A stretch of 43,209 nt of DNA from the NCBI GenBank assembly GCA_016930185.1, contig JAFGHK010000037.1, positions 1 to 43,209 on the forward strand. The letters run 5' to 3'. The number at the start of each line of letters is the position of its first letter. Positions within the stretch are counted from its first letter, which is position 1. Below are positions 1-43,209 of this stretch, piece by piece. The notes below the pieces were generated by a model. The model saw only the letters and a list, made by a program, of their open reading frames with translations, was not told the origin of the DNA and did not search any database. This DNA is from Dehalococcoidales bacterium. GTDB taxonomy: Bacteria > Chloroflexota > Dehalococcoidia > Dehalococcoidales > RBG-16-60-22. The translations under genes and the position numbers were made by a program.

Positions 1-1109
1 AGCCTGGCGCCGCTGGCGGTATTGGGGTGCCCGATGGCGATGGCGCTTCCGTTGATATTCATCTTTTCACGCATCGCCTTGTACTTACTTTTATCCTTGT
101 CCACGGCCACCATCATCGATACCAGTGGTACACAGGCAAAGGCCTCGTTGATTTCCATAACAGCTATGTCATCGTATTTCATACCGGCTTTCTTGATGAT
201 TTTCTTCATGGCAAATCCGGGGCCTTCCGGCATGCGGCTGGCATTGATAGCGATAGAAACACCCTCAATAACAGTGGCCAGCACCTTTAAACCCAGTTCC
301 TGCGCCTTTTTACGGGTCATCACCAGAATAGCAGTGGCTCCGTCATTCAGACCGGGAGCGTTGCCGGCAGTGATAGCGCGCGTATCGTAAACGGTCTTCA
401 GTTTGGCCAGCCTCTCCATCGAGGTGTCCGGCCGGTACTGCTCATCTATGTCCAGCACCTTGGGGTCGCCCTTTGGCTGGGGAATGGTGAGGGGCATGAT
501 TTCTTCCTTAAACTTGCCGGCGTTCCATGCCTTGCCGTAGTTCTGGTGGCTGCGGAAAGCCCATTCGTCCATGTCCTCGCGGGTAAAGCCGTACTCGTGG
601 GCGACGTTATCGCTGTCCACGGATACCGGATTGAAGTCCTTATAACCGAGGGCATAAAGCGGGTCTTCCATCTTGACATCGCCCATGCGGAAGCCGCTGA
701 ACCTCACACCCCTGACGACAAGTGGCGACTGCCCGAATGATGTGGCCCCGCCGCAGATAGCCGTTTCGATTTCTCCGGCTTTCATCTCCAGGGCCGCCAG
801 CCTGACGGCGTTCATCGCCGATACACAGGCCATATCGAAGGAAATCGATACCGTCTCGTGGGGGAGTCCGGCCCTTATCAGCGACTGCCTTCCGGCGACG
901 GGCGTGTACGGGTCGCGGCAGGCGGAGGTATCGCCCACGCCCCAGAAAACCTCGTTAACCAGGTCGGGCTTGATGCCGCTCCTCTTGATGACCTCGCGCA
1001 TAGGTATCGCGCCCAGCTCATAGTAGTCAAAGTTTGTCAGCGAGCCACCGTACCTCCCGAACGGCGTCCTGGCCGCCGCCACGATGACAACATCATTTTC
1101 ATTTGCCAT
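1..1109 (-). CDS. Thiolase family protein (acetyl-CoA C-acyltransferase), 3' end outside window
   Basis: Cytosolic thiolase that would cleave 3-ketoacyl-CoA with CoA (last step of beta-oxidation) or run in the condensing direction. Read on the minus strand from ATG at 1109, with an AGGAAGG ribosome site about 5 nt upstream. 369 codons are visible and the frame runs off the left edge. Seen: N-terminal VAAARTPFGRYGG, nucleophile Cys95 in FDMACVSAMNAV, EINEAFA, and NGSAIAIGHP near the edge (the family histidine loop, with Ser replacing the usual second Gly). The C-terminal Cys/Gly loop is outside. Third gene of the operon after crotonase and hydroxyacyl-CoA dehydrogenase (43-nt gap). Chain-length preference cannot be read; lipid-transfer-type (SCP2) thiolases are a possible subfamily. 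Confidence 0.9.
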   Translation of the reverse strand, partial: MANENDVVIVAAARTPFGRYGGSLTNFDYYELGAIPMREVIKRSGIKPDLVNEVFWGVGDTSACRDPYTPVAGRQSLIRAGLPHETVSISFDMACVSAMNAVRLAALEMKAGEIETAICGGATSFGQSPLVVRGVRFSGFRMGDVKMEDPLYALGYKDFNPVSVDSDNVAHEYGFTREDMDEWAFRSHQNYGKAWNAGKFKEEIMPLTIPQPKGDPKVLDIDEQYRPDTSMERLAKLKTVYDTRAITAGNAPGLNDGATAILVMTRKKAQELGLKVLATVIEGVSIAINASRMPEGPGFAMKKIIKKAGMKYDDIAVMEINEAFACVPLVSMMVAVDKDKSKYKAMREKMNINGSAIAIGHPNTASGAR

Positions 1110-1152
1110 TTTTACCTTCCTTTTCTAATTGAATATGTATAATTATTAAAGC

Positions 1153-2004
1153 TTATTTTTGCGTATGATCGTAAAAACCGCGCCCGGTCTTACGGCCGAG
1201 GTCGCCGGAGCGCACCATGTTCTTTAGAAGCGGGGCGGGCATCAGCCTCTCCCCGAACTCCTCGTACATCGTTTCCAGTCCGTGCAGCACCACGTCGGCG
1301 CCGGCGAGGTCGCATAGCTCCAGCGGGCCCATCGGGTGGTTAAGGCAGAGCTTCACTGCTTTGTCCACTTCTTCCGGCTTGTTGCCGTCCATGACGCACC
1401 AGAACGCCTCGTTCATCAGGGCGTCCACCAATCTTGATACAATAAAACCGGCATAGTCCCGCGCTTCGCAGGGCTCCTTGCCGATTTTCTTAACGTATTC
1501 CTTGGAGGCTTCGAGGGTTTCGGCGCTGGTCTGCCGCGCCGGTATCACCTCGACGCCCTTCATCACCGGCACCGGGTTCATAAAGTGGATGCCGATAACC
1601 CTTTCGGGCTTCGCGGTGGCAGCGGCAATCTCGCCGATTGGCAGCGACGAGGTATTGGTGGCCAAAATGGCGTCCGGCCTGCATATCCCGTCGAGCTGCT
1701 TGAAGATATTTTTCTTTAAGTCCAGTATTTCCGGCGCCGCCTCGATAACCATATCCGCGTCCTTGGCGTCCTTGTTGTCGGTAGTTGTCTTGATGCGGGC
1801 GACAATAGCGGTTTTTTCGCTTTCCTGTATTATCTCCTTTTTCACCATACGGTCGAGACTCTTTTCTATTGCCGCCATGCCCTTCTGGATAAACTCGTCC
1901 TTGATATCGGACATGGTTACGTCGTAACCGGCCTGTGCGCTTACCTGGGCGATGCCGTTGCCCATCGTTCCCGCCCCTATTACAAAAACCTTCTTAATTG
2001 CCAC
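1153..2004 (-). CDS. 3-hydroxyacyl-CoA (3-hydroxybutyryl-CoA) dehydrogenase
   Basis: NAD(P)-dependent oxidation of (S)-3-hydroxyacyl-CoA to 3-ketoacyl-CoA in beta-oxidation. 283 aa, the normal length for the single-domain-pair Hbd/PaaH family. Seen: Rossmann loop GAGTMG at residues 10-15, TNTSSL around 116-121, catalytic His140 in IHFMNP, its partner Glu152, and the C-terminal GRKTGRGFYDH. The residue matching the substrate-contacting Asn of the mammalian enzyme (GFIVNR) is Ser190 here (GFIVSR). Serine at this position probably occurs in other bacterial members, so activity is still expected. It lies 26 nt after the crotonase stop and 43 nt before the thiolase start, so the three are almost certainly one operon. 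Confidence 0.93.
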   Translation of the reverse strand: MAIKKVFVIGAGTMGNGIAQVSAQAGYDVTMSDIKDEFIQKGMAAIEKSLDRMVKKEIIQESEKTAIVARIKTTTDNKDAKDADMVIEAAPEILDLKKNIFKQLDGICRPDAILATNTSSLPIGEIAAATAKPERVIGIHFMNPVPVMKGVEVIPARQTSAETLEASKEYVKKIGKEPCEARDYAGFIVSRLVDALMNEAFWCVMDGNKPEEVDKAVKLCLNHPMGPLELCDLAGADVVLHGLETMYEEFGERLMPAPLLKNMVRSGDLGRKTGRGFYDHTQK

Positions 2005-2030
2005 TTTAAAAACCTCCTTACGGGTTTTGA

Positions 2031-2813
2031 TTATTTGTTCTTAAATACCGCTTTCCTTTTCTCCATGAAAGCGTCCATGCCCTCTTTGCAGTCGTCGGTG
2101 GCAAAGCAGAGGGCATTGCATTTAGTCTCCATATTAAGACCGGTGGTCAAGTCGGAGTCCACGGCGGTATTGATTGCCATTTTGGCCATAGCTAAAACAG
2201 GCCCGCTCTTACCCGCCAGCTTGGTCGCCCACGCCATGGCTTCTTCCATCAGCTTTTCCGGCGCGACAACTTTGTTGACCAGCCCCAGTTCGAGCGCGGT
2301 GGCGGCGTCAATCATGTCCCCGGTATAGATAATTTCCTTTGACTTGGCCGCCCCGATGAGACGCGTCAGGCGCTGCGTGCCTCCCGCCCCGGGAATCAGC
2401 CCCAGGTTTATCTCCGGCTGCCCGAACCGCGCCTTTTCCGAGCATATCCGCAGGTCGCAGCAGAGGGAAAGCTCACAGCCGCCCCCCAGAGCGTAGCCGT
2501 GAATGACGGCAATCATTGGCTTGGTAAGTGCATAAATAAAGTCGGAAGCCTTGCGGATGGTAGCCATGAAATGCTGGATTTCCAGGGGGCCCATGTTCTG
2601 CATCTCGGCGATATCGGACCCTGCGGCAAAAGCCTTTTCGCCGGCGGCGGTCAGAATAGCCACCCTTACTTCGGGGTCGTTCTCGATGGAAAAGAAGACG
2701 TCATAAAGCTCGGTATAGACGGTGCTGTTGAGGGCGTTTAGTTTATCCGGTCGGTTGAGGGTAACGACGGCGATGCCGTCTTTTTTCTCATAAAGCAAAG
2801 TGCTGTAAGTCAC
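2031..2813 (-). CDS. Enoyl-CoA hydratase (crotonase family)
   Basis: Hydrates trans-2-enoyl-CoA to 3-hydroxyacyl-CoA. The GTG at 2813 is chosen as start because GAGGAG lies 8 nt before it; a longer frame to 2855 has no ribosome site and would add a non-conserved tail. 260 aa, typical length. Both oxyanion-hole segments are present (AAGSDIAEM about 63-71, HGYALGGGCEL about 105-115), as are both catalytic glutamates, Glu114 (GGGCE) and Glu134 (GQPEINLGLIPGAGG). The protein therefore looks like a fully competent hydratase, unlike two other crotonases in this window. First gene of the minus-strand beta-oxidation operon, with a good promoter upstream. Confidence 0.93.
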   Translation of the reverse strand: MTYSTLLYEKKDGIAVVTLNRPDKLNALNSTVYTELYDVFFSIENDPEVRVAILTAAGEKAFAAGSDIAEMQNMGPLEIQHFMATIRKASDFIYALTKPMIAVIHGYALGGGCELSLCCDLRICSEKARFGQPEINLGLIPGAGGTQRLTRLIGAAKSKEIIYTGDMIDAATALELGLVNKVVAPEKLMEEAMAWATKLAGKSGPVLAMAKMAINTAVDSDLTTGLNMETKCNALCFATDDCKEGMDAFMEKRKAVFKNK

Positions 2814-2912
2814 GGCCTTATCTCCTCTCTGTTCTGGATGCTTTAGATAGCGCACCTGTTCATATTAAATAGAGTCGGTTGGGGCATTAATTGAGAAGAA
2901 AAATCCTCTACT

Positions 2913-2942
2913 AGTTTAAGCTAACGGGCGCGCGAGTGTCAA
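2913..2942 (-). promoter_or_regulatory. Sigma-70-type promoter of the beta-oxidation operon
   Basis: On the minus strand, -35 TTGACA (2937-2942), 18-nt spacer, -10 TAAACT (2913-2918). Predicted start near 2906 gives a leader of about 90 nt before the GTG at 2813. The -35 box lies only 6 nt from the -35 of the opposite promoter. Confidence 0.55.
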
Positions 2943-2948
2943 GGTAAA

Positions 2949-2977
2949 TTGACTTTCCCCATTATGTTCGTTAAACT
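2949..2977 (+). promoter_or_regulatory. Sigma-70-type promoter of tldD-tldE
   Basis: -35 TTGACT (2949-2954), 17-nt spacer, -10 TAAACT (2972-2977). Predicted start near 2984, about 33 nt before the tldD ATG. It has the same -10 sequence as the divergent promoter. Confidence 0.55.
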
Positions 2978-3016
2978 TTGCTTAAACCAAACGCCATTAG
3001 TCATCGAGGTATTTAC

Positions 3017-4396
3017 ATGCCGCAAATAGAGGAAGTCACTCAAAGCCTGGCCGAAAAACTCAAGAAGGGTAAAGCCGATTATCTCGAGGCGCGCTTCGAG
3101 GAAACCCAGACCAGCCAAATTGTGTACCGCGGCAAGGTGCTGGAGTCCATCGGGCGCTCCACCGCTTCCGGCGGCAACGTGCGTGCCCTGGTAAAAGGGG
3201 GGTGGGGCTTCACCAGTTTTAACAGCTATGACGGGCTTAACGACCGCATTCCCCTGGCTATCGAGCAGGCGAGAGCGGCCGGCACCGGTAAAAGTCACCT
3301 GGCCCCCGTAGAACCGGCTAAAGAAACCGTACCCAGCAGCGCCGCCAAAGACCCCACGACCGTCTCCCTGGCGGAAAAGAAACGACTGCTTGACGAATAC
3401 AATGAAATCATCTGGAGTATCCCACAGATAAAAACGTCCCACATACAATACTCGGACGGCCGCAAGAAAGTCATTTTCATGAACTCGGAAGACAGTTTTA
3501 TCACCCAGGAGCGCGCAGATGTCACCCTATATTTATCAGCCATCGCCGCTAAAGACGGTGAAGTGCAGCAGGTGCTCATAAGCACGGGGAGCCTGGGGGA
3601 TTTTAGCAAGATAACAGGCCTACACAAGCAGGTAAAAGAGATAGCGCAGAACGCGGTAGCCCTGCTTGACGCTCCGCAGGCTAAAGACGGCGAGTACACG
3701 GTAGTGCTCGACCCCTTTTTGGGGGGTGTTTTCGCCCATGAAGCCTTCGGGCACCTCTCGGAGTCCGACTTCGTTTACGAGAACGACCGCCTGCGGGAAA
3801 TCATGGAGCTGGGCAAGCAGTTCGGCGATAAACACCTGAATATCGTAGATTCGGCGTCCGACCCGGCGGGGATGCGGGGCAGCTATAAGTACGACGACGA
3901 GGGCACGCCATCCGTCAAGACCTACCTCATCCGGGAAGGTAAGCTCGTCGGCCGACTGCACTCGAGGGAGACCGCCGCCAAGATGAACGAAAAACCCACC
4001 GGCAACGCGCGGGCGGTCAGCTACCGCTTTCCTCCTATCGTGCGTATGACCAATACCTACATCGAGCCGGGCGCTATGTCCTTCCAGGACATCATCGCCG
4101 ACATCAAGGAGGGCATCTACGCCAGAAAAATGTACGGCGGCACCACGGCCATGGAGATGTTCACCTTCTCCGCCGGCGAGGCTTTCATGATACGCAACGG
4201 CAAAATCGCCGAGGCCCTCCGGCCTGTAAAGCTGACCGGCAATGTTTTCAACACTCTGCAAAATATCGACGCCATCGGCAACGACCTTGGTATGAACCAG
4301 GGGGGCGGCTGCGGCAAGGGCGAACAAATGCCTCTGCCGGTATCCACCGGCAGCCCCCATATCCGCATCCGGCACTGCCTTATCGGAGGAAAATAA
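3017..4396 (+). CDS. tldD: TldD metalloprotease subunit
   Basis: Catalytic subunit of the TldD/TldE (PmbA) zinc metalloprotease, peptidase family U62, which trims or degrades unfolded and modified peptides in the cytosol. 459 aa from ATG 3017, which has GAGGT 7 nt upstream; a TTG-started extension to 2978 would overlap the promoter. The zinc motif HExxxH is seen as His241-Glu-Ala-Phe-Gly-His246. The conserved C-terminal Gly-rich stretch (NQGGGCGKGEQMPLPVSTG) is also present. The stop overlaps the next start by one base (TAATG), so the two subunits are translationally coupled, as expected for a heterodimer. Physiological substrate unknown. Confidence 0.93.
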   Translation: MPQIEEVTQSLAEKLKKGKADYLEARFEETQTSQIVYRGKVLESIGRSTASGGNVRALVKGGWGFTSFNSYDGLNDRIPLAIEQARAAGTGKSHLAPVEPAKETVPSSAAKDPTTVSLAEKKRLLDEYNEIIWSIPQIKTSHIQYSDGRKKVIFMNSEDSFITQERADVTLYLSAIAAKDGEVQQVLISTGSLGDFSKITGLHKQVKEIAQNAVALLDAPQAKDGEYTVVLDPFLGGVFAHEAFGHLSESDFVYENDRLREIMELGKQFGDKHLNIVDSASDPAGMRGSYKYDDEGTPSVKTYLIREGKLVGRLHSRETAAKMNEKPTGNARAVSYRFPPIVRMTNTYIEPGAMSFQDIIADIKEGIYARKMYGGTTAMEMFTFSAGEAFMIRNGKIAEALRPVKLTGNVFNTLQNIDAIGNDLGMNQGGGCGKGEQMPLPVSTGSPHIRIRHCLIGGK

Positions 4397-5700
4397 TGGA
4401 ACAAATCCTCGCCCTGGCGAAAAAAGCCGCTAAAGAAGCCGAAGTCTTTGAGATTGCCTCCGAAGAAACACGGGTCAAGTTTGAGTCAAACCGACTCAAG
4501 CAAATGCGAACCAACCAGTCGACCAGCGTGGCTTTACGCGTCATCAAGGACGGACGTATCGGCTTTGCTACCGCCGCCGGCACTGCGGACAGACAGCAGC
4601 TTGTGAAAGACGCCGTTGAGACCGCCGCCTTCGGCAGCAGGGCCAAATTCAAGTTACCCGGCGATGCCCGCTACCCGAAGGTGGATATCTTCGACCCCGC
4701 TGTTGAAAGCGTCGCCATTAAGGACATGGTCGCTCTGGGCGAGGAGATGGTCGCCGCCCTTACCGAACACACACCCGGTATCCTGTGTGAAGCCAGCGTG
4801 ACCCGCAGCGTTATCAACGTCCGCCTCATCAACTCGCGCGGCGGCAAAGCGGAGTACAAAAAGAGCTTCTTCGGACTGGATATCGAGGGCAACCTCATTA
4901 CAGGGACCGATATGCTCTTCGTCGGCGAACAAGAAAGCTCCTGCCGCCCCATTACCGACCCCAGGCAAGTAACCGACCCGGTGCTCAATCAGCTCGACAG
5001 GGCTAAAGAGAAAGCTAAGTCACCGACGAAGCTTTTACCGGTCGTTTTTACTCCCAACGGTGTCGCCAGCGCCCTGGTTATGCCCCTTATAACCGCCTTA
5101 AACGGCAAGACCGTATATGAAGGCGCTTCGCCACTTGGAGATAAAGCCGGTCAAAAGGTATTTGATAAGGCTTTCAGCCTCCGTGACGACCCCTCCCTCG
5201 CTTACCGTCCCGCCAGCCGCCCCTGCGACGACGAGGGTGTTCCCAGCCAGAAAACGCCCCTTATCAACAAGGGAACCGTGAGGGGATTTATTTACGACCT
5301 GCAAACGGCGGCCCTGGCCGGGAAAAAGAGCACCGGCAACGGCAACCGGGGCCGAGGCAGTCTGCCCAACCCCACCCCCAGCGGCCTGGTCATCACACCC
5401 GGCAAGACCACCTTCGACGAGATGGTAGCGGATATTAAAGAAGGGCTGGTCATCGAGATATTGATGGGCGCGGAGCAGGGCAACATTCTCGGCGGGGACT
5501 TCAGCGGCAACGTGCTGCTCGGTTTTAAGATAGAAAAGGGCAAAATCGTGGGGCGGGTCAAGGACACCATGGTCTCCGGCAACGTCTATAAAATGCTGAA
5601 AGACATCGCCGCCATCGGCAGCGAGACACGCTGGGTGGGGGGCTTTTTACAGACCCCGCCCTTCTACTGCAAAGAGCTTAGCGTTTCAAGCAAGGGGTAA
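4396..5700 (+). CDS. tldE: TldE/PmbA metalloprotease partner subunit
   Basis: Partner of TldD in the U62 heterodimeric protease. 434 aa, ATG embedded in TAATG with GGAGG about 7 nt upstream, inside the end of tldD. Sequence follows the family from EILALAKKAAKEAEVFE-type N-terminus through the IKEGLVIEILMG region to the MVSGNVYKML and ETRWVGGFLQTPPF C-terminus. No HExxxH is visible, as is normal for TldE, which helps form the substrate channel but carries no metal. Named pmbA in enterobacteria. A hairpin-repeat region follows the stop. Confidence 0.92.
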   Translation: MEQILALAKKAAKEAEVFEIASEETRVKFESNRLKQMRTNQSTSVALRVIKDGRIGFATAAGTADRQQLVKDAVETAAFGSRAKFKLPGDARYPKVDIFDPAVESVAIKDMVALGEEMVAALTEHTPGILCEASVTRSVINVRLINSRGGKAEYKKSFFGLDIEGNLITGTDMLFVGEQESSCRPITDPRQVTDPVLNQLDRAKEKAKSPTKLLPVVFTPNGVASALVMPLITALNGKTVYEGASPLGDKAGQKVFDKAFSLRDDPSLAYRPASRPCDDEGVPSQKTPLINKGTVRGFIYDLQTAALAGKKSTGNGNRGRGSLPNPTPSGLVITPGKTTFDEMVADIKEGLVIEILMGAEQGNILGGDFSGNVLLGFKIEKGKIVGRVKDTMVSGNVYKMLKDIAAIGSETRWVGGFLQTPPFYCKELSVSSKG

Positions 5701-5701
5701 A

Positions 5702-5817
5702 GAAAATTCTCCCTTAGTCCCTCCTTACGAAGGAGGGAAAGATTAGCTTAGAAGCTAGATATACGGTTTGTACCATCATCCTCTCCCTTTCGCAAAGGGA
5801 GAGTGAGAGAGGGATTT
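5702..5817. repeat. Composite intergenic hairpin repeat (two inverted units)
   Basis: Two perfect hairpins: TCCCTCCTT-ACG-AAGGAGGGA (5718-5738) and CTCTCCCTTT-CGC-AAAGGGAGAG (5781-5803). The left unit begins GAAAATTCTCCC and the right unit, read on the opposite strand, begins AAAATCCCTCTC, so the two units face each other like a BIME of REP elements. A third related hairpin lies at 11106-11126. It may also terminate tldE transcription, but no clean T-tract is present. Confidence 0.7.
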
Positions 5818-5896
5818 TGCCAGGCACAATTTAGAAAATATCCTCACAACAGAGTAAAATATTTATTAGCGGGGAAGCATAAAGAGGTTAATTGAA

Positions 5897-6706
5897 ATGT
5901 CTAATGATATTATTAAAATTACCGCCCGTCCCAAGCTTAATACCCCCAACCTTTTAGCCGCCTGGCCCGGCATCGGCAACGTTGCTATGATTATCGCCAA
6001 CTACCTTAAGGCAAAGCTCGGCTTCAAAGAACTGGGCTATCTGGAGCCCTCATACTTTTTCGATCCCAGCGGCGTGCTGGTCAGGGACGACGTCGTCGAA
6101 GAACCCAGCTTCCCCCAGAGCGATTTTTATTACCTGAAGAACACCGGCGGCAGCAAGGACCTGATTTTATTCATCGGCGACGACCAGCCGGCATCAAAAG
6201 GCTACGACCTGGCGCACTGCATCCTGGACGTCGGCAAGAGGTTCGGCGTGCAGCGTATCTACACCTGCGCGGCGGCTATTACCCGCATCCACCATACCGA
6301 GCCGCCCAAGGTCTGGGGCGTGGCGACAAGCCACCTGCTCTCCCGCGAACTACAGGAATATAAACTGGAGCGCTCCAGCAACCTGCAAATCGCCGGCCTT
6401 AACGGACTCCTGCTGGGGGTCGCCAAAGAGCGCGAGTTCGACGGCCTCTGTCTGCTCGGCGAGGTGCCGGTCTATGCCAGCAGGGTACCCAATCCCATGG
6501 CAGCACTGGCCGTCCTCAAGGTCCTGACCAACATGCTGGAGATAAAAGTAGACTTTAACGAGCTCGCCAAGATGGCCGTGGAAGCCGGCGAAAGAATCAA
6601 GCAGGTGGCCGCCCAGGCCATGGAAGAGTATATAGATTATTTTACCGAGCCCATCTGGGAACGCGGCGAAGGTGAAGAAGAGGACGAGGGACAACCGGAA
6701 AACTAA
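5897..6706 (+). CDS. PAC2 family protein (proteasome-assembly-chaperone-like)
   Basis: 269 aa protein of the PAC2 family, widespread in archaea, actinobacteria and Chloroflexota, with no settled bacterial function. Seen: N-terminal LLAAWPGIGNVAMIIANYL (the conserved G-x-GN segment, about 20-38), a central FIGDDQPAS strand-loop, and LNGLLLGVAKEREFDGLCLLGE in the second half. The tail is acidic and low-complexity (EGEEEDEGQ). ATG 5897 has a weak GAGG about 10 nt upstream. Its position after tldDE is compatible with a protein-quality theme, but no proteasome genes are in view and coupling is not shown. Confidence 0.85.
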   Translation: MSNDIIKITARPKLNTPNLLAAWPGIGNVAMIIANYLKAKLGFKELGYLEPSYFFDPSGVLVRDDVVEEPSFPQSDFYYLKNTGGSKDLILFIGDDQPASKGYDLAHCILDVGKRFGVQRIYTCAAAITRIHHTEPPKVWGVATSHLLSRELQEYKLERSSNLQIAGLNGLLLGVAKEREFDGLCLLGEVPVYASRVPNPMAALAVLKVLTNMLEIKVDFNELAKMAVEAGERIKQVAAQAMEEYIDYFTEPIWERGEGEEEDEGQPEN

Positions 6707-6731
6707 AGCCCGTCCGCGTTAATTTTAAGCT

Positions 6732-7304
6732 ATGATATTCAGGAAAAGCGATAAACTTGCAGGATTGAAGCCCCTGCGCGGCAAGGTTATCACCGGCAAA
6801 AAGACCAGGCTCCGCGAGAAAAAACTATCGGATGTCCGCAACGATTACCGCTGGCAGTCCGACCCCGAGCTATCCAAGCTGGACGCCGCCCCGACGCTGG
6901 AGATGTCGTTCGCCATTTACCTGCTGGACTACTCATCGCTGCTGAACCGCCGGGACGCCCGGTATCCCCTGGCGATAGAGACCCTGGAAGGCAGGCATAT
7001 CGGCAACTGCACCTGCTATGACATCGACGGGAAGAAGGGAGAGGCGCAGGTCGGTATCATGATAGGAGACAGGGACTACTGGGACAAAGGCTACGGCACC
7101 GACGCCCTCAATACGCTGGTGGACTATGTGTTTAATAAATCAAGCCTGGACCGGCTTTACCTGAAGACGCTGGACTGGAACCAACGGGCGCACCGCTGTT
7201 TTGAAAAATGCGGGTTCACCGATTGCGGTCAGCTTAAGCGCAGCGGCCATAATTTCATACTGATGGAGCTCAAGCGCGAACAATGGGAAAAGAGACAGAA
7301 TTGA
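6732..7304 (+). CDS. GNAT acetyltransferase, RimJ/RimL type
   Basis: 190 aa N-acetyltransferase that uses acetyl-CoA to acetylate an amine, either a protein N-terminus or a small molecule. The acetyl-CoA loop is seen in DYWDKGYGTDAL (about 117-128), followed by the LDRLYLKTLDWNQRAHRCFEKCGF helix-strand typical of the RimJ/RimL/SpeG branch. No clear ribosome site precedes ATG 6732. The 3' end overlaps mtnA by about 22 nt, or meets it as TTGA if mtnA starts at TTG 7301, suggesting co-transcription. Substrate unknown. Confidence 0.85.
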   Translation: MIFRKSDKLAGLKPLRGKVITGKKTRLREKKLSDVRNDYRWQSDPELSKLDAAPTLEMSFAIYLLDYSSLLNRRDARYPLAIETLEGRHIGNCTCYDIDGKKGEAQVGIMIGDRDYWDKGYGTDALNTLVDYVFNKSSLDRLYLKTLDWNQRAHRCFEKCGFTDCGQLKRSGHNFILMELKREQWEKRQN

Positions 7305-8338
7305 AAAAGGCAGACTATCAACCCATCGAGTGGCTGGATGGTAAGGTCAGAATCCTCGACCAGACACTATTACCGCGGGAAGAGGTATATCTTGACCTGG
7401 ACGATTACCGCGATGTAGCCTCCGCCATCAGGGAACTGAAGGTAAGAGGCGCCCCGATCATCGGGATTGCCGGCGCTTACGGAGTAGCCCTGGGGGCCCG
7501 GAAAATCAATGCTGATAATACAGATGACTTTCTGAAAAATCTAGAAAATATTATCGATACTATCGGTGCCACCAGACCAACCGCCCGCAATCTGTTTTTC
7601 GCCCTGGAACGCATGAAGCAGGCGACGGTAAAGGGTAAGAACGTGCCGGACATTAAAAAGTCCCTGGTAGAGGAAGCTGTTCAAATACACAGGGAGGAAA
7701 CCGACGCCACACACCACTTGAGTCTTTTCGGGGCGGAACTGCTTAAAGACGGCTGGACAGTGCTGACGCACTGCAATACCGGACCGCTGGCGGCCTCCGG
7801 CTACGGCACGGCGCTGGGGGTTATTATTACGGCGTACCGGCAGGGTAGGAAGATAAAAGTCCTCGCCGACGAGACCCGCCCGCTACTACAGGGGGCGCGG
7901 CTGACTACCTGGGAACTGGAAAAAGCCGGCGTGCCGGTGACCCTGATAACCGACTCCATGGCGGGGTATTTCATGGCTAAGGGCGGGGTCGACTGCGTGA
8001 TTACGGGGGCCGACCGCATCGCCGCTAACGGGGACACGGCCAATAAAATCGGCACCTATACGCTGGCGGTACTGGCTAAGGAAAATAAAATCCCGTTCTA
8101 TATCGCCGCGCCGGTTTCCACTATCGATATTTCTTTAAAAACTGGCGAGCAAATACACATCGAGGAAAGAAAGGCGGAAGAGGTAACCCGTTTCCAGAGT
8201 GTGACTACCGCGCCGGAGGGCACGCTCGCCGCCAACCCCGCCTTCGACGTGACGCCCCATCAATACATCACCGCTATAATCACAGATAAGGGAATTATCA
8301 AAGAGTCGTATTTAGAGGGAATTAAAAGGGTTCTCTAA
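7283..8338 (+). CDS. mtnA: S-methyl-5-thioribose-1-phosphate isomerase
   Basis: Isomerises methylthioribose-1-phosphate to methylthioribulose-1-phosphate in methionine salvage (aldose-ketose isomerase related to eIF2B). 351 aa, normal length. Seen: VRGAPIIG at 54-61, catalytic Cys164 in HCNTGPLA, DETRPLLQGARLT at 196-208, catalytic Asp244 in TGADRIAANGD, and the NKIGTYTLA tail motif. Cys/Asp spacing matches the Bacillus enzyme (Cys160/Asp240). Start ATG 7283 overlaps the GNAT gene; TTG 7301 is an alternative. mtnP lies 4.7 kb downstream on the same strand. A short CCCC-GCGA-GGGG hairpin follows the stop. A ribose-1,5-bisphosphate isomerase role is the main alternative. Confidence 0.92.
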   Translation: MGKETELKKADYQPIEWLDGKVRILDQTLLPREEVYLDLDDYRDVASAIRELKVRGAPIIGIAGAYGVALGARKINADNTDDFLKNLENIIDTIGATRPTARNLFFALERMKQATVKGKNVPDIKKSLVEEAVQIHREETDATHHLSLFGAELLKDGWTVLTHCNTGPLAASGYGTALGVIITAYRQGRKIKVLADETRPLLQGARLTTWELEKAGVPVTLITDSMAGYFMAKGGVDCVITGADRIAANGDTANKIGTYTLAVLAKENKIPFYIAAPVSTIDISLKTGEQIHIEERKAEEVTRFQSVTTAPEGTLAANPAFDVTPHQYITAIITDKGIIKESYLEGIKRVL

Positions 8339-8395
8339 AAAGAAAAACCCCGCGAGGGGGTAAAGATATTTTTAAATTGTACACACATTATACCA

Positions 8396-8401
8396 TATAA
8401 T
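8396..8401 (+). promoter_or_regulatory. Candidate -10 box upstream of the PIG-L gene
   Basis: A consensus TATAAT lies 38 nt before the ATG at 8440, in the gap after mtnA. A well-spaced -35 box is not apparent, so this is only a candidate. Confidence 0.3.
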
Positions 8402-8439
8402 CAGACAGACTGTCAAATTTTTATTCGTGGCGGGGGTAA

Positions 8440-9297
8440 ATGGACACACCGAAGACACTTATGATGACAGGCGCGCACCCGGACGACGAAACGCTGGGGG
8501 TGGGTTCGACGCTGGCGCAGTACGCCGCCGCCGGCTATAAGGTCTATTACGTCTGCGGTACGCGCGGCGAGGCCGGCGAGGTTGCCCCAGAATTCATGCG
8601 GGGATTCGACTCTATTGCCGACCTGCGTACACAGGAACTTAAGTGCGCCGCGGAGGTACTGGGGCTGGAGGACGTTATCTACCTGGGCTACCGGGACTCC
8701 GGAATGGCCGGGGCGGAGGACAATAAGCACCCCAAAGCGCTGGCGGTCGCCCCCGTGGAGGAGGTCGCCGTGCGTATCGTCGAGATAATACGCAGGCTTA
8801 AACCGGAGGTAATCATCACCTCCGACCCGCAGGGAGGTTACGGGCACCCCGACCATATCGCGATTCACAAGGCTACGGTAATGGCGTTCAATGCCTCCGG
8901 CGACCCAAAGCAATACCCCGAAGCCGGCCCGGCCTTCCAGTCGCAGAAGCTGTATTACCACGTTTTCCCGCACCGCTTACTCAAGTTCATGGTGAAGGTA
9001 ATGAAGTTCTTCGGGCGGGACGTGCACCACATGGGACGCAATAAAGACATCGACATGGAGGCTTTTCTGGAGAACGAATTCCCAATACACTGCGTGATAC
9101 GACTTAAAAAGGAGTCGCTGGAGACGCGTAAGCGGGCGGCGGCCTGCCATGCCAGCCAGACATCAGGAGGGTCGCCGCGGCGGGGCCTGCTGGGGCTGGT
9201 CGGACGGTTTTCACGGCCGCGGGACTGCTACATGCGCGCCTATCCACCGGTGAAGGGCCGCCTGCGCGAGCGCGACCTATTCGAAGGGGTTAAGTAA
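8440..9297 (+). CDS. PIG-L/LmbE-family deacetylase
   Basis: Zinc-dependent N-deacetylase fold acting on N-acetyl-glucosaminyl-type substrates (the family includes MshB, BshB and PIG-L). 285 aa. Seen: zinc/catalytic motif GAHPDDET with His13-Pro-Asp-Asp16 near the N-terminus and the second metal-binding motif GGYGHPDHIAIH in the middle, so the metal triad is complete. GGGGG about 4 nt before ATG 8440 serves as ribosome site. The C-terminal 60 residues are Arg-rich and not obviously conserved. 16 nt separate it from the SnoaL-like gene. No mycothiol- or bacillithiol-type partner is nearby, so the substrate is open. Confidence 0.88.
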   Translation: MDTPKTLMMTGAHPDDETLGVGSTLAQYAAAGYKVYYVCGTRGEAGEVAPEFMRGFDSIADLRTQELKCAAEVLGLEDVIYLGYRDSGMAGAEDNKHPKALAVAPVEEVAVRIVEIIRRLKPEVIITSDPQGGYGHPDHIAIHKATVMAFNASGDPKQYPEAGPAFQSQKLYYHVFPHRLLKFMVKVMKFFGRDVHHMGRNKDIDMEAFLENEFPIHCVIRLKKESLETRKRAAACHASQTSGGSPRRGLLGLVGRFSRPRDCYMRAYPPVKGRLRERDLFEGVK

Positions 9298-9313
9298 AGC
9301 AAAGGAGCATATC

Positions 9314-10027
9314 ATGAGTGATAAATCGCTGGAAGCTAAAGTAAAGACCATGGAGTCGGAGATAAGGTCGCTTAAGAAGCAGATGCAAAGACTTGAGGAC
9401 ATCGAGGCCATCAAGCGACTTCAGTGCGCTTACGGCTTCTACCTGGAGCACTGGATGGGCGATGAAATCATCGACTGCTTTGCCAAGGACAACCCGGAGG
9501 TCTCGGGGACCTTCGTCGAGGGGACTTATAAAGGGCCGGAGGGCATCCGCAGGTACTTCCGGGGGATGAAGGAAGCGCCACCGGAGTTCCTGCACATGGT
9601 GATGCAGGTATCACCGGTGATAACGGTCGCCGAAGACAGACAGACGGCACACGGCAGGTGGTACGGCTACGGGGGGATTCTCTCTCACGCTACGGTACCG
9701 CTCGACCCGGCAATCATGGCGGTGATTTACGAGATGGACTATATCAAAGAGGACGGCGTGTGGAAGATACTCAAGCTGCGCCTGCTGATGCACTACGCTT
9801 ATACGTCGGGGAGGACGCCGCCGGAGCCGCCGCCCGACTCCAAAGAAGCGCCGCGAGAGCGCCCCAAACTCACTCCGGACGAGTGGGCGGAGTATGATAC
9901 ACAATATCCGTCGGGGTATATCTACCCGTTCCACTACCTGCACCCGGTGACAGGGAAACCGAGCACCGAGGCAAAACGTAACGCCGGGCTGAAGCTCAAG
10001 CCAAGTCCGTTCAAGAGCCGGGGGTAA
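9314..10027 (+). CDS. SnoaL/NTF2-like protein with N-terminal coiled coil
   Basis: 237 aa protein. Residues 1-40 are charged heptad-like helix (KVKTMESEIRSLKKQMQRLE), then a cone-shaped NTF2/SnoaL-type domain: DIEAIKRLQCAYGFYLE, a TYKGPEGIRRYF segment and a VWKILKLRL strand. The C-terminus is Pro-rich (about 170-237). Such domains in hydrolases, isomerases and dehydratases for ring or polyketide-like compounds often carry this polar N-terminus. Strong ribosome site AAAGGAG 7 nt before the ATG. Probably co-transcribed with the PIG-L gene. Catalytic residues cannot be assigned with confidence. Confidence 0.75.
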   Translation: MSDKSLEAKVKTMESEIRSLKKQMQRLEDIEAIKRLQCAYGFYLEHWMGDEIIDCFAKDNPEVSGTFVEGTYKGPEGIRRYFRGMKEAPPEFLHMVMQVSPVITVAEDRQTAHGRWYGYGGILSHATVPLDPAIMAVIYEMDYIKEDGVWKILKLRLLMHYAYTSGRTPPEPPPDSKEAPRERPKLTPDEWAEYDTQYPSGYIYPFHYLHPVTGKPSTEAKRNAGLKLKPSPFKSRG

Positions 10028-10055
10028 AAACCAGGTCCAACATAAGGGAAAAGGA

Positions 10056-11003
10056 CTATCTATGTGTGATTTTCGATTGTTTTTCAATCAACGCACCAAG
10101 GTTTCGTGCCAGAAACGGATAAATCCCACCAAAAAACTCCAGCCGCTGCCGGGTTTCCGGAGATAACCTCTCCCAAGGCATTTTGTTCAGAATTAAATTG
10201 GTTTCTTCTTCAGAGAAAGATGGTCCTGCCTCAATCTTGTTTAGATAGGATTTATCCACCGGGCACGCGAATTGACAGCGCATACATCCGACAAGGGCAT
10301 TGTGCCAATCAGGCTGAAGCTTAACCCAGTATGGGGAATCCGGATTCATCTCCTGGAGAGAGCCCAGGCAGTTCTCGGCGCGGATAAGAAAGCGGTCGGT
10401 GGAGATACTCCCGGTTGGACAGTCCTCAAGACAAAGTGAGCAATTTTCGCAAGCTTCCATCATTTTAGATTCCTGCCAGTTATCCTCTTCACAGGGCCAA
10501 TCAGTGTAAAAAGCAACGAGCATGCACAAGCTGCCCATCCCCGACACATAGGTGATATTGTTTCGACCGTATTCTGCCAGTCCGCTTCGCGCGGCAAGCG
10601 TTTTCAATGCCAGATGAGCTTTAGCTATCTTGTATCCGGAAGCTTTCAGCACATTATCTAGAACTTCTTCGGCACGAGATTCTTTTACGTTTTTTGCACA
10701 ATAATCAGGGGGAATATCTGCGGAATAATCGATTCCATTATATTTGAACCGTACACGCGTAAGGGGCGCAGGCATTGCCACGATGATGATTGTTTTTGCC
10801 TCCGGCAGGTTCTTGTTAGTATCTAAATAGAAATGCCATTTTTTATATAATTGCTCATTCACCAATCCCCGCCTGACCAGTTGCGCAACCGCTCCTTGCA
10901 CTTCTGCCAAGTGCGTTATAGAAACAGTTCTGGCTTGGTACCGGGAACGGCCCATTCCCTCCTGTATCTTTTGAGAAAGCTCATTCATAGTAATACGGGT
11001 CAT
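10056..11003 (-). CDS. Double-[4Fe-4S]-cluster protein, QueG-like iron-sulfur domain
   Basis: 315 aa from ATG 11003; a TTG extension to 11030 is less likely, and ATG 10988 is possible. The C-terminal half has the two-cluster layout seen in epoxyqueuosine reductase: CENCSLCLEDCP (C-x2-C-x2-C-x3-CP), an isolated Cys in ENCLGS, and GCMRCQFACP. The N-terminal half lacks a recognisable QueG cobalamin-domain signature that I can identify, and there is no HEAT-repeat tail. It could be an iron-sulfur oxidoreductase of unknown substrate. It is transcribed alone, divergently from the DUF169 gene, with no strong ribosome site. Confidence 0.7.
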   Translation of the reverse strand: MTRITMNELSQKIQEGMGRSRYQARTVSITHLAEVQGAVAQLVRRGLVNEQLYKKWHFYLDTNKNLPEAKTIIIVAMPAPLTRVRFKYNGIDYSADIPPDYCAKNVKESRAEEVLDNVLKASGYKIAKAHLALKTLAARSGLAEYGRNNITYVSGMGSLCMLVAFYTDWPCEEDNWQESKMMEACENCSLCLEDCPTGSISTDRFLIRAENCLGSLQEMNPDSPYWVKLQPDWHNALVGCMRCQFACPVDKSYLNKIEAGPSFSEEETNLILNKMPWERLSPETRQRLEFFGGIYPFLARNLGALIEKQSKITHR

Positions 11004-11105
11004 TATAATGATGAAAAGTAAAGGTGTCAAACGAGAGGGGTGTTATGCTCATGCAGTACTCGGCGGTGATTCCATGGTGGCGAGGGAATATAAAAAATCC
11101 CTTAA

Positions 11106-11126
11106 TCCCTCTTTACGAAAGAGGGA
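11106..11126. repeat. Hairpin repeat, third member of the TCCCTCTTT family
   Basis: Perfect inverted repeat TCCCTCTTT-ACG-AAAGAGGGA, preceded by AAAAAATCCCTTAA as in the copies at 5702-5817. The ACG loop is identical to that of the 5718-5738 hairpin. Confidence 0.7.
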
Positions 11127-11138
11127 AACTGGGGAGGG

Positions 11139-11170
11139 GCTTGCGATAGAGTTAAAGCTAGCTTATACTT
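11139..11170 (+). repeat. Direct repeat, left copy, flanking the DUF169 gene
   Basis: A 32-nt sequence starting GCTTGCGATAG and ending TATACTT. It matches 11971-12002 at 27 of 32 positions by eye. The two copies bracket the DUF169 gene. Confidence 0.65.
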
Positions 11171-11202
11171 GAGTAACGTAGAAATTTATCGGGGAGGTCA
11201 AC

Positions 11203-11961
11203 ATGAATAAAGCAGCGCCGGACCTGGCAATATTCGAGAAATTCAAATTCAAGCTAAAGCCTGTCGCCATTAAGTTCCTGCTTTTTAAGCCGCAGGGAAT
11301 AGCGAGGCTGAAGAAGAAACTAGCAATTTGTGAAATGATACGGGAAGCCCAGCGCGCGGAGCCTTTTTACGCTACGGTAGAGGACTTTAACTGCGTGGCG
11401 CCGATACTCCTGGGGATGGCGGAGAGCGACCCTGTTTTCGAGAGCGGACACATCGGGCCGACGCTCGGTATATTCGAGGAAGCTCGCGCCAACCGCAGAC
11501 TCTATTACTCGCTGACGAAACTCGAGAGGAACAGCGTCAACTACGTGGCTTTCGCTTCGCTGGACAAGCTGACGTTCACGCCGGACCTGGTCATGCTGTC
11601 CGCCGACCCCGTGCAGCTGGAAATCATATTAAGGGCGATGTGCTACGCCACGGGCAAGACGTGGACGAGCAGGGGGATGCCGGTGATAGCATGCAACTGG
11701 CTAATCACCTACCCGTACATAAGCGGCGAATTGAACTTCATCATCACCGATGTCTCCCACGGCATGAACGCCAAGCAGATATTTCCCCCGGGCACGATAC
11801 TGATTTCCATCCCCTTCGATATGATTAACCCGATAGCGGAAGGGCTGGAGAAGATAGAGTGGCACCCGGCGATGTACAAAGAGGGCGCTGAAGCGCACGA
11901 CCGCAAGTTTGAGGAGGCAGCCGCGTCCTTACACAAGAAGCTGGAACAGGAAGGGAAATAG
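11203..11961 (+). CDS. DUF169 family protein
   Basis: 252 aa cytosolic protein of the DUF169 (COG2043) family, common in anaerobic archaea and bacteria and without established function. Typical segments seen: KPVAIKFL near the N-terminus, CEMIREAQ, a central FNCVAPILLGM, LVMLSADPVQLEIILRAMCYATG, and the Pro/Gly-rich PPGTILISIPFDM near residue 205. Strong ribosome site GGGGAGG about 5 nt before the ATG. It stands between two direct repeats (11139-11170, 11971-12002) and just before an AT-rich block, although its own composition matches the GC-rich background. Confidence 0.85.
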   Translation: MNKAAPDLAIFEKFKFKLKPVAIKFLLFKPQGIARLKKKLAICEMIREAQRAEPFYATVEDFNCVAPILLGMAESDPVFESGHIGPTLGIFEEARANRRLYYSLTKLERNSVNYVAFASLDKLTFTPDLVMLSADPVQLEIILRAMCYATGKTWTSRGMPVIACNWLITYPYISGELNFIITDVSHGMNAKQIFPPGTILISIPFDMINPIAEGLEKIEWHPAMYKEGAEAHDRKFEEAAASLHKKLEQEGK

Positions 11962-11970
11962 ATACAAGGA

Positions 11971-12002
11971 GCTTGCGATAGGGTCAAAGCTGGAATATAC
12001 TT
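11971..12002 (+). repeat. Direct repeat, right copy, flanking the DUF169 gene
   Basis: Right partner of 11139-11170 (GCTTGCGATAG...TATACTT, five substitutions). It starts 9 nt after the DUF169 stop and sits at the edge of the AT-rich HNH block. Confidence 0.65.
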
Positions 12003-12069
12003 TGGTTAAGCGAAGGAGCTGCAACACTTATAGGTACAGGCAGTATCGTATTGAGAAGAATAATCAATA

Positions 12070-12690
12070 ATGAAGAAGAATATCCCCAACGAGTTATTAT
12101 TTCTCCAAAATAACCTTATTGTTACTACAGCGGTTGAAAAAAAGTTACGAAAACAGGCCCAGAATGAGATACCTAAAACTTCTTCTGAAGAAATAGGAGA
12201 CTGGTTTCATAGATGGGGAACTCTTTTCTTTTGGGCTTCAGGCTACTTCGTCGCTCGATCAGTCTCTAATGCCTTTTTCCCACTAGATGAGTGGACTCCT
12301 TTGTTTTGGTACGTTTTGCTAGCTTGGTGTTTTGGTTTGCCTTGGGGAAATATGATTATCATTGATAAAATTCTAGCCAAACCCCGTAAGATTAGAGAAA
12401 AAAAAATCTCTTCAATAGTAATTAAACTAGCGCAAGAACGTAAAAAGCGGATTGAAGAATCAATCAAATTTTACTCTAGCCCAGAGTGGTTCAACATTCG
12501 TACTCAGGTCATTAAGAATAAAGGCAAAATTTGTGCAGAATGTGGAACCAATATAATTGATGATTATAACATTACAGTTGACCATATTAAACCAAGGAGT
12601 AAGTACCCCGAACTATCACTTTCGCTAGATAATCTTCAGGTACTTTGTCGTAGCTGTAATTCACGAAAAGGCGCGAGAGATTTATACTGA
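12070..12690 (+). CDS. Membrane-anchored HNH endonuclease-like protein
   Basis: 206 aa. Two hydrophobic segments, about residues 50-70 and 77-98, predict two membrane spans. A basic linker (KPRKIREKK) follows, then a C-terminal HNH domain: SPEWFNIRTQVI, Cys155/Cys158 in CAECG, DH at 171-172, LDNLQ with Asn188, and Cys193/Cys196 in CRSC. Metal and nuclease residues look intact, so it should be an active nuclease tethered to the membrane; the DNA domain is predicted cytosolic because the linker is basic. Clearly AT-rich compared with neighbours, suggesting transfer. No strong ribosome site. A small membrane-protein gene follows. Phage-defence or phage-derived roles are possible but not shown. 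Confidence 0.8.
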   Translation: MKKNIPNELLFLQNNLIVTTAVEKKLRKQAQNEIPKTSSEEIGDWFHRWGTLFFWASGYFVARSVSNAFFPLDEWTPLFWYVLLAWCFGLPWGNMIIIDKILAKPRKIREKKISSIVIKLAQERKKRIEESIKFYSSPEWFNIRTQVIKNKGKICAECGTNIIDDYNITVDHIKPRSKYPELSLSLDNLQVLCRSCNSRKGARDLY

Positions 12691-12747
12691 CAATATTTTG
12701 ATAATATAACATAACCTAATGAAAAGAAGTGGTAAGGAGAAAAATAA

Positions 12748-12951
12748 ATGAAAACTCTTAATATAGCTCTAGATGTTGGTGAATTTGTTATCATAGCAAT
12801 TTTTGCAGCATTGAATTATAATTCTTTAATACCGAATACCCCAACGTACTCGCAAACTTTATGGACAATTTTTGGACTCACAATTGCATATTTACTAATA
12901 TTGTTTATTAAATTCATCCGTAAATACGTTTGTAATAATAAATATACATAA
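12748..12951 (+). CDS. Small two-span membrane protein
   Basis: 67 aa with two hydrophobic segments (about 10-30 and 38-60) and a Lys/Arg/Asn-rich C-terminus, suggesting both ends face the cytosol. AAGGAG 8-9 nt before the ATG supports translation. It lies 57 nt after the HNH gene, on the same strand and in the same AT-rich composition, so the two probably moved together. I do not recognise a family. A partner or regulator of the membrane HNH protein is a guess from position only. Confidence 0.6.
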   Translation: MKTLNIALDVGEFVIIAIFAALNYNSLIPNTPTYSQTLWTIFGLTIAYLLILFIKFIRKYVCNNKYT

Positions 12952-13024
12952 ATGTTATTATGGTAATGAGTTATAAGTAGATAGAATATTAGATAAATCA
13001 GTAATTAATTTCGGGAGGTCACGC

Positions 13025-13894
13025 ATGTCCCAAGCACAGGCTAGAATCGGGGTGATTGGCGGGACGGGGCTTTATGATATCGAGGGGCTGGAGGACATCA
13101 AAGAGGTCTATCCGGATACGCCCTTCGGGAAGCCGTCGGACGCTATAATGGTGGGTAAATTGGGCGGGGTGGGGATTGCGTTCCTGCCGCGGCACGGGCA
13201 CGGCCACCGCATCTCCCCTACCGAGGTGCCGTCCAGAGCCAACATTTACGCCCTGAAGTCGCTTGGGGTGGAGTTCATCATATCGTCGAACTCCTGCGGC
13301 AGCTTTAAGGAGTCGATTAAGCCGGGCCACCTGCTGATACCCGACCAGGTAATCGACCGCACGAAGGGCCGGGGGAATACCTTTTTCAGCGACGGCATCG
13401 TAGCCCACATACCCTTCGCCGACCCGTTCTGTCCCGTCTTAAGCGACATCGTTTACGAGGCGGCTAAAGAAACGGGGGCGACCGTCCACGAAGGCGGGAC
13501 GTTTATCGCGATGGAAGGGCCGGCCTTCTCCTCCAGGGCGGAAAGCCACCTGTATAAATCCTGGGGGGCGGACGTTATCGGCATGACGGTGCTGCCGGAA
13601 GCCAAGCTGGCGCAGGAAGCGGAAATCTGTTACGCCAGCATCGCCTGCGTCACGGACTACGACAGCTGGCACGAGACCCACGAGGCCGTAAGCGTGGAGG
13701 CGATTTTAACCACGATGCACAAAAACATCGACTTAGCTAAAAAGACCATCAAGCTGGCGGCGGGGCGGGTGCCCCTTAAGCGTGAGTGCGGCTGCGCCAA
13801 GGCGCTGGCGGGGGCAATCGTTACCGACCCGTCAAAAATACCCGCCGGGCAGAAGAAAAAACTGGATTTAATAATCGGGAAATACATCAAGTAA
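13025..13894 (+). CDS. mtnP: S-methyl-5'-thioadenosine phosphorylase
   Basis: Phosphorolysis of methylthioadenosine to adenine and methylthioribose-1-phosphate, the substrate of MtnA encoded upstream. 289 aa, purine nucleoside phosphorylase family 2. Seen: IGVIGGTGLYD (phosphate loop, about 8-18), LPRHGHGHRISPTEV about 57-71, SNSCGSFKESIKPGHLLIPDQ, and AMEGPAFSSRAES near 160. The GMTVLPEAKLAQEAE segment and the Asp pair in VTDYDSW favour 6-aminopurine (MTA/adenosine) recognition. GGGAGGTCACGC before the ATG is a strong ribosome site. A palindromic element starts 4 nt after the stop. Confidence 0.93.
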   Translation: MSQAQARIGVIGGTGLYDIEGLEDIKEVYPDTPFGKPSDAIMVGKLGGVGIAFLPRHGHGHRISPTEVPSRANIYALKSLGVEFIISSNSCGSFKESIKPGHLLIPDQVIDRTKGRGNTFFSDGIVAHIPFADPFCPVLSDIVYEAAKETGATVHEGGTFIAMEGPAFSSRAESHLYKSWGADVIGMTVLPEAKLAQEAEICYASIACVTDYDSWHETHEAVSVEAILTTMHKNIDLAKKTIKLAAGRVPLKRECGCAKALAGAIVTDPSKIPAGQKKKLDLIIGKYIK

Positions 13895-13897
13895 AAA

Positions 13898-13991
13898 TGT
13901 CATTCTGAAGGAGAAAACGACTGAAGAATCTTGGGGAAGGGCGGGAGAAAGACTCCCCACCCCCAGATTCTTCGCTCCGCTCAGAATGACA
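13898..13991. repeat. 94-bp imperfect palindrome (MITE-like or attenuator)
   Basis: Outer arms GTCATTCTGA (13899-13908) and TCAGAATGAC (13981-13990) are perfect inverts. Inner arms GAAGAATCTTGGGG and CCCCCAGATTCTTC pair again, and a central GACTCCCC/GGGG segment may extend the stem. It fills the gap between mtnP and the MetE-like gene. Repeats with TCATTCTGAGC...GAAGAATCT arms recur in many bacterial genomes, so this is probably a mobile non-coding element. Confidence 0.75.
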
Positions 13992-14007
13992 GATAGAAGG
14001 ACTAATA

Positions 14008-15042
14008 ATGCCGGACACCGAGTTTAACTGCTTACCTACGATAATCGGGAGTGTGCCGCACACCGACCCCAGGAAGGCGTGCGAGCTGGTCACGCGCTAT
14101 CTAAAAGACATCCCCACATGGCCGCAGCTCCCCAAGATGTCGTTCCTGGAGAACATGTACGTCCAGTACGCCGAGGGCTTTCCCGGCGTGGTGATGGAGG
14201 GCGACCGCATTTACATAGATACCGCCAGCGACTATACGAAGTCGCTGGAAACACTGTACCAGGCATACCTGGAAAATGACGCTAGCAAGTTCCCGATGGG
14301 GCGGGACCGGGTGGCGGGGCTTTACGCTTTCCTCGAGCAGGGCGGTCTGTCCCCGAAGGCGGTCAAGGGGTGTATTACCGGGCCGTTATCCTGGGGTATT
14401 ACCGTTACCGACGAAAATAGAAAGTCGATTCTCTACCACGAAACGCTCGGCGACGCCATCCCCAAGTTCCTCAAGCTCAAGGCGGCCTGGGAGGAAAACG
14501 AGCTTAAGAAAATATCCAGGAACACCATAATATTCGTCGATGAGCCGATTATGGCCTCCTACGGGTCGATTGTGGCCTCCGGCCCGCTATCCAAGCCGGA
14601 GAAAATCATCGAGATGCTTAACGAGGTCTTCGACGGCATCAGCGGGCTTAAGGGGATACACTGCTGCGGCAACACCGACTGGTCGATACTGCTCAAGACC
14701 AAAATGGACATTCTCAACCTGGACGCCTACGAATATGCGCAGTCGCTAAGCGTCTACCCGGAGGAAGTGAAGGCGTTTATCAAGCGGGGGGGATGCGTGG
14801 GGTGGGGCATCGTCCCCAACCACACCGAGCCGCTTTATAAAGAGACGCTGGCCAGCCTGAAGGACCGGCTGGAGGAAACGATGGCACCTTTCACGCGGAA
14901 CGGGCTTTCAATCAAGGACATCGCCAGGCAGAGTCTGCTTTTACCCTCCTGCGGCCTGAACGGCTTAACGGAGGAAGGCACCGAGCAGGCGCTGAAGCTG
15001 CTGACCGAGCTTTCCGCGGAGATGAGGAAGAAGTACATCTAG
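14008..15042 (+). CDS. MetE-like zinc methyltransferase (core methionine synthase / UROD superfamily)
   Basis: 344 aa TIM-barrel protein resembling only the catalytic C-terminal half of cobalamin-independent methionine synthase. Zinc ligands can be proposed: His218 and Cys220 in GIHCCGNTDW and Cys315 in LLPSCGL, with acidic residues at 239-242 between. FVDEP (176-180) matches the family core. The N-terminus (LPTIIGSVPHTDP, then WPQLP and FLENMYVQ) is typical of an anaerobe subfamily often labelled methionine synthase or UROD. Short core methionine synthases that take the methyl group from a corrinoid carrier are known in Dehalococcoides; whether this protein is one or a paralogue is inference. 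mtnP upstream supports a methionine link. AAGGA precedes the ATG. Confidence 0.8.
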   Translation: MPDTEFNCLPTIIGSVPHTDPRKACELVTRYLKDIPTWPQLPKMSFLENMYVQYAEGFPGVVMEGDRIYIDTASDYTKSLETLYQAYLENDASKFPMGRDRVAGLYAFLEQGGLSPKAVKGCITGPLSWGITVTDENRKSILYHETLGDAIPKFLKLKAAWEENELKKISRNTIIFVDEPIMASYGSIVASGPLSKPEKIIEMLNEVFDGISGLKGIHCCGNTDWSILLKTKMDILNLDAYEYAQSLSVYPEEVKAFIKRGGCVGWGIVPNHTEPLYKETLASLKDRLEETMAPFTRNGLSIKDIARQSLLLPSCGLNGLTEEGTEQALKLLTELSAEMRKKYI

Positions 15043-15900
15043 ATGAAGGAATTTAAGGGAAGGGTTGCAGTGATAACCGGGGGCGCGAGCGGCATCGGGT
15101 GGGGGCTGGCGGAGCGGTGTGCTGAAGAGGGGATGAAGGTGGTCATCGCGGACATCGAGGGGCCGGCGCTGCAACAGGCGGAAAAGAAGCTCAAGGGGGG
15201 CGGGGCTAATGCGCTGGCGGTGCGCACCGACGTCTCTAAACTCGCCGATATAAACGCACTGGCGCAAAAGACCGTAGATACCTATGGAGGAGCACATTTA
15301 CTCTTTAATAACGCCGGGGTGAACACGGACATTTCCATGCGCAAGCCGGTCTGGGAAAACACGCTGGCGGACTGGGAATGGATGATAGGCGTCAACCTGC
15401 GGGGAGTCGTCCACGGCATTAAGGCCTTTCTGCCGATTATGGAAAAGCAAAACACGGAATGCTATATCGTTAATACCGCGTCGATGGCCGGCCTGATTGC
15501 CGAGCCGCAGCTCATTATTTACGCCGTGACCAAAGCGGGTGTCGTGGCGTTTTCCGAAGGACTGTACCTGCAGCTTAAGAAAAAAGAGTCGCCAATCAGC
15601 GTAAGCGTGCTGTGCCCGGCATTCGTCAGTTCCCGGCTCTTCGAGGCGGAAAGGAACCGCCCGGCGGACCTGAAAAATCCTCCCGAACCGCCTAAGCCGC
15701 GGCAGCGCGCCGCCCTTGTCAGCCAGTTTAATAAGGTCAGCCCCACCCTAACCCCGGAGCAGTCGGCAGACATTGTTTTCAAGGCAATCTGCGAAGGGAC
15801 TTTCTATATTTTCACCGACCCGCTGGTGCAGGAGCTTTTCAGGCAGCGGGCGGAAAATATACTGAAAGGTAAAAACCCCGAACCGCCGCGTCTGGCCTGA
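15043..15900 (+). CDS. SDR-family oxidoreductase
   Basis: 285 aa classical short-chain dehydrogenase with an extended C-terminus. Seen: TGGASGIG (12-19), FNNAG near 90, and the YxxxK pair in YAVTKAG, preceded by a Ser in NTASMAG. The end (LVQELFRQRAENILKG) resembles SDRs annotated as acyl or steroid-type dehydrogenases. Its ATG follows the MetE-like stop directly (TAGATG), so translation is probably coupled. Cofactor choice is not clear: the Asp after beta-2 in VVIADIEG favours NAD. Substrate unknown. Confidence 0.9.
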   Translation: MKEFKGRVAVITGGASGIGWGLAERCAEEGMKVVIADIEGPALQQAEKKLKGGGANALAVRTDVSKLADINALAQKTVDTYGGAHLLFNNAGVNTDISMRKPVWENTLADWEWMIGVNLRGVVHGIKAFLPIMEKQNTECYIVNTASMAGLIAEPQLIIYAVTKAGVVAFSEGLYLQLKKKESPISVSVLCPAFVSSRLFEAERNRPADLKNPPEPPKPRQRAALVSQFNKVSPTLTPEQSADIVFKAICEGTFYIFTDPLVQELFRQRAENILKGKNPEPPRLA

Positions 15901-15945
15901 CAGAATAAACCTGCCTGGTTTATAGAAACAATCAGCCTCTAGGGG

Positions 15946-15951
15946 TATAAT
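15946..15951 (+). promoter_or_regulatory. -10 box placed for a leaderless transcript of the SLC13 gene
   Basis: Perfect TATAAT ending 6 nt before the ATG at 15958. A start site 6-7 nt downstream of the box would fall on the ATG itself. No Shine-Dalgarno sequence at a working distance and no good -35 are visible. Confidence 0.45.
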
Positions 15952-15957
15952 ACAACT

Positions 15958-17736
15958 ATGGCGGATTCCAGCATGATACTCGTCGGCGCAGTCGTCGTTG
16001 TCACGATGGCGTTCTTCGCCTGGGGAAAGGTGCGCATCGACATCGTCGCCCTGTGTTCGCTGGTACTGCTTTTCATCCTCAAGCTCGTCACGCCGGAGGA
16101 TGTGCTCTTCGGAATCGCCAACGAAGCCACGGTAACCATCGCCTCCATGTTCATCTTAAGCGCCGGGCTGGCTAGGACCGGGCTGGTGGAATGGGCGGCG
16201 CGCAAGCTGGACAGGCTGGCGGGGAAGACGGAGCTGCGCCTGATGCTGGTAATCAGCCTGACCGCCGCTTTGTTATCCGCATTCATCATCAACGCAGCAA
16301 TCGTGGCTATTTTCATACCGGTAGCCATGGTGCTGTCCAAGAGCCGCAAAATAGCCCCCTCCCGAATCCTCATACCGCTATCCTTCGCCAGCCAGTTCGG
16401 GGGCGTGTGCACGCTGGTGGGGTCGTCCACCAATCTAATCGTCAACTCCATCGCCGTAAACCGCGGCATGGAGCCGTTCGGCTTTTTCGAATTCCTGCCC
16501 CTGGGGCTGGCGATGGTCGGGGCGGGGATAGTTTACCTGGCTGCTGTGGGGCACTGGCTGCTGCCGACGCGGAAGGGAGAGGCGGAACAGATAGACAAAT
16601 ACCGGCTTATCGATTACCTGATGGAGCTTCAGGTGACAGATAAATCTCCATTAATCGGCCAGTCATGGCAAAAAAGCAAAGTCGAAGAGGATACCAAAGT
16701 GGAGCTTGCCAATCTGCTGCGGGGAACCAGAGCAGTCAGCAGGCCGACGAACACACACATACAAGACAAAGACATACTGCTTTTACACGGCAATATAGAG
16801 CAAATCATGGAGATGCAGGGGAAATACGGCCTGAAGCTACTTAAGGACGCCAAGGTAAGAGACAAAGAATTAAGCTCGCACAATATGAAACTAAGCGAGG
16901 TGCTGATACCACCCGAATCCAACCTCATCGGGCGAACACTGAATGAAGCAGACATCTTCCACCGCCACAGGCTGAACGTCCTAGCTATACAACGGCGGGG
17001 GCGCACGCTACGGGACCGCCTGGCTAACATCAAGATAAGAGAGAACGACACGATACTGCTGCAGGGGCACAAGGACGATATCACCCACATCATGAACTCG
17101 CCCAACGTAGTCGTCACCAACGAGTTGACCGAGCTTTACCTTAGAAAGAACCGTGCTTTTATAGCGCTGGCGGTGCTGCTGGTCGTGGTATTTCTTACCG
17201 CATTCAATGTAATGTCCGTCATGCTGGCGGCCATACTGGGTGCGGTGGCAATGGTGGTTACACAATGCCTGACCATCGAAGAGGCTTATAAAGCAATCGA
17301 CTGGAAAATAATTTTCCTGCTGGTCGGCGTCCTGCCGATGGGGCTGGCGCTGGAAGAAAGCGGCGCCACCTTATGGCTGGCGACAAACTTACTGCAGCCC
17401 CTGGCAAGTCACGGGCCGATTGTCCTGCTGGCAACTTTCTACTTAGTTACGGCATTACTCACGGAGGCTATGTCCAACAACGCCTCCGCGGCTATTCTGG
17501 CACCGCTGGCCTTCACCACCGCCGCGTCCCTGAACCTCGACCCGCGCCCGCTGCTCGTGGCCATAACTTTTGCCGCCTCCACCAGCTTCGCCACGCCTAT
17601 CGGCTACAAGACCAACACGATGATATATTCGCCCGGGGGCTATAAATTTACGGACTTCACCAAGGTGGGCGTGCCACTCAACCTGATTTTCTGGGGTTTG
17701 AGCGTACTCATCATACCGCTAGTCTGGCCTCTTTAG
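15958..17736 (+). CDS. SLC13/DASS-type anion permease with two TrkA-C (RCK_C) domains
   Basis: 592 aa inner-membrane transporter, probably sodium-coupled uptake of sulfate, dicarboxylate or similar anions. Layout: membrane half 1 (about 1-205), two cytosolic RCK_C domains (about 220-300 and 310-385, each with the IQDKDILLLHG or IRENDTILLQG strand), membrane half 2 (about 395-592). Substrate/sodium signatures are duplicated: LVGSSTNLIVN in half 1 and FATPIGYKTNTMIYSPGGY in half 2, with EAMSNNASAAI as the second clamshell motif. Same architecture as the SAC1-like/YfbS group. ATG 15958 lacks a ribosome site but follows TATAAT closely. Substrate not readable. Confidence 0.9.
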   Translation: MADSSMILVGAVVVVTMAFFAWGKVRIDIVALCSLVLLFILKLVTPEDVLFGIANEATVTIASMFILSAGLARTGLVEWAARKLDRLAGKTELRLMLVISLTAALLSAFIINAAIVAIFIPVAMVLSKSRKIAPSRILIPLSFASQFGGVCTLVGSSTNLIVNSIAVNRGMEPFGFFEFLPLGLAMVGAGIVYLAAVGHWLLPTRKGEAEQIDKYRLIDYLMELQVTDKSPLIGQSWQKSKVEEDTKVELANLLRGTRAVSRPTNTHIQDKDILLLHGNIEQIMEMQGKYGLKLLKDAKVRDKELSSHNMKLSEVLIPPESNLIGRTLNEADIFHRHRLNVLAIQRRGRTLRDRLANIKIRENDTILLQGHKDDITHIMNSPNVVVTNELTELYLRKNRAFIALAVLLVVVFLTAFNVMSVMLAAILGAVAMVVTQCLTIEEAYKAIDWKIIFLLVGVLPMGLALEESGATLWLATNLLQPLASHGPIVLLATFYLVTALLTEAMSNNASAAILAPLAFTTAASLNLDPRPLLVAITFAASTSFATPIGYKTNTMIYSPGGYKFTDFTKVGVPLNLIFWGLSVLIIPLVWPL

Positions 17737-17768
17737 TCAGTATTTAAAACTTATTACAGGGGTATCAA

Positions 17769-17981
17769 ATGGAATGCAATATCGAAGCCAATAAAGCCAA
17801 ATGTAACTGCACCTACGAGCCGTGCCCCCGCAAGGGCAAGTGCTGCGAGTGCATCGCCTTCCACCTTCAGATGAACGAACTGCCCGCCTGTGTTTTCCCG
17901 CCGGAGATAGAGCGCGCCTACGACCGCTCCTTCGAGCGTTTTGCGGAGTGGGTAAAGGGGAGGGGTAGCGGGAAATCCTGA
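17769..17981 (+). CDS. DUF6485 cysteine-rich small protein
   Basis: 70 aa with seven cysteines, mostly in residues 3-31 (CNIEANKAKCNCTYEPCPRK and GKCCECIAFH), plus Cys42 in LPACVFPP. Spacing suggests metal or Fe-S binding. Matches the small DUF6485 family of anaerobes, which has no known function. 32 nt after the transporter stop, so it may be on the same transcript; a weak GGGG lies before the ATG. Confidence 0.8.
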   Translation: MECNIEANKAKCNCTYEPCPRKGKCCECIAFHLQMNELPACVFPPEIERAYDRSFERFAEWVKGRGSGKS

Positions 17982-18001
17982 TTTAGGCTATATTATTATT
18001 A

Positions 18002-18097
18002 ATGAACAAGACGAAGCGAAATGCCAAGCACAAGCACCTCAAGGCCAAGAAAAAGTTAAAGGAAAAGCAAAAGGCGCAGGCCAAGGCGGCTAAATAG
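18002..18097 (+). CDS. 31-residue lysine-rich basic protein
   Basis: Reads MNKTKRNAKHKHLKAKKK and then LKEKQKAQAKAAK, stop TAG. Strongly basic and helix-prone, with alternating Lys and Ala as in small ribosome- or nucleic-acid-associated peptides. No ribosome site is present, but AT-rich -10-like boxes (TATATT 17989-17994, TATTAT 17991-17996) end within 8 nt of the ATG, as in other leaderless candidates in this window. The biased composition is unlikely in random GC-rich intergenic DNA. I recognise no named family. Confidence 0.5.
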   Translation: MNKTKRNAKHKHLKAKKKLKEKQKAQAKAAK

Positions 18098-18218
18098 TCT
18101 ATCCTGTCGATTATTTCCCCTGTAATTCTCGGCAGTATAAGCTACAGCATTAAGATATTTTCACACAACCAATGGACACTATCTCCGTTATGAAGTCGCA
18201 GGAGAGTGAAGCAGAAAA

Positions 18219-19226
18219 ATGGCGAAATTACCGGAGCTAATTCAAGCCCTCCTCAACCCGCTGGTTTACCCGGAGCCTGCGGAGCGGGTGGAGCTAGTGC
18301 AGACACAGATATCCTACGTCTTACTGGCCGGGGAATACGTCTATAAAATCAAGAAGCCGGTGGACATGGGCTTCCTGGACTACACCACGCTGGAAAAACG
18401 CCTTTACTACTGTCGCAAAGAGATTGAGCTTAACCGCAGGCTCTGCGCCGACACTTACCTTGGAGTAGTGCCGATAACCAGAGAAAAAGGCCGGTATGTT
18501 ATTGGGGGGAGGGGGGAAGCTCAAGAGTACGCGGTCAGGATGCGGCGACTGCCGCAGGACAAAATGATGGACGTCCTGCTCAAGCAAGACAAAGTTACGC
18601 CGGAGATGGTGGAGAAAGTGGCGGGAATACTGGTAGATTTTCATAAAAAAACCGCCACCAGCGGGGAAATCACGCGCCTTGGGGGCATCGAGGCCGTTAT
18701 AAAAAACACATCCGAGAACTTTGAGCAAACGGAAAAATATTTCGGCGTAATCATCGAACCGGAGACCTTCAGTCGCATCAAGACCTACACCGAAGATTTT
18801 ATAAAAGATAACGACGCATTATTCCACAAGCGCATGGCGGAGGGCAGGGTGCGCGACTGCCATGGCGACCTGCACGCGGCGCACATCTGTTTCTGCAAGG
18901 ACATCTGTATCTACGACTGCATCGAGTTCATCGACCGTTTCAGGTACACCGACGTGGCGTCGGAAATCGCCTTCCTGGCCATGGACCTCGACCATTACGG
19001 TCGCCACGACCTCTCCGAAAAATTCATAGAGTCGTACGTAAGCAAGAGCGGGGACAATGAGATACTGAAGCTGCTCAACTTCTACAAGTGCTACCGGGCC
19101 TGCGTGAGGGGGAAGGTGGGGTGCTTCCAGTATGACGATAAATACATTTCCGCCGGGGAAAAAGAGAAAATCGTGGCCAACGCGCGAGGCTACTTTAAGC
19201 TGGCGGAGGGTTATGCGGGGGGATGA
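18219..19226 (+). CDS. Aminoglycoside-phosphotransferase-like kinase domain (COG2187 N-terminal half)
   Basis: 335 aa with protein-kinase-like fold. Seen: YVYKIKKPVDMGFLDY (ATP-lysine strand, about 38-53), catalytic loop RDCHGDLHAAH near 208-218, and metal-binding YDCIEF near 228. COG2187 proteins normally fuse this domain to a C-terminal P-loop kinase; here the protein ends after the first domain, and a free P-loop kinase is encoded at 20291-20893. It phosphorylates an unknown small molecule or is structural. Ribosome site weak (AGGAG well upstream). A lipoprotein gene begins 2 nt after the stop. Confidence 0.8.
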   Translation: MAKLPELIQALLNPLVYPEPAERVELVQTQISYVLLAGEYVYKIKKPVDMGFLDYTTLEKRLYYCRKEIELNRRLCADTYLGVVPITREKGRYVIGGRGEAQEYAVRMRRLPQDKMMDVLLKQDKVTPEMVEKVAGILVDFHKKTATSGEITRLGGIEAVIKNTSENFEQTEKYFGVIIEPETFSRIKTYTEDFIKDNDALFHKRMAEGRVRDCHGDLHAAHICFCKDICIYDCIEFIDRFRYTDVASEIAFLAMDLDHYGRHDLSEKFIESYVSKSGDNEILKLLNFYKCYRACVRGKVGCFQYDDKYISAGEKEKIVANARGYFKLAEGYAGG

Positions 19227-19227
19227 G

Positions 19228-19728
19228 ATGAAAAAAGTGCTCTTGATTATGTTATTAAGCGTATTGCTAATCCTGGCAGGCTGTACCGGTGACGATACTC
19301 AAGAAGAGGATTTTAACTTTCTATTCAGGTACGGCGTGACCGGCGGGAACATCCTCAATACTTTCCAGGGCACGTTCACCAAGGACATGGTCATGGACCC
19401 GGCAATTACGATAGATTTTACTTTAACGCCAGAGGAGATGGACAGCATCTATCAGAAAATGCTGGAGATAGACTTCTTTGATTACCCGGACGAATTTGAA
19501 GTCACTGTGCCGGAAGGAGAGCTAATCAATCTGGTAACACCATATGCCACTTATTATTTCAAGGTGCAGCACTCCGGCGGAGTCAAAGAACTGACATGGG
19601 AAGACGAAATCGTCAATCCAGATGAAAAAGCGGATAAACTTAAAGAACTCATCCACTTAATCAGGGATATCATAGAATTAAAACCGGAGTACCTGGTGCT
19701 GCCGGAGCCAAGCGGGGGATATTTATAG
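19228..19728 (+). CDS. Lipoprotein of unknown function
   Basis: 166 aa. Start ATG 19228 chosen because it gives a clean lipoprotein signal, KKVLLIMLLSVLLILAGC with Cys19; the frame upstream lies inside the kinase gene. The mature part is acidic and includes FRYGVTGGNILNTFQGTFTKDM and a YATYYFKVQHSGGVKELTWED segment, resembling small secreted proteins that measure a response to a calcium- or peptide-like side chain, but I cannot name a family. It begins 2 nt after the kinase-like gene, so it is co-transcribed. Confidence 0.75.
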   Translation: MKKVLLIMLLSVLLILAGCTGDDTQEEDFNFLFRYGVTGGNILNTFQGTFTKDMVMDPAITIDFTLTPEEMDSIYQKMLEIDFFDYPDEFEVTVPEGELINLVTPYATYYFKVQHSGGVKELTWEDEIVNPDEKADKLKELIHLIRDIIELKPEYLVLPEPSGGYL

Positions 19729-19755
19729 AAATCCACTAATTTTCGGAGGTTTATC

Positions 19756-20271
19756 TTGAACGAACCACAAAACAACAATGAAAATTCGGTAAAACCAATT
19801 TACATCAGGCCGATAGACCACGGCGACAAAGCCTGGGTGGCCAGTCTGATAAACGAGATTTGGGGTTCGGTACAAATGGTGGTGCGCGGCAGCATCTATC
19901 ACGTGAACGAGCTGCCCGGATTTATAGCGATACTGGAAGACGAACCCGTGGGGCTGGTGACCTATTTCCTGGAAAACGGGGACTGCGAAATAATCAGCCT
20001 CGACAGCACCATTGAGGGCATCGGAATGGGTTCCACGCTGATTGAAACTATTAAAAAATTCGCCAGGGAAGAAGGATGCAAGCGCCTGCGCCTGATAACC
20101 ACCAATGACAACACAAAGGCCCTTAGATTCTGGCAGAAACGGGGCTTCCGGCTGAAGACGGTTTATCCCAACGCTATCGATAAATCACGCGAACTGAAGC
20201 CGGAGATACCGCTACTCGGCAACGACGACATACCGATTCGGGATGAGATTGAGCTGGAGATGATATTATAG
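19756..20271 (+). CDS. GNAT acetyltransferase
   Basis: 171 aa. Start TTG 19756 is supported by CGGAGGT 7-8 nt upstream. Acetyl-CoA binding motif seen in IEGIGMGSTLIETIKKFA (about 92-109), followed by LRLITTNDNTKALRFWQKRGF (beta-5/alpha-4 with the usual Asn and RFWQKRGF). N-terminal IRPIDHGDKAWVASLI is typical. Acts on an unknown amine. Located between the lipoprotein and P-loop kinase genes, in the same operon. Confidence 0.88.
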   Translation: MNEPQNNNENSVKPIYIRPIDHGDKAWVASLINEIWGSVQMVVRGSIYHVNELPGFIAILEDEPVGLVTYFLENGDCEIISLDSTIEGIGMGSTLIETIKKFAREEGCKRLRLITTNDNTKALRFWQKRGFRLKTVYPNAIDKSRELKPEIPLLGNDDIPIRDEIELEMIL

Positions 20272-20290
20272 TCGGTACTGGAGGACAGAT

Positions 20291-20893
20291 ATGCGGGAAC
20301 CTTTTAAAAAATTTATCGAGTCCGAACTAAAGGACGGCTTTCTGCTCATCGCCTGCGGTCTGCCGGGTACATGGAAAACGGAGACTACCGAGGAGGTGCA
20401 TAAAATCAAGGGCGGCAAGCTCTTGAGGACGGACATCATACGGCTGGAGGTGCTGAAAAACCAGGACATTTTCGATACCAAGGTTGCCGGGGACATGAAG
20501 AAGCGCACGCAGGTCTATGACGTGATGTTCGAGCAGGCGGACGAGGCCTTTAAGAGCTATAAAAACGTCATCCTCGACGCGACGTTCGTCACGCAGTCGT
20601 TAAGGCAGCAGGCGGCGGCTATCGCGGCGACAAACAACGCCACGTTTATAATCCTTCAGACGGACTGCCCACAGGAGGTATCTATCAAACGCATCCTGGA
20701 GCGCGATAAGGAAAATTACGTGTCCAACGCTCTGACCGAGGAAGCCTATCTGAACAACAAAAAGAAATTCGAGGCGGTGGACCTGGAGGCCTTAAAGAAG
20801 CAGAATGCAGGCCTAAAGCTGGTGCACCTGGTTGTGGATACGACTGAAGATCCGCCGGAGGAATGGTATATCACCCGCTGTGAGAAAGGGTAA
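20291..20893 (+). CDS. Stand-alone P-loop kinase (COG0645-like), unusual Walker A
   Basis: 200 aa. P-loop kinase of the type usually fused behind the COG2187 domain. The Walker A stretch reads CGLPGTWKTET with Trp28 where Gly normally precedes the Lys29. LRTDIIRLEVL follows as the substrate/adenine-side element, NVILDATFVTQSLRQQAA holds the Walker B-like Asp, and IKRILERDKENYVSNALTEEAY is the lid region. Strong ribosome site GGAGG before the ATG. The pair with 18219-19226 looks like a gene-split version of the bifunctional protein, separated by a lipoprotein and a GNAT gene. Substrate unknown. Confidence 0.8.
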   Translation: MREPFKKFIESELKDGFLLIACGLPGTWKTETTEEVHKIKGGKLLRTDIIRLEVLKNQDIFDTKVAGDMKKRTQVYDVMFEQADEAFKSYKNVILDATFVTQSLRQQAAAIAATNNATFIILQTDCPQEVSIKRILERDKENYVSNALTEEAYLNNKKKFEAVDLEALKKQNAGLKLVHLVVDTTEDPPEEWYITRCEKG

Positions 20894-20928
20894 GTGGCGG
20901 GAAGATACAAGATACAAGAGAAATTAAA

Positions 20929-21783
20929 GTGAAAATAGATTTACACATCCATACTAAAACGGGGTCGGACGGGGCACTGACCATCGAGGAAGTCTTTGTA
21001 GAAGCGAAAAGACGGAACATCGACTTCATTTCCATAACCGACCATGATGCCATAAGCCACCAGAGGCGGGCCGAAGAGCTGGCGGCCGCCAGTGAAATCC
21101 GCTACATAACCGGCGTGGAGCTGAACGTAACCTTCACCTATAACAAAAGGTCGGTCTCGCTGGACTTTTTAGCTTACGGCTACGACTATCTTAATCCGGA
21201 GCTTAACGATAAATTAACGCTAATCAGGAACAACCGCAAAATCAGAGCGCGCCAGATTATCGAAAACCTGAACAGGGAGTTTAAAAAGGAGAGCCTTCCG
21301 CTTTTCACCTCGGAAGACATGCGCAAGATGCAGGAAAGCGTGGACGGCGTGCTGGGTCGGCCGCACATTGCGGACTACCTGATAAAAAAGGGGGTTGTTG
21401 CCAGCCGGCAGGAAGCCTTCGATAAATATCTTGTAAAGTGTGATGTGCCCAAATACCCGCTATCGCTGGAGGAAGCCTCGTCGCTGGTGCACGGGGCGGG
21501 GGGCAAAGTGGTTTTAGCCCACCCCAACGACCCCAACGGGACGTCGCTGGTGAGTATTACCAGCTACCTGGACGAACAGACGAAAATTATCCTCGGGGAG
21601 ATGATGGAATATATCGACGGGGTGGAGTGCTGGCACTCGCGGAACGACAAAGAAACGACCGCGCACTACATTGAGTTCTGCCGGCAGCATGACCTGATGA
21701 TGACGGGCGGTAGCGACTGCCATCAAAAGCCGATAATCATAGGTACGGTGGACATTCCGGACTGGGTAGCGGATCAGTTTTAG
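20929..21783 (+). CDS. PHP-domain phosphoesterase
   Basis: 284 aa. Start GTG 20929 yields the exact family N-terminus MKIDLHIHTKTGSDG. Metal motifs: HxH (6-8), TDHD (37-40), GVELNV, GRPHIADYL, LAHP and SDCHQK near the end. Family members hydrolyse 3',5'-nucleotides or short RNA (YciV/RNase AM group) or histidinol phosphate; the GRPH and SDCHQ motifs fit the YciV-like group. A short AAGATACAAGATACAAG repeat lies in the gap after the kinase. Ends 8 nt from the convergent dUTPase gene. Confidence 0.88.
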   Translation: MKIDLHIHTKTGSDGALTIEEVFVEAKRRNIDFISITDHDAISHQRRAEELAAASEIRYITGVELNVTFTYNKRSVSLDFLAYGYDYLNPELNDKLTLIRNNRKIRARQIIENLNREFKKESLPLFTSEDMRKMQESVDGVLGRPHIADYLIKKGVVASRQEAFDKYLVKCDVPKYPLSLEEASSLVHGAGGKVVLAHPNDPNGTSLVSITSYLDEQTKIILGEMMEYIDGVECWHSRNDKETTAHYIEFCRQHDLMMTGGSDCHQKPIIIGTVDIPDWVADQF

Positions 21784-21791
21784 GGATTATT

Positions 21792-22301
21792 TCAAATATT
21801 CTCACCCTGGTAAACGCCGTTATATCCCTCCGAGTCGCCGGTCAATTCCATGAAAACAAGCTGCGTGATGCGGGCGTTTTGCTGCACGCGGAATCCCCGC
21901 GGATTATGCACCGTCAGTAACGACTGCGAGCGTCCCTCGTAGCCGGCGTCCCAGACCGCCGTACCCAAGTTTACCCCGCAGCGCAGGAGGGAGGAGCGGG
22001 GGCGGCCCAGGGCCATGATATTCTTCGGCAGGTGAACGATTTCATTATAGGTGACCATGTAAACGCCGGGGGTAAGTTCTATAAACCCATCGGCGCCAAA
22101 CGCAAGCGGGGAGAGGTCGGCGAGGACTCTTTCATTGTTGGAAACCGCGATTGTCCCCCCCGACTGCATTGCGGCGACTTCACGCAGGGTAAGGTCGAAG
22201 CCGTTGGCCTGCACCTGCTCGTCAAGATTGAGCCACCCCTCGACTAGCGGGGGGCTATTCTTAAGCAAGCGGCGGATATCACTGCCGGAAAGGACGGACA
22301 T
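21792..22301 (-). CDS. dut: dUTP diphosphatase of the dCTP-deaminase-like fold
   Basis: 169 aa, trimeric dUTPase/DCD superfamily. Hydrolyses dUTP to dUMP, keeping uracil out of DNA. Seen: RSSLLR at 102-107 and TAVWDAGYEGR with Asp118, the general-base position of dUTPases. The Glu that dCTP deaminases carry in the following strand (VLEFYN-type) is Thr130 here (LLTVHN), arguing against deamination. Closest in feel to archaeal-type dUTPases with ALWD-GY-GR. Commonly auto-annotated as dCTP deaminase. Transcribed alone from a good minus-strand promoter. Confidence 0.78.
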   Translation of the reverse strand: MSVLSGSDIRRLLKNSPPLVEGWLNLDEQVQANGFDLTLREVAAMQSGGTIAVSNNERVLADLSPLAFGADGFIELTPGVYMVTYNEIVHLPKNIMALGRPRSSLLRCGVNLGTAVWDAGYEGRSQSLLTVHNPRGFRVQQNARITQLVFMELTGDSEGYNGVYQGENI

Positions 22302-22332
22302 AAAAATACCTTTTTTCTAAAGACTCCTGATT

Positions 22333-22361
22333 ATCTTAGCAGTTCTGATACCTGACGACAA
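22333..22361 (-). promoter_or_regulatory. Sigma-70-type promoter of the dUTPase gene
   Basis: Minus strand -35 TTGTCG (22356-22361), 17-nt spacer, -10 TAAGAT (22333-22338). Start expected near 22326, about 25 nt before the ATG. Confidence 0.5.
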
Positions 22362-22408
22362 CGGAAGGGGTAAAGGAAGGCGGGTACTGTCTTCTCGTAA
22401 TATGAATT

Positions 22409-22438
22409 TTGACGGTAACCAACTCCAGATAATATAAT
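22409..22438 (+). promoter_or_regulatory. Strong promoter giving a near-leaderless mRNA for the lipoprotein gene
   Basis: -35 TTGACG (22409-22414), 18-nt spacer, -10 TATAAT (22433-22438). The ATG at 22446 lies exactly where transcription should begin. There is no Shine-Dalgarno sequence in the few bases between. Confidence 0.6.
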
Positions 22439-22445
22439 AAAAATT

Positions 22446-23051
22446 ATGAAACAAAGACGGATAATGGCGCTAATGGTAATACCGCTGGTAATATCGGTGG
22501 TTTTATTAGCCGGGTGCACTGATACCGAACCGACCACCACCACCAATATCGGGTATCTTAAAGCCACGGCAACTAAACTCGGGATTAATTTTACTTTCGA
22601 ATACCCTGATTCATATATAAAATTAACGCCGGTTGCTTTTGAAGATACCGGAGGCGATAATTCGATTAATTTACTGTATGTGGAACCCGGAACTGCCGAA
22701 GGAAAGGCCGATAAACAAATACAAATAATCCCCCTCGCCCCAATAAAAGGTCGCCCGAATGCTGTCGCCTGGGCCAATGAACATATCACAATCCTTGAAA
22801 TTAACGATGAAGAATTCGAACTCATCGAACGTTCTACGATAGAGGTAGCCGGTATCAGCGGTGAAATGATAGCCTATAAATGTTCAATCCTGGGTAATTA
22901 CATGAATTCTCCGAACCTGATAATAAGAGACGTGTATCTCGATTACCAGGGATACATCTGGAAAATCTCGGTCCTGTCCATCACAGAACTGGGTGCCCAG
23001 GTTGAACCTGATTTCGACCACCTGACAGATACTTTTGATTTCCTAGACTAA
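22446..23051 (+). CDS. Lipoprotein, PsbP-like size, unknown function
   Basis: 201 aa. N-terminal signal MALMVIPLVISVVLLAGC with lipobox LAGC and Cys24. The mature part begins with a Thr-rich linker (TDTEPTTTTN), then a beta-rich domain: INFTFEYPDSYIKLTP, AKGR-like NAVAWANEHI, and a final DYQGYIWKISVLS...DFDHLTDTFDFL. This order (FxYPxxW start, final strand and DxFDF tail) is the pattern of PsbP/DUF1795-like lipoproteins, but the link is tentative. Transcribed alone; convergent with the acyl-CoA synthetase gene, 6 nt between stops. Confidence 0.75.
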   Translation: MKQRRIMALMVIPLVISVVLLAGCTDTEPTTTTNIGYLKATATKLGINFTFEYPDSYIKLTPVAFEDTGGDNSINLLYVEPGTAEGKADKQIQIIPLAPIKGRPNAVAWANEHITILEINDEEFELIERSTIEVAGISGEMIAYKCSILGNYMNSPNLIIRDVYLDYQGYIWKISVLSITELGAQVEPDFDHLTDTFDFLD

Positions 23052-23057
23052 AACCGA

Positions 23058-24623
23058 CTAGGGTTTGCCGTACTTTTCCCTGATTTCCCGCTTGATAAGC
23101 TTGCCCATGGGGTTACGCGGGAGGTCGTCCACGAAGACGACGGAGCGGGGGCGCTTGAAGCTGGCGAGGTTCTTACGGCAGTACTCCATGATTTCATCTT
23201 CCACGGGCTTAGACTTCTCCACGCCCTTCTTGAGAATGACTACGGCGCGGGGCTCCTCGCCCCAGGTCTCGTCCGGCACGCCGATAACCGCCACGTCCTC
23301 CACCTTGGGGAAATCGCGGATAACGTTTTCCAGTTCTTCGGGGGAGATGTTCTCGCCGGCGCGGATGATAATATCGCTGGAGCGGCCGGCCAGGAAATAA
23401 TAGCCGTCCTCGTCAACATAGCCGACATCGCCGGTATGCACCCAGCCGTCTTTATCGATAGTCTTTTTAGTCTTTTCCTCGTCCTTCCAGTAGCCGCTCA
23501 TGACGCGGGGGCCCTTGGCGAGAATCTCACCGACCTGGTTGGGGCCGAGCGTCTTACCGTCATCATCGATGACTTTCATCTTGACGTCGGCCATGGGCTT
23601 GCCGATGGAAGCCAGACGCTTGATTTTCTTTTCCTTTTCTTCCGGCGTACCGACGATAACATGGTCCTCCGGCCCGAGGGCGGTGATGGTGGAAGCCGTC
23701 TCCGTCTGCCCGAAGGCATTGATAAAACTCACACCGGGGAACTCCTCCAATGCCTTGCGGATAACGGGGAGGGGCATGGGGGCGGCACCGTAGGTGATTA
23801 CTTTAAGGCTGGATAAATCATGTTTTTTAAAGTCGGGGTGGTCGAGGAGCTGCTTAAGCATGGTGGGCACCATCATGGCGCGGTTGGCTTTCTCCTTCTC
23901 CACCAGCGTCATCCACTCCTCGGGGTCGAACTGGCGTTCCATGACCAGAGTGCGCGCGCCGTAGATAGCCGCCATCATCGCCTGTATTCCGGCGACGTGA
24001 TACAGAGGCACGGTGAGGATATTGCGCTCGCTGGTATCGGGGTCGGGAGGGGTAACATTTTCCAGTACATAGCCGGTGAAGCTATTATGAGACAGCATGA
24101 CGCCCTTGGGAGAGCCAGTGGTACCGGCGGTGTACATTAAAATCGTCGTATCATTCTCGTCGATGGGCGTTTCGACCTCATCCGCCGGCGAATTCGCGAT
24201 TAAGTCCTCGTAAAAATGCATATCCGGCTGCTTGGTCTCAATGGAAACGAGGTGATTTAAATGGTGGAGTTCGGGGCGGATGGACTGAATCAAAGGCAAA
24301 TAACGCTCGCCGGCGATTAAAATAGACGCTTCGGCGGTGTTGAGCATGTAGGTAAGCTCTTTCTCCTTTGAGCGGAAGTTTATGGGCATGTAGATAGCGC
24401 CCGTCTTGGCGACGGCGAAATAGGTCTCCACGCACTGGTTGCAGTTGACCTGAAGAAAGGCAACCACGGCGCCCTTTTTAGCGCCCAATTTCATCAGTCC
24501 GTGGGCCAGGCGGTTTACCCGCTCATTAAGCTGGGCGAAGGTGTACCTTTTATCCTCGAAAACGATAGCAGTCTGGTCGGGGCAGATAGCAGTAGCAATA
24601 TTCAGGAAATCAGTAGTATTCAT
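23058..24623 (-). CDS. Long-chain-type acyl-CoA synthetase (AMP-forming)
   Basis: 521 aa member of the ANL superfamily, activating a carboxylic acid with ATP and CoA. Seen: MYTAGTTGSPKGVMLSH (P-loop, about 163-179), NAFGQTETAS, GWVHTGDVGYVDEDGYYFL with the adenylate-binding Asp, GRSSDIIIRAGENISPEELE hinge, and the catalytic Lys in RNPMGKLIKR. GGAGGT lies before the ATG. It follows the sirtuin gene by 105 nt on the same strand and may share the acyl-CoA operon. AMP-forming synthetases are often switched off by acetylation of this C-terminal Lys and restored by a sirtuin, which makes the neighbour suggestive. Acid specificity not readable. Confidence 0.92.
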   Translation of the reverse strand: MNTTDFLNIATAICPDQTAIVFEDKRYTFAQLNERVNRLAHGLMKLGAKKGAVVAFLQVNCNQCVETYFAVAKTGAIYMPINFRSKEKELTYMLNTAEASILIAGERYLPLIQSIRPELHHLNHLVSIETKQPDMHFYEDLIANSPADEVETPIDENDTTILMYTAGTTGSPKGVMLSHNSFTGYVLENVTPPDPDTSERNILTVPLYHVAGIQAMMAAIYGARTLVMERQFDPEEWMTLVEKEKANRAMMVPTMLKQLLDHPDFKKHDLSSLKVITYGAAPMPLPVIRKALEEFPGVSFINAFGQTETASTITALGPEDHVIVGTPEEKEKKIKRLASIGKPMADVKMKVIDDDGKTLGPNQVGEILAKGPRVMSGYWKDEEKTKKTIDKDGWVHTGDVGYVDEDGYYFLAGRSSDIIIRAGENISPEELENVIRDFPKVEDVAVIGVPDETWGEEPRAVVILKKGVEKSKPVEDEIMEYCRKNLASFKRPRSVVFVDDLPRNPMGKLIKREIREKYGKP

Positions 24624-24728
24624 GCCGTACCTCCAAAGCTGTATTTAGACAATTCGTGATATTTTAACGTATGAATGGCAGAAAAATCAAACTTTGGATA
24701 TAGGACTTAGGGGAATAGAGAGGAAGCA

Positions 24729-25514
24729 CTAAGAAGATGCTTTCGCTTTTACTTTGCTTACGATAGCCGCCATGGTCTCGCCGGCGCGGGCGGAGATACA
24801 GACGACGGCATCACGGTCCAGAGGAGTCTCGCCCTGGTTGATGATTACCAGCTTAGCTCCGGACTGCACGGCGTAACGGGGCATGTGGGCGGCGGGGTAA
24901 ACGACCAGCGTGGAGCCGATGACGATAAAAAGGTCGGAACTCCTGGCGCGGCGGCCGGCTTCCTGCAGAACGTCGTAGGGCAGCTGCTCGCCGAACATGA
25001 CAATAGCCGGCTTGAGCATACCATGACATTCAGTACAATCTGGGATATCCTCGCCGGCGTCAAGTCGCGCCTTGATTTCAGTGAAATTATAGCGGCGGCC
25101 GCACTCAAGGCAGACGGCCCACTGCATATTGCCGTGAAGCTCAAAGACCTTATCGTCGGGGACACCCGCCTTCTGGTGGAGGTTATCGATGTTCTGCGTG
25201 ATAACGCAGTCGAGTTTGCCCATCTCGCACAACTCGGCGATGGCGACATGGGCGGCGTTGGGCACGGCTTTATCCGTCATCAGGCCCTCTTTAAAGATAT
25301 ACCACTGCTTGTGGCGCGATTCGGGGTCGGAGAGGAATTTATCGATTGTAAAATCATCAGGGTCGAAGCGACTCCACAGGCCCTGCGGACCGCGGAAATC
25401 CGGGATGCCGGACTCCGTGCTGATGCCGGCGCCGGTGAAGACCACCAGATTACGACTCTGCAGAATAAGGTCGGCGGTTTTTGCTATGAGAGCACTGATA
25501 TTCTGACTGTTCAT
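24729..25514 (-). CDS. cobB: Sirtuin, NAD-dependent protein deacylase
   Basis: 261 aa Sir2 family. Removes acetyl or other acyl groups from lysines using NAD. Seen: VVFTGAGISTESGIPDFRG (24-42), TQNIDNLHQKAG, catalytic His in FELHGNMQ, four zinc cysteines (CLEC and CTEC pairs), and VIGSTLVVYPA. The Tyr/Arg pair of SIRT5-type desuccinylases is not apparent in WYIFKEGL, so deacetylation or fatty deacylation is more likely. The ATG overlaps the stop of the crotonase gene (ATGA), showing translational coupling to acyl-CoA metabolism. An acyl-CoA synthetase gene follows. Confidence 0.92.
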   Translation of the reverse strand: MNSQNISALIAKTADLILQSRNLVVFTGAGISTESGIPDFRGPQGLWSRFDPDDFTIDKFLSDPESRHKQWYIFKEGLMTDKAVPNAAHVAIAELCEMGKLDCVITQNIDNLHQKAGVPDDKVFELHGNMQWAVCLECGRRYNFTEIKARLDAGEDIPDCTECHGMLKPAIVMFGEQLPYDVLQEAGRRARSSDLFIVIGSTLVVYPAAHMPRYAVQSGAKLVIINQGETPLDRDAVVCISARAGETMAAIVSKVKAKASS

Positions 25515-26239
25515 TTATACACACCCGATAATTGTTCGGCTAGACGTTTTTCCAGCGCCAGACCTTCGGCCAAAGGCAAATCGAGGCCGCGCCAGACCGC
25601 CTGCTTGACGGCGCGCACCGCCGATGGACTGTATGATTGTATTTTCTTTGCCAACTTTTCGGCTTCAGGGAGGATGGCTGGGCGGGGCAAAACGCGGTTG
25701 ACCAGCTTGAGCTTAAGCGCTTCTTCAGCGTCAATCCAGCGTCCGCTCAAGAGGATTTCCAGTGCGGGGGCGATTCCGACGGTGCGGGGCAGGGTCTGGC
25801 TGCCGCCAGCGGCCGGGATAATGCCGAGTCCCGGCTCGGGGAGGCCAAAGCGGGCGTCATCGGAAGCGAGGCGGATATCGCAGCAGAGGGACATCTCGAT
25901 GCCGGAACCCAGCACGTAGCCGTGCAGGGCGGCGATAACCGGCTGCTCGACGCTTAAGAAACGACCCCACACATCCCTGGCGAAGCGGGCCTGCCGGGCG
26001 AAAACGGGGGGAGGAGCGGTCAAAAATTCCGTGAGGTCGGCGCCGGCGCAGAATGCCTTTTCCCCCGAGGCTTTAAGAATGACAACATCAATCCCGGGGT
26101 CGTCCTTAATAGCGCCGAGGACCTCGTAAAGCTCGTCACGCATCCTGACATTATAAGCGTTCAGGGCTTTGGGGCGGTTAAGCGTAATGTAAGCTACGCC
26201 GTCCTGTTTTTCATAAATAATTACTTCAAAGGCAGACAT
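25511..26239 (-). CDS. Enoyl-CoA hydratase/isomerase family protein, both glutamates present
   Basis: 242 aa crotonase, slightly short. Oxyanion-hole segments KAFCAGADLTEF and HGYVLGSGIEM are present, with Glu115 (GSGIE) and Glu135 (GLPEPGLGIIPAAGG) matching the two catalytic acids of mammalian enoyl-CoA hydratase. Hydration of an enoyl-CoA is therefore plausible. Second gene of its operon: it starts 1 nt after the preceding crotonase stop and its own stop overlaps the sirtuin start. Confidence 0.9.
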   Translation of the reverse strand: MSAFEVIIYEKQDGVAYITLNRPKALNAYNVRMRDELYEVLGAIKDDPGIDVVILKASGEKAFCAGADLTEFLTAPPPVFARQARFARDVWGRFLSVEQPVIAALHGYVLGSGIEMSLCCDIRLASDDARFGLPEPGLGIIPAAGGSQTLPRTVGIAPALEILLSGRWIDAEEALKLKLVNRVLPRPAILPEAEKLAKKIQSYSPSAVRAVKQAVWRGLDLPLAEGLALEKRLAEQLSGVYK

Positions 26240-26240
26240 A

Positions 26241-26969
26241 CTATTTACCCTTATACTTTGGCGTACGTTTTTCCAGGTAAGACTTTACACCCTCGGTGCG
26301 GTCGGAGGTGGTATGAAGCAGGAAATAAAGGTCGGCCTCCAGTCGCAGGCCCTGCTCCAGCGTCATATCCATGCCCTTAAGAATGGCCTCCTTGAGATAC
26401 CTTAAGGCTAGAGGCCCCTTGGCGGCGACGGTCTCCGCCAGCTTTTGCGCCTCTGTATCTAAGGCGTCAGGAGGAACCACTTTACTGACAAGTCCTATTT
26501 CCAGAGCCTCGGCGGCGGTGATAGTGGCGGCGGTCATAAGCATTTCCAGGGCCTTGCCTCGGCCTATGATACGGGGCAAGCGCTGGGTGCCGCCGTCGCC
26601 GGGTATTTGACCCTGGGCAACCTGCGGCAGGGCAAAGCGCGCCTTCGCCGAGGCGATACGGATATCGCAGGCTAAAGCTATTTCAAGTCCCGACCCAAAA
26701 GCGTCGCCGTTGATGGCGGCGATAACAGGTTTTTCTATGGAAGCTACAACTTTAGCGGGTCGGCAGGCTTGCTTAAGATCCCCCTCTCCTCCGGTACAAA
26801 ACACCCTGTCCGAACCCGTTATGACCATGACGTAAATATCTTCGTCGTCGTTTACGTTCTCGCAGGCTTGCATCAGTTCTTGAACGAGTTCCTGATTTAC
26901 CTTAGGGCGGTTTAACCTAATGGTGGCGATATGGTCTTTTTTCGAGTAAATAATGGCTTTATCTGGCAT
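26241..26969 (-). CDS. Crotonase-family protein lacking the second catalytic glutamate
   Basis: 242 aa. Crotonase fold with GSGLEIALACDIRIAS (Glu96 retained). The second catalytic glutamate position, normally in G-x-PE, is Gln116 (FALPQVAQGQIPGDGG). The loop around residues 60-75 is shortened (VFCTGGEGDLKQACR). A standard hydratase needs both acids, so this enzyme may catalyse an isomerase, decarboxylase or other crotonase reaction, or be a non-catalytic partner of the adjacent paralogue. First gene of the minus-strand operon; GGAG lies about 8 nt before the ATG. Confidence 0.88.
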   Translation of the reverse strand: MPDKAIIYSKKDHIATIRLNRPKVNQELVQELMQACENVNDDEDIYVMVITGSDRVFCTGGEGDLKQACRPAKVVASIEKPVIAAINGDAFGSGLEIALACDIRIASAKARFALPQVAQGQIPGDGGTQRLPRIIGRGKALEMLMTAATITAAEALEIGLVSKVVPPDALDTEAQKLAETVAAKGPLALRYLKEAILKGMDMTLEQGLRLEADLYFLLHTTSDRTEGVKSYLEKRTPKYKGK

Positions 26970-27002
26970 TTTTATTCTCCAGTAGTTAAGCGGTCAAAGT
27001 TA

Positions 27003-27032
27003 ATCTTAAACCGAGTTTCACAGGGGCGTCAA
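27003..27032 (-). promoter_or_regulatory. Sigma-70-type promoter of the crotonase-sirtuin operon
   Basis: Minus strand -35 TTGACG (27027-27032), 18-nt spacer, -10 TAAGAT (27003-27008). Same -10 sequence as the dUTPase promoter. Start expected near 26996, about 27 nt before the ATG. Confidence 0.5.
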
Positions 27033-27078
27033 GCGGGATACCGCAAGAGTTTGCCTAAATATCATCAGCAGTATATTG

Positions 27079-27084
27079 TATAAT
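27079..27084 (+). promoter_or_regulatory. -10 box upstream of the AOR gene
   Basis: Consensus TATAAT, 41 nt before the AOR ATG. The only -35-like word, TTGCCT (27051-27056), is too far for a standard spacer, so activator dependence is possible. Confidence 0.35.
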
Positions 27085-27125
27085 AGTAAGACCGGATTGA
27101 TTACGAAAGATAAAAGGAGCTTGTA

Positions 27126-28940
27126 ATGGCCGGAGGGTACATCGGGAAACTGCTATTTGTTGACCTTTCTACTGGGAAAATAGAAGAGGAAACGCCGGAA
27201 GAAAGCATTTGCCGCGACTTCATCGGGGGTTATGGGCTGGGGGCAAGAATCCTGTACAGTCGGCAAAAAGCCAGAGTAGATGCGCTGGGACCGGAGAACA
27301 CACTGGGCATACTTACCGGCCCGCTAACCGGCACGCCTACTCCCCTGGGATGCCGCTACGTTGTGATAGGAAAATCACCGTTGACCGGGGGGTGGGGGGA
27401 CGCCAACTGCGGGGGGTACTTCGGGCCGCACATGAAATTCGCCGGCTATGACGGAGTCTTTCTCACCGGCATCTCTCCTGAACCGGTCTATCTGTTAATC
27501 GATAACGGAAGAGCACAACTGCGCGAAGCAAGCCACCTCTGGGGAAAAGACATTTACGAAACCGAGAACACTTTGCAGTCGGAGCATGGAAAGACAGCCA
27601 GGGTAATCAGCATCGGCCTGGCGGGAGAAAAACAGTCGCTTGTCGCCTGTATCATAACGGAAAAAGGTTCGGCGGCGGGACGCTCGGGGCTGGGGGCGGT
27701 GATGGGCTCCAAAAAGCTCAAGGCGGTGGTGGTAAAGGGAGAGGGGAAAGTGCCTGTGGCGGATGCTGCGGCTGTCGAGAAGCTGCGGAAGGAATATCTT
27801 GCTATCCTAAATAAAACCCCCGCCCGAATCGGTCTACACGAATTCGGTACTCCCGGTCACACCGATAACTCGGCACACAGCGGTGATACTCCTGTGAAAA
27901 ACTGGGGAGGGGTGGGGGTTATCGATTTGCCGGATGTTTCAGGTTTGAGAGGGGAAATGTTCAATGCCAACCTGGCGAGCCGGCACGGATGCTGGCGCTG
28001 TCCAGTCATCTGCCGTGGCACCCTGAACAAGGGGCAGGGAGAATATAAATACCCGGCCGGCACCAAGCGTCCGGAATATGAGACCGCCGCCTCCTTCGGA
28101 GCGATGTGCCTGAACACCAACGCCGAGGCAATCGCCATGGTGAACCATATCTGTAACTCTTACGGAGTAGATACGATATCCACCGGCACGATTATATCTT
28201 TTGCCATGGAACTATACGAGCACGGCATTATTACCAAAAAAGACACCGACGGCATCGAGCTTAAGTGGGGCGACCACCACGCAATGGTAGCGATGACGGA
28301 GAAACTGGCTAAGCGGGAGGGTTTCGGCGCAGTACTGGCGGACGGTGTAAAAAAAGCCGCCGAGAGAATCGGAAAGGGCGCCGGGGAATTCGCGGTGCAT
28401 ATCGGCGGGCAGGAATTGGGAATGCACGACCCCAGGTTCGATTTCCCGGGTTTTGCGGGTATGCCGACGGCCGCCAGATACCAAATGGACGCCACGCCAG
28501 GCCGCCATACTGCGGGCTTCGGACCCAGCAATTTCGGCTGGCTGGCGATAAACGCCGCCGGCCTTTGCCTTCATATAAATACCATGGTCGACGGCGCCCA
28601 ATACGCCGCGGACTTCCTGGCTCCGGCAACCGGCTGGCAGCGCTCGCTTGAAGAAGTCCTTAAGTGCGGGGAGAGAATCGGCGCGATACGGCATGTTTTT
28701 ACCCTGCGCGAAGGCGATAATCCGCTGGAACGCAAGGTGCACGGGAGAATCATCGGGGAGCCTCCACAAACAGAAGGCCCGCTGGCAGGCGTGACCACCG
28801 ACCTCAAGGAGCAGGTATACTGGAACCTCGGGGCGCTGGACTGGGACAGGGTAAGCACCAGGCCGAGTCGGAAAAAGCTAATGGAACTCGGCCTGAAAGA
28901 CGCCGCCGAGGAATTATGGCCGCAACAGAAAAAGGCTTGA
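27126..28940 (+). CDS. Tungsten-dependent aldehyde:ferredoxin oxidoreductase family protein
   Basis: 604 aa AOR family, normal length. Oxidises aldehydes to acids with ferredoxin, or the reverse, using a bis-pterin tungsten (or Mo) cofactor and one [4Fe-4S] cluster. Cluster ligands seen: Cys289, Cys292, Cys296 (CWRCPVIC) and Cys481 (AAGLCLH), matching the spacing in Pyrococcus AOR. N-terminal GKLLFVDLSTGKIE and GGYGLGARIL, and AAGRSGLGAVMGSKKLKA, are family signatures. AAAGGAGC precedes the ATG. The clade (AOR, FOR, GOR or benzoyl-CoA-reductase-like BamB) cannot be fixed by eye; the length fits AOR/GOR or BamB-type. Oxygen-sensitive, pointing to an anaerobe. Confidence 0.9.
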   Translation: MAGGYIGKLLFVDLSTGKIEEETPEESICRDFIGGYGLGARILYSRQKARVDALGPENTLGILTGPLTGTPTPLGCRYVVIGKSPLTGGWGDANCGGYFGPHMKFAGYDGVFLTGISPEPVYLLIDNGRAQLREASHLWGKDIYETENTLQSEHGKTARVISIGLAGEKQSLVACIITEKGSAAGRSGLGAVMGSKKLKAVVVKGEGKVPVADAAAVEKLRKEYLAILNKTPARIGLHEFGTPGHTDNSAHSGDTPVKNWGGVGVIDLPDVSGLRGEMFNANLASRHGCWRCPVICRGTLNKGQGEYKYPAGTKRPEYETAASFGAMCLNTNAEAIAMVNHICNSYGVDTISTGTIISFAMELYEHGIITKKDTDGIELKWGDHHAMVAMTEKLAKREGFGAVLADGVKKAAERIGKGAGEFAVHIGGQELGMHDPRFDFPGFAGMPTAARYQMDATPGRHTAGFGPSNFGWLAINAAGLCLHINTMVDGAQYAADFLAPATGWQRSLEEVLKCGERIGAIRHVFTLREGDNPLERKVHGRIIGEPPQTEGPLAGVTTDLKEQVYWNLGALDWDRVSTRPSRKKLMELGLKDAAEELWPQQKKA

Positions 28941-28943
28941 TTA

Positions 28944-29726
28944 CTACATAGCGCTCATGCCGCCATCGACGGGCATGACATGGCCGGTAATAAAAGAGGC
29001 GGAATCGGAGCAGAGCCAGACCACCGCCGCGGCGATATCCTCCGGGTGGCCGATACGCTTCATGGGAATTACATTCATCATCTTATTTTTCTCTTCGGGC
29101 TTGGCGCCGGTCAGGTAGTCGAACAACAGCGTCCTGTCCGTAGGCCCCGGCAGTACAGCATTGACGCGGATGCCGGCAGCGGCAACCTCGAGAGCCGCCT
29201 CTTTAGTCAGCCCGATGACACCGATTTTACTGGCGTCGTAAGCACAGAAACCGGGCACGGGCTTATAAGCGCCCACCGACGAGGTATTGACGATAACGCC
29301 GTACTTCTGCTTGAGCATCTGTTTTAACTCGTATTTCATACAGAGAAAGACGCCCTTGAGATTGATATCGATGGTGCGGTCCCAGATTTCCTCCGGGCAG
29401 TCCACGATATTAGCTATCGGCACACGCTTACCGTCCGGCCCGATGCCGGCATTGTTAAAGGCGTAATCCAGCCGACCGTACAGGCTGATGCACTTATCGA
29501 CCATTGCTTCAACATCAGCGGCCTTAGAAACATCACACTTAACAAAGGATGCCTCGCCGCCGGCCTCTTTTATCATTTTCACCGTTTCCTCGCCGCCCTT
29601 GATATTGGCGTCCGTGCACACGATTACCCTGGCCCCCTCGCGGGCGAAGGCCTGCGCGGCAACCCGGCCGATGCCGGACGCCCCGCCGGTCACCAGCGCC
29701 ACCCTGCCGTCGAACTGATTAGCCAT
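28944..29726 (-). CDS. SDR-family oxidoreductase (classical)
   Basis: 260 aa classical short-chain dehydrogenase. Seen: VTGGASGIG (13-21), NNAG, Ser in NTSSVGAY, YxxxK in YDASK, VLPGP and the C-terminal GHVMPVDGG. The insert PDGKRVPIANIVDCPEEIWD resembles cyclohexanol/hydroxysteroid-type SDRs. Asp after beta-2 is replaced by CTDAN, consistent with NAD use. AAGGAG before the ATG. Convergent with AOR (3 nt between stops) and divergent from the next SDR. Confidence 0.9.
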   Translation of the reverse strand: MANQFDGRVALVTGGASGIGRVAAQAFAREGARVIVCTDANIKGGEETVKMIKEAGGEASFVKCDVSKAADVEAMVDKCISLYGRLDYAFNNAGIGPDGKRVPIANIVDCPEEIWDRTIDINLKGVFLCMKYELKQMLKQKYGVIVNTSSVGAYKPVPGFCAYDASKIGVIGLTKEAALEVAAAGIRVNAVLPGPTDRTLLFDYLTGAKPEEKNKMMNVIPMKRIGHPEDIAAAVVWLCSDSASFITGHVMPVDGGMSAM

Positions 29727-29756
29727 ACTAAATCTCCTTCATACCGTCTTAATTAT

Positions 29757-29768
29757 TTCACTTGTGAA
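29757..29768. promoter_or_regulatory. Candidate operator between divergent SDR genes
   Basis: Inverted repeat TTCAC-TT-GTGAA midway between the SDR at 29726 and the -10 box TATAAT at 29791-29796 that probably serves the SDR at 29835. Position fits a shared regulator site. No regulator gene is in the window, and a 5-bp arm can arise by chance. Confidence 0.3.
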
Positions 29769-29834
29769 GCAATTGCGGACTATTTTAGTATATAATAGCA
29801 CGAAAGGGTGCTGAATCTGTAAATCAGGAGGCAC

Positions 29835-30644
29835 ATGATGCTGCTGGAAAATAAGGTCGCCATCGTAACCGGCGGGACCAAGGGGATGGGGAAGGCAATC
29901 GCGCTCAAGTTCGCTCAAGAAGGCTGTAATGTCGTCGTCACCAGCCGCCATATTAATGAAGCCCAAAAAGTGGCTAAGGAAATTGAAAAGCTGGGACACA
30001 GGTCGCTGGGCATAAAAGCCGATATCTCCAAAAACGCCGAGGTTAAAGAAATGGCGGCGCAGACAATCAGGCAATTCAAGAAAATAGATATTTTAGTCAA
30101 CAACGCCGGCGGCGTGGACGTTACAGGCGGGGACACCACCGACGCCACCGAGGCCGACTGGGACCATATCCTGGACGTGAACCTAAAAGGGGTTTTCCTC
30201 TGCTGCATGGCGGTGGTCCCCCATATGAAAAAACAGAAGTCCGGCAAGATTATCAATATCTCGTCGATGGGGGCGGTCAACCCGGCGGTCTCGGTACTGC
30301 ACTATCACGCCGCCAAGGCCGGGGTGCTGGGCCTGAACACCAACCTGGCTTTTGAGCTTGCCCCGTTCAATATCCATGTCAACGCTATCGTGCCGGGGCC
30401 CATCGAGACTCCTTTCTGGGACTCTTTGCAGTCGCCGGGGCCGGAGCGTGATAAATTCTTCAAAGCCCTTGCCGCCAAGGAGGTACCGCTGGGTCGGATG
30501 GGCACACCGGAAGACATCGCCGGACCGGCATTGTTCCTGGCGTCGGGCATGTCCGACTACGTCACCGGGCAGGTCATTTACGTGGCCGGCGGGCAGCCGC
30601 TATTATCCCAGGCGGCGACATTCCTGTCAGCGCAGGGGCAATAA
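29835..30644 (+). CDS. SDR-family oxidoreductase (FabG-like)
   Basis: 269 aa. Seen: VTGGTKGMGKAIA (12-24), VNNAGG, SSMGAVNP with the catalytic Ser, YxxxK in YHAAKAG, and the tail YVTGQVIYVAGGQPL. Most similar in pattern to FabG-like 3-oxoacyl reductases or 3-hydroxyacyl dehydrogenases. AGGAGGC 4-5 nt before the ATG (tandem ATGATG, either could be used). It is the first gene of the long plus-strand cluster: the glutamate-mutase epsilon gene starts 18 nt after its stop, so it likely acts in the same pathway. Confidence 0.9.
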   Translation: MMLLENKVAIVTGGTKGMGKAIALKFAQEGCNVVVTSRHINEAQKVAKEIEKLGHRSLGIKADISKNAEVKEMAAQTIRQFKKIDILVNNAGGVDVTGGDTTDATEADWDHILDVNLKGVFLCCMAVVPHMKKQKSGKIINISSMGAVNPAVSVLHYHAAKAGVLGLNTNLAFELAPFNIHVNAIVPGPIETPFWDSLQSPGPERDKFFKALAAKEVPLGRMGTPEDIAGPALFLASGMSDYVTGQVIYVAGGQPLLSQAATFLSAQGQ

Positions 30645-30662
30645 CAACACCGGGAGGAAACG

Positions 30663-32123
30663 ATGAAGAAACCGAGAGTCGTCAACAAGCGCATCGATGA
30701 CGATTTATTGATGAAAAAGCGGCGCGAGGAGCTTGACAAGTGGCCGACCGGCAAAGAGGTGGACTTCGAGGAGGCGGCGGCCTACCAGAAGAGCCTGCCC
30801 GACAGCAAAGTATGGTCGAAGGTGATGGTGAAGCTGCGCGAAGAAGGCAGGATGAGCGTTTTCCCCCGCGCCGGCACACCCGTGCTGGAAAAAATGATAG
30901 AACTCTGCCAGGGCTTGAGAGAGTCCGGCGTCGTCCTTATCCCGGTGACCACCGACAGCTATACACGACTGGGTCAATATGAAAAAGTACAGGGTATTTT
31001 AGACGAGTGCAACCGCACCGGCAAAGCTTTACTCAACGGCTACCCCATCATCAACCAGGGGGTCAAGCAAACGCGCAAGCTGGTAGAAAGCGTGGACGCG
31101 GCGTTCAGTCCGCGGGGCATCAGTAGCGAGATTACAATCGCTTCCGGGCTGACGACTTACGAAAGCGGCCTGGAATTCATCACCTGGGGAGCTTACTCCA
31201 AGAAAATGACAATACGGGAACTCGTGGAACGCTGGCAGAACGCCACCCGCGTGGCCGGCTGGTACGCGGACAGGGACGTGATACTCTGCACCGACCTTCA
31301 CGGCTGGCTGCCGACAGCGCCCTTTCCCTTGAGCGTTAACATCGTCACGCTTATTTTACAGGCCCTCACGGCGGCGGAGCAGGGGCAGAAGTCGCTCTAC
31401 CCGCTGGTACACTGCATGGGCAACATGGCGCAGGACATGGCCTGGATAAGGCTGGCGCCGCGACTGATAAGGGAATACCTGGATAAATTCGACTACAAAG
31501 ACTGCCTGATACCGGGGTGCTGTCCCGCCCAGACGCCCCTTTTCCCCAATCCCATGGACATGGGCGGGGCTTTCGCCTATCTGAATTATATCGCCATTGT
31601 GGGGGCGCTTACGAAGTGTAATGCCGTAGACCTAAGGAGCATCGACGAAGCGGCGGGCGTACCTACCAAAGACACCAATACCGTCAGCTACGGCTCCGCC
31701 AGGTGGATTTTCGACGTCATCAGAGAACAGGACATTGAAATCTATGTCAAAGGCGTCGATGAGGAAGAAAAGGTGACCGAGACGGAGGTCAGGGCGATAA
31801 TGGACAGAATCCTCGACCTCGGCGACGGGGATGTCATCGACGGCACTATTAAAGCCGTGGAGGCGGGCGTGCTCGACTCGCCGTGGAGTCCCAACATCAC
31901 CGTCAAGGACAAGGTGCTGGGGGTGAGAGACGCCCACGGGGCCTGCCGCTACCTTGAGTTCGGCAACCTGCCCTTCCCCAGCGAAATCAAGGAGTTCCAC
32001 CGCCGGAAAATCGCGGAAAGGGAGAAGCTGGAGGGCAAGAAGGCGGACTACCACACGGCCGTCCGCGACCTGTGGAGCTTTAGCAAGGGGAAAATCGTAG
32101 GGCTGCCCCCTTATGATAAATAG
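30663..32123 (+). CDS. glmE: Glutamate mutase epsilon-subunit family protein, divergent
   Basis: 486 aa catalytic subunit of the adenosylcobalamin-dependent glutamate mutase family (L-glutamate to 3-methylaspartate in the classical enzyme), TIM barrel. Full-length family match: WPTGKEVD, PRAG, TDSYTR, LLNGYP, GNMAQDMA, GVPTK and RYLEFGN. Compared from memory with Clostridium cochlearium GlmE, the substrate arginines map to Arg69, Arg102 and Arg151, Glu171 to Glu167, Tyr181 to Tyr178, Lys326 to Arg325 and Glu330 to Glu329, but Tyr177 falls on Thr174. The barrel strands 205-225 and 280-300 differ strongly. GGGAGG precedes the ATG. glmS and glmL follow; substrate may not be glutamate. Confidence 0.85.
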   Translation: MKKPRVVNKRIDDDLLMKKRREELDKWPTGKEVDFEEAAAYQKSLPDSKVWSKVMVKLREEGRMSVFPRAGTPVLEKMIELCQGLRESGVVLIPVTTDSYTRLGQYEKVQGILDECNRTGKALLNGYPIINQGVKQTRKLVESVDAAFSPRGISSEITIASGLTTYESGLEFITWGAYSKKMTIRELVERWQNATRVAGWYADRDVILCTDLHGWLPTAPFPLSVNIVTLILQALTAAEQGQKSLYPLVHCMGNMAQDMAWIRLAPRLIREYLDKFDYKDCLIPGCCPAQTPLFPNPMDMGGAFAYLNYIAIVGALTKCNAVDLRSIDEAAGVPTKDTNTVSYGSARWIFDVIREQDIEIYVKGVDEEEKVTETEVRAIMDRILDLGDGDVIDGTIKAVEAGVLDSPWSPNITVKDKVLGVRDAHGACRYLEFGNLPFPSEIKEFHRRKIAEREKLEGKKADYHTAVRDLWSFSKGKIVGLPPYDK

Positions 32124-32156
32124 CCATAATATGCAGTCTTTCCGTAAGGAGTCGCC

Positions 32157-32582
32157 ATGAAAAGAGTACCGACAGTTATAACAGGCACCGTGGGCATGGA
32201 CGCCCACGTTATCGGCACGAAGGTATTGTCCCGCGCTCTAAGAGACGCGGGCTTTAAGGTGGTTGAGCTGGGGATGCAGGTCACGCCGGAGGAATTTATC
32301 AGCGTGGCGCAGGAGACGAAGGCGGACGCCATACTGATGAGCTCGCTGTACGGCATGGCGGAGCTGGACCTCAAGGACTTCAACCATAAAAGGATGGAAG
32401 CGGGGCTGGGGGACGTACTGCTCTACATCGGGGGGAATTTAGTAATCGGCCGGTACGACCCCAGGGAAATCGAGCCTAAATTCAAGGCACTGGGGTTCGA
32501 CAGGGTCTATCCGCCGGGCGCCGAGCCGGAAATCGGCATTGAAGACCTGAAGAAAGACCTGAAAGCCAAGGGGAAGATGTAG
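32157..32582 (+). CDS. glmS: Glutamate mutase sigma subunit, B12-binding
   Basis: 141 aa cobalamin-binding subunit. The DxHxxG motif is Asp15-Ala-His17-Val-Ile-Gly20, where His17 is the cobalt ligand in base-off/His-on binding. SSLYG at 62-66, YIGGN and DRVYPPGAEPEIGIEDLKKDL also match the family closely. It pairs with the epsilon subunit to bind adenosylcobalamin between them. AAGGAG before the ATG, 33 nt after glmE. It is far better conserved than its epsilon partner. Confidence 0.93.
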   Translation: MKRVPTVITGTVGMDAHVIGTKVLSRALRDAGFKVVELGMQVTPEEFISVAQETKADAILMSSLYGMAELDLKDFNHKRMEAGLGDVLLYIGGNLVIGRYDPREIEPKFKALGFDRVYPPGAEPEIGIEDLKKDLKAKGKM

Positions 32583-32600
32583 TCGGGGGAAACATAGAAA

Positions 32601-33974
32601 TTGACTGACGATATCAGGCTTTTAGTAGATTTCGGGAGCACGTTTACCAAGGTTGCGGCCATAGACCTTGATAAGGTCGAGGTCATTGCCACCGCACGCG
32701 TGCCTTCCACCGTGGAAACGGATATAACGCTGGGACTAGAGGCCGCGCTTAAAGAAATTTCAGCAAAAACGGGCATTAAAAGCCCTGAAAAACTTAAGTC
32801 GATGGCCTGCTCCAGCGCCGCGGGGGGCTTGAGAATGGTCTGTATCGGGTTCGTGCCGGAGCTTACCAGCAAGGCCGCCAATCACGCCGCGCTGGGGGCG
32901 GGGGCTAAGGTGGTGGGGCTTTACTCCTTTAAGCTTACCGGGCAGGAAATCGACGAGATAGAGAAGACCGCGCCGGATATTATTTTACTTTCCGGGGGTA
33001 CGGATGGGGGCGACGAGGCCACGATTATCCACAATGCCGGGATACTGGCCAAGACCGGCCGTAAAATCGACAATATAATCGTCGCCGGCAATAAAGTAAC
33101 CTACGATGCCATAAAAGCCGCCTTCAAGGACAGCGGCAAGCGCGTGATTTACACCAGGAACGTCATGCCGGAAATCGGCGTGCTGGACACGGCCCCGTGC
33201 AATAAAGAAATCAGGGAAATTTTCATCAAAAATATTATCAAAGCCAAAGGCGTCGCCAGGGCCAAGGAAATCGTCGGAGACGTGATTATGCCGACGCCCT
33301 CTGCGGTGCTGGAAGCCGCCAAGCTACTTGCCGAAGGAAGCGGTGGCGAGGCAGGATATGGGGAACTTATGGTCATCGACCCCGGCGGGGCTACAACGGA
33401 CGTACACTCGGTAGCGGAAGGCATCCCGACCTCCGGCGGGGTTACGATGGTCAACACCCTTCCAGAACCATACGTCAAAAGAACGGTGGAGGGAAACCTG
33501 GGGCTCAAGTATAACATCGACAGCCTTAGCGAATTTACGAGGGGTAAAAAAATCCCGCCGCATTTCCGGGAAATTTGCCAGGGTTTCCACGAAGGGAAAC
33601 TGCCAGAGAGCCAGGAGGAAATCGACTGCCACCTTTTGCTTTCCCGTCTCGCCGTGGACGTGGCGGTCACGCAGCACGCTGGGAGGCTGGAAAAAATTTA
33701 CAGTCCCACCGGCGAAATGCTGCTCCAGCACGGCAAGGACCTGACCGGCGTCAAGACCGTCGTGGGGACGGGGGGGCCGATTATATTTTCCGCTAATCCA
33801 AAAGAAATCATGGAAGGCGCCCTGTACCGGAAAGATAACCCTTTAGTCCTGAAACCTAAAGAACCCGGGTTCTACCTAGACGAGCAGTACCTGCTTTACG
33901 CGGTGGGGCTTCTCTCCCAGGAAGAGCCCCAAAAAGCCCTGTTACTTGCGAAAAAGTACCTAAAGCAAATATAG
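32601..33974 (+). CDS. glmL: Glutamate mutase reactivating ATPase GlmL/MutL
   Basis: 457 aa ASKHA-fold (actin/hexokinase-like) ATPase that rescues mutases with damaged cobalamin. Start TTG 32601 with GGGGGA upstream; another nearby start is possible. Seen: phosphate-1 loop DFGSTFTK (10-17), phosphate-2 IDPGGATTDVHS, SGGTDGG and a C-terminal VVGTGGPI adenosine-type motif. The classical cluster order is glmS-glmL-glmE; here it is E-S-L. Its presence implies the mutase is a functional B12 radical enzyme. Confidence 0.92.
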   Translation: MTDDIRLLVDFGSTFTKVAAIDLDKVEVIATARVPSTVETDITLGLEAALKEISAKTGIKSPEKLKSMACSSAAGGLRMVCIGFVPELTSKAANHAALGAGAKVVGLYSFKLTGQEIDEIEKTAPDIILLSGGTDGGDEATIIHNAGILAKTGRKIDNIIVAGNKVTYDAIKAAFKDSGKRVIYTRNVMPEIGVLDTAPCNKEIREIFIKNIIKAKGVARAKEIVGDVIMPTPSAVLEAAKLLAEGSGGEAGYGELMVIDPGGATTDVHSVAEGIPTSGGVTMVNTLPEPYVKRTVEGNLGLKYNIDSLSEFTRGKKIPPHFREICQGFHEGKLPESQEEIDCHLLLSRLAVDVAVTQHAGRLEKIYSPTGEMLLQHGKDLTGVKTVVGTGGPIIFSANPKEIMEGALYRKDNPLVLKPKEPGFYLDEQYLLYAVGLLSQEEPQKALLLAKKYLKQI

Positions 33975-33998
33975 TATTGATATTCAGGTAATTATAAA

Positions 33999-35231
33999 AT
34001 GCTGAACCATTTGCGCGCGCTGGACCTGACCGACGATAAAGGCTTCCTCTGCGGGAAGATACTCGCCGATATGGGCGTCAACGTCATCAAGATTGAAAAG
34101 CCGGGCGGCGACACCTCCCGCAATATCGGGGGTTACTGGGGCTGCGCGGCAGACCCGGAGAAAAGCCTTTACTGGTTCGCCTACAACTCCAACAAAAAAG
34201 GCATTACGCTGGATATTGAAAAACCCAAAGGCAGGGAATTATTCAAGAAGCTGGTCGATACTGCCGACTTCGTTATAGAGTCGTTTGCGCCTGGCTACCT
34301 GGATAAGCTGGGCATCGGGTACTCTACTTTCAGCAAGAACAATAAAAAGCTAATCTGGGCGTCCATCACGCCCTTCGGGACGGAAGAGCCCTACCGCGAC
34401 TACAAGGACTCGGATATCGTGGTGATGGGCATGAGCGGCACGCTTTACCAGACCGGCGAGACCGACGGTCCTCCGGTGCATATCAGCATGCCCCAAGCCT
34501 GCCTGCACGCCGGGGCCGACGCCGCCCTCGGGTGCATGGTCGCCTACTACCACCGTGAAAATACCGGCGAAGGCCAGCTCGTTGACGTTTCCATGCAGCA
34601 GAGCGCCGCCTGGTTCCAGGCCAACGCCATGCCCACCTACGAGCTGAACGGCTCGATACTCAAGCGCGCGGGGTCGTTCCGGGCGGGGATGAGCACGCAG
34701 GTGGCGCAGCGGCAGGTGTGGCCCTGCAAGGACGGCTACGTGTTTTTCAACGTCATCGGGGGACGTACGGGAGCCAAGACCTTAAGTTCGCTGGTGGCCT
34801 GGATGGACGAGGAGAAAATGGCCACCGACTTCCTCCTTAACATGGAGTGGGACACCTTCGATATGTTCACCGTAAATCAGGAGGTGATGGACAAGATTTC
34901 CGGGCCGGTGGGCGAGTTTTTCCGCAAGCACACTAGGAAAGAGCTGCTCAAGGGGGCGGTGCCGCGGGGGGTATCCATAGGGCCTTTATCCAGCATGCAG
35001 GACCTGCTGGAGGACGAGTGCCTCAACGCCCGCGACTACTGGACGAAAATTAATCACCCGGAGCTCGGCACGAGCATTACCTATCCCAGAACGTACGTAA
35101 GGTCGACGGAAATGGACTTTTCCACCCGCTTCCGCGCGCCTTTAATCGGGGAGCATAACGGGGAGGTCTATCGGGAAATGGGGCTTTCCGGAGAAGACCT
35201 GCAGGCATTGAAAAATGAAGGTATTATTTAA
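33999..35231 (+). CDS. Class III CoA-transferase family (CaiB/BaiF), catalytic Asp replaced by Cys
   Basis: 410 aa CaiB/BaiF fold. In this family an Asp forms the CoA-thioester intermediate; at the matching position (SMPQACLHAGADAALG) this protein has Cys168. Other family features are intact: LADMGVNVIKIEKPGGD, FVIESFAPGYLDKLGIGY and GEGQLVDVSMQQ. It may be the structural half of a heteromer with the next gene (3 nt apart), as in the two-subunit BbsEF transferase. No strong ribosome site. Follows glmL by 24 nt. Confidence 0.87.
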   Translation: MLNHLRALDLTDDKGFLCGKILADMGVNVIKIEKPGGDTSRNIGGYWGCAADPEKSLYWFAYNSNKKGITLDIEKPKGRELFKKLVDTADFVIESFAPGYLDKLGIGYSTFSKNNKKLIWASITPFGTEEPYRDYKDSDIVVMGMSGTLYQTGETDGPPVHISMPQACLHAGADAALGCMVAYYHRENTGEGQLVDVSMQQSAAWFQANAMPTYELNGSILKRAGSFRAGMSTQVAQRQVWPCKDGYVFFNVIGGRTGAKTLSSLVAWMDEEKMATDFLLNMEWDTFDMFTVNQEVMDKISGPVGEFFRKHTRKELLKGAVPRGVSIGPLSSMQDLLEDECLNARDYWTKINHPELGTSITYPRTYVRSTEMDFSTRFRAPLIGEHNGEVYREMGLSGEDLQALKNEGII

Positions 35232-35234
35232 ATT

Positions 35235-36458
35235 ATGAAAAAAAGAGAGGGCGTCTTCAGCGGACTTAAAATACTATCGTTCTCCTGGGCGGTGGTAGGC
35301 CCGCTGACGATGAAGTTCTTCGCCGACCACGGGGCAACGGTTATCCGCATCGAGACGAGCCACCGTCCCTGCACGATGAGGTCGTCCGCGCCCTATAAAG
35401 ACAACCAGCCCGGCCTGAACCGCGGCGGGTATTTCACCTATTACAACGGCAACATTTTAAGCTTTGCCATCAACATGAACCACCCCAAAGCCGCCGGAGT
35501 GACACGTAAATTAGTGGAATGGTGTGACGTTTTCATGGAAAACTACACCCCGGGGGTCATCGAGAAATGGGGGCTGGACTACAAGAGCCTGAAAAAGATA
35601 AAGTCGGACATCATCATGCTGCGGCAGAGCGGCTACGGCTCGTGGGGGCCTTATAAAAACCTGCCGGCCTTCGGGATGGTGCTGGTGCCCATCGCCGGAC
35701 TGCCCAACCTCATCGGCTGGCCGGGCAAAGAGCCGCTGCCCGTCGGCGTTTCCGCCTATACCGACTGCATAAGTCCGCGCTTCGCCTCGGCGGCTTTAAT
35801 CGCCGCCCTCGACCACCGCAACAAGACCGGCAAGGGACAGCTCATCGACGTGTCGCAGTTTGAGGCAGCTATCTCATTTATCCTGCCCGGACTGCTGGAA
35901 TACGTCGCCACCGGCGAAGAGCCGGAGAGAATCGGCAACTCATCGCCTTACGCCGCGCCGCACGGCGTTTATCCCTGCAGGGGCGACGACCGCTGGTGCG
36001 CCATCGCCGTGACGACTGAAGAAGAATGGCAGATATTCTGTCGGGAAATCGGCAGGCCCGAACTGATAAAAGACCCTCGCTTTAACAGCCTGGCAAATAG
36101 AAAAAAGAACGAGGAGGAACTTAACCGGCTGGTTAGCGAGTGGACGATAAAACAGACTCCGGAAGACGTGATGACCCGACTGCAAAAGGTCGGGGCGGCG
36201 GCGGGGGTTGTCCAGAACGCGGCCGATACCTATAAAGACCCGCAGTTGAGGCAACGCAACATCTACTGGCCGATGCAGCACGCCGAGATGGGCGAGTTCA
36301 CGCACCTGGGCGAGAGTTTCATGCTCTCGAAAACGCCGGCTCAAGCCTACTCGCCGAGTCCCCTGCTGGGCGAGCATACGGAACAGGTCTGCACGGAGAT
36401 GCTGGGCATGTCCGACGAGGAATTCGTAAGCCTGATGCAGGAAGGACTTTTTGAGTAA
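35235..36458 (+). CDS. Class III CoA-transferase (CaiB/BaiF) with catalytic Asp
   Basis: 407 aa. The catalytic Asp is Asp177 (GVSAYTDCISPRFA). Other signatures: LKILSFSWAVVGPLTMKFFADHGATVIRIE, VFMENYTPGVIEKWGLDY, GKGQLIDVSQFEAA and the C-terminal SPLLGEHTEQV. Transfers CoA between an acyl-CoA and a free acid; partner acids unknown. Lies 3 nt after the Asp-less paralogue, so heteromer formation is plausible. A short AT-rich run with ACAAGATACAAG follows the stop. Confidence 0.9.
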   Translation: MKKREGVFSGLKILSFSWAVVGPLTMKFFADHGATVIRIETSHRPCTMRSSAPYKDNQPGLNRGGYFTYYNGNILSFAINMNHPKAAGVTRKLVEWCDVFMENYTPGVIEKWGLDYKSLKKIKSDIIMLRQSGYGSWGPYKNLPAFGMVLVPIAGLPNLIGWPGKEPLPVGVSAYTDCISPRFASAALIAALDHRNKTGKGQLIDVSQFEAAISFILPGLLEYVATGEEPERIGNSSPYAAPHGVYPCRGDDRWCAIAVTTEEEWQIFCREIGRPELIKDPRFNSLANRKKNEEELNRLVSEWTIKQTPEDVMTRLQKVGAAAGVVQNAADTYKDPQLRQRNIYWPMQHAEMGEFTHLGESFMLSKTPAQAYSPSPLLGEHTEQVCTEMLGMSDEEFVSLMQEGLFE

Positions 36459-36502
36459 ATAACAAGTAACAAGATACAAGTAACAAAAAGTGGAGGCCCA
36501 CA

Positions 36503-37378
36503 ATGCTGAAGTTTAAAAAAGCCGGAAAATTCGACGACGTTATATACGAGCGGAGCGGCTATGTAGCCCGTATCACGCTCAACGACCCCGAGACGATGAA
36601 CACCGGGGTCAAGGACTTCTGGAAGGCTTTATCCGTGGTGGAGGAAGCTGACGATATCAAGGTGTTGATTATCAAGGGGGCGGGGCGCGCCTTAGCCGCC
36701 GGGGCCCCCCTGCATGAGGTCGGCTTCGTCTATGGCTGGAAAGAGCCAAAGTCCGGCGAAAAATCCCCCAAGACGCCGATACGGCATCGCATCAAGTTCG
36801 ATAGGAAGCTGTTTTACGAGTGCGCTATGAAGCTGCTCTTTTTCCCCAAGATAACCATCGTGCAGGCGCACGGCTTCCTGCTGGGGGCATCGATGGACAT
36901 GTATATGCTCTGCGACTTCATCGTCGGGGCGGAGGACTGCAAGTTCGGAGAAATCGAGGTGAGGCTGGGCATACCCCAGATGACCATTACCCCCATTATG
37001 ATACTGCGGGTGGGGCTGACCAATGCCCTCGACATTTGCCTGACGGGCAGAATGATGGACGGCAAGGAGGCCGCCCGCATCGGGCTGATTAACCGGGCGG
37101 TGCCGGCGGACAAGCTGGAGGCGGAGGTCAACCGCTACGCCGAGGGCTTTTCCAAGTTTCCCTTCGACGGCATCGCCATGGGCAAGACCTCTAAGCAGAT
37201 GGTATACGACATGATGGGCATCACCAGCGGCCTGTCCAACCACTTCCTGGCGCACACGATGGGCACCAATATCCACTTCGAGGAGGACGAGTTCAACTTC
37301 TTCAAGGCGCGGCGGGACATGGGGGTGAGGAAGGCGATACACGCGAGGAATAAATTGTTCGAACAGCTGGATAAGTAA
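36503..37378 (+). CDS. Crotonase-family protein with altered active site
   Basis: 291 aa, longer than usual because of an insert around 75-105 (YGWKEPKSGEKSPKTPIRHRI). Of the two hydratase glutamates, the first is Asp132 (LLGASMDMYMLCD) and the second is Glu152 (KFGEIEVRLGI). The usual GxGG after it is IPQMTITP. The C-terminus (HFEEDEFNFFKARRDMGVRKAIHARN) looks like a normal trimer helix. An unusual hydratase, hydrolase or lyase for a branched or cyclic acyl-CoA is possible. GGAGG precedes the ATG; an AT-rich palindrome follows the stop. Confidence 0.85.
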   Translation: MLKFKKAGKFDDVIYERSGYVARITLNDPETMNTGVKDFWKALSVVEEADDIKVLIIKGAGRALAAGAPLHEVGFVYGWKEPKSGEKSPKTPIRHRIKFDRKLFYECAMKLLFFPKITIVQAHGFLLGASMDMYMLCDFIVGAEDCKFGEIEVRLGIPQMTITPIMILRVGLTNALDICLTGRMMDGKEAARIGLINRAVPADKLEAEVNRYAEGFSKFPFDGIAMGKTSKQMVYDMMGITSGLSNHFLAHTMGTNIHFEEDEFNFFKARRDMGVRKAIHARNKLFEQLDK

Positions 37379-37384
37379 GGAGAA

Positions 37385-37500
37385 AATAACAAGATACAAG
37401 ATACAGTAGCCAAACAATTACCAATTAACAAATACCAATATCCAAACGTTTGGTAATTGAATTTTTGAATTTGTTTGTAATTTGTATCTTGGTTATTGGA
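37385..37500. repeat. AT-rich imperfect palindrome with ACAAGATACAAG arms
   Basis: Centred on CCAAACGTTTGG (37442-37453). The left side carries AACAAGATACAAGATACAG and CAATTACCAA. The right side carries the inverses TTGGTAATTG and TTGTATCTTGGTTATT. Related short runs occur after other genes (20910-20921 and 36461-36485). Probably a MITE-like or REP-like element; it separates the crotonase from the third CoA-transferase. Confidence 0.6.
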
Positions 37501-37536
37501 ATTTTACCGCAGTTCTCTGGTTATAGGAGGCGGGTT

Positions 37537-38763
37537 ATGGTCTATCCATTAGAAGGCATCAAAGTACTGGATTTCAGCATCGCCGTGGCGGCGCCATTCG
37601 GGGCTGTCATGCTGGCGGATATGGGGGCGGAGGTTATCAAGGTGGAGAGGGTGCAGGGGGAAGCCCAGCGCCTGGGACTGCCCGCTGGTATGGACGATTA
37701 TCTCGATACCAGCGAGGTGGAGAAACTGCCTGAAAAAGCCGACTGGATGGCGTTCAACCGAGGCAAAAAAGACCTCGCCATCGATATTAGGTCGGCAGAG
37801 GGCAAGGAAATCGTCCTGAAGCTGGCTAAAGAGACCGATGTAGTTATCCAGAGCTTCCGTCCCGGCGTGGCGGAGAGGCTAGGTATCGGCTACACGGATA
37901 TATCTAAAATAAACCCTGAAGTCATTTATTGCTCCTTTTCCGGCTACGGCGAGACGGGGCCGGTCGCCCACCGCGCCGGCGGTGACATGTGGAGTCAGGC
38001 GATGTCCGGCATGGTCAGCGTCATCGGCTACAAGGGCGGCGCGCCCCAAATGATACCCTTCCCCGCCTGCGACCACGCAGGGGGGATGCTGGTGGCTTAT
38101 GCGGTAATGACGGCGCTTTTAGTAAGGGAGAGGACGGGGGTGGGGCAGGCCTTGACGGTCAACAACCTTAACGCGGCTTTGTATTTGCAGTACTCCAGTT
38201 TCGCCGAGTATTTAACCGAGGGCAAAATGCCCTATAAGGTGGGGAGGAGCTACCAGCCGCCGCCCTTCGGGCCGTTCCGCGCCAAGGACGGGGACGTCCT
38301 GACCATCTTCGGCACCGGGCCGATGTGGCCCAAATTTTGTAAGGTGGTCGGGGTGGAGCATTTAGCCGACGACCCCCGTTTTAGTAACGATGAAGCCCGC
38401 ATGAAAAACCGGGAGGAAATCGGCAAGCTGCTGGACGAGGCGTTCAGTAAAAAGACGCGCGGGGAATGGGCGCAGATTTTCCGCGACGCCAAAATGCGCT
38501 GCGACCCCTGCCTGACCTATGACGAAGTTATTGCGCACCCCCAGCTGGCCGCCAACGACATGATTTTCACCGCCAAACACCCCAAGCGCGGCGAGATAAA
38601 GATGCTGGGCCTGCCGGTCAAGCTGAAGAAGACCCCCGGCAAGCCGCAGGGTCCCTCCCCGGCGCTGGGGCAACACACGGAAGAAATCCTGCTTAAGCTG
38701 GGCTACAAAGCTAAAGACATTGCGGAACTGGAAAAAGAAGGCGTGATAAGGACCGGGAAATAG
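37537..38763 (+). CDS. Class III CoA-transferase (CaiB/BaiF), third copy
   Basis: 408 aa. ATG 37537 is chosen for its AGGAGG 6 nt upstream; a longer frame would run back into the AT-rich palindrome. Catalytic Asp179 is present (FPACDHAGGMLVA). Other signatures: IKVLDFSIAVAAPFGAVMLADMGAEVIKVE, VVIQSFRPGVAERLGIGY, SFSGYGETGP and PALGQHTEEILLKLGY. End of the mutase/CoA-transferase run. Closer to the standard family than the pair at 33999-36458. Donor and acceptor acids unknown. Confidence 0.9.
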   Translation: MVYPLEGIKVLDFSIAVAAPFGAVMLADMGAEVIKVERVQGEAQRLGLPAGMDDYLDTSEVEKLPEKADWMAFNRGKKDLAIDIRSAEGKEIVLKLAKETDVVIQSFRPGVAERLGIGYTDISKINPEVIYCSFSGYGETGPVAHRAGGDMWSQAMSGMVSVIGYKGGAPQMIPFPACDHAGGMLVAYAVMTALLVRERTGVGQALTVNNLNAALYLQYSSFAEYLTEGKMPYKVGRSYQPPPFGPFRAKDGDVLTIFGTGPMWPKFCKVVGVEHLADDPRFSNDEARMKNREEIGKLLDEAFSKKTRGEWAQIFRDAKMRCDPCLTYDEVIAHPQLAANDMIFTAKHPKRGEIKMLGLPVKLKKTPGKPQGPSPALGQHTEEILLKLGYKAKDIAELEKEGVIRTGK

Positions 38764-38772
38764 CCCGTACTT

Positions 38773-38941
38773 CTATTTAGTAACGGTCATCACCAGTCGA
38801 TAGTCGGTGGGGGCAATCGTCTGCCCTTCCTGCGGATAGGGTTCCAGTCTGAACACGATTTTGTACTGGATAAAGTAGTCCTTGGCGTCCGCGCCGCCGC
38901 CCGGCTGGACGATGACCATATCCGCGGGCGAACCGGCAACC
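38773..38941 (-). pseudogene. Truncated C-terminal copy of the secreted-protein gene at 40269
   Basis: About 167 bp matches 40271-40437 with roughly nine differences by eye. It encodes the last 50-odd residues (VAGSPADMVIVQPGGG... to VTK, stop TAG). Changes are conservative (E to D, V to I, R to K), suggesting an older tandem paralogue cut off by the AT-rich block. The 5' part, including the signal peptide, is missing. The upstream reading frame runs through TAA, the stop of the P-loop kinase gene, four codons away. Confidence 0.85.
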
Positions 38942-38949
38942 TTTTTACA

Positions 38950-39576
38950 TTACACCAATTTCGATTTAATATCTTCTACGATTTTATCAAAAACCTGCTC
39001 TCGTTCCGCAGACGTGTCATAAATCGTAAATCCGTATTTCACTAAATGATCAGTCATAGATCGACTGGATGGAATGGCATCTCGACTAACATACTCTCTA
39101 AGTTCATCATCATCAAAACCATATGTCCAATCGTCTTCCGTATCGTATTTCCTGAAATCGTTGAAAAATTCATCAGCCGTTTTCTTGTTTTGCACCAACC
39201 CTATAAGGAAAAAATTGTCTTTCAATTCTTCTACCCCATACATTTTCAGAATAGGTAATATCTTCTCAAAATTAAAATGCCCTCCTTCCAACACAAACCT
39301 ATTTCCTTTTACAGCGTGCACCCGCAGGTTTAACTCATATGCAACGCCGTGACTGGAAGAAAATGCACCAAGAAAATGACCAAGGAACGGCGCTAAATTG
39401 TCTGTGGTCTTCCTTCTTCTCCAAGCAAGCTTAATATTCAATTGCGGATATGCCCCTTGAAACGTTGCGATAAGTTTATCGACACTGATGACAAAGTAAT
39501 TTAGCTCTTCGTTTATTTTTCTCGCTAATGTTGTTTTACCGGCTCTTCCCGGACCTGCAATGATTATGTTTTTCAT
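38950..39576 (-). CDS. P-loop ATPase/kinase of unknown substrate
   Basis: 208 aa, adenylate-kinase-like. Walker A GPGRAGKTT (8-16), then a kinase-like ISVDKLIATFQ with an Asp. A basic patch WRRRKTTDN and a late YDTSAEREQVFDKIVEDI helix follow. I recognise no specific family. AT-rich, unlike the CoA-transferase before it. AAGGTAG precedes the ATG. It is inserted between the truncated and full copies of a small secreted-protein gene, together with a GNAT gene. Confidence 0.78.
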   Translation of the reverse strand: MKNIIIAGPGRAGKTTLARKINEELNYFVISVDKLIATFQGAYPQLNIKLAWRRRKTTDNLAPFLGHFLGAFSSSHGVAYELNLRVHAVKGNRFVLEGGHFNFEKILPILKMYGVEELKDNFFLIGLVQNKKTADEFFNDFRKYDTEDDWTYGFDDDELREYVSRDAIPSSRSMTDHLVKYGFTIYDTSAEREQVFDKIVEDIKSKLV

Positions 39577-39679
39577 GCTATATTCTACCTTGCATTATAT
39601 AAATTATATGTGCATAACCATCTAAAAAACAACCCGATACCTGTTCAATGGTAACTACATTCGGATTAGTCAGAGCGTC

Positions 39680-40096
39680 TTATGTATGAGAAGCCTTTTT
39701 TTGTTGAGGAAAAATCATAGAATGGATACTTGGAGATTCAACAAAACCACATTTTTTGTAGAAATCAACGGTATCTTTCTCAGTGAGTAATACGATACGT
39801 TCATAACTCTCATACTCAGATATGATCATCCTGACCAGTGCTTTCCCTACTCCCTGTTTTTGATAATCAGGATTGACCAGCAGATAAGGGATGTAGGCCG
39901 TTAACGATCCATCGTCAATCGAATTGATCAAGCCAACAAGTTTTTCACCGTCCCAGGCCGTTATAACTTTATCCGAATGACTGAACGCTCGCTGGAGTTT
40001 CTCAGGTTTATCTCCCAAAAGCCAGTTTACGGAAAGGAAAAGCTCCCGAATGCTGTTGGATTTTACGTCTTTATCATAAAGATACGTAATAGCCAT
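39680..40096 (-). CDS. GNAT acetyltransferase
   Basis: 138 aa compact GNAT. Acetyl-CoA motif LLVNPDYQKQGVGKALVRMIISEY (about 72-95) is textbook V-x-P-x-x-Q-x-x-G-x-G. FYKKCGF near 111-117 closes the fold. AT-rich like the adjacent kinase, 103 nt upstream of it on the same strand. AGGTG precedes the ATG. Substrate unknown; a small-molecule or aminoglycoside-type acceptor is possible. Confidence 0.88.
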   Translation of the reverse strand: MAITYLYDKDVKSNSIRELFLSVNWLLGDKPEKLQRAFSHSDKVITAWDGEKLVGLINSIDDGSLTAYIPYLLVNPDYQKQGVGKALVRMIISEYESYERIVLLTEKDTVDFYKKCGFVESPSIHSMIFPQQKKASHT

Positions 40097-40243
40097 AATT
40101 CACCTAAAAAACATTCTCGTAAAATGGGGGTATTTCATTATATCACAAACTCAAATGGTATCAGATAACTATAAGCATCACTGGACAATGATGCCGATAT
40201 TGGTTCAGCGGTAATAGAATCGAATTTCAGTTTCAAGCAGGTC

Positions 40244-40266
40244 GTTTGTTACTTTTGGTAACAAAC
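40244..40266. terminator. Hairpin after the secreted-protein gene
   Basis: GTTTGTTAC (40244-40252), loop TTTTG, GTAACAAAC (40258-40266): a perfect 9-bp stem that begins 2 nt after the TGA of the minus-strand gene at 40269. No T-tract follows on that strand, so it may protect or stall rather than fully terminate. Confidence 0.4.
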
Positions 40267-40268
40267 AC

Positions 40269-40691
40269 TCATTTAGTTACCGTCATCACCAGTCTATAGT
40301 CGGTGGGGGCAATCGTCTGCCCTTCCTGCGGATAGGGTTCCAGTCTGAACACGATTTTGTACTGGATAAAGTAGTCCCTGGCATCCGCGCCGCCGCCCGG
40401 CTGGACGACAACCATTTCCGCGGGCGAACCGGAAACCGTAAAATGCAGGCGGCACTGCGCTTCACCCGCCCAAACGCATACGACTCCCTCGGGACAGCGA
40501 CTGTCACTGATAACATCCACGAACTTAACCGACAGGCTCTCACTCTCGATAGAGGCCGTTTTGCCGACGGGCAGGGTAAATTCCTGCCCCAGGTAAGCCT
40601 TAACACTCCCGCCGGCAGCACACGACCAGGACACCAGCGAAAATATTATTGAAATTGAGAGAAAGCTAAAAATAAATACCGTCTTTTTCAT
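40269..40691 (-). CDS. Small secreted protein with two-Cys DSRCP..CVWAG motif
   Basis: 140 aa. N-terminal signal (KKTVFIFSFLSISIIFSLVSWSC) for export. Cys24 follows a non-standard lipobox, so lipoprotein status is doubtful. The mature part has DSRCPEGVVCVWAGEAQC, a motif common in small secreted bacterial proteins of unknown function, and ends in YRLVMTV. The motif cysteines may form disulfides. A truncated copy of the C-terminus lies at 38773-38941. The start is 2 nt downstream of the ACD beta stop, so it may be co-transcribed with that gene. Confidence 0.8.
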   Translation of the reverse strand: MKKTVFIFSFLSISIIFSLVSWSCAAGGSVKAYLGQEFTLPVGKTASIESESLSVKFVDVISDSRCPEGVVCVWAGEAQCRLHFTVSGSPAEMVVVQPGGGADARDYFIQYKIVFRLEPYPQEGQTIAPTDYRLVMTVTK

Positions 40692-40693
40692 AG

Positions 40694-41395
40694 CTAATTT
40701 TCCAGTACTATCCTCGCGTCAACAACCACGGCGGAATCCTTACAAGCGAACACCGGATTAAGGTCGATTTCCCTGATTTCCGGCGTCTTTTCCACCAGGG
40801 CCGATACTTTCAGCAGGACATCGACCAGCGACGGTATGTCGGCAGGCTCCTGCCCGCGGTAGCCGTTGAGTAAAGCGTAGCCTTTGATTTCCTTAATCAT
40901 TTCCCCGGCGTCGCGCGTCTCGATGGGAATAAGTCGGAAGGAAACATCCTTCAAGACCTCCACGAAGATGCCCCCCAGCCCGAACATGATGACCGGTCCG
41001 AACTGGGCGTCTTTGTACATGCCGACGATTATCTCGATGCCCGACCGCGCCATTTTTTGCACGACCACGCCGTCGATTTTAGCTGTGGGATAAGCCTTTC
41101 TTACGCTCGCAGCTAAGATTTCACTATAAGATTTTTTCACTTCTGCTTCGTTTGTAATTCCTAACTTCACCCCACCAGCTTCAGTTTTATGAGTGATATC
41201 CGGCGAGGCTATTTTCAGGACCACCGGATAGCCGATTTCACCGCTAATAGCGACGGCCTCCTGCTGCGTTTTCGCCAGCCGTGTTTCCACGACCTTTATG
41301 CCGGCACTCTTAATGACCTGCTTAGCCTCTATTTCCGTCAGGACTTTCCCGCCCTGCTTATTAACATCTTTGATAGTGTTTAACGTGTTTTTCAT
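40694..41395 (-). CDS. ADP-forming acyl-CoA synthetase beta subunit (ATP-grasp)
   Basis: 233 aa, the size of the separate beta subunit of archaeal ADP-forming acetyl-CoA synthetase (acyl-CoA + ADP + Pi to acid + ATP + CoA), which conserves energy in anaerobes. Seen: ASPDITHKTEAGGVKLG with His69, matching the second phosphohistidine (His71 in Pyrococcus), the ATP-grasp region VVVQKMARSGIEIIVGM, FGLGGIFVEVLKDVSFRL and IDLNPVF. The alpha (CoA-binding) subunit is not in the window. No convincing ribosome site; follows the SDR by 21 nt in the same operon. Confidence 0.9.
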   Translation of the reverse strand: MKNTLNTIKDVNKQGGKVLTEIEAKQVIKSAGIKVVETRLAKTQQEAVAISGEIGYPVVLKIASPDITHKTEAGGVKLGITNEAEVKKSYSEILAASVRKAYPTAKIDGVVVQKMARSGIEIIVGMYKDAQFGPVIMFGLGGIFVEVLKDVSFRLIPIETRDAGEMIKEIKGYALLNGYRGQEPADIPSLVDVLLKVSALVEKTPEIREIDLNPVFACKDSAVVVDARIVLEN

Positions 41396-41416
41396 ATCTC
41401 TCCCGGTATGTTACGC

Positions 41417-42256
41417 TTACGCCCCGCCGTCGATATCGATGGCCTTGCCGGTGATGTAAGCCGACTGGTCGGAGACCAGAAAATATACAAGGTCGGCGAT
41501 TTCCTCCGGTTTACCCAGCCTGCCGAGGGGGATGCTGGGGCCGGGACCTACCTTTTTCGATTCCTCCTCGACGGCTTTTTCCAGGCTTATGCCCTGCTCC
41601 TTGGCACGCTGTATAACCGCCTGATCCCTTAAGTTAGTCTCAAATCCGCCAGGATTGATGATGTTGACGTTGATTTTGTACTGCGCCAGTTCTTTAGCTA
41701 AAGTCCTGCCCAGTCCGAGAAGGCCGTGCTTGGAGGCGCAGTAGCCGCTGCTGCCGGGGTAGCCTTCCGTGGCCGCCTTAGAGCCGATAAGCACGATTTT
41801 CTTCCCCTTCCCATCGGGAATCATGGTCTTTGCCACAGCTTTAGAAATTAAAAACGAGCCGGTAAGGTTGATATCGATAATCGCCCGCCACTCCTCCTCG
41901 GAGAGGTCGGTAACGGGGGTGGTCATGGCGCCGCGAATACCACCGCAGTGCACCAGGATATCGATATGACCGAATTTCTCCAGCGTCTTTGCCACGGCGT
42001 CGTCCACCTCTTTACCGCTGGAAACGTCAGTCACCAGGGCCAGTCCATTCCTGCCCTGCGCCTTGATTTCCTCCACCACGGCGTTAAGGCCTCCCCATCC
42101 CTCGTCGCCGGGCCAGATGCTCTTCGGGGCGGCGTACTTATCGAGCACCGCTACGTCGGCGCCCTCTTTAGCCAGTCGCACGGCGACGGAGCGCCCCATG
42201 CCCCTCTTGCTGGCGGCACCCGTGACCAGAGCGACCCTGCCGCTAAGACTGCTCAT
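41417..42256 (-). CDS. SDR-family oxidoreductase with atypical NAG motif
   Basis: 279 aa. Coenzyme loop VTGAASKRGMGR is one residue longer than TGxxxGxG. The usual NNAG is HCGG (LVHCGGIRGA). Catalytic Ser in LIGSKAATEG and YxxxK in YCASK are present, and the tail ITGKAIDIDGG is typical. An insert at 40-60 (KYAAPKSIWPGDEGWGG) is family-specific. GAGGAG precedes the ATG. Divergent from recA; first gene of an operon with ACD beta and the small secreted protein. Likely a 3-hydroxyacyl-CoA-type dehydrogenase, unproven. Confidence 0.88.
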   Translation of the reverse strand: MSSLSGRVALVTGAASKRGMGRSVAVRLAKEGADVAVLDKYAAPKSIWPGDEGWGGLNAVVEEIKAQGRNGLALVTDVSSGKEVDDAVAKTLEKFGHIDILVHCGGIRGAMTTPVTDLSEEEWRAIIDINLTGSFLISKAVAKTMIPDGKGKKIVLIGSKAATEGYPGSSGYCASKHGLLGLGRTLAKELAQYKINVNIINPGGFETNLRDQAVIQRAKEQGISLEKAVEEESKKVGPGPSIPLGRLGKPEEIADLVYFLVSDQSAYITGKAIDIDGGA

Positions 42257-42302
42257 ATGACAACTCCTCGTTTTCTACCTTATCTTGTTAAGCCTTACTA
42301 GC

Positions 42303-42331
42303 ATTATAACGGCGGGCAGGTCTGATAGCAA
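42303..42331 (-). promoter_or_regulatory. Sigma-70-type promoter of the SDR-ACD beta operon
   Basis: Minus strand -35 TTGCTA (42326-42331), 17-nt spacer, -10 TATAAT (42303-42308). Start expected near 42296, about 40 nt before the SDR ATG. Confidence 0.5.
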
Positions 42332-42396
42332 AATCCACGGCATAAATATTTTTCACACCGTAGCTCAAACGCCCCGTTTTTATACTAAAAATCTAC

Positions 42397-42425
42397 TTGT
42401 TTTGGTAAAACAATTGTGCTATTAT
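42397..42425 (+). promoter_or_regulatory. recA promoter with overlapping palindrome (candidate SOS operator)
   Basis: -35 TTGTTT (42397-42402), 17-nt spacer, -10 TATTAT (42420-42425). A perfect 7-3-7 palindrome, TTGTTTT-GGT-AAAACAA (42397-42413), covers the -35 box. Its place before recA suggests LexA-type control. It is not the Escherichia coli or Bacillus SOS box, so the regulator is unknown. Confidence 0.5.
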
Positions 42426-42441
42426 CGGTGTGAGGTAAAAG

Positions 42442-43209
42442 ATGACAACGGAAAGAGAGAAAGCGTTGGAACTGGCTATCGGCCAGATAGAAAAGCGGTT
42501 CGGCAAAGGCTCCATCATGAAAATGGGAGAGACCGCCGGACTGCCGCCGATTGCAGCCGTTCCAACCGGCTCACTGGCTTTGGACCTCGCCCTCGGCATT
42601 GGAGGGATACCAAGAGGACGTATCACGGAAATATTCGGACCCGAGTCGTCGGGAAAAACTACCTTAGCCCAACATATCATCGCCGAAGCACAAAAAGCAG
42701 GAGGTACGGTTGCCTATATTGATGCGGAACATGCCCTGGACCCGGCTTACGCGGCCAATTGCGGCGTTAGCGTCGACGAGCTTCTGATTTCCCAGCCGGA
42801 TACCGGCGAGCAAGCCCTGGAAATCACGGAAGCGCTGGTAAGAAGCAGCGCCGTCGATGTAATCGTCATCGACAGCGTGGCGGCGCTGGTGCCCCGGGCG
42901 GAAATCGAAGGGGACATGGGAGACCCGCAGATGGGGCTGCAGGCCCGCCTGATGTCGCAGGCCTTGAGGAAACTGGCGGCGGCTATCGGCAGGGCCGGTA
43001 CCGCGGTGGTGTTCATCAACCAGCTCCGCGAAAAGGTCGGCATCGTCTTCGGCAATCCGGAAGTAACCACGGGAGGCAGAGCGCTGAAGTTCTACAGCTC
43101 CGTCAGGATAGAACTAAGGCGTGCCGAGACCTTAAAACAGGGCAACGAAGCCATAGGCAGTCGTGTTAGAGCCAAGGTAGTCAAGAATAAAGTAGCCCCG
43201 CCGTTCCGC
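42442..43209 (+). CDS. recA: RecA recombinase, C-terminus outside window
   Basis: DNA strand-exchange ATPase and SOS coprotease. 256 codons visible, running off the right edge; about 85-100 residues should remain. Seen: [20 protein letters not shown] start, Walker [10 protein letters not shown] (66-74), [10 protein letters not shown], Walker [28 protein letters not shown] (loop L1), [17 protein letters not shown] (L2), then [15 protein letters not shown] 42442 has GAGGT 5 nt upstream. One of the few taxonomically useful genes here. Confidence 0.95.

Follow-up and report, generated by a model that had tools for sequence, protein, structure and literature searches.

The window analysed here (a stretch of 43,209 nucleotides from a Dehalococcoidales bacterium, whose MAG is 92% complete) carries eight open reading frames on its plus strand in the order SDR–GlmE–GlmS–GlmL–CaiB1–CaiB2–crotonase–CaiB3, which make up a single tight operon (Table 1). 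The gaps from SDR1 through the crotonase are 18, 33, 18, 24, 3 and 44 bp. All eight frames had been listed in a sequence-only reading, its coordinates hold, and Pfam and NCBIfam agree with its family assignments. CaiB3 most likely starts at the ATG at 37537, which lies behind a GGAGG, rather than at the TTG at 37450. Scanning the window for Rfam families and tRNAs yielded no matches; therefore, no B12 riboswitch was found. In the literature searched for Chloroflexota, Dehalococcoidia or SAR202, this gene combination is not described.

Table 1. Genes of the operon and its neighbourhood in the window
Feature	Position	Strand	Evidence
AOR, aldehyde:ferredoxin oxidoreductase, recurrent operon neighbour	27126..28940	+	AFOR_N/AFOR_C
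SDR_up, divergent SDR, position conserved	28944..29726	-	Pfam; 70-90% orthologue, divergent likewise in L018-L024, L164
SDR1, short-chain dehydrogenase that opens the operon	29835..30644	+	Pfam adh_short_C2 8.7e-65; orthologue (74-95%) immediately upstream of GlmE in loci L018-L024, L158, L162, L164
GlmE-like epsilon subunit, putative AdoCbl carbon-skeleton mutase, altered pocket	30663..32123	+	PF06368 3.3e-114
GlmS, cobalamin-binding sigma subunit	32157..32582	+	NF002612 181.6 bits (cutoff 110); TIGR01501 155 (cutoff 135.8)
GlmL/MutL reactivase	32601..33974	+	NF040745 535.7 bits (cutoff 475)
CaiB1, BbsE-like class III CoA-transferase subunit	33999..35231	+	Best PDB 9fn0 chain A, 210 bits
CaiB2, BbsF-like catalytic subunit	35235..36458	+	Best PDB 9fn0 chain B, 244 bits
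Crotonase-family protein	36503..37378	+	ECH_1 3.4e-25
CaiB3, single-subunit class III CoA-transferase	37537..38763	+	9br6 223.5 bits
ATP-grasp_5 acyl-CoA synthetase beta-like, downstream; module membership uncertain	40694..41395	-	PF13549 3.5e-88; orthologues adjoin CaiB3 in L018, L159
SDR4, recurrent in the wider module (with AOR, MmgE/PrpD)	41417..42256	-	55-91% relatives in L018, L161, L163, L179-L182

The order of the operon genes is kept across several Dehalococcoidales families. A search for the same gene order in relatives had been proposed as a check, and the linkage is indeed conserved: GlmE orthologues of 79-96% identity are found in seven other Dehalococcoidales/Chloroflexi MAGs, where the gene order is identical up to the contig ends, and relatives of 50-70% identity extend the linkage to further genomes and families. 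Among 156 genomes of the order, 17 carry a window-type GlmE, 12 carry an orthologue of the crotonase and 10 carry both (Fisher p = 6.7e-10, kinship being ignored). Most of the discordant genomes are due to contigs ending within the operon (L154, L155, L157-L160).

Comparison of the GlmE-like protein with characterised mutases may provide some clues regarding its substrate. Its fold is that of glutamate mutase, with a TM score of 0.91 between the AlphaFold model and 6h9e/1cb7 and a phmmer score of 282 bits against 6h9e, whereas CoA mutases reach a TM score of only 0.4-0.5. In GlmS the cobalamin motif DxHxxG is present in the alignment as DAHVIG, and both GlmS and GlmL pass their glutamate-mutase family models. 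GlmE itself scores 340 bits against the TIGR01503 equivalog, under the cutoff of 390.1, and the orthologue at L021 scores 348, as compared with 743 for the canonical enzyme of the Chloroflexota genome G555, which is linked to methylaspartate ammonia-lyase (MAL). This cutoff alone does not separate the two kinds of protein, because the sister protein at L026 passes it at 408. In the pocket, eleven substrate-site positions (R66, R100, R149, H150, E171, Y177, Y181, E214, K322, K326 and E330) are identical in four MAL-linked reference enzymes, from C. cochlearium, Chloroflexota G555, Gemmobacter and Ensifer. The window protein keeps six of the eleven (R66, R100, R149, E171, Y181 and E330), is changed at 150, 177, 214, 322 and 326, and is missing seven residues of the 151-157 loop; this comparison is alignment-based, the AlphaFold pLDDT being 60-69 near residues 171-180, 291-300 and 321-340. 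GlmE thus has the glutamate-mutase fold and yet appears not to be a canonical glutamate mutase. The retained "claw" of Arg66, Arg100 and Arg149 would suit a dicarboxylate. Moreover, residue 171, which binds the amino group in canonical glutamate mutases, is Gly in the sister proteins L025 and L026, whose neighbouring CaiB1, CaiB2 and crotonase are orthologous to those of the window. Therefore, an amino group on the substrate is unlikely to be needed. Against a non-glutamate substrate, the window clade retains Glu171 and Tyr181, as a user of glutamate also would.

Theoretically, the substrate could be a CoA thioester, as in methylmalonyl-CoA or isobutyryl-CoA mutase, formed beforehand by one of the CoA-transferases. 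The CoA-transferases and crotonase in the same operon are consistent with this possibility, as is the failure to find a methylmalonyl-CoA mutase in the window's genome (of seven cluster-bearing relatives, five possess this enzyme). However, the retention of three carboxylate-binding arginines of a free-dicarboxylate mutase, together with the fold, makes it improbable.

No MAL (PF05034) was found in the window's genome or in 14 others with GlmE-like genes, although the same model detects it above cutoff in 4 of 400 Chloroflexota. The absence of this enzyme, first remarked in the window, thus extends to whole genomes. Mesaconate hydratase (class I fumarase) is likewise absent from the operon. 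For HpcH/HpaI-type CoA ester lyases (methylmalyl-/citramalyl-CoA lyase), the window's genome gave only a sub-cutoff match in a 757-aa frame. Classical glutamate fermentation was rejected on the absence of MAL and the changed GlmE pocket, and a route to glyoxylate and propionyl-CoA in the style of the methylaspartate cycle on the lack of the HpcH/HpaI lyase in the window's genome, where methylmalonyl-CoA mutase is also missing even though several relatives possess it. An ordinary methylaspartate pathway of either kind, whose missing enzymes are encoded at other sites or fell into gaps of the MAG, might be argued from the GlmS and GlmL scores, the incompleteness of the assembly (92%) and the GlmES-MAL-CaiB-lyase operons known elsewhere. 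It is very improbable given that none of 15 genomes has MAL, that the pocket is altered and that the CaiB of alphaproteobacterial methylaspartate operons falls outside both the CaiB1 and the CaiB2 clade. Since no MAL was found and the linkage is conserved in relatives, neither of the two tested observations that could have overturned the sequence-only reading was made.

That reading had counted three CoA-transferases, but CaiB1 and CaiB2 are predicted to pair up in a single enzyme of the BbsEF type and not to be separate transferases, which leaves one heterodimer and the single CaiB3. First, the runners-up to their best matches in benzylsuccinate CoA-transferase (9fn0) score 135 and 169 bits, respectively, and each protein favours its own chain by a margin of about 75 bits. 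Second, CaiB1 groups with BbsE and the first subunit of an SptAB-like pair of EbN1 (35% identical to it), and CaiB2 with BbsF and the second EbN1 subunit, at ultrafast bootstrap values of 96-100. The EbN1 pair adjoins UbiD, a position which fits a succinyl-CoA:phthalate CoA-transferase (PMC10818641; PMC11659651; PMC13040137). Third, the catalytic Asp is replaced by Cys in CaiB1 and every orthologue and kept (YTD) in CaiB2 and all of its orthologues; the same site is Tyr in the first and Asp in the second subunit of both BbsE/BbsF and the EbN1 pair. Finally, the window's genome also encodes a fused CaiB1-CaiB2-like protein. CaiB3, whose nearest relative of solved structure is succinate-HMG/glutarate CoA-transferase (SUGCT/HMG-type), keeps the catalytic Asp and has orthologues in L018, L159, L160, L161 and L163.

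Fumarate addition of the toluene or alkane type was also considered and rejected. The glycyl radical enzyme of the window's genome (contig C50) is nearest to CutC/glycerol dehydratase types (387/369 bits, as against 253 for the BSS alpha subunit TutD), and this type occurs in only two of seven other close-relative genomes. The operon contains no BbsG-type (benzylsuccinyl-CoA dehydrogenase) gene.

The crotonase, aligned with EchA8 and five orthologues, does not carry the two Glu of enoyl-CoA hydratases: the first is Asp (Glu in L026) and the second is kept, while the second oxyanion-hole GG is GA. In L159, L161 and L163 an MmgE/PrpD gene sits between the crotonase and CaiB3, and in L026 and L156 one lies near the cluster. 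MmgE/PrpD proteins work on C2/C3-substituted succinates; a C4 backbone with 1,4-dicarboxylates is common to the substrates characterised so far, and the family's methylsuccinate isomerase takes free acids only (PMC12290011). In the window no MmgE/PrpD remnant was found between the crotonase and CaiB3. Neither the MmgE/PrpD gene of the relatives nor the changed mutase pocket had featured in the sequence-only reading. The sequence-only reading had also pointed to the AOR next door, and its linkage recurs, with 53-89% orthologues in L018, L023, L025, L156, L161, L163, L180 and L181, the first six of which adjoin the operon. A role as class II benzoyl-CoA reductase was rejected, the nearest structures being tungsten aldehyde oxidoreductases (9mqx, 325 bits) and not BamB (178).

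Together, these data point to an anaerobic route, hitherto undescribed, by which branched dicarboxylic acids would be rearranged and activated. In the model that we favour, though with no more than even confidence, the operon encodes an AdoCbl carbon-skeleton mutase whose substrate is a free dicarboxylate but not glutamate, and enzymes that process the branched form as a CoA derivative. With GlmL maintaining its activity, GlmES would interconvert 2-X-glutarate-type and 2-X-3-methylsuccinate-type dicarboxylates via a 5'-deoxyadenosyl radical, with the arginine claw holding both carboxylates, a reaction suggested by fold and cofactor motif. In relatives with MmgE/PrpD at the operon, that isomerase could adjust the stereochemistry of the substituted succinate or dehydrate it. 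CaiB1-CaiB2 would then move CoA from succinyl-CoA onto the substituted succinate, as subunit orthology and the catalytic Asp suggest. The crotonase and one or more SDRs may hydrate or dehydrate and oxidise or reduce the thioester, CaiB3 may recycle CoA to another acid, and AOR may handle an aldehyde/acid pair. As a first guess X is OH (2-hydroxyglutarate/3-methylmalate), and next H or a larger group. Operon conservation, the GlmE-crotonase co-occurrence, the pocket changes, the BbsEF clades, the MmgE/PrpD linkage and the lack of MAL and HpcH/HpaI lyase are consistent with this model. Two further observations count against it: GlmL is missing between GlmS and CaiB1 in L025, L026 and L156, and in the window's genus the operon lacks MmgE/PrpD, whose sole counterpart in the window's genome is a 49% homologue encoded on a different contig.

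Alternatively, glutamate might still be the mutase substrate: CaiB1-CaiB2 would load 3-methylaspartate on CoA and the crotonase would eliminate ammonia to give mesaconyl-CoA, a CoA-level bypass of MAL. We regard this as unlikely but deserving of some weight. The window clade retains the claw together with Glu171 and Tyr181, MAL is absent from the genome, and methylaspartate, being a 2,3-substituted succinate, could conceivably be accepted by a BbsEF-type enzyme. On the other hand, the five canonical residues His150, Tyr177, Glu214, Lys322 and Lys326 and the 151-157 loop are all changed, Glu171 is Gly in L025/L026 despite the same partner genes, and the HpcH/HpaI lyase that would cleave methylmalyl-CoA downstream is wanting. 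To our knowledge, no crotonase acts as a methylaspartyl-CoA ammonia-lyase. A narrower form of the favoured model, which we consider rather doubtful, places the operon in a longer anaerobic alicyclic (terpenoid- or steroid-like) pathway, where ring cleavage would yield a branched dicarboxylate to be linearised by GlmES and activated by the BbsEF-like enzyme. SDRs, FAD_binding_2 and old-yellow-enzyme-type flavoproteins, SnoaL-like proteins, an acyl-CoA ligase and AOR around the operon or module in relatives recall bile-acid-inducible and steroid gene sets. However, Dehalococcoidia abound in these promiscuous families, and no ring-cleavage marker enzyme was identified.

Several known systems resemble parts of this operon. 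2-Methyleneglutarate mutase of nicotinate fermentation, an AdoCbl enzyme converting a free dicarboxylate into a branched succinate derivative, is similar by description, but it is a single chain with no BbsEF-like partner. The 3-methylaspartate pathway (Clostridium cochlearium; Chloroflexota G555) shares the fold, the two subunits, the reactivase, the cobalamin motif and the six conserved pocket residues, but not the sub-cutoff score, the altered positions and loop, the lack of MAL or the CoA-enzyme partners. Like the window, the haloarchaeal methylaspartate cycle (PMC5592240) and plasmid operons of Gemmobacter and Ensifer combine a glutamate-mutase-type enzyme with a class III CoA-transferase. 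Novelty therefore cannot be claimed for the GlmES-CaiB pairing as such; the lack of MAL is supported, and the handling of CoA thioesters beside the mutase is well supported, so that the sequence-only reading is borne out in part. In the haloarchaeal and plasmid operons, MAL is accompanied by a CoA ester lyase (plasmid order GlmS-(GlmL)-GlmE-MAL-CaiB-CoA ester lyase), whereas the window has neither and carries the BbsEF-type heterodimer and the crotonase; the plasmid CoA-transferase is a single subunit, and the plasmid GlmE residues are canonical. BbsEF and SptAB match CaiB1-CaiB2 in having two class III subunits side by side and in like order, but CaiB1-CaiB2 are distant from both, lack toluene genes such as a benzylsuccinate-synthase-type enzyme nearby and are linked to a B12 mutase. 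Finally, the methylsuccinate/itaconate cluster (PMC12290011) comprises a CoA-transferase, the MmgE/PrpD methylsuccinate isomerase, a hydratase, a dehydrogenase and a lyase. The window's relatives similarly pair MmgE/PrpD with a succinyl-CoA-type CoA-transferase; that cluster, however, has no B12 mutase, and its acyl-CoA dehydrogenase and CoA lyase are absent from the window operon.

Very few carbon-skeleton mutase reactions that depend on B12 have been described, and annotation routinely labels GlmE-like genes as methylaspartate mutase; some divergent relatives seen here even pass the curated cutoff. The GlmE-like family has probably diversified in Dehalococcoidia, where several branches are without even the arginine claw and therefore must use still other substrates. 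The window would represent one member, with an evenly balanced case for an undescribed AdoCbl mutase reaction on a non-glutamate free dicarboxylate that feeds a BbsEF-type CoA-transferase. The changed pocket, the missing ammonia-lyase and the fixed CoA-transferase partner suggest testable substrates, namely C2/C3-substituted succinates and the matching glutarates, and may offer a first handle on the role of the many CaiB-type CoA-transferases in uncultured Dehalococcoidia.

All eight genes that the sequence-only reading listed were present as it described them, as judged from ORFs, Pfam and NCBIfam. They lie on the plus strand of the window, which is contig C57 of the MAG G000 (1.81 Mb, 92% complete), and the GlmE gene is the only copy in this MAG. 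The intergenic gaps from SDR1 to the crotonase gene are 3-44 bp. The preferred ATG of CaiB3, which is preceded by GGAGG, lies 158 bp behind the crotonase gene.

Features of the operon, its surroundings and related loci
Feature	Location	Remark
AOR	27126-28940	upstream of operon
Divergent SDR	28944-29726	upstream of operon
SDR1	29835-30644
GlmE	30663-32123
GlmS	32157-32582
GlmL	32601-33974
CaiB1	33999-35231
CaiB2	35235-36458
Crotonase	36503-37378
CaiB3	37537-38763	start most likely ATG 37537
Atypical type I CoA-transferase-like protein	L025 5308-7080; L026 12299-14050; L156 8364-10226
Fused CaiB1/CaiB2-like protein	L125 2309-4771	G000:C50
Glycyl radical enzyme locus	L067 (G000:C50:1-9000); L125 (G000:C50:8500-21019)
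GlmE in two overlapping frames	L161 12162-13617	G816
Methyltransferase/corrinoid-protein pair	L158 200-2172	G809
The same pair, second MmgE/PrpD cluster	L179 2051-4059	G000:C46
Diversified GlmE-like family, Dehalococcoidia/Chloroflexota	L027-L039 (G007, G027, G035, G045, G178); L119-L124

GlmE matches PF06368 (3e-114), and its AlphaFold model (pLDDT 85.7) superimposes on Clostridium cochlearium glutamate mutase with a TM score of 0.91, versus only about 0.4-0.5 on CoA mutases. GlmS, which has the DxHxxG motif, and GlmL pass the cutoffs of their curated models. Against the equivalog TIGR01503, however, GlmE scores 340, below the cutoff of 390.1; the GlmE of G555, a member of Chloroflexota with a GlmS-GlmL-GlmE-MAL operon, scores 743. 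In the alignment (C. cochlearium numbering), the window clade retains Arg66, Arg100, Arg149, Glu171, Tyr181 and Glu330. The three arginines are, we assume, the carboxylate 'claw' of glutamate mutase, and Glu171 presumably contacts the amino group there. At other positions the clade has His150 replaced by Gly (Ala in L022), Tyr177 by Thr or Gly, Glu214 by Asp, Lys322 by Ala and Lys326 by Arg, and loop 151-157 is shortened by 7 residues. All 11 positions are identical in four MAL-linked enzymes, those of C. cochlearium, G555, Gemmobacter and Ensifer. At two further loci (L025 and L026), which carry orthologues of the window's CaiB1, CaiB2 and crotonase, the Glu171 position is Gly. These residue patterns suggest that the substrate of GlmE is still a dicarboxylate in the form of the free acid, but probably not glutamate.

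The linkage, for which a search in relatives had been proposed, is kept in 7 other Chloroflexi/Dehalococcoidales MAGs. They were found by scanning a single genome for each species; their GlmE proteins are 79-96% identical to that of the window, and as far as their contigs extend the order is the same: SDR_up (the divergent SDR, minus strand), SDR1, GlmE, GlmS, GlmL, CaiB1, CaiB2, crotonase. Three genomes of other families (G381, G341 and G751; GlmE 56-60% identical) retain consecutive GlmE-GlmS-CaiB1-CaiB2, lack GlmL at the GlmS/CaiB1 junction and have a crotonase (57%) close by. Of 156 genomes from the order, 17 have a window-type GlmE (identity 50% or higher) and 12 have the crotonase orthologue, with 10 having the two together (Fisher p = 6.7e-10, with genomes treated as independent despite shared ancestry). 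Only G807 and G818 have the crotonase without GlmE, and their contigs start partway through the operon (at GlmS and CaiB1, respectively); in several GlmE-only genomes the contig ends in GlmL, CaiB1 or CaiB2. In G816 the window-type GlmE is divided between two overlapping frames, a frameshift due either to an assembly error or to decay.

The three CaiB/BaiF proteins (CaiB1, CaiB2 and CaiB3; heading COA-TRANSFERASES) had been read as three CoA-transferases. CaiB3 does stand alone as an enzyme with one subunit, and it resembles succinate-HMG/glutarate CoA-transferase most closely; CaiB1 and CaiB2 most likely form a single heterodimeric enzyme, on three grounds. First, the best solved relatives are the two chains of benzylsuccinate CoA-transferase, 9fn0 chain A for CaiB1 (210 bits; next 135) and chain B for CaiB2 (244 bits; next 169), and in trees BbsE falls within the CaiB1 clade and BbsF within the CaiB2 clade (supports 96/95 and 100/99). 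Second, every CaiB1 orthologue down to about 60% identity has Cys in place of the catalytic Asp, which all CaiB2 retain, just as BbsE (Tyr)/BbsF (Asp) and the adjacent SptAB-like subunits of EbN1 (Tyr/Asp) have it in one subunit only. Third, contig C50 of G000 encodes an 820-aa protein with a CaiB1-like N-half (39%) and a CaiB2-like C-half (40%). The heterodimer would most likely belong to a family whose members load vicinal (succinate-like) dicarboxylates with CoA, using succinyl-CoA as the donor. About 8 kb from the fused gene is a locus with a glycyl radical enzyme, its activase, a SnoaL-like protein and a lipase-like gene; the SnoaL-like protein is 60% identical to one adjoining the operon in L019.

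GlmES had been seen together with a class III CoA-transferase before. Both occur in one operon in the haloarchaeal methylaspartate cycle (PMC5592240), and plasmids of Gemmobacter (L184) and Ensifer (L186) carry GlmS-(GlmL)-GlmE-MAL-CaiB-CoA ester lyase with a fumarase nearby. The plasmid operons, however, have canonical GlmE residues whereas the window GlmE is divergent, and their CaiB falls outside both the CaiB1 and the CaiB2 clade. What is new in the window operon is the divergent mutase with a BbsEF-type partner and a crotonase, and without MAL or CoA ester lyase; no description of this gene combination was found in the literature. MAL, whose local lack was noted earlier, was also not found in any of 15 searched genomes with GlmE-like genes, while among 400 Chloroflexota the same model gave matches that passed the cutoff in 4. 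G000 and most of the relatives had no HpcH/HpaI-type lyase that reached the cutoff. Methylmalonyl-CoA mutase was not found in G000 but is present in 5 of 7 close relatives. For all these enzymes, absence from a single incomplete MAG is weak evidence, whereas agreement across many genomes carries weight.

The crotonase is indeed atypical, as had been said: in the alignment its first catalytic Glu is Asp (Glu in L026), the second is retained, and GA replaces the second GG of the oxyanion hole. AOR, already noted as a neighbor, is of the W-AOR type, and its orthologues, like those of the downstream SDR4, repeatedly adjoin the operon in relatives. Relatives also carry an MmgE/PrpD gene, between crotonase and CaiB3 in L159, L161 and L163 and close to the cluster in L026 and L156; the closest PDB entries are B. 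subtilis 'IRG1', iminodisuccinate epimerase and cis-aconitate decarboxylase. Known MmgE/PrpD substrates share a C4 1,4-dicarboxylate backbone with C2/C3 substitution, and one such protein, its gene beside a CoA-transferase, was shown to isomerize methylsuccinate, with free acids as its only substrates (PMC12290011, 2025). G000 has homologues only on C46 (49%) and C52 (34%); the C46 gene belongs to a second cluster, together with a flavoprotein gene and genes resembling SDR1 and SDR4. A URO-D-type methyltransferase homologue and a corrinoid-protein-like gene occur as a pair in that C46 cluster and, in G809, beside SDR1-GlmE. Upstream of SDR_up, where AOR would be, L021, L022 and L024 have a molybdopterin oxidoreductase, accompanied in L022 and L024 by NrfD, Fe-S and CCG-domain proteins. 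An atypical type I CoA-transferase-like protein of ~590 aa (weak PF01144) adjoins the GlmE cluster, conserved in families f10 and f16.

Dehalococcoidia contain a diversified GlmE-like family, with up to 4 copies per genome among the matches listed; a clade of nine lacks Arg66 and Arg149. Some members pass TIGR01503 and are probably misnamed as methylaspartate mutase. Their neighbors include UbiD decarboxylase, OYE-type flavoproteins, MmgE/PrpD, Liv-type importers and MaoC-type dehydratases. In L030 (G035), two tandem GlmS-GlmE pairs, one GlmE with Arg66/149 and one without, precede MmgE/PrpD, GlmL and an acyl-CoA ligase. Next to adenylation-domain/NRPS-type genes, L124 (G680) and a Roseibium plasmid (L185, NZ_CP045635) encode long GlmE-like proteins of 658 and 664 aa, which suggests glutamate mutases supplying methylaspartate to peptide natural products.

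The mutase with its intact arginine claw, the BbsEF-type transferase and, in relatives, MmgE/PrpD each separately point to dicarboxylate substrates in the free-acid form, with succinate as their core. Gene order, conservation, orthology, residue changes and absences were observed, whereas we infer all substrates and reactions of the operon. A reaction of the glutamate-mutase type would interconvert 2-X-glutarates and 2-X-3-methylsuccinates, the latter being the type of acid that a BbsEF-like enzyme would convert to a CoA thioester, on which the crotonase and SDRs would act next. As a first guess, the substrate pair may be 2-hydroxyglutarate/3-methylmalate, because canonical glutamate mutase has been reported to carry out this reaction slowly.
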